From: a virus
DNA length: 35,691 nt
Virus record (IMG/VR): IMGVR_UViG_3300044802_000057
Coordinates: 1-35,691 of that record
Direction: 5' to 3' (one strand)
Positions 1 to 35,691 of this stretch are shown piece by piece (positions within the stretch are counted from its first letter, which is position 1; every line of letters starts with the position of its first letter). The notes beneath the pieces are model-generated. The model saw only the letters and a list, made by a program, of their open reading frames with translations, did no database searches and was not told the origin of the DNA. The position numbers were made by a program, and so were the translations under genes.

Positions 1-1
1 A

Positions 2-271
2 GACGAAAGACCGGGCTCCGCGAAAAAGGGCTCGGGGCCTAAGACCAACCTCCTGCGCATGAACGACCTGAAGAAGGATTACCCGGACATTTTCAGGGCA
101 GCCAAAGAGGCCATCGGCGGCTTTCCTGGCGACAAGGAGCCGCTCTTCGAAGATGAGGCGACCAAGCTCATGGTAAAGGCCGAAGAGCTATACCACAAGA
201 AAATGGCCCAGGAGAGCGGAAAGGCGTCCGGAACGAAGGCGGGAGATCCTCCAGGCGGAAAACTTTCCTAA
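2..271 (+). CDS. Hypothetical protein, 5' end outside window
   Basis: The frame is open from base 2 of the window, so this is the C-terminal part of a longer gene. An ATG at 59 would give a 70-residue protein, but nothing that looks like a ribosome binding site precedes it, and the upstream codons are typical of this genome (Lys/Gly/Ser/Pro-rich), so I prefer a truncated gene. The visible part has a short amphipathic helical stretch (roughly NDLKKDYPDIFRAAKEAIG) and a charged, disordered Gly/Lys/Ser tail. I do not recognise the family. The next gene starts 13 bases downstream in the same direction. Confidence 0.6.
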   Translation, partial: DERPGSAKKGSGPKTNLLRMNDLKKDYPDIFRAAKEAIGGFPGDKEPLFEDEATKLMVKAEELYHKKMAQESGKASGTKAGDPPGGKLS

Positions 272-283
272 AGGGCTTGAGTC

Positions 284-733
284 TTGAAATATCAAAGAGA
301 GTGCGATCTGTGCGGCCATATCGTTACGGCTTATTCCCATCATCTGAACAGGCCGATGGTTAATGCCGTGCGCCAGCTCGTCGATCACTATCTTCGCTAC
401 AAGAGCTTCGCCACTCTCCAGGGCGATCTTCGCCTGACCACCAACCAATACACCAATTTTCAAAAGCTGCAATATTTCGGACTGGCATTCAGGACGCGCA
501 AGGGCTGGTTTCCCACGCCGCGCGCCATCGCCTTTATCCATGGTCGGATCAAGATCGCGGACCGGGCCATGACTTTCGGCAAGGACATCCTTGCCCCGGA
601 TCACCCCGCATGGCAGGGGGTGAAGGTAGCAGAGCATTATGTCTGGCAGATCGATATCACGTCTTACAAGCGCGCGGAGTCGTACCGCGCGGAGAAAACA
701 GTAAACCCTAACCAGGCAAGCCTTTTTCCTTGA
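284..733 (+). CDS. Hypothetical protein with possible zinc knuckle
   Basis: 149 residues, TTG start (KYQRECDLCGH). The N-terminus holds Cys-x2-Cys at residues 7 and 10 followed by a His pair near residues 19-20 (SHH), which could bind zinc. The body is basic and aromatic-rich with a segment that could be a winged-helix or other small nucleic-acid-binding fold (residues about 45-95), but I cannot name a family. The TTG lies 13 bases after the previous stop; no in-frame ATG exists near it, so the TTG start is chosen by elimination. A very short gap leads to the small membrane protein downstream, suggesting one operon. Function unknown. Confidence 0.7.
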   Translation: MKYQRECDLCGHIVTAYSHHLNRPMVNAVRQLVDHYLRYKSFATLQGDLRLTTNQYTNFQKLQYFGLAFRTRKGWFPTPRAIAFIHGRIKIADRAMTFGKDILAPDHPAWQGVKVAEHYVWQIDITSYKRAESYRAEKTVNPNQASLFP

Positions 734-744
734 GGGAGGCTGAA

Positions 745-903
745 ATGCTTACGCTGTTTATCGCGGTCGCTGTTCTCCTCGCATTTGTTTTTTACTCTCT
801 TGTGGCCGTGGCCGTTGGCTTTTCTCTAAAAAAAGAAAGGAGATTTCTGAGGGAGGAAGAAAGATGCTCACGCTGGATCCTGAAAAATTTGAACAGGAGG
901 TAA
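745..903 (+). CDS. Small single-pass membrane protein (52 aa)
   Basis: Read directly: an ATG at 745 preceded by GGGAGG at good spacing, ending in TAA at 901-903. The product has 52 residues. Residues 4-26 are a clean hydrophobic segment (Leu/Val/Ala/Phe) followed by a basic-acidic cytoplasmic-type tail (KKERRFLREEE), which predicts an N-out/C-in single-pass inner-membrane protein. The last 40 bases overlap the start of the next gene in another frame. Small membrane proteins in phage early regions may act in lysis timing, exclusion or host takeover, but nothing here says which. No family recognised. Confidence 0.6.
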   Translation: MLTLFIAVAVLLAFVFYSLVAVAVGFSLKKERRFLREEERCSRWILKNLNRR

Positions 904-1133
904 GCATCCAGGCGGACCTTCTCGCCTGGTTGGCCGTCCATGGCTATCTTTGCCTTGCTCTTCGCCATCCGGGTCCCCGGGAAGGAAAGACCAGGCCTTT
1001 CATTCTGAAAATGGTAGCGACGATCGAAACGGCCCTGCTAAAGGGCGGAATCATGGGCCCGGAAGACATCAAGCTGATCCACAAGGTAGAAATGGAAGAA
1101 GGCAACGAAGATTTTCAGAAAGGAGGATTCTGA
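864..1133 (+). CDS. Hypothetical protein (89 aa)
   Basis: ATG at 864 preceded by GGGAGGAAGAAAG, a strong ribosome binding site. The 89-residue product looks mostly helical, with a hydrophobic centre (about residues 17-33, LADLLAW-type) and an acidic C-terminus (EMEEGNEDFQ). It overlaps the preceding small membrane gene by 40 bases and the following zinc-ribbon gene by one base (TGATG), so the three are probably translated from one message. I do not recognise the family. Its start region closely repeats that of the gene at 745 (see findings). Confidence 0.7.
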   Translation: MLTLDPEKFEQEVSIQADLLAWLAVHGYLCLALRHPGPREGKTRPFILKMVATIETALLKGGIMGPEDIKLIHKVEMEEGNEDFQKGGF

Positions 1134-1324
1134 TGGCTGCGGAAATTCCCGTCAGGCAGGAGGATGATCGCGATTACGTTCTCCCTCTCGCTCGCGCCCG
1201 TCTTTGTTTGGATTGTGAGATTTTGACCGTCCGCCAGGTCTGCCCCAAATGCGACAAGAGCAGGACCTTTTCGGTGAACTGGTGGATCCGTCCGGTAAAA
1301 GAAGGAGAGGTTAAACATGAGTAG
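1133..1324 (+). CDS. Small zinc-ribbon protein
   Basis: 63 residues from the ATG at 1133, which overlaps the preceding stop (TGATG) and follows AGGAGG at ideal spacing. The frame is open further upstream, but that part is the shadow of the previous gene. Two Cys-x2-Cys pairs (LCLDCE about residues 25-28 and VCPKCDK about 38-41) form a classic four-cysteine zinc ribbon or rubredoxin-like knuckle; it is followed by aromatic residues NWWIRP. Such small zinc ribbons in phages usually bind nucleic acid or protein partners. The exact role is unknown. It overlaps the next gene by 8 bases. Confidence 0.75.
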   Translation: MAAEIPVRQEDDRDYVLPLARARLCLDCEILTVRQVCPKCDKSRTFSVNWWIRPVKEGEVKHE

Positions 1325-1913
1325 CCCCGAGGAAAAAATCGAAACCCTGGTGGAAAGACTTGCCCGCGAGGAAAAAGAGGCCCTGGCCCTCGAGATGGAA
1401 CAAAGCAGGCGCGATTACTGGAATTCGAAGTACCTGCCCGGGGTAAGAGTCTGTGCGATCCTGGGTAACGGTAAGGCGAGCGCGACCACAACCCGCAGCG
1501 AGGCCAACCTGAAAGAAGGCAAGGCCGTCGTCTATGTGGTCGGTACGCACGAGCCTGTTTCTGTGGACCAGGTCACGGCCCTCGAAGACAACCCCAAGGC
1601 AATCGTAAAAATTTTGCACCTGCTTCGAGCGGAATATAGACCTGAAGAGACCAAGGCAATCCGCGAGGGAACGGAAGATCATTTTGTCGATGCAAACCTC
1701 TCGACCATTGGCATGAGAGTTTATAGGGCGTGGGTCCACGACGCCGACGATACCACCGTTCTCCATTGGTTTTTCAAGGAAAAAATTTATAACCCCGTTG
1801 CGATCAGCGCCATCCTTCTTCGGGCGTTTCATCGATACATTACCATCAAGCCGGTCGACCTTCCGGGGCTGATCGAGAAGTACAAAAAAATTCAATCAAA
1901 GGCGGAGGAGTAG
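1317..1913 (+). CDS. Hypothetical protein (198 aa)
   Basis: 198 residues. The ATG at 1317 is preceded by GAAGGAGAGG and overlaps the end of the zinc-ribbon gene, indicating coupling. The first 35 residues are a highly charged predicted coiled coil (EEKIETLVERLAREEKEAL). The rest is a mixed alpha/beta region with no motif I can tie to a catalytic family. It lies directly before the replication initiator gene (8-base gap), so a role in DNA metabolism is possible but is only inferred from position. Confidence 0.7.
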   Translation: MSSPEEKIETLVERLAREEKEALALEMEQSRRDYWNSKYLPGVRVCAILGNGKASATTTRSEANLKEGKAVVYVVGTHEPVSVDQVTALEDNPKAIVKILHLLRAEYRPEETKAIREGTEDHFVDANLSTIGMRVYRAWVHDADDTTVLHWFFKEKIYNPVAISAILLRAFHRYITIKPVDLPGLIEKYKKIQSKAEE

Positions 1914-1921
1914 GGACCGCC

Positions 1922-2746
1922 ATGGAAAAACTGCCTTGGTATCCGTTTTACCCCAACGATTGGAACAAAAAACTGGAGGAGCATCCCCTCGAAATCGAAG
2001 GGGCGTGGATAAGGCTCTGCAACAAACTTCATTGGTCCAAGACCAGAGGGAAAGGACAGAAGACGGTTGCCCAATGGGCGAAGGTTCTAAGGGTTGATGT
2101 AGACAAGACGATTGAGATCCTGCGGTATTTACGGCAAGAGGATATCGCAACACTTCACGGCGACCTTTCCAATGGCGATTCAAGAGTAACGCTGGTTTCC
2201 CGCCGAATGGTCCGCGACGAAAAGGTTAGACAAATCAGGAAAGAATGTGGCCAAAAAGGTGGAAATCCTCAACTCAAGAAACAAAAGAAAATCGGCGACG
2301 TGGAAGGTTTGGATAACCAAATCCCAACCACCCGGGATAACCAAACGCCAACCAAAAACAATGGAGATGAATATGAAGTTGTAGTTAAAGAAGAATTAAA
2401 AGGGGAAGAAAATGAAAAGAAACCTCCTCCTCCTCCCCCTCCCGCCCGCGCGCCCAACCCGGGCGTAAAAATCTTCATTGACGCCTTTGCCGAATCGTTC
2501 AAGAAAAAATTCGGGCAGCCGTATGTTGTGAGCGGCGCCAAGGAGGGCGCGATTGCGGCGCGGCTCTTACAGAGCCACCCGATCGACAAGCTCCTTGAAA
2601 TTCAACGCCTCTTCTTCGCCGAAGAGGACGAATTTCTGGATACCGCGGGCCGCACGATTGTCGTGTTCGCCTCCCGCATCAACAAAATGGCCCAGAGGGG
2701 TCACGGAGAGGGCTCATGGTTAGCAAAGGTGAAATCGATGCTTTGA
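1922..2746 (+). CDS. Phage replication initiation protein (DUF1376/O-like)
   Basis: 274 residues. The N-terminus (PWYPFYPNDW, then EIEGAWIRLC at about residues 24-33) matches the DUF1376-type winged-helix start common in phage replication proteins; a predicted winged-helix DNA-binding domain spans about residues 1-105. A low-complexity linker follows (106-180), including a KK-rich stretch and seven consecutive prolines (168-174). A helical C-terminal domain (181-256) resembles the partner-binding domain of O/DnaD-like initiators. Proteins of this type bind the origin and recruit the helicase loader. The linker-coding DNA holds two direct repeats and an A-rich stretch, as in lambda O, where the origin lies inside the gene. 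It overlaps the next gene by 31 bases. The family call is moderately sure; the initiation role is inferred. Confidence 0.7.
   Translation: MEKLPWYPFYPNDWNKKLEEHPLEIEGAWIRLCNKLHWSKTRGKGQKTVAQWAKVLRVDVDKTIEILRYLRQEDIATLHGDLSNGDSRVTLVSRRMVRDEKVRQIRKECGQKGGNPQLKKQKKIGDVEGLDNQIPTTRDNQTPTKNNGDEYEVVVKEELKGEENEKKPPPPPPPARAPNPGVKIFIDAFAESFKKKFGQPYVVSGAKEGAIAARLLQSHPIDKLLEIQRLFFAEEDEFLDTAGRTIVVFASRINKMAQRGHGEGSWLAKVKSML
2311..2354 (+). repeat. Two 20-bp direct repeats (iteron-like)
   Basis: GGATAACCAAATCCCAACCA at 2311-2330 recurs at 2335-2354 with two mismatches, a 24-bp period equal to eight codons. Each copy has the near-palindromic core GGATAACC. The repeats encode the DNQxPT repeats of the initiator's linker. 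Confidence 0.7.
2311..2421. other. Candidate replication origin inside initiator gene
   Basis: The two iteron-like repeats are followed at 2355-2421 by a strongly A-rich stretch, in contrast to the GC-rich surroundings. Iterons plus an AT-rich unwinding element within the initiator gene is the arrangement of the lambda O gene. Only two iterons are visible, against four in lambda, and no experiment or database supports this; it is an inference from layout. Confidence 0.35.
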
Positions 2747-3177
2747 GGGCCAGTCTCGGAATCAGCGAGGACGAACTGATCACCCACAAAAAAGCCTACG
2801 ACGTTCTTTCGACCACAGGCAGCGAGAAGGCCCTAAACGCCTTTCTTGACGAAAAACGCGATAAGATCGCGTCGTTTTATGCCACCCTGCGGAAATGGGG
2901 TGTTTACAACTATCGTCCGGACAAGCGAACTTTTCAGGTCATCACCGACTACTATGATGCCTGGTTGTACGATGTCCGGAACGATCCCGATCGGCCGGAA
3001 AATCAGTCTATGACCCTGGAGGAACTCCTTCAAAATTTTAAAACCGGGATGGAGGATTTTCTGAAAAAGATCAATTTCCGGGATAGGAAAATCGGGAATA
3101 TGCCCGAGGCTCTTAAACCCGTCTGGCCGCGAAAACCGACCAATCCGGACGTAGGTGAAGGGGCCCCCGAAAAATAA
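2716..3177 (+). CDS. Hypothetical protein, possible replication partner
   Basis: 153 residues. The ATG at 2716 follows GGAGAGGG and overlaps the initiator gene by 31 bases, so the two are probably translationally coupled. The protein appears all-helical, with a charged aromatic middle (FYATLRKWGVYNYRPDKR, about residues 54-71) and a Pro-rich tail. It has no Walker A motif, so it is not a DnaC-type loader. The position next to an O-like initiator suggests a role in replication (loader adaptor or primosomal partner). I do not recognise the family. Confidence 0.65.
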   Translation: MVSKGEIDALRASLGISEDELITHKKAYDVLSTTGSEKALNAFLDEKRDKIASFYATLRKWGVYNYRPDKRTFQVITDYYDAWLYDVRNDPDRPENQSMTLEELLQNFKTGMEDFLKKINFRDRKIGNMPEALKPVWPRKPTNPDVGEGAPEK

Positions 3178-3246
3178 AAACAGTACAGTAGGACCTCGCT
3201 TATATGATACGGTGTCTTAAGATGTAGCTGGAAAGGGGGTGATATC

Positions 3247-3333
3247 ATGGCTAAAGCAACCGGCAAGGGTTCCTGGAAGGAAGAGGGGAAAAAGATCGTT
3301 CCCCCGAAGAAGGGCTCCAAGCCGAAAAAATAG
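3247..3333 (+). CDS. Lysine-rich micro-ORF (28 aa)
   Basis: A 28-codon frame starting at ATG 3247 behind a very strong ribosome binding site (GAAAGGGGGTGAT, spacing about 5) and ending in TAG at 3331. The product is small and very basic: ten of its 28 residues are Lys, with Gly, Pro and Ser making up much of the rest. No family is recognised. The strong Shine-Dalgarno site and correct spacing are the main evidence. It sits in the only loosely packed region of the early half, just before the structured stretch at 3368-3413. Confidence 0.45.
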   Translation: MAKATGKGSWKEEGKKIVPPKKGSKPKK

Positions 3334-3367
3334 ACGGGAAACCGTCACCACCTACTGCCAATGTACT

Positions 3368-3413
3368 GATCGGAAGGGGGCGCTGGTTTTTACCTACCGA
3401 TCGCCAGCGCCCC
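3368..3413 (+). promoter_or_regulatory. Strong intergenic dyad with overlapping second pairing
   Basis: GGGGCGCTGG (3377-3386) pairs perfectly with CCAGCGCCCC (3404-3413) around a 17-base loop. In addition GATCGG at 3368-3373, just outside the stem, is complementary to CCGATC at 3397-3402 inside the loop, so a pseudoknot or two alternative folds are possible. No T-tract follows on either strand, so it is not a standard intrinsic terminator. It lies in the 128-base gap before the gene at 3462. Confidence 0.5.
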
Positions 3414-3461
3414 GAGACACGGAAACGGGTAACTATTTCGGGGGTTAAGAGGATTTTCATC

Positions 3462-4019
3462 TTGGCGAAAAGGAGGCGTATGAGTAGCTCGAAAAAGCCG
3501 CCGGAACACCCACCGGCCGGGGATGCAGCTCTAAAACAAGAAGCTCCGGCCGACGATAAGAAAGACACCGCCCAGGAGGCCTCCGCAACGCTCTCGGCCG
3601 GCGTTGAAACCGGCTGCCCACCCGGCGATCCCCCGGAACTCGCAGCGGGCGCCGAATGTAAATTAAGCGAAGAGGAAAAGACCGACCTCTTTGCACCCAA
3701 AGAAGCAAAAGTACCAGTAGACGCCAACCCCTTCCTGGAAAAACTCCGAGCCGGCGACACCCTGATAATCGTCAACCCTAAAGCAGGCACAATGCAACTG
3801 GCGGACGACAATGACCCCGAGGCCATTCTCGCCTGGTTTAATGATCTCTATCCTCGCGCATCCGGAAGGCTCAACAAACACCGGGATTATTACCTGGCCC
3901 ATGGGAAGAATCCTTACTGGAAATCGCAGGAGGCCCTGGTAAGGGATTTCGGCCGGTTTGAAAGCCAGGCCGGGAGGAACGGGATCATAACCGACGCCGG
4001 GAAGGCCAAGCGGGGATGA
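3462..4019 (+). CDS. Hypothetical protein with disordered N-terminus
   Basis: 185 residues from the TTG at 3462, which is preceded by AAGAGGA at 8 bases. An in-frame ATG at 3480 follows AGGAGG at only 3 bases; either could be the true start. The first roughly 85 residues are Pro/Ala/Glu/Lys-rich and look disordered. A folded part begins near residue 88 (NPFLEKLRAGDTLIIVNPKAG) and continues to a basic C-terminus. I do not recognise the family. The gene follows the structured intergenic element and ends just before the small coupled gene at 4038. Confidence 0.6.
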   Translation: MAKRRRMSSSKKPPEHPPAGDAALKQEAPADDKKDTAQEASATLSAGVETGCPPGDPPELAAGAECKLSEEEKTDLFAPKEAKVPVDANPFLEKLRAGDTLIIVNPKAGTMQLADDNDPEAILAWFNDLYPRASGRLNKHRDYYLAHGKNPYWKSQEALVRDFGRFESQAGRNGIITDAGKAKRG

Positions 4020-4037
4020 GGGAAAAATGCCGCGGTT

Positions 4038-4313
4038 ATGAGCTGCATTCCACCCTGCAACTATCCCCCGAATGAGGAAGAGTTTCAGCTCCTCGTTCGC
4101 GATCTGGAGCTGGTCTTTAAAAAATTCAAGGCCGAAGCTCCTCGATATGGAGGCGGCACGATAAAGTCAAATACCCCACACTATTTTGCCGACGTGGATT
4201 CAGAAGGTAACTTTAAAAAGATCTATCATTCAAGGGATGGAAGAACAAAAGAATTCTTGTTTCTGACCATTAAAATCCTCGTCCTTGCCCCACCGGAACC
4301 CCCGCGGGCATAA
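4038..4313 (+). CDS. Hypothetical protein (91 aa)
   Basis: 91 residues starting MSCIPPCNYPPN. The ATG at 4038 has no good Shine-Dalgarno site of its own. Instead a four-codon frame (ATG 4027, MPRL, stop at 4039-4041) with GAGGGAAAA upstream ends in an ATGA overlap with this start, which would couple translation. The protein has a short Cys-Pro N-terminus, a helical charged segment and a Pro-rich end. No family recognised. Confidence 0.55.
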   Translation: MSCIPPCNYPPNEEEFQLLVRDLELVFKKFKAEAPRYGGGTIKSNTPHYFADVDSEGNFKKIYHSRDGRTKEFLFLTIKILVLAPPEPPRA

Positions 4314-4374
4314 CCCCTCGCTAACGCGGTCCACAACCTGAACCACAGCGGACACCGTCAAATGGTGGTGTCTC

Positions 4375-4701
4375 ATGCTGTGCGAAACCTGCCCCAAGAG
4401 CCCCTTTTGTTCGACCCTCTGCCCCGAGGCCGAGCTGTACGCCAACCAGGACCGGACCGCGCGCCGCGAGTTTTTCTCTTTCGGCGAAGTAAAATATTCA
4501 TCAAAATATTCCCGCGAAACGCTCACCATCGAGCGCCCGCCCTCCCTCACCAGAACCGAGTGGAAAATACTCACGCTCCTGAAAAAAGATTGCACTCGCG
4601 CTGAAATCTCCGAAATCCTTGACATCTCCCGCTCAAATCTCCGCCGATTCCTCCTTCAATTAAAACGAAAAACCAACGCTTTAGGCCCCTCTTCAGACTA
4701 A
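4375..4701 (+). CDS. Cys-cluster HTH protein, sigma region 4-like
   Basis: 108 residues. Four cysteines (3, 6, 12, 16) in CxxC-x5-C-x3-C followed by PEAELYANQD resemble the N-terminal cluster of phage and Firmicutes-type sigma-like regulators. Residues 57-104 form a helix-turn-helix of the sigma-70 region 4/LuxR type (LTRTEWKILTLLKKDCTRAE, then SRSNLRRFLLQLKRK). It lies four bases before the terminase small subunit. In many phages a sigma-like or late-regulator gene lies just here and drives late genes, so a role as late transcription activator is plausible but inferred. The ribosome binding site (GGTGGTG) is weak. Confidence 0.6.
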   Translation: MLCETCPKSPFCSTLCPEAELYANQDRTARREFFSFGEVKYSSKYSRETLTIERPPSLTRTEWKILTLLKKDCTRAEISEILDISRSNLRRFLLQLKRKTNALGPSSD

Positions 4702-4705
4702 GGGT

Positions 4706-5251
4706 ATGGAAAAGCCCAAACCCGACAACCCGTTCGACAACCTGGGAGACCTCGATGGCAAGGTAAAAAAGAAAAGTAAACCTGAAACGAATTTCACCCC
4801 CCCGGGAAATCTCACCGAGGAGGAGAAAGAACGCATAAAAGTGTTAGCTTCCGAGGGGAAAGGGGTGAACGAGATCGCCCGAACGCTGAAACGATCGGCC
4901 GCAACCGTTTCACGCGCCTTCAAGAAGCTCCATATCTCCAAAGCGGTCGCCCTGTTCAAGGCGGGCAAGCTGGTCGACCAGAAGCTCAACGCCGCCCAAC
5001 AGCTTAGAAAAATTAACGATAAGGCCAACGCGATCCTGGACGACACCGACCCGAAAGACCCTGACACGGTCCTCAAGGCCATGGCCGAGATCCGCAACCA
5101 GTTGAAACTGCAGCTCGATATATTTCAGACCCTTTACAACCTGGAAGAGGTAGCTAAATGGCAAAACGAGATCCTGGATATACTCGGCGAGGTCGCCCCT
5201 GATGCCCGCGACCGATTTTACGAGCGGCTACAGCAGAGACGAGTTTTATAA
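4706..5251 (+). CDS. Terminase small subunit (TerS)
   Basis: 181 residues. After a disordered charged N-terminus (1-35), residues 36-76 form a homeodomain-like helix-turn-helix (EEEKERIKVLASEGKGVNEI then KRSAATVSRAFKKL), the usual DNA-recognition part of TerS. The remainder (about 80-165) is long helices expected for the oligomerisation ring. TerS binds the packaging site and regulates the large subunit's ATPase and nuclease. Its last 50 bases overlap the TerL gene. The call rests on the HTH plus position; direct family similarity is weak by eye. Confidence 0.75.
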   Translation: MEKPKPDNPFDNLGDLDGKVKKKSKPETNFTPPGNLTEEEKERIKVLASEGKGVNEIARTLKRSAATVSRAFKKLHISKAVALFKAGKLVDQKLNAAQQLRKINDKANAILDDTDPKDPDTVLKAMAEIRNQLKLQLDIFQTLYNLEEVAKWQNEILDILGEVAPDARDRFYERLQQRRVL

Positions 5252-6815
5252 ACGGCTCTGCGAAGGCTTCGAAACCAGATACGTCCCCAGGCAGAAAAAA
5301 CCCTTTTTCGATTGGGTGGATACTTCCCGGATCATCCTGGACGGCCAACCCCTATCCTTTCAGCGTCACGAATACCTGAAGACGCCCTATTCCGACGACC
5401 ATCCGGATCAATGCGAGATGAAGGCGGCTCAGATGGGGCTGACCTCCAAGGCCGCGCTGCGCGCGATCCATGGAGCGGTCACGGCGCGCTATCCCCGCGG
5501 AGTGCTGTATCTTTTCCCGAGCCGGACGGACGTCACCGATTTTTCCAAGGGCCGGATCGGCCCGCTCATCGAAGAGAACCCGGACAGCGTCGGCAAATGG
5601 ATCATCGAGACCGACACCGCGAACCTCAAGCAGATCGGAACCTCCTTCTTATATCTACGCGGCATGAAATCCCGCGTGGGTCTCAAATCGATCCCGGTTG
5701 ATTTCATTGTTTTCGACGAGCTCGACGAGGCGCCGCAAATGGCTATTGATATGGCCGTCGAGCGGATGTCCCACTCGGAAGTCAAAGAAATTCTGAAACT
5801 ATCTAACCCTACCCTCCCGGATTTCGGCATCGACAAAGCCTTCCAGGAAACGGACCAGCGATACTGGCTTCTGCAGTGTAGTGCCTGCGGGCACGAAACC
5901 TGTCTTGAAGACACATTCCCGAGTTGTCTTTTAGAGCTGTCAGACGGGAGGGTCATCCGTGCCTGTGAGAAGTGCAAGGCAGAACTCCATCCGGCCCTGG
6001 GGCAATGGGTGGCCAAGAAGCCCGATGTCCGCGAAAGGAGAGGCTATCATTACTCGCAGCTCTTCAGCCAGTTTGTGGACCCCGCCGAGATCCTCCATCA
6101 ATTCCGTACCACGCAGAACCTCACCGATTTTTACAACCTGAAGATCGGAATCCCCTGGATCGAGGCCACTCACCGCATTTCTCTCGAAGCGGTGTATGCG
6201 CTGTGCAGCCAGGAGGAAATTCTCGAATCCTCGCCCGGACCGTGTTCCATGGGCGTCGACCAGGGCAAAGACCTCCATGTCGTCATCGGCCGCCAGCATG
6301 ACAAGCACATGGGAAAAGTCATTCACCTGGGGATCTACAAGGAGTGGAAGAAACTCGAAGAGCTGATGGGCGCCTTTAACGTCTACCGCTGCGTGATCGA
6401 TGGGATGCCCGATATCAACAAGGCCCGCGACCTGGCTAAGAAATTTCCCGGCCGCGTCTACCTGAATTTCTATAACGAGCGCCAGAAGGGCAGCTACAAA
6501 TGGAACGCGACCGACTACACGATCAGCTCCAACCGGACCGAATCGCTCGACGCCTCCCACGCGCAGATTCAGCGCGCTCCCGGGGATATCCGGATGGGAG
6601 ATTCGATCATTCTGCCCAAACGCTCGCCCATGATCGAAGAATTCGCGCAGCATTGCCACAACGTGGCCAAACGAATGGAAGAAGAGGAAGAGACCGGCAG
6701 CAAACGGTATGTCTATGTCCGCCTGGGCCCCGATCACTTCCGCCATGCCTTCAATTACGAATGTATGGCGCGCGGGACTTTCAGCAACATCCTTTTCCCG
6801 GAGCTCCTGTCATGA
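5202..6815 (+). CDS. Terminase large subunit, GpA-type (TerL)
   Basis: 537 residues. The ATPase domain has a deviant Walker A (KAAQMGLTSK, residues 74-83), Walker B (VDFIVFDELDE, 165-175, catalytic Glu172) and a coupling motif (KLSNPT, 198-203). A zinc knuckle follows (Cys225/Cys228 and Cys254/Cys257), as is typical of the lambda GpA family. The RNase H-like nuclease has candidate metal ligands Asp352 (GVDQGKD), Asp399 (VIDG) and Asp511 (DHFRHAF). It packages DNA into the prohead through the portal and cuts the concatemer. It overlaps TerS by 50 bases and the next gene by ATGA. The start at 5202 lacks a clear ribosome binding site, so a slightly later start is possible. Length fits this family. 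Confidence 0.93.
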   Translation: MPATDFTSGYSRDEFYKRLCEGFETRYVPRQKKPFFDWVDTSRIILDGQPLSFQRHEYLKTPYSDDHPDQCEMKAAQMGLTSKAALRAIHGAVTARYPRGVLYLFPSRTDVTDFSKGRIGPLIEENPDSVGKWIIETDTANLKQIGTSFLYLRGMKSRVGLKSIPVDFIVFDELDEAPQMAIDMAVERMSHSEVKEILKLSNPTLPDFGIDKAFQETDQRYWLLQCSACGHETCLEDTFPSCLLELSDGRVIRACEKCKAELHPALGQWVAKKPDVRERRGYHYSQLFSQFVDPAEILHQFRTTQNLTDFYNLKIGIPWIEATHRISLEAVYALCSQEEILESSPGPCSMGVDQGKDLHVVIGRQHDKHMGKVIHLGIYKEWKKLEELMGAFNVYRCVIDGMPDINKARDLAKKFPGRVYLNFYNERQKGSYKWNATDYTISSNRTESLDASHAQIQRAPGDIRMGDSIILPKRSPMIEEFAQHCHNVAKRMEEEEETGSKRYVYVRLGPDHFRHAFNYECMARGTFSNILFPELLS

Positions 6816-7042
6816 AGATAAAAGTTTCCCTGGTAGAACCGCACATGCTCACCTTTTCGAACGGCCGTTTTCTATACAGCTACGAAGGCCGGATGAGCAT
6901 GGGGCCAGATATGGTAGCGGGCCTTCATAGCGGGATCATTCAGCCATCCCTCGATCCAAACTTTGTTGAGTTCACGCCGGCGGAGCGGAGAGCGATTCGC
7001 GACTACCAGGTCAACCTGTGGCAAAGGTGGGCCAAGCAATGA
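6812..7042 (+). CDS. Hypothetical protein (76 aa)
   Basis: ATG at 6812 overlaps the terminase stop (ATGA), with GGAG about 9 bases upstream. The frame is open further back inside terminase, but that is shadow. The product is 76 residues: a beta-rich start (KIKVSLVEPHMLTFSNGRF) and a helical basic end (TPAERRAIRDYQVNLWQRWAK). It begins a run of tightly coupled small genes between terminase and portal. No family recognised. Confidence 0.65.
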   Translation: MKIKVSLVEPHMLTFSNGRFLYSYEGRMSMGPDMVAGLHSGIIQPSLDPNFVEFTPAERRAIRDYQVNLWQRWAKQ

Positions 7043-7710
7043 AGTATCTCCCCAAAATCCTCAAGGCCGAAAAGGACCTCACCGGGCTCCTTACGATAAA
7101 CTTCCAAGACCAGGATCCGGAAGCCAAGGAGAAAGAATTCGCCAAGGCCTTCAGCGAACTGCGCGCGGGGATCTCGTGGCCATTCCGCGCCGTTGACGGT
7201 TATATGTGCATCCTGGGCGTCTTAGCCGGTACGCGCTTCGGCGCCGAGAAGGCGGCCATGCTGGTCTACGAAGCCAGATATGACGACGCCATGCAGCTCA
7301 TGACCGACGCCTACAACAAGGCCCACGACTTGCGCTTTCAGTTGTTCTACACCGATTGCCTGAAACAGGAATGGCGTGGCTTCATCCATGAGTTTTCCAA
7401 GAAAGTTTCCCGAGGCCTGGCCGGCCGCAACGTCCGGCTCCGACAATCGCCTTTCCCCAATGATTTTGTCCTGGGCAAGGACCTTATCCGGCGGACCGCC
7501 GCAGCGAAGGGATTCATCCTTCCCACCGTGGGGATTCTCACGGACCAACTGACCAACATCCGGCCCGAAGACCTGGATACGGATCATCCGGAGTATGCCT
7601 TTCCGGCGGTGAACGCTTTCAGATACTTGATCGTCGGATGGGAAAACGATCTCGCGCCAAGCATGGGGTATAGGCGGGAACCCGAGATCTCTCCCCTGGG
7701 GTGGACATGA
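7039..7710 (+). CDS. Hypothetical protein (223 aa)
   Basis: 223 residues from the ATG at 7039 (MKYLPKILKAEKDL), which overlaps the previous stop as ATGA and has AAAGGTGGG upstream. A GTG at 7018 in the same frame would add seven residues but is less likely. The protein looks mainly helical, with several Trp/Phe/Tyr residues and no recognisable catalytic motif. Its position in the terminase-portal interval suggests a phage-specific accessory role. Family unknown. Confidence 0.65.
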   Translation: MKYLPKILKAEKDLTGLLTINFQDQDPEAKEKEFAKAFSELRAGISWPFRAVDGYMCILGVLAGTRFGAEKAAMLVYEARYDDAMQLMTDAYNKAHDLRFQLFYTDCLKQEWRGFIHEFSKKVSRGLAGRNVRLRQSPFPNDFVLGKDLIRRTAAAKGFILPTVGILTDQLTNIRPEDLDTDHPEYAFPAVNAFRYLIVGWENDLAPSMGYRREPEISPLGWT

Positions 7711-7856
7711 ATCTATCTATCGCCACCGCCATGGCCGAACGATTTTGCCGCATCAAGGCCGCAGAATTTTTCCGGAGGACCTGGTCGGCCCTAAGCGAGC
7801 GCGAATTTTTAGACCTCCTCGATCGCCTCCGAGCCCGCCAGAGAGGCGAGACATGA
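7707..7856 (+). CDS. Small hypothetical protein (49 aa)
   Basis: Read directly: ATG at 7707 overlaps the previous stop (ATGA), and its own TGA at 7854-7856 overlaps the ATG of the HAD gene in the same way. The 49-residue product is Arg/Leu-rich and helical (about 20-46, FFRRTWSALSEREFLDLLDR). The perfect fit between two coupled neighbours is the main evidence. No family recognised. Confidence 0.55.
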   Translation: MNLSIATAMAERFCRIKAAEFFRRTWSALSEREFLDLLDRLRARQRGET

Positions 7857-8182
7857 GCTGGATCGGAGTAGACCTCGACGGAACCCTCGCCCACTACGGC
7901 GATTGGAAGGGCATTGATCACATCGGAAAGCCGATTCCCCTGATGCTCGCCAGAGTCAAGAAGTGGATCGCCGAGGGCCAGACCGTAAAGATTTTCACGG
8001 CCAGGGCGTGCAGGGGAGAAGAAGGAATAAAACCAGTCCGCGAGTGGCTGAAAGAAAACGGGCTCCCCGGGGACCTGGTAGTCACCAATCAGAAGGATTT
8101 CGGGATGATCTCGTGTTGGGACGATCGCGCCGTACAGGTCATTCCCAATACCGGCCGAAGAGCCGACGGGGGGGGGAAATAA
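7853..8182 (+). CDS. HAD-superfamily phosphatase-like protein
   Basis: 109 residues from the ATG at 7853 (MSWIGVDLDGTLAHY). Motif I is DLDGT (nucleophile Asp7, Asp9), motif II is the Thr in KIFTARA (Thr49), motif III may be Lys81, and motif IV is WDDRA (Asp90/Asp91). This is a compact, capless HAD hydrolase such as phages use as nucleotide or polynucleotide 3'-phosphatases. The substrate cannot be told. The gene starts by ATGA overlap with the 49-residue gene and ends inside a G9 tract (8168-8176) that also forms the ribosome binding site of the next gene. Confidence 0.85.
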   Translation: MSWIGVDLDGTLAHYGDWKGIDHIGKPIPLMLARVKKWIAEGQTVKIFTARACRGEEGIKPVREWLKENGLPGDLVVTNQKDFGMISCWDDRAVQVIPNTGRRADGGGK

Positions 8183-8418
8183 TGGACAGTAACATACAAG
8201 CCTTTGCACGAATTCAGGTCATCGTTGAAATCAAAGCCGGCGTATGGGCCGGAAATTCCAGCGTTGATCAGTTATTCGAATCCTCAGCCAGGGAGGCCAA
8301 GGCCCGCGTTTTAGCCCTGGTTCAAAAAGGCAATCCCGAGGCGAGAGTTCTCGGCGAGCCCGTCGTAATCGCCGTCCTCGGACGCGAATTCCGACGGGAA
8401 GAAGGGGGGGAAACATGA
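8182..8418 (+). CDS. Hypothetical protein (78 aa)
   Basis: ATG at 8182 overlaps the HAD stop by one base (TAATG) and is preceded by a G9 run acting as Shine-Dalgarno. The 78-residue product resembles an alternating beta/alpha small domain (RIQVIVEIKAGVWAG, then a helix EAKARVLALVQKG and a strand PVVIAVLGREFRR). It ends in a G7 tract (8404-8410) before the next coupled start. Not recognised. Confidence 0.6.
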   Translation: MDSNIQAFARIQVIVEIKAGVWAGNSSVDQLFESSAREAKARVLALVQKGNPEARVLGEPVVIAVLGREFRREEGGET

Positions 8419-8708
8419 ATCAGAAGGTGGCCAAGCAGATCAGGAAGATCGTTTTTGGCGACAACTCGCAGAGGGTTGTGAACTACGGGGCCATCGAACG
8501 GCCGGGCAAAGGAAGACGCAAGGTTTTGGTGCAGCAAATCATCTGCCGGGGCGACCGGGGAACGTACCGCGATGCCAAGCGTTTCTTCAGATTCGCCCGG
8601 CATGAAGGCGTAAGCCTGAAGGTTACGCTCGCGGCGATCGCCATGGAGTGCAGCCGGCGGGAGGGCATGAAGGGTGAAGTACAGAGCCCCGGAGCCAATC
8701 TTAGTTGA
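8415..8708 (+). CDS. Basic hypothetical protein (97 aa)
   Basis: 97 residues starting MNQKVAKQIRKIVFGD, overlapping the preceding stop as ATGA with GGGGGGGAAAC upstream. It is strongly basic (many Arg/Lys), with a helix near residues 50-75 (YRDAKRFFRFARHEGVSLK), so nucleic-acid binding is plausible, but no fold is recognised. Its 3' end overlaps the next gene by 35 bases. Confidence 0.6.
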   Translation: MNQKVAKQIRKIVFGDNSQRVVNYGAIERPGKGRRKVLVQQIICRGDRGTYRDAKRFFRFARHEGVSLKVTLAAIAMECSRREGMKGEVQSPGANLS

Positions 8709-8919
8709 CGGAACAATTCTGCATCGGGAAGGGACGTTTTTCATGCTGACAAAACGCGAGAATCCTCACACCGGGCGAACCGAATGGTGCCTGGTTTCCA
8801 TCAGCTCCGGGAAGGTCCTGGAGTGGTTCGGCCCGAAAGAGCCGAGCGACGGGACCGTGAAGAAGTCTGAAGAGCGGGTCCAATGGTTCAAACACAAGGG
8901 CGAAGCGGGGGGGAAATAG
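8674..8919 (+). CDS. Hypothetical protein (81 aa)
   Basis: 81 residues with a GTG start at 8674 (KYRAPEPILVDGTILHREG); GGGAGGG lies at good spacing upstream inside the preceding gene. The protein looks beta-rich, with Trp residues (EWCLVSISSGKVLEWFG) and a Gly-Gly-Lys C-terminus encoded by a G7 tract (8907-8913). That tract also forms the ribosome binding site of the next gene. No family recognised. Confidence 0.6.
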   Translation: MKYRAPEPILVDGTILHREGTFFMLTKRENPHTGRTEWCLVSISSGKVLEWFGPKEPSDGTVKKSEERVQWFKHKGEAGGK

Positions 8920-8921
8920 CC

Positions 8922-9164
8922 ATGGCCAAAGAAGTCAAAGCACAGTTTTATTTCCGGTGTCGCGAGTGCCAGGCCAAGGTCTACCGGCTGCCGGACTCCG
9001 AATTCTGGATGACCTTTCCTACCGATTGCCCGGACTGTAAAACGCCCGGCTCCATGGTGCCCGAAGTGAGTTTCCACCCGGACAACGATAGCGACAACGT
9101 CGTCGACCGGATAGGGCGAACCCATCGAGAAAAGGACAGGTTAATCGACAGCATAGGCGAATAG
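8922..9164 (+). CDS. Zinc-ribbon protein (80 aa)
   Basis: 80 residues from the ATG at 8922 (MAKEVKAQFYFRCRECQAK), behind GGGGGGGAAATAGCC. The two pairs CREC (about residues 13-16) and CPDC (about 36-39) give a four-cysteine zinc ribbon; the C-terminal half is acidic then charged (HPDNDSDNVVDRIGRTHREK). The frame is open to 8883, which is shadow of the previous gene. It is the last small gene before the portal. Probably a nucleic-acid or protein-binding accessory protein. Confidence 0.65.
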   Translation: MAKEVKAQFYFRCRECQAKVYRLPDSEFWMTFPTDCPDCKTPGSMVPEVSFHPDNDSDNVVDRIGRTHREKDRLIDSIGE

Positions 9165-9197
9165 ATCATTTTTGCCCGGGGGGAGCGGGAGAGGGAA

Positions 9198-11321
9198 ATG
9201 TTACAGGTTCTTAGCAACGCGGATATCACAGCCCGAGAAGAAAAAGAAGCTGATACGCAGCTCGCCATCCGCGACGTTACCGCGAGTACGGAGAACCCTG
9301 TCGTTTCCGGCCTGGCTGCCCATATTCGCGTTTGTTGGGAGCAAGCCAAACGGGCGAAGATCATCCACGAACAGCAAATCCTCAAGAATCTCCGCCAGAA
9401 GGAAGGGATCTACGAGCCGCAGAAGCTCGCCGCGATCCGGAGCATGAAGTCTTCCGAAGTCTTCATGAAGCTCACCGACCGCAAATGCCGCGACGCCAAG
9501 GACTGGATCAAGGACATCATCTTTCAGCCGGGCACCAAGCCCTGGACGATCGAACCCACGCCCGTACCGGAGGTTCCCGAATGGGTAAAGCAGCACGCGG
9601 AAGTGAAGCTCCTCCAGCAGCGCATGGGCGAGATCATGCAGCAAGCCGCCCAAACCGGCCAGCAAGTTCCCATGGAGATCATTCCCGAGATCATCAAACA
9701 GGAAATGCCCGGCATCATGGAGCACCTGGAAAAGGAGATCAAGGACGAGGCCAAAGACATCGCCAAGAAGATGGAGCAAGAGATCGATGACGAGCTCATC
9801 GAGGGAGGATTCTACACCGCCCTGGCGGACGCCATCCCCGACATCATTCTTCACACCGGCTTTATCAAAGGCCCCATCTATCGCAAGGTTAAGGTCCCCA
9901 AGCTGGTCGCCGACCAGAAGACCGGCCGGAAGCGCCTGCAGGTCACCGACGAGATCCGCGGGGAATACGAGAAGGTCAACCCTCTCGATATCTACCCGGC
10001 TCCGGACGCGACCGGCATAAACGACGGGTACCTGATTGAAAAGACTTCGCTGAACGGGGTCCAACTCCAGGAGTTGCGCGGCGTCCCCACCTATGACACC
10101 GAAGCGATCGACAAGGTCCTCGAACTGTACGGCCAGAACGGCCTCCGCGAATGGACGGCGATCGACACGCAGCGCGCCGAGGTCGAACACCGCGACCAGA
10201 TGGTCATCCACGACACGACCAAGATCGATTGTCTTGTCTTTTGGGGAGAGATTCAGGGCAAGGTCCTTCTTCAATGGGGAATGAGCCTCAAGGAAGTGCC
10301 CGAACCTTTCAGCTTTTATCACGTCTGCGTCTGGCTCATCGGCAACTACGTCATCAAGGCCATGCTCAACCCGGATGATCTCGGAGAAAGGCCCTACTAC
10401 AAGGCCGGATTCGATGAGACGGACGGAAACTGCTATTGGGCGCGAGGCCTGCCCCAGGTCATCGATCACATCCAGGAACCAGCCAATGCGGTCGCCCGGC
10501 ACATCGTCAACAACGTCGGGTTTGCCGCCGGCCCCATGGTCGAGATCAACGAGGACCGGGTACCCGGAGCCGGAGATCCCGCTCCGAATCGGGTATGGAG
10601 GTCCAATAACGACACTATGGCAACGGGCGCGCCGGCCATCCAGGTCTGGAGCATCCCGCTCATTGCCGACAAGCTCATGGAGATCTTCGATAAATATCGA
10701 AAGATGATGGATGAAGATTCGGGGATCCCCGCGTATGCCCACGGAGACGCCGATGTCGGCGGAGGAGGGGACACGGCCAGCGGCCTTTCCATGCTCATGA
10801 CCGCCGCATCGAGGGGAATCAAAGGCATCATCCGGACGATCGATCAGCACATGATCGAGCCCGTCATCCGCTACAAATATTACCGGAACATTCAGAAGGT
10901 CGAGAACGCCGCCCTCGTCGGAGACTACAAAGTCAAAGCGATCGGCAGCTCTTCCCTCATTGCCAAGGAACAACAAGCGATGAGGAGAGGCGAATTCCTG
11001 AAGACGACCCAAAACACGATCGATTACTCGATCATGGGCCCCGAAGGACGCCGCTATCTCCTCGAAGATACTGCTCGGGCGCTGGAGCTGGATCCGGAAA
11101 AGGCGGTCCCCGAGGCGCCGCCGCAACCCCCCCAGGCCGGTATGGTCCCCGGGGGTCCATCAAATCCGCCTCTCGTTCCAACGCCCGGCAGCCCCATTCC
11201 CCAAGGCGCGGGCCCGGCACAGCCGGCAACCCTCGACCAGGCCGGGAACCCGGTAGCCGGGAAGGATTTCAATTTACAGAGGAAGGAGGCCGCACCCCTT
11301 GGACAACAAGCGAACGCCTAA
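9198..11321 (+). CDS. Portal protein (podovirus type)
   Basis: 707 residues. It forms the dodecameric channel at one head vertex through which DNA is packaged and ejected. Evidence is length, position after terminase and before scaffold/capsid, and internal portal-like segments: DIYPAPDATGINDGYLIEKT (about 270-290), CLVFWGEIQGKVLLQWG, and the conserved NAVARHIVNN (about 432-441) with following VGFAAGPM. The segment about 130-205 is an unusually long Gln/Glu/Lys-rich helical insertion (probable coiled coil). The C-terminal about 60 residues are Pro/Gly-rich. GGGAGAGGGAA precedes the ATG. The next gene starts inside its last 23 bases. Confidence 0.85.
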   Translation: MLQVLSNADITAREEKEADTQLAIRDVTASTENPVVSGLAAHIRVCWEQAKRAKIIHEQQILKNLRQKEGIYEPQKLAAIRSMKSSEVFMKLTDRKCRDAKDWIKDIIFQPGTKPWTIEPTPVPEVPEWVKQHAEVKLLQQRMGEIMQQAAQTGQQVPMEIIPEIIKQEMPGIMEHLEKEIKDEAKDIAKKMEQEIDDELIEGGFYTALADAIPDIILHTGFIKGPIYRKVKVPKLVADQKTGRKRLQVTDEIRGEYEKVNPLDIYPAPDATGINDGYLIEKTSLNGVQLQELRGVPTYDTEAIDKVLELYGQNGLREWTAIDTQRAEVEHRDQMVIHDTTKIDCLVFWGEIQGKVLLQWGMSLKEVPEPFSFYHVCVWLIGNYVIKAMLNPDDLGERPYYKAGFDETDGNCYWARGLPQVIDHIQEPANAVARHIVNNVGFAAGPMVEINEDRVPGAGDPAPNRVWRSNNDTMATGAPAIQVWSIPLIADKLMEIFDKYRKMMDEDSGIPAYAHGDADVGGGGDTASGLSMLMTAASRGIKGIIRTIDQHMIEPVIRYKYYRNIQKVENAALVGDYKVKAIGSSSLIAKEQQAMRRGEFLKTTQNTIDYSIMGPEGRRYLLEDTARALELDPEKAVPEAPPQPPQAGMVPGGPSNPPLVPTPGSPIPQGAGPAQPATLDQAGNPVAGKDFNLQRKEAAPLGQQANA

Positions 11322-11592
11322 CCCTTTGCTGCAGCCCGATGACCAGCTTTTGAAATGCGTGGCTTTCATGGCGGCCGATCCGAATTTCAAGGTTTTTACC
11401 ACCTGGATCAACTCCTGTTACGCCTCGATCGTCAACCGGGCCCCGACCGTGAAAGAGGAGATCGAGCTTCGCTGGAACCAGGGGCAATGCCAGGCCCTTT
11501 TGCTTATCAGTAAGGCCTTAACCCAGGCTCACGAAGAGCTGGAAAAAAGAATGCTGGAGCGGGAAAAAGACCGTCTCCAGAAAAATCCCTAA
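11299..11592 (+). CDS. Hypothetical protein (97 aa), helical
   Basis: 97 residues. TTG start at 11299, with GGAAGGAGG about 9 bases upstream inside the portal gene and a 23-base overlap with it. The product is helical, with a C-terminal charged coiled-coil (KALTQAHEELEKRMLEREKD). Position right after the portal suggests a head or connector accessory function, but that is inference; no family recognised. Confidence 0.6.
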   Translation: MDNKRTPNPLLQPDDQLLKCVAFMAADPNFKVFTTWINSCYASIVNRAPTVKEEIELRWNQGQCQALLLISKALTQAHEELEKRMLEREKDRLQKNP

Positions 11593-11603
11593 AGGAGAAT
11601 CCC

Positions 11604-11954
11604 ATGGCTAACGCAGTTACTTCGAGAACGAGCCCGGTCGCGAACGGTGTTGTAACCCATAAACCACAGAAGGCCCAGGGCGTCCATCTCTACATGAAAT
11701 ATTCCAAGGGAAACGGGACGAGCGTACTCATCACCCCGACCTTCATCGACCCGGATCTCGACCCGACCGATCAGTATCAGCCGATTTACCTGGACCCCAC
11801 CATGGCCCCGCAACCGCAGAGCTTCAGCCTTTCGGCCTCGGGGAATTACCGGATCCCGGTACCCATGGCGCTCGGCGAAAAGATCCTCGTCCTCACGATC
11901 GCGTTCACCGGCGGGGATTCCCAGGCCCTCGTGGTCGACGTGCGCAACGAATAA
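11604..11954 (+). CDS. Probable virion structural protein (116 aa)
   Basis: 116 residues. AAAGGAGAATCCC precedes the ATG. The protein is predicted to be beta-rich (GVHLYMKYSKGNGTSVLITP, NYRIPVPMALGEKILVLTI, GDSQALVVDVRN), in the style of small phage decoration or minor structural proteins. No signal peptide or catalytic motif. It lies between the portal region and the next structural-type gene. Function is inferred from composition and context. Confidence 0.55.
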   Translation: MANAVTSRTSPVANGVVTHKPQKAQGVHLYMKYSKGNGTSVLITPTFIDPDLDPTDQYQPIYLDPTMAPQPQSFSLSASGNYRIPVPMALGEKILVLTIAFTGGDSQALVVDVRNE

Positions 11955-11981
11955 CAGGGCGAGCCCAAGGAGGAAGCTAAA

Positions 11982-12821
11982 ATGATTCAGTCCATCTTTC
12001 AGATTCCCATCGTTCCCGGGCTGACCGGCGCCGACCTGGTCGCCGCCGAGGCCATTGCCGAGAGTGTAGCCGAGGCCGCAAGCGCGCCCAAGGACCAGAA
12101 AGATTACCTGGCCATCCCCATCGAGTGGGCCATTGACGGCGTCTCCGCTCCCGACGCGACCGCGGTTCTTTCCGCCACGAACAGCGTCATGATCCGCAAA
12201 TTCCGCGGGGACGTGGGAAATCAGGATGTTTTTATTCCCGTCCTCCTTCCTCCGGATAAAAAGCCCGCCTCCGCCGCAATAAAATACCGGGTCCATTTTT
12301 TCCTCACGGAGGCCGTTCAACCGAATAATGAAGGCGTCGTGTTCGCCGTCAAAAGTAACGCCCTCGCAACCCCGGATCTTCTGAGCGCCGCTCTCGGAAC
12401 CGCCTACACCTGCGAGATCACCATGCTGAACAGCGTAGCCACAGCATGGGCCGCCGCTACCCCCAAGGCAGTAGGAGACAACGTCATTCCCCTGGCCTCG
12501 CCCAATGGATTTTGGTATCAGGCTTCGGCACATTTGGGAGACTTTAACACCGGCGCCCAAGAGCCCGCATGGCCGCCCACGCCCGGGCAAACCGTTGTGG
12601 ACAATCACGTTACCTGGCGCTGCATGGGAACCAACTGCGCCCAAAACTCTCTGGTAACCACGGGCTGGAGCACGCCCTTTACCGTCCCCGGACTCTCCGC
12701 GGGAAAGCTCTTTCTCATGCTCAACTTCGCCAGAACCCAGGACGCCGCCGATGACACCTACGCGCAAAAAGTCGGCGTCGCTTTTATCGAACTGGCCTTC
12801 GATCAGGAGCCCGCGCCATGA
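11982..12821 (+). CDS. Tail or fibre-type structural protein
   Basis: 279 residues; AAGGAGGAAGC precedes the ATG. The middle part (about residues 150-215) contains the pattern W-x-VGDNVIPL-x-GFWYQAS-x-G-x-EPAWPPTPGQTVVDNHVTW, a small domain common in phage fibre and surface proteins that may bind carbohydrate. The rest is Ala-rich and beta-rich. A virion surface role is inferred. The next gene starts by ATGA overlap. Confidence 0.65.
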   Translation: MIQSIFQIPIVPGLTGADLVAAEAIAESVAEAASAPKDQKDYLAIPIEWAIDGVSAPDATAVLSATNSVMIRKFRGDVGNQDVFIPVLLPPDKKPASAAIKYRVHFFLTEAVQPNNEGVVFAVKSNALATPDLLSAALGTAYTCEITMLNSVATAWAAATPKAVGDNVIPLASPNGFWYQASAHLGDFNTGAQEPAWPPTPGQTVVDNHVTWRCMGTNCAQNSLVTTGWSTPFTVPGLSAGKLFLMLNFARTQDAADDTYAQKVGVAFIELAFDQEPAP

Positions 12822-13492
12822 GCAGGGCACTTTTTATGACCGGGAAAAGACGGGGGAGGAGTCCTTATTTATCCGTGGGCGCGGATTGTGTACTCTATCA
12901 CGCCTATTGGGACGGGACGGCCGTGGATCATTCGAGTGGGGGTAACTCCGGAGTGTTAGACGTAATTTCTTCTTATCCGGCTTTTGTACCCAACGATAGT
13001 TTGCAATTCAATAACACAGCGGGAAAGGTGGTTGTCGCCAATAAAGCCAACCTACAATTTGCCTCCGCCGGTTCTTGCTTTGCCTGGATTAAGACCTTAC
13101 AAAACGCAGATCATACGTGGATCTGCGGGAAGCACTATTCGAATTGCTACGCCTTTCTTTATGCCAATGCTCAAAGACTCGAATTTATCGCATCGGCTTC
13201 GTTTACGTTTTCTGATGACTACATAAGAACTTCAGGGGCTTGGAATTTAGCGTCGATTTGTTGGGGTGCAGCGAACGTCGATTTTTATTCAAATGCAAAC
13301 TTTGATGAAACGGTTCCCAATGCCAACACTCCTTCTGATCAAACTAACGATTTGTGGATAGGAAATGATCCATCTGGCGCAGGAACAGCTCCGGTTATGA
13401 ACTTAGGGGAAATTCTTCTCTTCAATACAAGGAAATCACAGGCGGACATCACCGCCTACTTTAACGCGACCAAAGGCCGCTACGGCCTTTAA
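12818..13492 (+). CDS. LamG/concanavalin-like lectin protein
   Basis: 224 residues, ATGA overlap with the previous gene. The order of motifs fits a LamG-type jelly roll: DSLQFNNTAGKVVVANKANL (about 59-78), SCFAWIKT, a central W-I-C-G-K region, then the characteristic ending GEILLFNTRKSQADITAYFN followed by KGRYGL. Such domains bind glycans or host surface structures. No signal peptide, so it is probably virion-attached or cytoplasmic. From about 13000 the DNA is visibly more AT-rich and uses codons (aat, gat, ttt, caa) unlike its neighbours, which suggests recent acquisition. A hairpin covers the stop codon. Confidence 0.75.
   Translation: MSRALFMTGKRRGRSPYLSVGADCVLYHAYWDGTAVDHSSGGNSGVLDVISSYPAFVPNDSLQFNNTAGKVVVANKANLQFASAGSCFAWIKTLQNADHTWICGKHYSNCYAFLYANAQRLEFIASASFTFSDDYIRTSGAWNLASICWGAANVDFYSNANFDETVPNANTPSDQTNDLWIGNDPSGAGTAPVMNLGEILLFNTRKSQADITAYFNATKGRYGL
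13472..13490 (+). terminator. Hairpin at end of lectin gene (weak terminator?)
   Basis: AAAGGCCG (13472-13479), loop CTA, CGGCCTTT (13483-13490): a perfect 8-bp stem lying on the last codons of the lectin gene. Only three T residues end the stem, so termination would be weak or it may only protect the mRNA end. Confidence 0.35.
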
Positions 13493-13543
13493 AGAAGCAA
13501 TGAACCCAAGCCCACGCGGGCAGAGGAACAAAGGGATGATTCC

Positions 13544-13825
13544 ATGGGAACCGAACAAGATCCAGTCTGCGACTTCAAGCCCACCCTTGTAAGCCGCGAA
13601 ACTTTTCAGGGCGCTGACGATGCCACCAAGCTGAATTACCTGTTCGATATCCATTGCGTCGTCGTGACCAACCAGAACCAGGTGAGGAAGTATATCGAAC
13701 ATCAGCGTGCCCGGGACCGGAGGATCAACGCCGTAATCACTTCCACCCTGGCCACTCTCGTAAGCATCCTCGCCGCCGTCCTCAAGCCATTTCTCGGGGG
13801 GGCCGTCTGGATGTCGAGGCCATAA
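13544..13825 (+). CDS. Small one-TM protein, possible holin
   Basis: 93 residues. AAAGGGATGATTCC precedes the ATG. Residues 27-60 are a charged amphipathic helix (DDATKLNYLFDIHCVV and QVRKYIEHQRARDRR), followed by one hydrophobic segment at residues 61-81 (INAVITSTLATLVSILAAVL) and a short tail. This layout resembles XhlA-like haemolysin/holin proteins. It lies two genes upstream of the endolysin, which fits a lysis role, but a second holin candidate exists at 17979. The call is by topology and position only. Confidence 0.5.
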   Translation: MGTEQDPVCDFKPTLVSRETFQGADDATKLNYLFDIHCVVVTNQNQVRKYIEHQRARDRRINAVITSTLATLVSILAAVLKPFLGGAVWMSRP

Positions 13826-13837
13826 CAAGGGGGGGAT

Positions 13838-14260
13838 ATGTTGACCGTTCATTCGTGGGTGGATCCGCAAACGGGAGAAACGAAGATGGTTGTAGGCCGG
13901 AAGAACGAAATGGGCGAGGCCACGGTTTACAACTTATATACCGGAACGGCCTCTCGGCTGCTTTTGGGCGGACAGATCCCGGCCGAGTACGTTCTCACCA
14001 TCCCCTACGATATGTCGGGGGAATTCGAGCACGCCCTCCTGGAGTGGCTGAAAAAGAAGGGGATCCGGCATGACAACGACGCGCGGATCGAGGGAACCCT
14101 TGAGGCGACCCGGAAACACCTGGAGGACCTGCGCGAGCTGCTAAAACTCACGCCGCTGAAAGTTTATGAAGAGCGGCAAAACAAGCCGCCCCTGGGGCCA
14201 AGAAACTCCGGGTTATATGGTGAGCTACACGGTGAGGTACATGAGCCACATGAGCCCTGA
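13838..14260 (+). CDS. Hypothetical protein (140 aa)
   Basis: 140 residues. A G7 run (13829-13835) directly upstream serves as ribosome binding site. The N-terminal part is beta-rich (VHSWVDPQTGETKMVVGRKN), followed by a helical middle (residues 62-110, GEFEHALLEWLKKKGIRHDN) and a short Glu/His/Pro repeat at the end (GELHGEVHEPHEP). It sits between the holin candidate and the endolysin and overlaps the latter, so a lysis-module role is possible. No family recognised. Confidence 0.55.
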   Translation: MLTVHSWVDPQTGETKMVVGRKNEMGEATVYNLYTGTASRLLLGGQIPAEYVLTIPYDMSGEFEHALLEWLKKKGIRHDNDARIEGTLEATRKHLEDLRELLKLTPLKVYEERQNKPPLGPRNSGLYGELHGEVHEPHEP

Positions 14261-14702
14261 AACGCTTGATCTTATGCCGCTGGTACCCGAGTGCAGCCAC
14301 GAGAAGATGATCGCCGTGGCCAAGACCATTTGGGGCGAAGCAAGAGGCGAACCCATCGAGGGCCAGATCGCGGTCGCGTGCGTCATCCGGAACCGCGTGA
14401 ATGACCCCGCCTGGTGGGGAAGCAGCTTTGAGGAAGTCTGCCTGAAATCCGGGCAGTTCTCCTGTTGGAAAGAGGAAAAGGCGCAGCTCGACGATCTCGA
14501 TGTCTGCAAGGAGCCCTCGGGCCGGCAATGCCTGTGGGTGGCGATCGGAGTGGTTTACAACTACCTCGAAGACATCACCCGGGGAGCTGATCATTACCTG
14601 GCGAAGTGGATGCTCGACAAGGGAGTGGCCCCGAAATGGGCGACCACGAACAAGTGGAGCGCCGAAATAGGTCACCAAGTCTTTTACAAAATCGGACCAT
14701 AA
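14241..14702 (+). CDS. Endolysin, SleB-type cell-wall hydrolase
   Basis: 153 residues from ATG 14241. The sequence EKMIAVAKTIWGEARGEP (about 21-38) with GQIAVACVIRNRVNDPAWWG and then KSGQFSCWK is the SleB/CwlJ Hydrolase_2 signature; Glu33 in WGEARGE is the expected catalytic acid. Such enzymes cleave the glycan strands of peptidoglycan as lytic transglycosylases. No signal peptide, so release needs a holin. In-frame alternatives are ATGs at 14217 and 14166; I chose 14241 because GGTGAGG lies just upstream and the overlap with the previous gene is smallest. The call is good; the start is uncertain. Confidence 0.85.
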   Translation: MSHMSPETLDLMPLVPECSHEKMIAVAKTIWGEARGEPIEGQIAVACVIRNRVNDPAWWGSSFEEVCLKSGQFSCWKEEKAQLDDLDVCKEPSGRQCLWVAIGVVYNYLEDITRGADHYLAKWMLDKGVAPKWATTNKWSAEIGHQVFYKIGP

Positions 14703-14711
14703 GGAGGTCTC

Positions 14712-15146
14712 ATGTTTCACGCAAAGTGGCGAAATTACAGTCCCCTGGACAAAGTTCTGGTTTTCTTCCTCGCGCTCATGACGCTCGTCGCGATCTTCAT
14801 GGCAGCCTGCCCGGCCAAACCGGCCCACGCCATGGGACCGCTCTCGGTCACGCTTCACACCCTGGCCTGGGATCGGGAGGCGGACCCGCTGGTAACCGGC
14901 TACTACGTTTATTGGCGGACCACAGGGACCACGCCCTGGCTGAATACACAGAGATCCGTGGCCGTTCTCCAGCCGGCGGTCGGCACAATCCCGACCTTTG
15001 ATCTTTCAACCTTCAATCTGCCAAATGGCAATTACGATATTTGCGCGACGGCGATCGATGCGGCCGGTGACGAGAGTGGCCCCTCTGCGGTCCTCCCTTT
15101 TACGGTGTACTTACCTGCATTCCCTATGAGTTTGCGCAAGCAGTAA
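14712..15146 (+). CDS. Exported FN3-domain protein 1, possible lipoprotein
   Basis: 144 residues; AAGGAGGTCTC precedes the ATG. Hydrophobic residues 15-32 form a signal segment ending FMAAC at 29-33, a lipobox-like site (Cys33). An alternative signal peptidase I site follows Ala40 (PAHA). The mature part is one fibronectin type III-like domain: LAWDREADPLVTGYYVYWRT at its start and GNYDICATAIDAAGDESGPS near its end. It is paralogous to the next exported protein. Phage-made envelope proteins can block superinfection or act in lysis; the function here is not known. Sure of export and FN3, unsure of lipidation. Confidence 0.75.
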   Translation: MFHAKWRNYSPLDKVLVFFLALMTLVAIFMAACPAKPAHAMGPLSVTLHTLAWDREADPLVTGYYVYWRTTGTTPWLNTQRSVAVLQPAVGTIPTFDLSTFNLPNGNYDICATAIDAAGDESGPSAVLPFTVYLPAFPMSLRKQ

Positions 15147-15181
15147 CCGCGGCGATCAATTTCGCGACGGCGAACAATGGA

Positions 15182-15250
15182 GTGCCGAAGAAGACGCAGC
15201 CGTACATTTTGAATTCGATCATGAAGCGGATCCCCTGGTGTGCTCAATGA
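15182..15250 (+). CDS. Possible 22-codon leader ORF or gene remnant
   Basis: A frame in the 100-base gap between the two FN3 genes stays open from before 15146 to TGA at 15248-15250, where it overlaps the ATG of the next gene (ATGA). Only GTG 15182 (MPKKTQPYILNSIMKRIPWC) offers a start, with a poor ribosome binding site. It may be a coupling leader, the remnant of a degraded gene, or chance. Confidence 0.2.
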   Translation: MPKKTQPYILNSIMKRIPWCAQ

Positions 15251-15858
15251 AGAAATACAGTCTCCTCGTATTCGGCCTGATTCTCTTTTACGCGTTTTTC
15301 CCCGCGAAACCCGCACGGGCCGACGTTGTCGTCGAGTGGGACCGGCAGGGCGATCCAACCGTACTCAACTATTTCGTCTACTGGCGCCCGCAGATCAAGG
15401 CTACCTCGACCAGCTCCCTGACTGTGAGTAATGGCCCGAAAGTCTTTGTTACCCAGGCCGGCCTTCCCTTTGTTATGGGGAGCCGGGTTATCGCCTCCTC
15501 CAACCCCGCGCCCGATGCCCCGATAAATTACATGGAGGGAGCGGTGACGGATTATTCGGATGTCAATCTGACCGTGAATGTCGATTGGTCCGTCGCGGTC
15601 AACGACCCGGCCGGCGGCCCGGGCCCCTTCGCGACCTGGGAACTGGCCTGGGATTGGGGGTTTGCCCTGAGATCGGACCTGATCCCTCAGCCCGCCGACG
15701 GTGCTGTGCCCTCTTACCAGCTTTCAACCCTGGCCCTTGCCGGGGGAAATTATGAGGTTTGCGTGACCGCGATCGATGCGGCCGGCAATGAAAGTAATTG
15801 GAGCAACTCTGCACCTTTTTATATTCCTGCCTCCCCTCACAATTTGAGGGCGCAGTAA
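15247..15858 (+). CDS. Exported FN3-domain protein 2 with inserted tail-type domain
   Basis: 203 residues from ATG 15247 (MKKYSLLVFGLILFYAFFPA); a GTG at 15238 in frame is possible. A classic signal peptide ends PARA after residue 25. The FN3-like parts are VVEWDRQGDPTVLNYFVYWR (28-47) and GNYEVCVTAIDAAGNESNWS near the end, clearly paralogous to FN3 protein 1. Between them, residues about 53-133 hold a different module: SLTVSNGPKVFVTQAGLPFV, then INYMEGAVTDYSDVNLTVNV and FATWELA. That pattern I know from phage tail and virion proteins. So a tail-type domain has been inserted into an exported FN3 protein. No lipobox. Function unknown. Confidence 0.75.
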   Translation: MKKYSLLVFGLILFYAFFPAKPARADVVVEWDRQGDPTVLNYFVYWRPQIKATSTSSLTVSNGPKVFVTQAGLPFVMGSRVIASSNPAPDAPINYMEGAVTDYSDVNLTVNVDWSVAVNDPAGGPGPFATWELAWDWGFALRSDLIPQPADGAVPSYQLSTLALAGGNYEVCVTAIDAAGNESNWSNSAPFYIPASPHNLRAQ

Positions 15859-15871
15859 AGGAGAAATCGAA

Positions 15872-16891
15872 GTGGCTCACATCCCGACCCTTTTTCAGCG
15901 CCCGGACAAGATCGAGAAACCACTCTATGTCCTGACCACGGTCTTCAACTCGGTCCGATACCGATCGCGCTGGAAGATTTACGAAGACTTCGCCCGGTCC
16001 TGCGAAAATACCGGCGCGATTCTTTACACCTGCGAAGTTGCGTTCGGAGAGCGGGAGTTTGCCATCACCCAGGCCGGAAATCCCCGTCACCTGCAGCTCC
16101 GGACCTCCCACGAGCTTTTCTATAAGGAAAACACCCAAAATCTCCTGGCTCAACGGCTCCCGGCCGATGCGGCATATATCGCCTGCATGGATGCCGATAT
16201 CGCTTTGATGCGGAGGGATTGGGCGGATGAGACCATTCACCAGCTCCAGCATTTTCCCGTCGTTCAAATGTTCTCGGAGATCCACAACCTGGACAGTAAT
16301 CACGAGCTCATGAGCGGCGGCCAGAGCTTCGCGACCACCTGGAAGAAACAGGAAATACAGAAGTTTCAGAAGATGATGGACCCGAGCTGCCAGCCGTATC
16401 CCTACTCCATGACCGGAGTGAAATATCCCGGACCCCCGGGCGGAGATTTTGCGTACAGGAGAGAAGCCTGGGACGGCCTGGGCGGCCTCCTGGATTTCTG
16501 CGTCCTGGGAAGCGCCGACCTGTATATGGCTTTTGGCCTGATCGGCCTGGCGGATAAGCTGCCCTGGAAGAAATTTCACCCGGCTTACCCCGAGCAAATC
16601 GTCAACTGGATGCGCAGGGCGCAGACCACTCAATGGCAAGAGCGGCCGCTGGCCGGAAACGTCGGCGTCGTCCCCGGCCTGGCCATGCACTACTGGCACG
16701 GTTCCTGGGTGGGGCGGCAGTACAACACGCGGAACAACATTCTGATCCGAAATCAGTTCAACCCGCTGGTCGATCTCAAAAGGGACCGGCAGGGTCTATA
16801 CCAGCTAACGTCTAACAATCCTCAGCTCCGGCGCGATATTCAGAAGTATTTCAGCGATCGGAACGAGGACATTCCAACAATCAAGTCTTAG
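15872..16891 (+). CDS. GT-A fold glycosyltransferase
   Basis: 339 residues, GTG start at 15872 behind AAAGGAGAAATCGAA. The N-terminal strand KPLYVLTTVFNSVRYRSR (16-33) begins a GT-A Rossmann domain; CMDADIALMRRDW carries the DxD metal/nucleotide-sugar motif at Asp107-Asp109. GGDFAYRREAWDGLGGLLDF is an acceptor-side motif, and HYWHGSWVGRQY plus LKRDRQGLYQLTSNNP near the end match a family often found in phage and bacterial genomes. It would transfer a sugar from a nucleotide donor, perhaps to a phage or host surface structure; the target is unknown. No membrane segment, so cytoplasmic. Confidence 0.8.
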   Translation: MAHIPTLFQRPDKIEKPLYVLTTVFNSVRYRSRWKIYEDFARSCENTGAILYTCEVAFGEREFAITQAGNPRHLQLRTSHELFYKENTQNLLAQRLPADAAYIACMDADIALMRRDWADETIHQLQHFPVVQMFSEIHNLDSNHELMSGGQSFATTWKKQEIQKFQKMMDPSCQPYPYSMTGVKYPGPPGGDFAYRREAWDGLGGLLDFCVLGSADLYMAFGLIGLADKLPWKKFHPAYPEQIVNWMRRAQTTQWQERPLAGNVGVVPGLAMHYWHGSWVGRQYNTRNNILIRNQFNPLVDLKRDRQGLYQLTSNNPQLRRDIQKYFSDRNEDIPTIKS

Positions 16892-16905
16892 AGGGGGAAA
16901 GAAAG

Positions 16906-17172
16906 ATGCGACCGAAGAAACCTTTTGTAACCATCGAGGGCGACAACCCTCAGCAAATCATGGCCCGCCTGGGCTGGATGATCGGATTCGACCAGAAGCA
17001 TGTAATTTGGGTATTCGGGATTCTCCCGAACAGCCCCGCGGCCAAGGCCTGGGGCGTAAGCGTTCCCAAGCTGACCTGGGTGATCGCCGAATTCGACGGG
17101 ACCATCGTCAAGACGGAAGTGGCGCTCCAGTCCGAGCTGACGGAGTGGTACCAGGAGATCCTGGCGGCCTAA
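16906..17172 (+). CDS. Hypothetical protein (88 aa)
   Basis: 88 residues; AGAGGGGGAAAGAAAG precedes the ATG. It appears to be a small alpha/beta protein (FVTIEGDNPQQIMARLGWMI, then VIWVFGILPN and LTWVIAEFDGTIVKTEVAL) ending in an acidic helix. It lies between the glycosyltransferase and the cysteine peptidase and might assist either. Not recognised. Confidence 0.6.
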   Translation: MRPKKPFVTIEGDNPQQIMARLGWMIGFDQKHVIWVFGILPNSPAAKAWGVSVPKLTWVIAEFDGTIVKTEVALQSELTEWYQEILAA

Positions 17173-17205
17173 CGCTTAACCCCTAACTTCCTCCTGGAGG
17201 GAAAA

Positions 17206-17982
17206 ATGAAAGCTCATCCATTTGGCTGGCGTAAAGATCCCTATGATCACTTTGACTGGATTCATCAGCCGTCCGGCCTCGTCGTCCCGCAGAAATTCAG
17301 CCTCGAACAATACGCCTGCAATGTCCGCGACCAGGGGAATGAAGGCTCCTGCACCGGCTTCGGCCTTGCGGGTCAATGCACTTCCGTCGCCAAGAAGATC
17401 CCCCTTCACCCGAAAGAATGGTTCTCGCCGAGAGATATCTACAACGGCGAGCGTACGGTCATGGGAACCCTCAGCTATGATTCCGGCGCCGAGCCGCGCG
17501 ACGGCTATAAGTGGATCTCCAAGATGGGACTGATTTTAGACCACTTCTGGCCCTATGTAGACGCGCCCCTCGACACCAGGCAGAGAAACCCGAAGCTCAC
17601 CCCGGCCGCCCTTCTCACCCTGCCCATCACGTACACCCGGGTCACCGGGGGAATACCGGCGATCATCGACGCCCTGGCTGCCGGTAACTTCCTGTCGATC
17701 GGCGCGCCCTGGTACGAAAACTGGATGGATATTGGCGCGAACGGCGTCCTCCCTCCCGTTGGAAAATCAGCGGTCGCCGGCGGGCACGAAACTTTCTGGT
17801 ACGGCTACGACCAAAGTACCAGCTATCTGAAAGGGCAGAACTCCTGGGGCCTCTCCTGGGGAAATGCCGGCAGGTACCTGATGCCCTTCTCGGCCATCAC
17901 CAACTTCCTCGCCGATGGCGGGTACGACGTTTATTACATCACCGTGGGCTGGAAGCCCGTCGTCCAAGGAGAGAAACCGTGA
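17206..17982 (+). CDS. C1-family (papain-like) cysteine peptidase
   Basis: 258 residues; CCTGGAGGGAAAA precedes the ATG. The papain catalytic set is intact: Gln43 (oxyanion hole) and nucleophile Cys49 in VRDQGNEGSCTGFGLAG, general base His194 in AGGHETFWYGYD, and Asn212 in KGQNSWGLSWG. There is no signal peptide and no long inhibitory propeptide; the N-terminal 35 residues are a short lead-in. In phages, C1 peptidases of this kind are uncommon but known; the substrate (host protein, virion protein or cell wall peptide) cannot be told. It overlaps the holin gene as GTGA, suggesting a link with lysis or late maturation. Confidence 0.85.
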   Translation: MKAHPFGWRKDPYDHFDWIHQPSGLVVPQKFSLEQYACNVRDQGNEGSCTGFGLAGQCTSVAKKIPLHPKEWFSPRDIYNGERTVMGTLSYDSGAEPRDGYKWISKMGLILDHFWPYVDAPLDTRQRNPKLTPAALLTLPITYTRVTGGIPAIIDALAAGNFLSIGAPWYENWMDIGANGVLPPVGKSAVAGGHETFWYGYDQSTSYLKGQNSWGLSWGNAGRYLMPFSAITNFLADGGYDVYYITVGWKPVVQGEKP

Positions 17983-18602
17983 CCTTTGAAGACGTTGGAA
18001 AGAAAATCCTTCAGTACGCGCCGACCGCGGCAAGTCTGGCCGGTCCCTTCCTCGGCCCGGTAGGTCCGCTTCTACCGATCGCCGTCAAGGCCCTGTCCTC
18101 GATTTTGGGCGTCACCGACCCGGCGCCGACTCCGGACCAGCTCCATGCGGCCCTCGAAACGGCCGTCACGAGCGATCCGAATTTCGTGGCCAAGCTGTCA
18201 CAGGCCCAGGCTGATTTCCAGATGGAGCAAATGAGGCTTGAATTCGCGGACCTGGCCAACGCGCGCGATCGACAGCTCCAGCATGAGAAGGTCACCGGGA
18301 AAAGTGACTACAACCTTTACGTTCTCGCGTGGATGTTTGTGGGGGGATTCTTCGCGACCTTAATCGTCATGACCATCTTCATCTTCACCGGGGTCTTCCC
18401 GAAAGACATCTCGCCGGCGGCGCTGTATCTCCTGGGGAACCTCAACGGGACCCTCACGGCAGGGGTTGGCGCCGTCGTTCAGTATTTCTTCGGCAAAAAC
18501 AAAGACTCCGCGCTGCACAATCAGCAGCTCGCGGATTCCATCCCCTTCTCGCAGCTCGATAAGCTCAAGGGCGCGCTCGGTCAAGCGGGAGGAAAAACTT
18601 AG
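17979..18602 (+). CDS. 3TM holin (gene-transfer-agent holin type)
   Basis: 207 residues, GTG start overlapping the peptidase stop (GTGA) with CCAAGGAGAG upstream. Hydrophobic segments are at residues about 14-44 (APTAASLAGPFLGPVGPLLP), 112-140 (LAWMFVGGFFATLIVMTIFI) and 146-172 (SPAALYLLGNLNGTLTAGVG). The middle DPNFVAKLSQAQADFQMEQM is the charged helix typical of the 3TM holin family (PF11351-type, as in GTA agents). It would form the lysis pore for the SleB-type endolysin. It ends 58 bases before a strong terminator. Confidence 0.75.
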   Translation: MTFEDVGKKILQYAPTAASLAGPFLGPVGPLLPIAVKALSSILGVTDPAPTPDQLHAALETAVTSDPNFVAKLSQAQADFQMEQMRLEFADLANARDRQLQHEKVTGKSDYNLYVLAWMFVGGFFATLIVMTIFIFTGVFPKDISPAALYLLGNLNGTLTAGVGAVVQYFFGKNKDSALHNQQLADSIPFSQLDKLKGALGQAGGKT

Positions 18603-18660
18603 CAAAATAGCAGAAATTTAACGGTTTCACGATTTTAAAATTTCACAAGTTGCGTTCAAG

Positions 18661-18697
18661 AGGCCTGGGGGGGCTGACCCGCCAGGCCTTTTTGTTT
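18661..18697 (+). terminator. Rho-independent terminator after holin gene
   Basis: AGGCCTGG (18661-18668) pairs with CCAGGCCT (18682-18689), with an inner GGG/CCC pairing around CTGA, followed by TTTTTGTTT. It closes the lysis/surface cassette. The 58 bases between the holin stop and the stem are AT-rich with no gene. Any promoter for the scaffold/capsid operon must lie downstream or the terminator must leak. Confidence 0.85.
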
Positions 18698-18699
18698 GT

Positions 18700-18758
18700 G
18701 GGAAGACCGTAAAGTCGGCTCCCAAAATCACGCAGGGAAGACCGTAAAGTCGGCTCCC
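18700..18758 (+). repeat. Perfect 24-bp tandem direct repeat upstream of scaffold gene
   Basis: The 24-base sequence GGGAAGACCG...GTCGGCTCCC occurs at 18700-18723 and again, identical, at 18735-18758, with an 11-base spacer (centre spacing 35 bp). Each copy begins GGGA and ends TCCC and could form a small hairpin. Copy 2 abuts GAGGAGG, the ribosome binding site of the scaffold gene. It lies between a terminator and the capsid operon, so it is a candidate promoter/operator or RNA control element. Confidence 0.85.
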
Positions 18759-18769
18759 GAGGAGGATGT

Positions 18770-19819
18770 ATGGAAGTAGCAGTACAGGCAGCACCCGAAA
18801 CCACGTTGCCCGCGCACGTGCGCGTGCAGGGAGAAGCGGCCGACGCCCTTCACCGGAAGATGTACCCGGAACAATACCCGAATGCTGATGGCCCGCAGAC
18901 CGGCAAAGAAGTCGTAGCCGGCGCAGCCAAACCAGAAGAGGGGAAGGAGACGCCCACAGCCAGACAGCCCGAAACAGTCAAGACAGGTGAAGAAGGGAAA
19001 GTCGCAGCACCCGGACCCGACGAGTGGAAGCAGAAATACGACACACTTCAAGGCAAATACAACGCCGAAGTGCCGCAGCTCCACGCCGCCGTAGCCGGGC
19101 TCCGCAATCAGCTCCATGACACCTTGGCGAAAGTCGAGACCCTGGAAGCGGAGAAGGCACAGGCCGCGGCGGGAAAAGAAGCAGGGGAAAAGAAAGACCC
19201 GGGCGAGGAAGAAATCACCGATCCGAAGCTCAAGGCCTTTTCGGAAGAATACCCCGACATCTTCGATGCCGTGAAGAAAATGGTCACACCCAAGGCGCCG
19301 GAAACCGCCAAGGCACCGGACCCGAATAAGGGACCGGCCCCGGAGGCAAAAGGAACCGACGGAAGACAGACCATGCTCTATTACCTGAACCGCGACATGC
19401 CCACTTGGAGGGACGTAAACAGGGACCCCGCATTCATAAGGTCCCTCCAGGAGACGGACCCGCTCACCGGGATGAGCAAGATGGAAGCCCTGAACCTGGC
19501 GTACAGCGCCAACGACTTCACCACCGTCTTAGGCTTTTTCCGCGATTTCAGACCCGCAGATCCCGGGGCAGACCCCGGAAAGAAAGAAAACCTCGAAACG
19601 GGCCGGGAGCTTACCGCAGAGGAAAAAGCCCTCGCACCGCCCAAAGGAAACCGCGCACCGGCGCCTCTTAACGAGGGAGCCCAGGGAACGGTGACGCCCA
19701 AGGACCTGGAGAATTTCTACATCCAGGCCCGAAAGCAGCTTTGGGGCCCGATCGATGGCCAGAAATACCGGACAGAGGAAGCGCGGCTACTCGCCGCGCT
19801 CATGAAAAACAAGAATTAG
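18770..19819 (+). CDS. Capsid scaffolding protein
   Basis: 349 residues. GAGGAGG lies 4 bases before the ATG. The protein is very charged and Ala/Pro/Glu/Lys-rich, with a coiled-coil at about 85-135 beginning DEWKQKYDTLQGKYNAEVPQ, a pattern usual in podovirus scaffolds, then a second helical region and a C-terminal helical domain (TPKDLENFYIQARKQLWGP). Scaffolds fill the procapsid and leave before packaging. The call rests on composition, the coiled coil and position immediately before the major capsid gene. No protease motif seen. Confidence 0.85.
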   Translation: MEVAVQAAPETTLPAHVRVQGEAADALHRKMYPEQYPNADGPQTGKEVVAGAAKPEEGKETPTARQPETVKTGEEGKVAAPGPDEWKQKYDTLQGKYNAEVPQLHAAVAGLRNQLHDTLAKVETLEAEKAQAAAGKEAGEKKDPGEEEITDPKLKAFSEEYPDIFDAVKKMVTPKAPETAKAPDPNKGPAPEAKGTDGRQTMLYYLNRDMPTWRDVNRDPAFIRSLQETDPLTGMSKMEALNLAYSANDFTTVLGFFRDFRPADPGADPGKKENLETGRELTAEEKALAPPKGNRAPAPLNEGAQGTVTPKDLENFYIQARKQLWGPIDGQKYRTEEARLLAALMKNKN

Positions 19820-19846
19820 CCAGGGGGGAGAAAGTCGTGAGAAATC

Positions 19847-20782
19847 ATGGCTGGTATGCCCATAGGCCCGGGTAACCCGGACTACTCAGTTACAGGAACC
19901 TCTCAATTCATACCCGAGATTTGGTCGGGGAAGATGCAGATCAAGTTTTATGCGGAAACGCACCTGACCGAGATCTGCAACACCGATTGGGAAGGCGAAA
20001 TCAAGAAGATGGGAGACACCGTCATCATCCGGTCCATCCCGTCGATCACCATCAACGACTACGTCGTCGGGCAGAAGCTCTCCTACGAGCGCCCGGTCTC
20101 TCCGTCCCTCACCCTGTCCATCAACCAGGGGAAATATTGGGGGATCGAGTTGAATGACGTCATGAGGGTCCAGAGTGACCTTCCCCTCCTCGATAAGTGG
20201 ACGGACGACGCTGCCCGGCAGCTCAAGATCAAAGTGGAAAAGGCCTTCTGGTCCGATTCCACGATTTACAGCGGCGCGGATTCGAACAACGTCGGCGCGA
20301 CCGCCGGCGCGATCTCCGCAGGCTTCAACCTCGGAGTCTCCGGAACCCCGATCCAGATCACCAAGGTCAACGTCCTGGATTATATCGTCGATTGCGGAAA
20401 CGTGCTCGACGAGCAGAACGTCCCGGAAGAAGGCCGATGGATGGTCGTCCCCGCGTGGGTGGCCGGGCTCATCAAAAAGTCCGACCTCAAAGACGCGGCC
20501 CTGACCGGCGACGGGAAATCCGTTCTCCGCAACGGCCGAATCGGCGGGATCGATCGGTTCACCCTTTTCTCCAGCAACCTCCTGTACTCGGTCAGCGACG
20601 TGGGGACGGACTATTACATCCCGTTCGGGCAGAAGAATGCCCTCTCCTTCGCCTCTCAGATCACCGAGACGGAAAAACTCCGGAATCCCTATGACTTCGG
20701 GGACATCGTCCGAGGCCTCAAGGTGTACGGCTACAAGCCCACCAAGAAAGAAGCCTACGGATTCATGTACGCCCGGAAATAA
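19847..20782 (+). CDS. Major capsid protein (HK97 fold, podovirus type)
   Basis: 311 residues. Family features seen by eye: IPEIWSGKMQIKFYAETHLT (22-41), GDTVIIRSIPSITINDYVVG, LTLSINQGKYWGIELNDV followed by QSDLPLLDKWTDDAARQLK, then NVLDEQNVPEEGRWMVVPAW, GKSVLRNGRIGGIDRFTLFS and FGDIVRGLKVYGYK. It builds the icosahedral shell with the preceding scaffold. The only possible ATG in frame is 19847 (a stop lies 7 bases upstream). The best ribosome binding site (GGGGGGAG) is about 17 bases away, which is odd for a highly expressed gene. A UUCG hairpin follows the gene. Confidence 0.92.
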   Translation: MAGMPIGPGNPDYSVTGTSQFIPEIWSGKMQIKFYAETHLTEICNTDWEGEIKKMGDTVIIRSIPSITINDYVVGQKLSYERPVSPSLTLSINQGKYWGIELNDVMRVQSDLPLLDKWTDDAARQLKIKVEKAFWSDSTIYSGADSNNVGATAGAISAGFNLGVSGTPIQITKVNVLDYIVDCGNVLDEQNVPEEGRWMVVPAWVAGLIKKSDLKDAALTGDGKSVLRNGRIGGIDRFTLFSSNLLYSVSDVGTDYYIPFGQKNALSFASQITETEKLRNPYDFGDIVRGLKVYGYKPTKKEAYGFMYARK

Positions 20783-20803
20783 CGCAACGACTTAACCACC
20801 TGC

Positions 20804-20823
20804 CGGGCCTCTTCGGAGGCCCG
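20804..20823 (+). terminator. UUCG-tetraloop hairpin after capsid gene
   Basis: CGGGCCTC, loop TTCG, GAGGCCCG: a perfect 8-bp stem with a C(UUCG)G tetraloop, extremely stable in RNA. No T-tract follows (CAACTCTCTCC), so it is more likely a partial terminator or an mRNA-stabilising end that favours capsid over downstream expression. Confidence 0.5.
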
Positions 20824-20851
20824 CAACTCTCTCCTCAGAAAGGAGCCAGTC

Positions 20852-21304
20852 ATGGCTTTTGATGTTGATTTAACCACACGGGAAAATGCCTGCGAGCCGG
20901 TTGACGGCATCGGCAAGGTCTTCCTCATGCAAAAAACGGTCGATTTCACGGTCGCAGCGAATCAGGTCGCTCTGAACAAAACTCTGGCCCTCTTCAAGGT
21001 GCCGGCCGGCGTCGTAGTCCTCGAAGCCGGGTACGACGTGACCACGCAGGAGGCCAACGTAACCGACGTTGACCTCGGGGTGTTCAGCACGGCGGGTTCC
21101 CCCGTGGACGCAGACGGCCTCTTAAACGGCGGAAGCCTGGCGACCGCCGGGGTCATCCGGCAGGTCGGATCACCGGCTTACGCCCTACCGGCCGGGTACG
21201 TCTCGGCGACCGACGAAGTTATCGCCCTCACGAACAATGACGCCGACACGATCGCCACGGCCATTGTGGCCTTCTACGCGCTCTGTATGGATTGCAGAGC
21301 CTAA
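20852..21304 (+). CDS. Probable head decoration protein
   Basis: 150 residues; AGAAAGGAGCCAGTC precedes the ATG. The sequence is beta-rich and acidic/Ala-rich: FTVAANQVALNKTLALFKVP, VVVLEAGYDVTTQEANVTDV, TIATAIVAFYALCMDCR. Small beta proteins of this style directly follow the capsid gene in many podoviruses and decorate the shell. The assignment is by position and composition. Confidence 0.6.
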   Translation: MAFDVDLTTRENACEPVDGIGKVFLMQKTVDFTVAANQVALNKTLALFKVPAGVVVLEAGYDVTTQEANVTDVDLGVFSTAGSPVDADGLLNGGSLATAGVIRQVGSPAYALPAGYVSATDEVIALTNNDADTIATAIVAFYALCMDCRA

Positions 21305-21332
21305 ACGGAAGGTTCAGAGAAGCAAAGGTCAA

Positions 21333-21381
21333 AGGTTCAAGGTCAAAGGTCAAAGGACCTCGAACCTTGAACCTGTTTTTT
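21333..21381 (+). terminator. Rho-independent terminator after decoration gene
   Basis: AGGTTCAAGG (21333-21342) plus T21343 pairs with A21364 plus CCTTGAACCT (21365-21374); inside it, AGGTC/GACCT (21347-21360) pairs around AAAG. The stem is followed by G and six T. The 5' arm lies within a run of near-identical GGTCAAAG repeats (21326-21356). Confidence 0.8.
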
Positions 21382-21406
21382 GACCTGTCTTTAACCTCAA
21401 CCCGGG

Positions 21407-21430
21407 CCCGGGAGAAGGCCAACTCCCGGG
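21407..21430 (+). promoter_or_regulatory. GC hairpin upstream of head-fibre-like gene
   Basis: CCCGGGAG (21407-21414), loop AAGGCCAA, CTCCCGGG (21423-21430): an 8-bp perfect stem directly upstream of AAAAGGAGAAAC, the ribosome binding site of the gene at 21453. It has no T-tract and may regulate initiation or protect the 5' end of a message starting after the terminator. Confidence 0.4.
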
Positions 21431-21452
21431 TCCACCAAAAGGAGAAACTAAA

Positions 21453-22148
21453 ATGGGCAGACGAGAAGAATTTTCAGTAGGCCAGCTTTACATGGTCGGC
21501 ATCTCGACGGACGTCAGCACCACAGACACCGTCCTGGTCCTGGCGCGCAACGCGGCCGGAGACATCATCCTTTGCAGCGGCAGCACGATCCCCACAGCCG
21601 GGGATTCCGGCTTCGCCATCGGCTGTATCTTTGTCAAATCAAACACCGGAACCATTTACCTCAACGGAGGAGCTGGTACCGCCACTTCCTGCGCTTTCGC
21701 GCTTCTCGGCTCGGCCGTCGCCCCCGGGGCGATCACCGCGACCGAGCTCGCATCGAACGCCGTCGCCGCCGTCAAGATCCTGGCCGGCGCGGTCACTCCC
21801 GTAAAAATGGGGGTACTCACCAAGGTAACCGAGGCCACTGACGGAGGCATCACCGTTCTCGCGGCCGATCTGCTCAAAGGGTACCTGGAGAAAACGAACT
21901 GCACCGTCGGAGGGAAAACGCTGACCTTCGACACCGCGGTCGCCATTCAGGCCGCCTTTGTCGCAACCACCGGGGCCTGGTTCGATTGGGAGTTTTCCAA
22001 CATTTCCACTCAGACCATCACCCTCACCCTGGGCGTCGGCGTGACCCTGAAGGGCACCGCAGCGGTACCCACCGGCAAGACCGCCAAGGTCCGGTTTATC
22101 AACACCGGGGCCGGCGCGATCGATGCCGTCATCGGCTTAGCAGCGTAA
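21453..22148 (+). CDS. Head-fibre-like structural protein
   Basis: 231 residues; AAAAGGAGAAACTAAA precedes the ATG. The N-terminal part GQLYMVGISTDVSTTDTVLV and GFAIGCIFVKSNTGTIYLNG is a small beta domain seen in phage head/fibre proteins. It is followed by ITATELASNAVAAVKILAGA, the repeated A/V-x-K pattern of fibre linkers (about 93-120), and a beta-rich C-terminal domain rich in Thr/Gly. A surface role on the head is inferred. Confidence 0.6.
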   Translation: MGRREEFSVGQLYMVGISTDVSTTDTVLVLARNAAGDIILCSGSTIPTAGDSGFAIGCIFVKSNTGTIYLNGGAGTATSCAFALLGSAVAPGAITATELASNAVAAVKILAGAVTPVKMGVLTKVTEATDGGITVLAADLLKGYLEKTNCTVGGKTLTFDTAVAIQAAFVATTGAWFDWEFSNISTQTITLTLGVGVTLKGTAAVPTGKTAKVRFINTGAGAIDAVIGLAA

Positions 22149-22161
22149 CCTTTGCCGGGGG

Positions 22162-22194
22162 ATATGCAGTTAAGGGGACCCCTTAACTGTATAT
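22162..22194 (+). promoter_or_regulatory. Long palindromic hairpin (14-bp stem)
   Basis: ATATG CAGTTAAGG (22162-22175), loop GGACC, CCTTAACTG TATAT (22181-22194), one G-T wobble. The stem is AT-rich at the base and lies between the head-fibre-like gene and the small gene at 22225. Followed by TCTCCC, not a T-run, so a typical terminator is not supported; a protein-binding palindrome or processing hairpin is possible. Confidence 0.5.
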
Positions 22195-22224
22195 TCTCCC
22201 GCTGAATCCTGGGGGGAAAAGAAA

Positions 22225-22449
22225 ATGGGAAGCACGAACAGCGAACAGGTTGAAATGGCCATCGAGGATCAAAACCGGCTGGCCAAGGGCAAAGCGGAAA
22301 TGGACGCACTCATGAAGAGATACGGGTTGAAGCTCGACGTGGGGCTGATCATCCGGCCGGGCAACATCGAGCCCCTGGTCCGGATTGTCCTCGATCCGAA
22401 TTTCATCTCCTTTCCAGCAAGCCCGTTCGGACACAAGAACAACGGCTAA
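22225..22449 (+). CDS. Hypothetical protein (74 aa)
   Basis: 74 residues; GGGGGGAAAAGAAA precedes the ATG. The N-terminal half is a charged helix (SEQVEMAIEDQNRLAKGKAE), the second half a strand-containing segment (LKLDVGLIIRPGNIEPLVRI). It lies before the head-tail adaptor and may be a small head or connector protein. Not recognised. Confidence 0.55.
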   Translation: MGSTNSEQVEMAIEDQNRLAKGKAEMDALMKRYGLKLDVGLIIRPGNIEPLVRIVLDPNFISFPASPFGHKNNG

Positions 22450-22489
22450 AACCGGCGAAGAACGGCGAACAACGGCTAAAGAGGGAACC

Positions 22490-23164
22490 ATGACGCAATC
22501 TCAAATTATTCTCGGTGTGCGCGCGAGGCTCGGCGACCTGAACAAGCCTTTTCTCTGGACCGACGACGAGCTCACCGAATACGAAAACGAGGCCATCAAC
22601 GAGGTCTCCGACCAGAAGAAGCTCTTTCTCGAATCGAATCTTAACCCGATGTGCCATATCCCGATCGCAGCGGTCGACGCGACCGGGGATTATGCCTATG
22701 ACACCCGGATCACCGAGATCCTTCGGGCCAAGATCCGGAGCCAGAAGCTCTATCTCTGGAGGACGGACAAGCTCACCCTCGACCTCAACAATCCTGATTG
22801 GATGCACCTTACGCCGACCACGCCGCGCTGGTTCATCACCGATTACCAGACCGGGCTCATCACCATCGTACCGAAGAGCGACGTGGACGACTTCATCGAT
22901 CTCACGGTCTACCGGATGCCGCTCACACAGATGGACGCGGCCGCTCCGGACGCCGTCCCTGAAATTCAGGTGCGTCATCACCCGCGAATTTACAACGGAA
23001 TCATGGCCAGGGCCTACCTCAAGGAAGATACGCAATGTCTCGACCCCAAGAAGGCCGAAAGCCATCAGGCCAGGTGGGAAAGGGACATGGTCGAGATCGC
23101 CAAGAGCCGGCAGAAGTTTCAGGATTCGTATCAATTCATGCAAGCCAACTATGGGGCCGTATGA
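22490..23164 (+). CDS. Head-tail adaptor protein (gp4-like)
   Basis: 224 residues from ATG 22490 (MTQSQIILGVRARLGDLNKP), behind AAAGAGGGAACC; the frame is open upstream but without a ribosome binding site. The N-terminal helical part (GVRARLGDLNKPFLWTDDEL and TEYENEAINEVSDQKKLF) is the usual start of P22 gp4/gp10-type adaptor proteins that attach below the portal. The C-terminus is helical (HQARWERDMVEIAKSRQK). Its stop overlaps the next start (ATGA). Function by motif and position. Confidence 0.75.
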   Translation: MTQSQIILGVRARLGDLNKPFLWTDDELTEYENEAINEVSDQKKLFLESNLNPMCHIPIAAVDATGDYAYDTRITEILRAKIRSQKLYLWRTDKLTLDLNNPDWMHLTPTTPRWFITDYQTGLITIVPKSDVDDFIDLTVYRMPLTQMDAAAPDAVPEIQVRHHPRIYNGIMARAYLKEDTQCLDPKKAESHQARWERDMVEIAKSRQKFQDSYQFMQANYGAV

Positions 23165-24138
23165 AAAACCTCGCTAAACCCTTATTCGACATCCGGTACT
23201 TCCAGGGCATCAATAATCACGATGATGCGGAGAAGGTCCTCCCCAGGGGCGGAAAGTCCTTTCTCACGGCCGGGGTCAACATCGACCTGGACAACGTGGG
23301 GATGATTCACCGCCGGGAAGGATACGCCGCGCCCGATTTTTCCGCATCCGGAGTTCATTCGCTCTGGTCCAACGGAGCCACCTGTCTCTTTGTCGAAAAT
23401 CCAGACCTCAAGATCCTGGGGGTTGATTTCAGCGCCACCGTCATCCGGGCCGGAGTGGGGCAGAGCAGAATGGTCTACGCCGACGCGGCCGGCCGGGCCT
23501 ACTACACAAATGAAATGGTCATCGGTTACGTGGAGAACCGCGTGGGTTATCTCTTTCAGGAACCCACCATGACCTACCGGATCATCATGCCTTCCGGCCA
23601 TCTCATCGAGTGGTTCAACGGCCGCCTCTACGTGGCCAGACAAAATCAGATTTGGGCCTCCGATCCCATGTTTCCCGGGCAGACCCACGAGCTCGAAGGA
23701 TTCAAGGCCTTTGCCGGGCGTCTCACGATGATGCGCGGCATAAAAGAAACCGGCCTGGTCATCTCGGACGGCTTCGGCGTCTATCTTCTCTCCGGGCTCG
23801 ATTTCAAGGATTTCACCGTCAACAAGCTCGCCGACTTCCCCGCGATCCAGGGCACCGATGTAAAGATCGACGGCTCCAAGGTCGGGAAGGGATTTGCCGG
23901 CGAAATGGTTATGTGGCTCTCCCCGAAAGGAATCTGCGCTGCAGGGAAGGGAGGATTTTTTCAGGCCTTCACCCTGGACTACTACCACCCCGTAAGCACG
24001 AACGAGGGCAGCGCGATCGTCCGGGAGGCCAAAGGACATTATCAATACCTCGTGACCCAGGGAATGGATCCGGAATCCGTAAATCTGGCCGCCCCTGGCT
24101 TCGAGGGGGATTGCCTGATCGAGGCACAGATCCCATGA
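23161..24138 (+). CDS. Tail hub / DNA stabilisation protein (P22 gp10-like)
   Basis: 325 residues from ATG 23161, overlapping the adaptor stop (ATGA); the open frame upstream is shadow. The protein is beta-rich with repeated propeller-like blades: GVHSLWSNGATCLFVENPDL, SRMVYADAAGRAYYTNEMVI, HLIEWFNGRLYVARQNQIWA, ETGLVISDGFGVYLLSGLDF. This is the style of the podovirus tail hub/nozzle (P22 gp10 or T7 gp12-like), which seals the packaged DNA. Assigned from architecture and from the adaptor gene just before it. Confidence 0.65.
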   Translation: MKNLAKPLFDIRYFQGINNHDDAEKVLPRGGKSFLTAGVNIDLDNVGMIHRREGYAAPDFSASGVHSLWSNGATCLFVENPDLKILGVDFSATVIRAGVGQSRMVYADAAGRAYYTNEMVIGYVENRVGYLFQEPTMTYRIIMPSGHLIEWFNGRLYVARQNQIWASDPMFPGQTHELEGFKAFAGRLTMMRGIKETGLVISDGFGVYLLSGLDFKDFTVNKLADFPAIQGTDVKIDGSKVGKGFAGEMVMWLSPKGICAAGKGGFFQAFTLDYYHPVSTNEGSAIVREAKGHYQYLVTQGMDPESVNLAAPGFEGDCLIEAQIP

Positions 24139-24189
24139 GCGACTAACGATATCACCGGCGATATCAATTCATTCGAAAAGGAGAAAACC

Positions 24190-24966
24190 ATGTCTCTCGT
24201 ATTAAGCACCGGATTAAGAAATTACCTCTTGGGCGGGGGATCCGTCCGCCAGGCCTTCGACGATGCCCTTATCAACATTTACAGCGGGGTTGCCCCGGCA
24301 ACGGTTGACGAGCCGCCTTCAGGTGTCCTTCTCAACACCATCACCAAGGCCTCCGGGGCCGTCGCCTCGGGCGCCAGGTCCACGCGACAGATCGGGCTCA
24401 TCACCATCGGCTCCGATCTCCCCGCGCAAACCTTCATCATCAACGTCACGGTCGATGGGGTAGGTCCTACCGGCTACACCTACACCATGACCCCCGATGA
24501 CACGACCATCGCCCTGGTCGCCCTGAAGGTCGCACGGATGCTCAACGATATCCCGCAGCTTTGCGCAATCGCGTCCGGAAGCGACGGGAACATCTTTGTG
24601 GCCTCCGAGTTCGCCGGCCTTTCCTTCACGATCGCCAACGGCGGAGGGACGGGAACCATTTCCGCCCTTACCAGCTCGGTAGTCGCTGCGACCCTCGTTA
24701 ACAGCCTCAAATTCGGGGCCCCGAGCGCGGGAGCGGAAGCGAAAAATAGCGATATCTGGTCCGGCGTCTGCCTGGCCGATGGCACGGCGGGATACTTCCG
24801 CCTGGTCACGACCCGCGACGACGGCCTCCAGAGCGCGACCGAATACCGGATTCAGGGGAACGTCTCGACGAGCGGCGCCGAGCTCAACCTGAGCAATATC
24901 AACTTCTCGAATGGTGCAACGGAAACCATCGATTCTTGCCAGTTCACCGAGCCGGCGAGCGACTAA
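24190..24966 (+). CDS. Tail structural protein with inserted domain
   Basis: 258 residues; AAAAGGAGAAAACC precedes the ATG. The two ends (LSTGLRNYLLGGGSVRQAFD with LINIYSGVAP, and SDIWSGVCLADGTAGYFRLV to the end) are one family of phage tail proteins that I know as a shorter protein. Residues about 62-165 look like an extra module inserted between them (FIINVTVDGVGPTGYTYTMT, then ALKVARMLND and GNIFVASEFAGLSFTIANGG), a domain type also seen in tail sheath and fibre proteins. A virion role is likely. Confidence 0.65.
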   Translation: MSLVLSTGLRNYLLGGGSVRQAFDDALINIYSGVAPATVDEPPSGVLLNTITKASGAVASGARSTRQIGLITIGSDLPAQTFIINVTVDGVGPTGYTYTMTPDDTTIALVALKVARMLNDIPQLCAIASGSDGNIFVASEFAGLSFTIANGGGTGTISALTSSVVAATLVNSLKFGAPSAGAEAKNSDIWSGVCLADGTAGYFRLVTTRDDGLQSATEYRIQGNVSTSGAELNLSNINFSNGATETIDSCQFTEPASD

Positions 24967-24994
24967 CAGCCAAAACCCAAAGGAGGGATGACCC

Positions 24995-25663
24995 ATGGCT
25001 CTCACATGCACTCTATCCGCCCATTTCAAGTACCAGCTTGGAAAAAAGGCTATCGATCTAAGCGCGGACTCCATCAAGGTACTCCTGATGAGATCCGGCT
25101 TTTCTTTCGCCGCCGGAAAACACCTGCAAAAAATCAACATCAAAGGCACGATCACGAGGACCGACCTCACCTTTGCCGCTGCCGGCAAAACCATCACCAC
25201 GGTCGGCGGGAATTTCCTGACCGCCGGTTTCGTGATCGGCAATCAGCTCACCATTTCCGGGTCCGCGAGCAATAACGAAGTGGCCTCTCTGACCATCGCC
25301 AACGTCAGCGCCCTCGTCATCACCACGAACGAGGCGATCGTGAACGAAGCGGACGCCAACTCGATCACCATCACCTGCACCGACGAACTGGTCACCGGGA
25401 ACGGCTACACCCAGGACACCATGACCCTCGCGGGCGTGACCTGGGCCGAGGATGACGTAAACCTGTGGGCTTTGATGTCCGCGAACAATGTTGTGTGGAC
25501 CGCAAACGCGGGCTCCGGGATCGGACCCACGCCCCAGGCGATTCTCTACGATGATACGTCGGCGGACAAGACGATCGTCGGCTGCATCGATTTCGGGGGG
25601 AACCAGACCGCTCCGAACGGCGCGCAGTTCACCATCAGCAACGAACAGCTCAAGATCGCTTGA
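24995..25663 (+). CDS. Tail structural protein with inserted beta domain
   Basis: 222 residues; AAAGGAGGGATGACCC precedes the ATG. The ends (FKYQLGKKAIDLSADSIKVL and GNGYTQDTMTLAGVTWAEDD to TPQAILYDDTSADKTIVGCI) form a known phage tail protein family that is normally contiguous. Residues about 48-130 (TRTDLTFAAAGKTITTVGGN, IGNQLTISGSASNNEVASLT) are a separate small beta domain placed in the middle. The neighbouring gene shows the same kind of insertion with a different domain. Confidence 0.65.
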   Translation: MALTCTLSAHFKYQLGKKAIDLSADSIKVLLMRSGFSFAAGKHLQKINIKGTITRTDLTFAAAGKTITTVGGNFLTAGFVIGNQLTISGSASNNEVASLTIANVSALVITTNEAIVNEADANSITITCTDELVTGNGYTQDTMTLAGVTWAEDDVNLWALMSANNVVWTANAGSGIGPTPQAILYDDTSADKTIVGCIDFGGNQTAPNGAQFTISNEQLKIA

Positions 25664-25681
25664 GCAAAAAAGGGGGGGAAG

Positions 25682-26419
25682 ATGAGTACCGCATTGAAAG
25701 TAAGCGAGAGGGACAACTACGGCCAAACGGCCCTTGATATCATCGGCGAATCCACCATTCTCACGGCCGATGACCTGAATGTTATCGGCGAGCTCAAAGA
25801 CGAGCTCGTCAATAACTTCATGCACGCCCAGGTCTTCAGGACCCGCACGGAGATGGAAGTCTCTGTCCTCAACGACATGAACTTCCCGACTCCGGACGCC
25901 AAATTCTGGCAATGCCAGAGGGAGCAAGGCGTTCATTTCCATGAGCTGGTCATGCTCTCCTATGAATACCGGAAGAGCTTGGTCGAGATTAAGAAGCTCA
26001 AGAGAAAGCTGGAGAGCGAGCAAGACGAACTTGAGCGGGAGCTGATTCAGATCGAGATCGAGAAGCTGACCTTTATCGCCCGGAACCAGGAGAAGGTCGG
26101 CAAGGACCGCATCCGGGAAGTGCGCGAGTGGCACGAGATCAAAGAGCGGCTGAAACCGCAGATGATCCACAGCCTGGAGGACGTGAACGAACACCAGCTC
26201 GTCTCCTATACTCGCCGGTTCATCTACCAGTACCTCGCCATGGGGGAATCCGGATCCCCGGGGGAACGGCAAAACCTGACGAGCCAGATGGACATGGCCA
26301 TCCAGGCCTGTATTTCAAAGAAGTGCATCGGTCCGATTTTAGCGGACCTCAGCCCGCATTTTCGGGCGCAGATCGCCAATAAGTACCAGATCAACGCTAA
26401 GGACCTCATGGGGAGATAA
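25682..26419 (+). CDS. Helical hypothetical virion protein (245 aa)
   Basis: 245 residues; a G7 run directly upstream (25672-25678) serves as ribosome binding site. The centre (about 98-165) is a long charged coiled coil: YRKSLVEIKKLKRKLESEQD, ELERELIQIEIEKLTFIARN. The N-terminal part is acidic helical, the C-terminal about 60 residues fold separately (LTSQMDMAIQACISKKCIGP). It directly abuts the Kelch fibre gene, so it may be its chaperone or attachment protein; this is inference. Family not recognised. Confidence 0.6.
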   Translation: MSTALKVSERDNYGQTALDIIGESTILTADDLNVIGELKDELVNNFMHAQVFRTRTEMEVSVLNDMNFPTPDAKFWQCQREQGVHFHELVMLSYEYRKSLVEIKKLKRKLESEQDELERELIQIEIEKLTFIARNQEKVGKDRIREVREWHEIKERLKPQMIHSLEDVNEHQLVSYTRRFIYQYLAMGESGSPGERQNLTSQMDMAIQACISKKCIGPILADLSPHFRAQIANKYQINAKDLMGR

Positions 26420-29104
26420 ATGGCTGCTTCTGGATTCTGGAGACTGGCCAATATGAACGTCGCGCGGACGGCCGCCGGCGCAGCGGGAAACCAGCTCGCA
26501 GGCCTCGCATTCGGCGGGGCTACGACCTATAACACCCCGCTCAATTCGACCGAAATATTCAATGCCGTCACCTGGTCTTATACCGGAAACCTGAATAGCC
26601 CCCGGCAGGATATTGCCGGGTTCGGTACTTCCTCCGCGGCCATGTGCTGCGCTGGCTATACGGGGTCCATCTATTCCAACGCCTCCGAAATCTTCAACGG
26701 AACCGTCTGGACGGCCGGGAATTCTCTAAACAATCTCCGGTCGCAGCTCTTGGGCGGCGGCAGCACAATGTCGGCTTTCGCTGTCGGCGGCTATAACGGC
26801 ACCACCACTTATAACGCGACCGAGAAATTCAACGGGATCGTATGGTCAAACGCGGGCAATTTAGTGACCGCCAGAAGGATGCCGGCGGGAGGCGGAAACG
26901 CGACCTCCGCCTTTATCACCGCGGGCGCCGGGAATCTTGCATCGAGCGAAATCTATGACGGCAATATTTGGGCGACCCGGGGAAGCATAAGCTCCGGGAG
27001 AGTGGCGCCCGCAGGATTCGGAGCGTCCGGGTACAGCGGCCTTGTTACCGGCGGAAACGACGGAGCGCAGAACTGGCTCCGGACCGAGACCTTCGACGGG
27101 AACGTATGGACCATCGCGGGCTCCTCTCCGATGACCGGCTCGAACACCTATCAGTACCGGGCCGTCGGAAGCGGGGATCTCACGAATGGCGGCATTATTC
27201 TCGGTGGGGATGGCGGCGGAGGCGGCGGGCAGACCTCCACGGCGGGCTGGTTTACCAGCCTTCAAAGCTACTCCTGGATGACACAACCCCTCACCGCGAC
27301 CGGACGCTACCAGCACGGCCAGGCGGGAGGAACCAATCAGGATGTCATCGTCTTCGGCGGGACCAGCCTCATAACCACGACCGAAAGATGGAATGGCATT
27401 TCCTGGGCGGCGGGCGGCGGCCTGAGCCAGGGGAAAAACTACCCGGCCGGGACCGGGGATGCGGTCACGACGGCCCTCTGCATCGCCGGAAACAACGCTG
27501 GATATCTGACCCGCGTTGAGGCCTATAACGGCACGAACTGGTCAACCCTCTCAGGCGTCCTCAACACGGCAAGAGACGAGCTCGCGGCAGCCGGGAACGC
27601 TTCGGCCGCCTTATGCTTCGGCGGATATACCGGCGCGGCCTCGCTGGTCACGGAATCCTTCAACGGAACCACCTGGGGCGCGGTCAATAACCTCCAGACA
27701 GCCAAGTATCAAAACAACGGATGCGGCTCCCAGGGCGCGGCGATCTGCGTCGGCGGCTATGGCCCGGTAAAGCGGACCGAATTATGGGGCGGGGTAACCT
27801 GGGCCAACTCCGGGGATCTCAACACGGCCAACTCCCAGGCCTCTCTCTCGGGCTCTTCCACCAGCGCCAGAATCGCCCGCGGAGGAACCTACCTTTGTAT
27901 TTCCGAAGTATGGACCGGATCAGCCTGGAGCGCCTCGCTTGTTCCCAATATCGGGGCAGCCTATGTCGGTTGTGGCCCGGGCGGCACTTCTACGGGAATG
28001 CTCGTAACCGGCGGCCAGATCAATACCGTCGGCACCATGCAGTATCCTTCCGAAATCTACACCGGCGCCCTCCCGGTCATCATCAACCTCTCCGGGATTT
28101 CATTCGTCGCCAGCGGATCGGATCTGATTCAGCAAGGGTTTGCTCCGCCATGGATCGCCACGGGCGCCCTCACGTCGCCCGCGAAATACATCGGCCCCTT
28201 CATTGACGAGAAATACGGCGGCGTCCTTCACTCCACGGTCGCGAGTCTTTCGACCAACCAGGGGATCATGTCACCCTTCAACCTGGTCGGCATCCCCTTC
28301 GTCACGACCGCTACGCTCAGCGCGGCGCTCCACGTCACGGCAAACCTGATCGCCACGCTGCCCATGCTTCAGTTTTCCGCCCTTCTCGCGGAACGCAGCG
28401 GAAGGATAAGGGCCTTTCTTCCCTCTCTCGAATTCACGAGCCACGGAATCAACGGCGCCGTCGGAAGGATTTCCGCGGATCTTCCCATGCTGCTTTTCCA
28501 GTCAACCGGGCTTACAGGGGCGGTCGGGCGACTCGCCGGGACGATCCCCTCTCTGATTCTCTCCGCAACCGGATGGCCGGTCGGCGTCGGCAAGATCAAC
28601 CTTTCGCTGCCCATGCTCCGGATGCTCGCCCATGGAGGCCTTCTTTACCCATATTACAAGGCCATCGCCGTGAATCCTCACATTCTCGGGGTTACCGAAT
28701 ACCTGGATTTCCCCTTCAATTCCTTTGCCTATTTCAACGGGGTTTATTTGGGCGCGAGCTACGCCGGGATTCATCGGCTGGTCGGAGGGGACGATAACGG
28801 CGCCGGCGTCGACGCGGATTTCAAACTCGGGAAGATCCCGCTCGATCTGAACAAGGTCCGCGATATTTGGGTTCAGGGAAGGGCCACCGGGGATCTCCGC
28901 GCCAGCGTATCGGCCGACGAGGGGCTCGATTCGTTTTTCGAGGAAGATTATCTCCTTACGGTTTTAGGGCAAGATCGCGCCATCCTGCCGCGCGGCCTCA
29001 AGCCGGTTTATATCCAGGTGGGAGTTTTCAATGAAGACGGAGCTGACTTCGACATCGATGCGATTCAGATCGTCGGGGAAGCAATCCAAAGGAAGAAGCG
29101 TTGA
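26420..29104 (+). CDS. Kelch-repeat tail fibre protein (894 aa)
   Basis: 894 residues; GGGGAGATAA precedes the ATG, which follows the previous stop directly. Residues about 10-555 contain roughly twelve Kelch-like units of 42-50 residues; a typical unit reads VGGYNGTTTYNATEKFNGIV then W and GNLVTARRMPAGGGNATSAF. This predicts one or two beta-propellers that could bind host glycans or proteins. Residues about 636-740 hold five tandem 21-residue repeats of the form GRIxAxLPMLxF. The C-terminal part (about 750-890) ends in a compact domain (YLDFPFNSFAYFNGVYLGAS, GIHRLVGGDDNGAGVDADFK). It is probably the main receptor-binding or fibre protein; specificity unknown. Confidence 0.8.
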   Translation: MAASGFWRLANMNVARTAAGAAGNQLAGLAFGGATTYNTPLNSTEIFNAVTWSYTGNLNSPRQDIAGFGTSSAAMCCAGYTGSIYSNASEIFNGTVWTAGNSLNNLRSQLLGGGSTMSAFAVGGYNGTTTYNATEKFNGIVWSNAGNLVTARRMPAGGGNATSAFITAGAGNLASSEIYDGNIWATRGSISSGRVAPAGFGASGYSGLVTGGNDGAQNWLRTETFDGNVWTIAGSSPMTGSNTYQYRAVGSGDLTNGGIILGGDGGGGGGQTSTAGWFTSLQSYSWMTQPLTATGRYQHGQAGGTNQDVIVFGGTSLITTTERWNGISWAAGGGLSQGKNYPAGTGDAVTTALCIAGNNAGYLTRVEAYNGTNWSTLSGVLNTARDELAAAGNASAALCFGGYTGAASLVTESFNGTTWGAVNNLQTAKYQNNGCGSQGAAICVGGYGPVKRTELWGGVTWANSGDLNTANSQASLSGSSTSARIARGGTYLCISEVWTGSAWSASLVPNIGAAYVGCGPGGTSTGMLVTGGQINTVGTMQYPSEIYTGALPVIINLSGISFVASGSDLIQQGFAPPWIATGALTSPAKYIGPFIDEKYGGVLHSTVASLSTNQGIMSPFNLVGIPFVTTATLSAALHVTANLIATLPMLQFSALLAERSGRIRAFLPSLEFTSHGINGAVGRISADLPMLLFQSTGLTGAVGRLAGTIPSLILSATGWPVGVGKINLSLPMLRMLAHGGLLYPYYKAIAVNPHILGVTEYLDFPFNSFAYFNGVYLGASYAGIHRLVGGDDNGAGVDADFKLGKIPLDLNKVRDIWVQGRATGDLRASVSADEGLDSFFEEDYLLTVLGQDRAILPRGLKPVYIQVGVFNEDGADFDIDAIQIVGEAIQRKKR

Positions 29105-31473
29105 GTGTTGCGTATCGATTATTCGGAGACATCGACATCGCCGCGTCGCTTCGGGGGGAAGCGAGACGGCTCCTTTTTATCCTCACCGAGCGGCTGAATA
29201 ACCTTCAGATCGATACGGGAACTCTCGCCCGAAGCTATCCCGACGGCAGCACGATCCGGGTCACCCGAAATGCCCTGGGCTTCGATATCATGGAAATAAC
29301 CGCGGGCGCCGGCGGCGGGAAGCAGGCGGTCAAGAGCAAAACCTGGCTCATCTTCCTTTTCTACACCCCCACGAAATTCAAGCTCTATACCCTGTCAACG
29401 GGCAAAGGCGGGACCACGTTACTCGAACGATCGAGTTTGCCCGCGAATTTCCCCCTGCCTTATACCTGGTACAGCAGCTACGCGAACGTGGGCAAAGACC
29501 CGACCCCGGCCGTCATTTCCAACCGGTCCCAAAGCTATCACTTCATCAACACCGTGGTCGACCCGCTTCTTTCCCCGGCCGGAAACGGCTACGACGACTG
29601 GCATTATCACAGCCTTTACTTCAGCCCCGGCGGATGGTGGGACGACGGGGCCCGGCGCGAGTCGCCGACCGCGTTTCCTACCCTCAACAAAGTGCATTTT
29701 TCCATTTCTCCCTACACGGCCTATCCTCTGACCGCGATCATATTCCGGGAGGGGGGAATCCTCCAGCCCCTCCGTCAATACTCGGCGGAGACTTCTCTCT
29801 ACCCTCTGTCAAAGGGCACCGTCATCGTCGAAACCGAAATCGCCAACGCTCTCCCGGGAGATTATGGCCGTAAAGGCTATACCTTCGACGTGGCCACGGG
29901 GACCTATGCGGCCTCCTGGAAAGAGCGCGTCAATATATCCGGAATCGCCGCCCCCACGGTTGTAAGCAATCAGGGCGTGCCCTGGCTCGGCTGGTTTCTC
30001 TTTCCCTGGACCCCGTACCTCCACGAGATCTCGGCCTTTCAGATTTTGCCTTCAGGCGTGGATCAAAACGGATCCGAATACGTTCAGCCGGGGATCGCCA
30101 GCCCGGCGACCTACGCCCTGAACTTTATCAACTCGCTCGGCGCACAGATTCTAAACGCCTTTCTGAGCGAGCAGGCGACCTTCAATTACAACGGCGGCCA
30201 GTATTCGACCTCCTCCACCAATTCCCAAGGGACCTTGATCTCGGTCAAGGGGGGCGGCCCGTTTGGAAACCTCATTTGGAGCGGCGCCTGGATCGACTGG
30301 CAGGACCCGAACAAACACAATACCGGGCCTTTCGACTACGTCATCACCAACCTGGCGAATCAATCAATCGCCGCCTCGGGGTCCGGGACCTTTTTCACTC
30401 CGATCGGGTCGGTAGGGAACCAGAAGATTCTCAAGATTCAAAATGATTTCACCCTCAGCCAGCTCTGGCAGCTTGCCAACAGCGACACCTGCGAGAAGAG
30501 CACGACCCTCCCCTGGCAATACTATTTCTGGTGGTCGGGGATCGAAGAATACTGGATGCCTGACGGGGACTATACCGACAACACCAGCGGGACCATGAAC
30601 TATTCCACCAGCGAAGGCCGGACGCTCACCATAACGCAAAAGCTCATGTTTATGGATCAGATCCTCGAGACCCTGTTTTCGACGCTGACGTATAGCTACG
30701 CAAATACGCAGAAGGGATCCGGATCTTTTTCCTGGACGTTTCACAACACTTCCAATCTTCCCCTGTCGATCAGCGGATCTTACAGCTCCAGCCCGGGATC
30801 CGCCCAGGTCACGCAGAACGTCTCCGCGACCGCGCAGAGGAATATCCAGGCCGTCGAGGTCCTGGATTTCGACAGCCATCCCAACGGGAACTTCATCGTG
30901 ATCTATAAGAAAATCACGATCGCGCACACCCAAAACAACGCGGCGACGGCATCGGGCGCAAACGCGCCGCAGGGACCGACGCGGGAAGCCGAAAGGTTCC
31001 CCTGGCCAGCCGTCGGGGCCCCGGCGGAGAGTTTTCAAGTCACCGGTACCCGCAAGGTCGAATATTTCCTTTTCTGGCAGAACGCCGCGGGGAAAGGCGA
31101 AAGGGTAAAGCTCGCCGAATTCAACTCGACCGTCTCGGGGAACGGAAGCAATCTCATCCACACCGCGACCGGGCAGCGGATCTACGGGGTGACCTGCCAG
31201 GTAAGCAGGAACATGATCGCTTATCACTACCTTCTTGAAACGTACTCCGGCACGCCCTCCGCGCCGGCCTACGATTCACCCATGAACTTCGAAGATTACA
31301 GCTACCAGGGGAACGTCCGCCAATGGACCCCGGCGGGCATCGTGGTCGGCTGCGTCCCCGATACCACCAGCGTCACAAGCAGGGTTCAGAAATCATTCGC
31401 CGCGGAACCGAACGCGCTTATCTACTCCATCGGAATGCACCAGGGTTCGGAAATCGAAGAGGAGGTACTCTAA
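29101..31473 (+). CDS. Large beta-rich tail protein (790 aa)
   Basis: 790 residues, TTG start overlapping the Kelch gene stop (TTGA), with AAAGGAAGAAG upstream. No ATG is near. The N-terminal 90 residues are alpha/beta (SLRGEARRLLFILTERLNNL); the rest is Gly/Ser/Thr/Trp/Tyr-rich and predicted beta, with aromatic-rich stretches such as YDDWHYHSLYFSPGGWWDDG. No catalytic motif recognised. Its size and place between the fibre gene and the internal proteins suggest a large tail component. Confidence 0.7.
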   Translation: MSVAYRLFGDIDIAASLRGEARRLLFILTERLNNLQIDTGTLARSYPDGSTIRVTRNALGFDIMEITAGAGGGKQAVKSKTWLIFLFYTPTKFKLYTLSTGKGGTTLLERSSLPANFPLPYTWYSSYANVGKDPTPAVISNRSQSYHFINTVVDPLLSPAGNGYDDWHYHSLYFSPGGWWDDGARRESPTAFPTLNKVHFSISPYTAYPLTAIIFREGGILQPLRQYSAETSLYPLSKGTVIVETEIANALPGDYGRKGYTFDVATGTYAASWKERVNISGIAAPTVVSNQGVPWLGWFLFPWTPYLHEISAFQILPSGVDQNGSEYVQPGIASPATYALNFINSLGAQILNAFLSEQATFNYNGGQYSTSSTNSQGTLISVKGGGPFGNLIWSGAWIDWQDPNKHNTGPFDYVITNLANQSIAASGSGTFFTPIGSVGNQKILKIQNDFTLSQLWQLANSDTCEKSTTLPWQYYFWWSGIEEYWMPDGDYTDNTSGTMNYSTSEGRTLTITQKLMFMDQILETLFSTLTYSYANTQKGSGSFSWTFHNTSNLPLSISGSYSSSPGSAQVTQNVSATAQRNIQAVEVLDFDSHPNGNFIVIYKKITIAHTQNNAATASGANAPQGPTREAERFPWPAVGAPAESFQVTGTRKVEYFLFWQNAAGKGERVKLAEFNSTVSGNGSNLIHTATGQRIYGVTCQVSRNMIAYHYLLETYSGTPSAPAYDSPMNFEDYSYQGNVRQWTPAGIVVGCVPDTTSVTSRVQKSFAAEPNALIYSIGMHQGSEIEEEVL

Positions 31474-32570
31474 TGGGCCAGTTTGCCAACCCCGAAGTAA
31501 CCACAGATGACGTCGAAGAAATCATGACCGTCGCGGAAAATACGGTCGTCGCGCGTTTTGACCAGGTTTCGGCCTACGCGGATAACGCCATGAAGACGGC
31601 CATGGAAATGCTCGGCGAGCTCGAGAAGGCAGCCGAGGATTTCGATTTCACAGTTCCCTCGATCGGCGGCTTCTTCCCGGCGCCCATCTCGCTCAATTTC
31701 AACATCGGGGATCCCCCGGTCCGCCCGGATATCAACATGGCCCTCCCGCAATTCCCCGAGGCGCCTATCCTCGCGGCGATCGGGCTCATGACGAACATCG
31801 AGAGTTACCTCCAGGCCGTACTCACAAATGGGGCCCCGGCCGTCAATCCCGCCGTTGAAATGCAGATCTGGCAGCGCGGACAGGAACGCGATCAGCTCGC
31901 CCGGGATGCAGCCAGGGCGAACCTTGCCGCCGAGTGGGCCAAGCGCGGTTTCGACCTTCCGGATGGAATCCTCGTGGCCACGCTCACCCAGGAAGAGGTC
32001 GACTACCGGAACAAGAGGCTCGACCTCTCCCGCGATATCTCGATCAAGCAGTACGAGACGGCATTCGAGAATACCAAATTTATCATCGGCTCCATCCTCA
32101 AGATGGAGGAGGCCATCATCCAGGCGGTTTCCGAGGGAAACAAATCCCTGGTCGCCCAATACGGCGCCGAGGTCGATGGCTTCAAGGCCCAGGTCACGGC
32201 GGCCGTCGAGACGGTCAAAGCGTTCGTCGATCGCTACAAGGGAGAGGGCGAAGTCTACAAAGCCAAGGCCCAGGCCCAGGCGGCGATCGCCGAGGTCGAT
32301 GTGAAAATGGCCGAGGCCATGATCAACGTCGCGATTGCGCAGCTCCAGCTCTATCTCAAACAGGCCGAGCTCAAAATGACCGGCGCCGAGGTCGAGGCGA
32401 AACTCCGGGTCTCTGCCGCGGAGGCGGGCGGACGGATCGCGGCGGCCCTGGCCAGCGGAGCATTCTCCGGTATTTCGGTTCAGGCTCACCTTTCCGCATC
32501 CGGCAGCACGCAGAAGAACTACACCGGCAGCGAACAGCTCTCGGAAACTCATTACTTCACGGAGAAATAG
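31473..32570 (+). CDS. Helical virion protein (365 aa)
   Basis: 365 residues from ATG 31473 (MGQFANPEVTTDDVEEIMTV), overlapping the previous stop as TAATG; GAAGAGGAGG lies upstream. The open frame before it is shadow. After a short beta/Pro part (about 60-90), the protein is one long alpha region: QRGQERDQLARDAARANLAA, AKRGFDLPDGILVATLTQEE, and Ala/Glu/Lys-rich coiled coil (VYKAKAQAQAAIAEVDVKMA). The W-x-RGxER / RGFxLPxG pattern is shared by a family of phage virion proteins. An internal, needle or ejection role is possible. The C-terminus is Ser/Thr-rich. Confidence 0.7.
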   Translation: MGQFANPEVTTDDVEEIMTVAENTVVARFDQVSAYADNAMKTAMEMLGELEKAAEDFDFTVPSIGGFFPAPISLNFNIGDPPVRPDINMALPQFPEAPILAAIGLMTNIESYLQAVLTNGAPAVNPAVEMQIWQRGQERDQLARDAARANLAAEWAKRGFDLPDGILVATLTQEEVDYRNKRLDLSRDISIKQYETAFENTKFIIGSILKMEEAIIQAVSEGNKSLVAQYGAEVDGFKAQVTAAVETVKAFVDRYKGEGEVYKAKAQAQAAIAEVDVKMAEAMINVAIAQLQLYLKQAELKMTGAEVEAKLRVSAAEAGGRIAAALASGAFSGISVQAHLSASGSTQKNYTGSEQLSETHYFTEK

Positions 32571-32579
32571 GAGGAGATC

Positions 32580-34346
32580 ATGGGATCCTGGCACGAATGG
32601 GTCGAAGACAAAGTCAAAAACGCCCTCAGCAACGACAGCGAAAAGCACGATTACACCAGCCTTATTCCGCAGCGGAATCCCAATGATCCCGCAGATCGTG
32701 CCCTGAAGGCGGCCGGCGCGGGTATTTACTCCGGTGTCGCCGGCGAGACGCCCGCCAAGGTCGGGACCGCAATCCAGGACACCGGGCTCGCTCCGGAAAC
32801 GGGCGGCGCCATCCGGGCCTTCGGGGAAGCCAACAAGATCCCCGCGAATTACCCCACAGGATGGGAGCGCGGGATCCACAACGTCGCCGAAGGTGTTAGC
32901 TCGAATTTGGCGATACCGGCCGTCGCTGGACTAACAGGTGCCGGGATGATACCCGGGGCGATCGCCGACACCGTGGCCAACCAGTTCGCCGGCAGCCAGC
33001 GGGCCAACGAAGCGAAGCTCCCCCAGGTCAAGGAGGCCATCCCTCCCGATATGGCGATCGGTCACACGCCCGGAAGCTACCCCCTGGCCAATGCAGCCTT
33101 AAACCCGCCGCCGGCGGCCTCTCCAGCGGTACCCGAAACGAGGCCTGACGAGCCCATTTACGTCGGCAGCGGACGGGGAACACCGCTCCCCCCAGGGCCG
33201 CAGGTACAGGGCGGAGACGGGGGAACGATGCCCACGACCGCGATCCAGGATTTCTCCCGCAACGACTTCAACCGATGGGACGTGGCCCGAGGCCTCCAGC
33301 AGAACGGCGTCAACGTGCCCACGATGACCCGCGCGGAAATGGTCGCAGCTCTGCAGCCGCAACCCGGGCGCGGAGGGATCGCCAACCTCGGAACGATGCC
33401 CGACAAGCAGCTCCGGGATCTGATGGACCGGCATGGCCTTAATTATTTCAAGATGTCCGATGAGGAGATGCAAAAGGCCTACGCGCCTTTCGATCGCTCT
33501 CAAGCAGGTGGAACTCCCGGCGGAAATTCCTATACGGTCCCTCCGGAAAAAGAAGCCGCCTTCACCGCTCGAATTAAAGAACTCGGCGGATCTGATAAGG
33601 CCTTTCATCAAGCCGCGAAAGAATTCGGTTTGACGCCCGAGAAGCAGCCGGCCCCGAGGGGTACGGCCCTTTTCACCGGCGACGAGGGGAAGGCCAGCCC
33701 CGGCGCGGTGCCCACGTCCGCCGACGAACGCCGAAACATGGGCTACCGGATGCTTCAGCAATACATGCAAAACCCCGAGAAATATGGTCCTCACTTCGGG
33801 GTAAATGCCATCAACTCCATCCACGCGATCGGTCCGGATATCGAACTGCCCGCGAATGCGGAATCTAACCGCAACCTCCAGGGAGCCCAGGCCGAAGAGG
33901 CGAGGGCTAAGAGCACGCTCGTCCCATCACAGATCAATGAAAACGAAGCCCGTGCCGGATACCTGAATGCCGAAGGCAAGAACAAAATCATTGCCACGCC
34001 CCCGGGCTACAAGCTCATGCAGCCGTCCGAGACCCATGGAAACCCGGCGACCGAGGTCGGACAGGGAAACCCCGAGAGGGCCTCTAACCCTGATGCCCAG
34101 GTACACATGGATGAAAACGACAAGATGATGCTTCAGGGAGCCTTTCACGTACTCGGCCAGCTCGGCGAAATGGCACCCCCGGAAGCCAAAAAGCCCTATC
34201 AGGACGTAATCGAGCATATCAATTCGAAATACGCCCGCGCGGCAAAGCCTAACATCAACCGCGAACAGGCCTTGACGAAAATGAAAGCGACCGGGAAGTA
34301 CACGGACGCTCAGATCAACGCCAAACTCAAGGAAATGGGTTTGTAA
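32580..34346 (+). CDS. Internal virion / DNA ejection protein (588 aa)
   Basis: 588 residues; AGGAGATC precedes the ATG. The N-terminus is polar (WHEWVEDKVKNALSNDSEKH); residues about 104-140 are hydrophobic with small residues (LAIPAVAGLTGAGMIPGAIA), suitable for membrane insertion. The rest is Pro/Gly/Ala-rich and charged, apparently extended, ending in a helical motif NREQALTKMKATGKYTDAQI. This style fits podovirus internal proteins that leave with the DNA to cross the envelope. No lytic transglycosylase motif was seen here. Family by style and position only. Confidence 0.6.
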   Translation: MGSWHEWVEDKVKNALSNDSEKHDYTSLIPQRNPNDPADRALKAAGAGIYSGVAGETPAKVGTAIQDTGLAPETGGAIRAFGEANKIPANYPTGWERGIHNVAEGVSSNLAIPAVAGLTGAGMIPGAIADTVANQFAGSQRANEAKLPQVKEAIPPDMAIGHTPGSYPLANAALNPPPAASPAVPETRPDEPIYVGSGRGTPLPPGPQVQGGDGGTMPTTAIQDFSRNDFNRWDVARGLQQNGVNVPTMTRAEMVAALQPQPGRGGIANLGTMPDKQLRDLMDRHGLNYFKMSDEEMQKAYAPFDRSQAGGTPGGNSYTVPPEKEAAFTARIKELGGSDKAFHQAAKEFGLTPEKQPAPRGTALFTGDEGKASPGAVPTSADERRNMGYRMLQQYMQNPEKYGPHFGVNAINSIHAIGPDIELPANAESNRNLQGAQAEEARAKSTLVPSQINENEARAGYLNAEGKNKIIATPPGYKLMQPSETHGNPATEVGQGNPERASNPDAQVHMDENDKMMLQGAFHVLGQLGEMAPPEAKKPYQDVIEHINSKYARAAKPNINREQALTKMKATGKYTDAQINAKLKEMGL

Positions 34347-34356
34347 AGGAGATAAG

Positions 34357-35691
34357 ATGGCCGGCATTTTCGATGACGAAACCAGCCGCGAGATGGACGA
34401 CGTTCTCTATGGTAGCCCGAAACAAAACCCGTCCGAGCCCTCCCTTGACCCCAAGATTTCGGAGGCCATGGATAAGGACCTGGGCATCGAGCGCCCCTCC
34501 ATCTTCCCCAAGACGGCCGTACCCGAAGCGGAAGAACCCGGCTACGTCGGGTCGCTCACCAAGGGATTGCGCTCCGGCCTTCAATATGGTCTCCCGCAGC
34601 AAATCAGTCAGTCCGTGGAGAGGATCAGCCAGCCACTACTCGCCGAGGGAGCCGTAAGCCCGGCCAAGGCGGTCAGCGATTGGGCGGAGGAGGGACAGAA
34701 GAAACTCCATCCCGAGCCCTACAAAAATTGGGCAAAGGAACAACTCTTTCAGACCGGCGCAATGATGGCGCCATCGGCCCTGCCAGCCGCCGCCCTGGGT
34801 GTCCTCGGGTTGCCGGCAGCCGCCGCCGTCATCCCCGCTGCCATGTTCGGCCTTTCTCAGTCACAGCAAACCCTTGACAGCGCCAAAGACCGCATGACAC
34901 AGCTCCAGACCCAAAAGGACGCCCTTATCGCGCAAGGCGACCCGGAAGGCAAAGCGACCGGGATCCAGGAGGAGATGGACAATCTCAAAAAGGCCGCCGT
35001 CCCTGCCAGCCTCATCACCGGGGCGATCGAGACGTTCGGCGAAACCCTGGGAACCATTTACCTTTCAAAACTCTTCGGACCGCTCGCCCCGATCATCCAG
35101 AAAGGGGTCAAAACCACAGCCGGGGAGATCGCCAAACCAACCTTGCGCAGGTTTCTCCGGGAGCTGCCCAAGACGATCGGCGTCGAGGCCGGCACCGAAG
35201 TCTTTCAGAACTGGACCGAGGCCGAGACCGAGAAACGCGCCGGCGTCCGTCCGGAAGCCACACCCTGGGAGGAAGGCGTCGCCGCGATCGCACCCACGAT
35301 CGGGATGACCCTGCTAACCGGCGGAATCGCCCATCCTTTCGAAAAGGTTCGCGCCCGCCATATCGAGACCGCCCTGGGGGAGAGGACCAGCCGGGAAAAC
35401 GTACAGAATCGGATCGGCGCGGTCAACGAGGTCGCCGCCAAGATCGAAGAGGCGGACAAGGAAGTCGCCGCAAAGTGGAGGGAAAAAGCCTATCAGTCCG
35501 TACTCAAAGGTGAGCCCATCCCCCTCGACGCCGACCTCATGGAGTGGGCCGGAATCCCTCACCTGAACAAGGCCGGGGAAAAAGCCGCGCCTGAAGGAGC
35601 CATCAAGGAGGAAAAACCAAAGGAATCCGCCATCACTCAGGAAGAAGAACCCGATGATGCGGAACGTGAAACAAATCCCGTCGATCTGATC
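34357..35691 (+). CDS. Large internal virion protein, 3' end outside window
   Basis: 445 residues from ATG 34357 (AAAGGAGATAAG upstream) with no stop before the window end. Hydrophobic segments at about 136-166 (GAMMAPSALPAAALGVLGLP then AAAAVIPAAMFGL), about 215-250 (PASLITGAIETFGETLGTIY then LSKLFGPLAPII) and about 308-327 (AIAPTIGMTLLTGGI) could insert in membranes. A charged segment follows (about 170-205, SAKDRMTQLQTQKDALIAQG). The C-terminal visible part is Glu/Lys-rich and disordered. It resembles the giant internal or polyvalent proteins that phages eject with the genome, which often carry enzyme domains further downstream; none can be seen here. Confidence 0.7.
   Translation, partial: MAGIFDDETSREMDDVLYGSPKQNPSEPSLDPKISEAMDKDLGIERPSIFPKTAVPEAEEPGYVGSLTKGLRSGLQYGLPQQISQSVERISQPLLAEGAVSPAKAVSDWAEEGQKKLHPEPYKNWAKEQLFQTGAMMAPSALPAAALGVLGLPAAAAVIPAAMFGLSQSQQTLDSAKDRMTQLQTQKDALIAQGDPEGKATGIQEEMDNLKKAAVPASLITGAIETFGETLGTIYLSKLFGPLAPIIQKGVKTTAGEIAKPTLRRFLRELPKTIGVEAGTEVFQNWTEAETEKRAGVRPEATPWEEGVAAIAPTIGMTLLTGGIAHPFEKVRARHIETALGERTSRENVQNRIGAVNEVAAKIEEADKEVAAKWREKAYQSVLKGEPIPLDADLMEWAGIPHLNKAGEKAAPEGAIKEEKPKESAITQEEEPDDAERETNPVDLI

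Follow-up and report, generated by a model that had tools for sequence, protein, structure and literature searches.

Paralogous FN3-like phage proteins with predicted export signals, one carrying a nested tail-fibre module, as tentative candidates for receptor masking

Why would a phage encode two adjacent small proteins with export signals, one of which carries a piece of a tail fibre? We addressed this question in a 35,691-base stretch of viral DNA (IMG/VR virus record IMGVR_UViG_3300044802_000057, positions 1 to 35,691; hereafter the window). The reading that we tentatively favour is that the two proteins, P1 and P2, are late envelope proteins that would occupy or mask a receptor or surface glycan bound by the phage's own virion proteins. 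PHROG matches in the window identified terminase (5202), portal (9198), and major capsid protein (19847) genes. The named phages nearest by portal included Rhizobium phage RHph_TM3_14A (31% identity), Roseobacter CRP-series phages, and Puniceispirillum phage HMO-2011; judged from these portal relatives, the window is therefore a fragment of an HMO-2011-type podophage genome and covers its late part. DNA relatives among named phages were not detected with the first 25 kb of the window as query. Portal searches yielded two near relatives, L088 (a short contig, 85%, ending before P1) and L089 (36%), and endolysin searches yielded none.

The genes between portal and capsid vary among the relatives compared with the window, where this interval holds a cassette of ~7.5 kb that includes P1 and P2. 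The cassette opens with a LamG lectin-like protein (12818-13492) that matches a virion-structural PHROG and lies upstream of the pair, followed by a protein with one membrane segment (13544) and an endolysin (14166..14702, plus strand; Hydrolase_2 cell-wall hydrolase, Pfam E 1.7e-16, PHROG endolysin E 2.7e-18). P1 and P2 come directly after the endolysin, a position in the late region that fits late expression. Beyond them lie a 339-aa protein (15872..16891, plus strand), a papain-like C1 peptidase (17206-17982; Pfam E 1.5e-6, PHROG peptidase), and, at 17979, a phrog_1544 protein that includes a hydrophobic segment. By eye, the 339-aa protein shows a DxD-like MDADIAL and, further on, GGDFAYRREAW, making it a possible GT-A type glycosyltransferase candidate; family and PDB sequence searches with it returned no match.

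P1 (14712..15146, plus strand; 144 aa) is preceded by the ribosome-binding site AGGAGG (14702..14707). P2 (15247..15858, plus strand; 203 aa) more likely starts at the ATG at 15247 than at a GTG at 15238, which the first-pass annotation also allowed, because GGTG stands six bases upstream of the ATG. Both frames scored as coding (+0.18 and +0.29 bits per codon for P1 and P2, against -0.43 to -0.73 for other frames). The two proteins are 51% identical in their C-terminal halves (E 8e-19) and 43% identical in their N-terminal halves (E 7e-9), have the motifs FxPAKPAxA, WDRxxDPxV, VYWR, and TAIDAAGxES in common, and end in alignable C-termini (LPAFPMSLRKQ and IPASPHNLRAQ). These data bear out the origin by tandem duplication proposed in the first-pass annotation. 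Full-length relatives of either protein were found neither in IMG/VR nor in named phages, where matches were weak, partial, or due to chance, nor in GTDB genomes, which gave only short generic matches; PDB sequence matches to P1, P2, or the inserted module were likewise short and partial.

Both N-termini resemble Sec-type signal sequences, with a positive n-region, a hydrophobic core, and an AxA cleavage site, and P1 and P2 were the only plausible signal-bearing proteins in the window. These calls, which agree with the export signals reported previously, were made with a home-made rule rather than SignalP, supplemented by hydropathy and motif scans. The predicted signal sequence of P1 spans residues 1-40 (14712..14831, plus strand) and ends in PAKPAHA, and that of P2 spans residues 1-25 (15247..15321, plus strand) and ends in PAKPARA. 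Between the paralogues the cleavage region FxPAKPAxA was kept while the n-regions diverged, which suggests selection for processing. P1 also contains a lipobox-like FMAAC that matches the older PROSITE lipobox pattern, in competition with its signal-peptidase I site AHA; the position of this site is conserved in P2, where a cysteine is lacking.

Gene order and the lipobox-like motif raise the possibility that P1 and P2 aid lysis in the periplasm, for instance by attaching to peptidoglycan or to the outer membrane in a spanin-like place. The genes lie immediately 3' of the endolysin, in a cassette that also holds the membrane protein at 13544 and the hydrophobic-segment protein at 17979. Against such a role, spanin architecture was not seen: P1 and P2 are without a C-terminal transmembrane segment, and neither an inner-membrane coiled-coil (i-spanin-like) partner nor a short proline-rich lipoprotein was found nearby. 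We know of no lysis protein that combines an FN3 domain with a fibre module. We regard lysis support as rather unlikely.

We then asked what the bodies of these proteins are. For the P1 model (residues 44-136; 14841..15119, plus strand), FN3-type domains made up practically all of the best 50 structural matches in VIA-align, with Z from 8.7 to 7.4; the best match (Z 8.7) had an rmsd of 2.4 A over 80 residues. The model was of low confidence (pLDDT 57, built on two sequences), which gives the fold match moderate weight. FN3 or Ig-like domains from the tail tips of lambda and T5 matched at Z 7.4; those domains sit within large tail proteins, whereas P1 is a small, stand-alone protein that is predicted to be exported. 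In P2, the FN3 domain is split into an N-terminal part with the strands up to C (VVVEWDRQGDPTVLNYFVYWR; 15322..15390, plus strand), delimited by alignment with P1, and a C-terminal part with strands C' to G (15658..15816, plus strand), the region of 51% identity. Sequence matches to FN3 were weak: the C-terminal part of P2 reached the Pfam fn3 profile at E 4.5e-4, below the curated cut-off (20.8 versus 25 bits), and P1 gave no fn3 hit. Since the insert interrupts the domain of P2, the fold match outweighs this miss. The FN3 fold suggested previously is supported, and we describe both proteins as FN3-like.

FN3 proteins commonly act as adhesive or surface modules. P1 and P2 might accordingly alter the surface of the infected cell in some other way, by adhesion, aggregation, or an envelope change made together with the possible glycosyltransferase, leaving phage adsorption unblocked. 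The DxD-like motif noted by eye in the adjacent 339-aa gene would fit; that neighbour, however, matches no family and lends no independent support. We judge this reading unlikely, below a role in lysis.

The first-pass annotation had described about 80 extra residues in P2 as a module otherwise found in phage tail proteins. In the alignment of P2 with P1, the extra residues directly follow strand C (YFVYWR), that is, they occupy the C-C' loop of the FN3 domain (residues about 49-137; 15391..15657, plus strand). Querying IMG/VR with an insert alignment gave 115 relatives, 80 of which were retrieved. A profile built on 56 of these phage sequences, with P2 excluded, matched P2 residues about 49-137 at E 5e-21, a value somewhat flattered by the fact that the 56 were collected via an alignment that included P2. 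P2 was the sole significant match to this profile in the window, so a second copy was not detected there. The module-bearing ORFs were almost all long phage proteins (mostly 300-2400 aa), many of them collagen-rich tail fibres in which the module often adjoins collagen-like stretches, and 7 of 10 that we scanned matched tail or tail fibre PHROG families, largely via regions outside the module. The domain search thus assigns the insert to a module of phage fibre proteins.

Structure prediction pointed the same way. AlphaFold2 predicted the insert as an independently folding beta-barrel (block pLDDT 76-97), separate from the FN3 half of P2, which was predicted poorly. Foldseek searches of the module against BFVD returned 23 hits at E<=0.001 (best E 5e-7), all phage or virus proteins, the majority of them annotated as collagen repeat or tail fibre. 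Fold matches in the PDB had Z below 8 and reflect a common small-barrel arrangement, and we did not accept them as specific relatives. Profile, fold, and conserved residues therefore identify P2 residues 49-137 with the beta-barrel module of phage tail-fibre and collagen-repeat proteins (consensus SYKATSTTSLTIGTGSKTFTTQAGLAYAVGQRVRVASTASPANYMEGTVTSYSGTTLVVNVDSTGGSGTFASWNISL), whose role in fibres is probably that of a structural connector. Unlike the tail-fibre copies, that of P2 has longer loops and lies within the FN3 domain of a 203-aa protein with a predicted export signal.

Such a fusion could in principle be an accident, in which a duplicated exported gene gained a fibre fragment by recombination and the insert has no special function. 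The fusion of FN3 and module was found in no relative, and stretches resembling FN3 coding sequence occur between the P1 and P2 genes. However, the insert is in frame and complete, retains the conserved residues of the module, and is predicted to be a well-folded domain, and codon use resembles that of other genes. We therefore consider drift improbable, the least probable of the readings discussed here.

How unusual is a signal peptide on a protein that carries this module? Apart from P2, we screened 113 non-redundant ORFs that carry the module and have a complete 5' end, and the home-made rule flagged 4. One of these, L107, was unconvincing by eye and was set aside, leaving three convincing signal peptides (L022, L023, and L164). 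As a baseline, the same rule flagged 6 of the 379 ORFs with a length of 150 aa or more in the first set of loci, so module-bearing proteins show no clear excess; the point of interest is that fibre-type proteins occur among signal-bearing ones at all. The earlier claim that export of such a protein is unusual therefore stands as regards rarity but not as regards uniqueness. The clearest example, L164 (2957-5314), is a 785-aa tail fibre with a strong ribosome-binding site and a textbook Sec signal peptide (N-terminus MKKWVFLLILSGFLLGPIFPGPLAPALA), directly followed by a T7-type attachment domain (Pfam T7-fibre 23.3 bits, just below the cut-off of 25.2; strong PHROG tail match, E 7e-30). A TTA leucine stands right before the attachment domain, so an alternative start at that point is excluded, and the same protein was present in another metagenome (L165). 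L023 encodes a signal-bearing collagen-type protein whose gene is surrounded by replication-type genes and lies apart from virion genes. In L022, the protein contains two modules, and a signal-bearing LamG protein comes next. L089, the HMO-2011-type relative of the window's phage, encodes two signal-bearing proteins after the portal (8158-8622 and 8624-9418), one of them fibre-like, with no module detected. The L022, L023, L164, and L089 proteins resemble P2 in joining a signal peptide to a fibre-type body and differ from it in being longer, in lacking the FN3 nesting, and, for L164, in having the T7-type attachment domain. Among the proteins checked after the portal in named HMO-2011-type relatives, none had a signal-like N-terminus, and a literature search limited to open-access papers found no report of exported tail fibres.

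These comparisons also bear on the possibility that P1 and P2 are virion proteins, decorating head or tail, with hydrophobic N-termini that function in assembly or are cleaved off by a protease. The genes lie between those for portal and capsid, the module occurs mostly in fibre-type proteins, FN3 domains are found in phage tail tips, and L164 shows a signal peptide ahead of an attachment domain. A papain-like peptidase is encoded nearby (17206-17982), and precedent for such processing comes from Porphyromonas phages, in which capsid proteins are reported to have signal-like N-termini thought to be cut by the prohead protease (PMC10367356). Yet the signal-peptidase I sites of P1 and P2 are textbook-like, tailed phages assemble in the cytoplasm, and an adaptor or capsid-binding domain was recognised in neither protein. 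Given that the module and the FN3 domain are virion parts, and given the L164 precedent, we consider a virion role possible and nearly as likely as masking; lysis support, other surface changes, and drift rank below.

Receptor masking remains our preferred, if tentative, explanation. Paralogy, signal sequences, FN3 fold, module identity, and genomic place are computed results, from which we infer that P1 and P2 would actually be exported and would act at the envelope or cell surface as accessory binding proteins. On this hypothesis, tandem duplication would have given two proteins with an FN3 body, with P2 carrying the tail-fibre beta-barrel within its C-C' loop. Both would be made late, reach the envelope via the Sec pathway of the host, and there occupy or mask a surface structure to which the fibres or the lectin-like virion proteins of this phage attach; this would keep progeny from being lost to infected cells and lysis debris. 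The conserved FxPAKPAxA, the fibre-module insert, and the place of the pair after the endolysin and downstream of the LamG protein are consistent with this hypothesis, as is the presence of signal-bearing fibre-module proteins in independent phages, including the L023 gene away from virion genes and the L022 gene followed by LamG. A precedent for exclusion combined with progeny protection is the small exported phage protein Llp of T5, which binds the receptor FhuA and is a periplasmic lipoprotein of the outer membrane (PMC9586334). Llp and the P1/P2 pair are alike in being small phage-encoded envelope proteins, exported in one case and predicted to be so in the other, and in their proposed receptor-masking effect; the likeness is one of effect only, and we claim no relation in structure, sequence, or fold. 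Several points argue against masking: exclusion proteins are usually made early (PMC9586334), unlike the pair, which looks late; the gene order would fit a virion or a lysis role just as readily; the module is probably a fibre connector; full-length relatives, through which a conserved function might show, were absent from the collections searched; and the export call comes from a home-made rule. PADLOC, whose models represent defence systems, gave no match.

A broader proposal is that P2 is one case among several unrelated phages that use Sec export of fibre-type proteins, by which a fibre fragment or an entire fibre would act outside the virion as a soluble or envelope-bound competitor for the phage's own receptor. 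We regard this generalization as doubtful. If export and binding to the same structure hold true, phages would be using fibre modules a second time, to block the receptor themselves; this would be a simple way to achieve superinfection exclusion, and one that the current habit of equating fibre with virion in annotation hides. The signal-bearing tail fibre of L164 and the L022, L023, and L089 proteins make the question testable beyond one contig.

The region around the end of P1 showed two further features. The -1 frame after P1 (15071-15250) is open up to a stop that overlaps the P2 start (ATGA, 15247-15250). From ~15101 its codon use is gene-like (0.225 bits per codon, a value reached by 0.2% of wrong-frame stretches), and near its beginning there is no ATG, GTG, or TTG start. 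A CCCTTTT run near 15095 is positioned to suit a -1 frameshift out of P1 into this short open frame; in a search for a programmed frameshift, downstream RNA structure was not significant (z -0.46). The gap between the two genes (15147-15246) contains a 27-base match to the strand-F region of P1 (p 0.007) and, in the frame of P2, reads FDHEADPLV, comparable to WDREADPLV in P1. Judged by these FN3-like coding pieces, the gap may be the remnant of a further copy.
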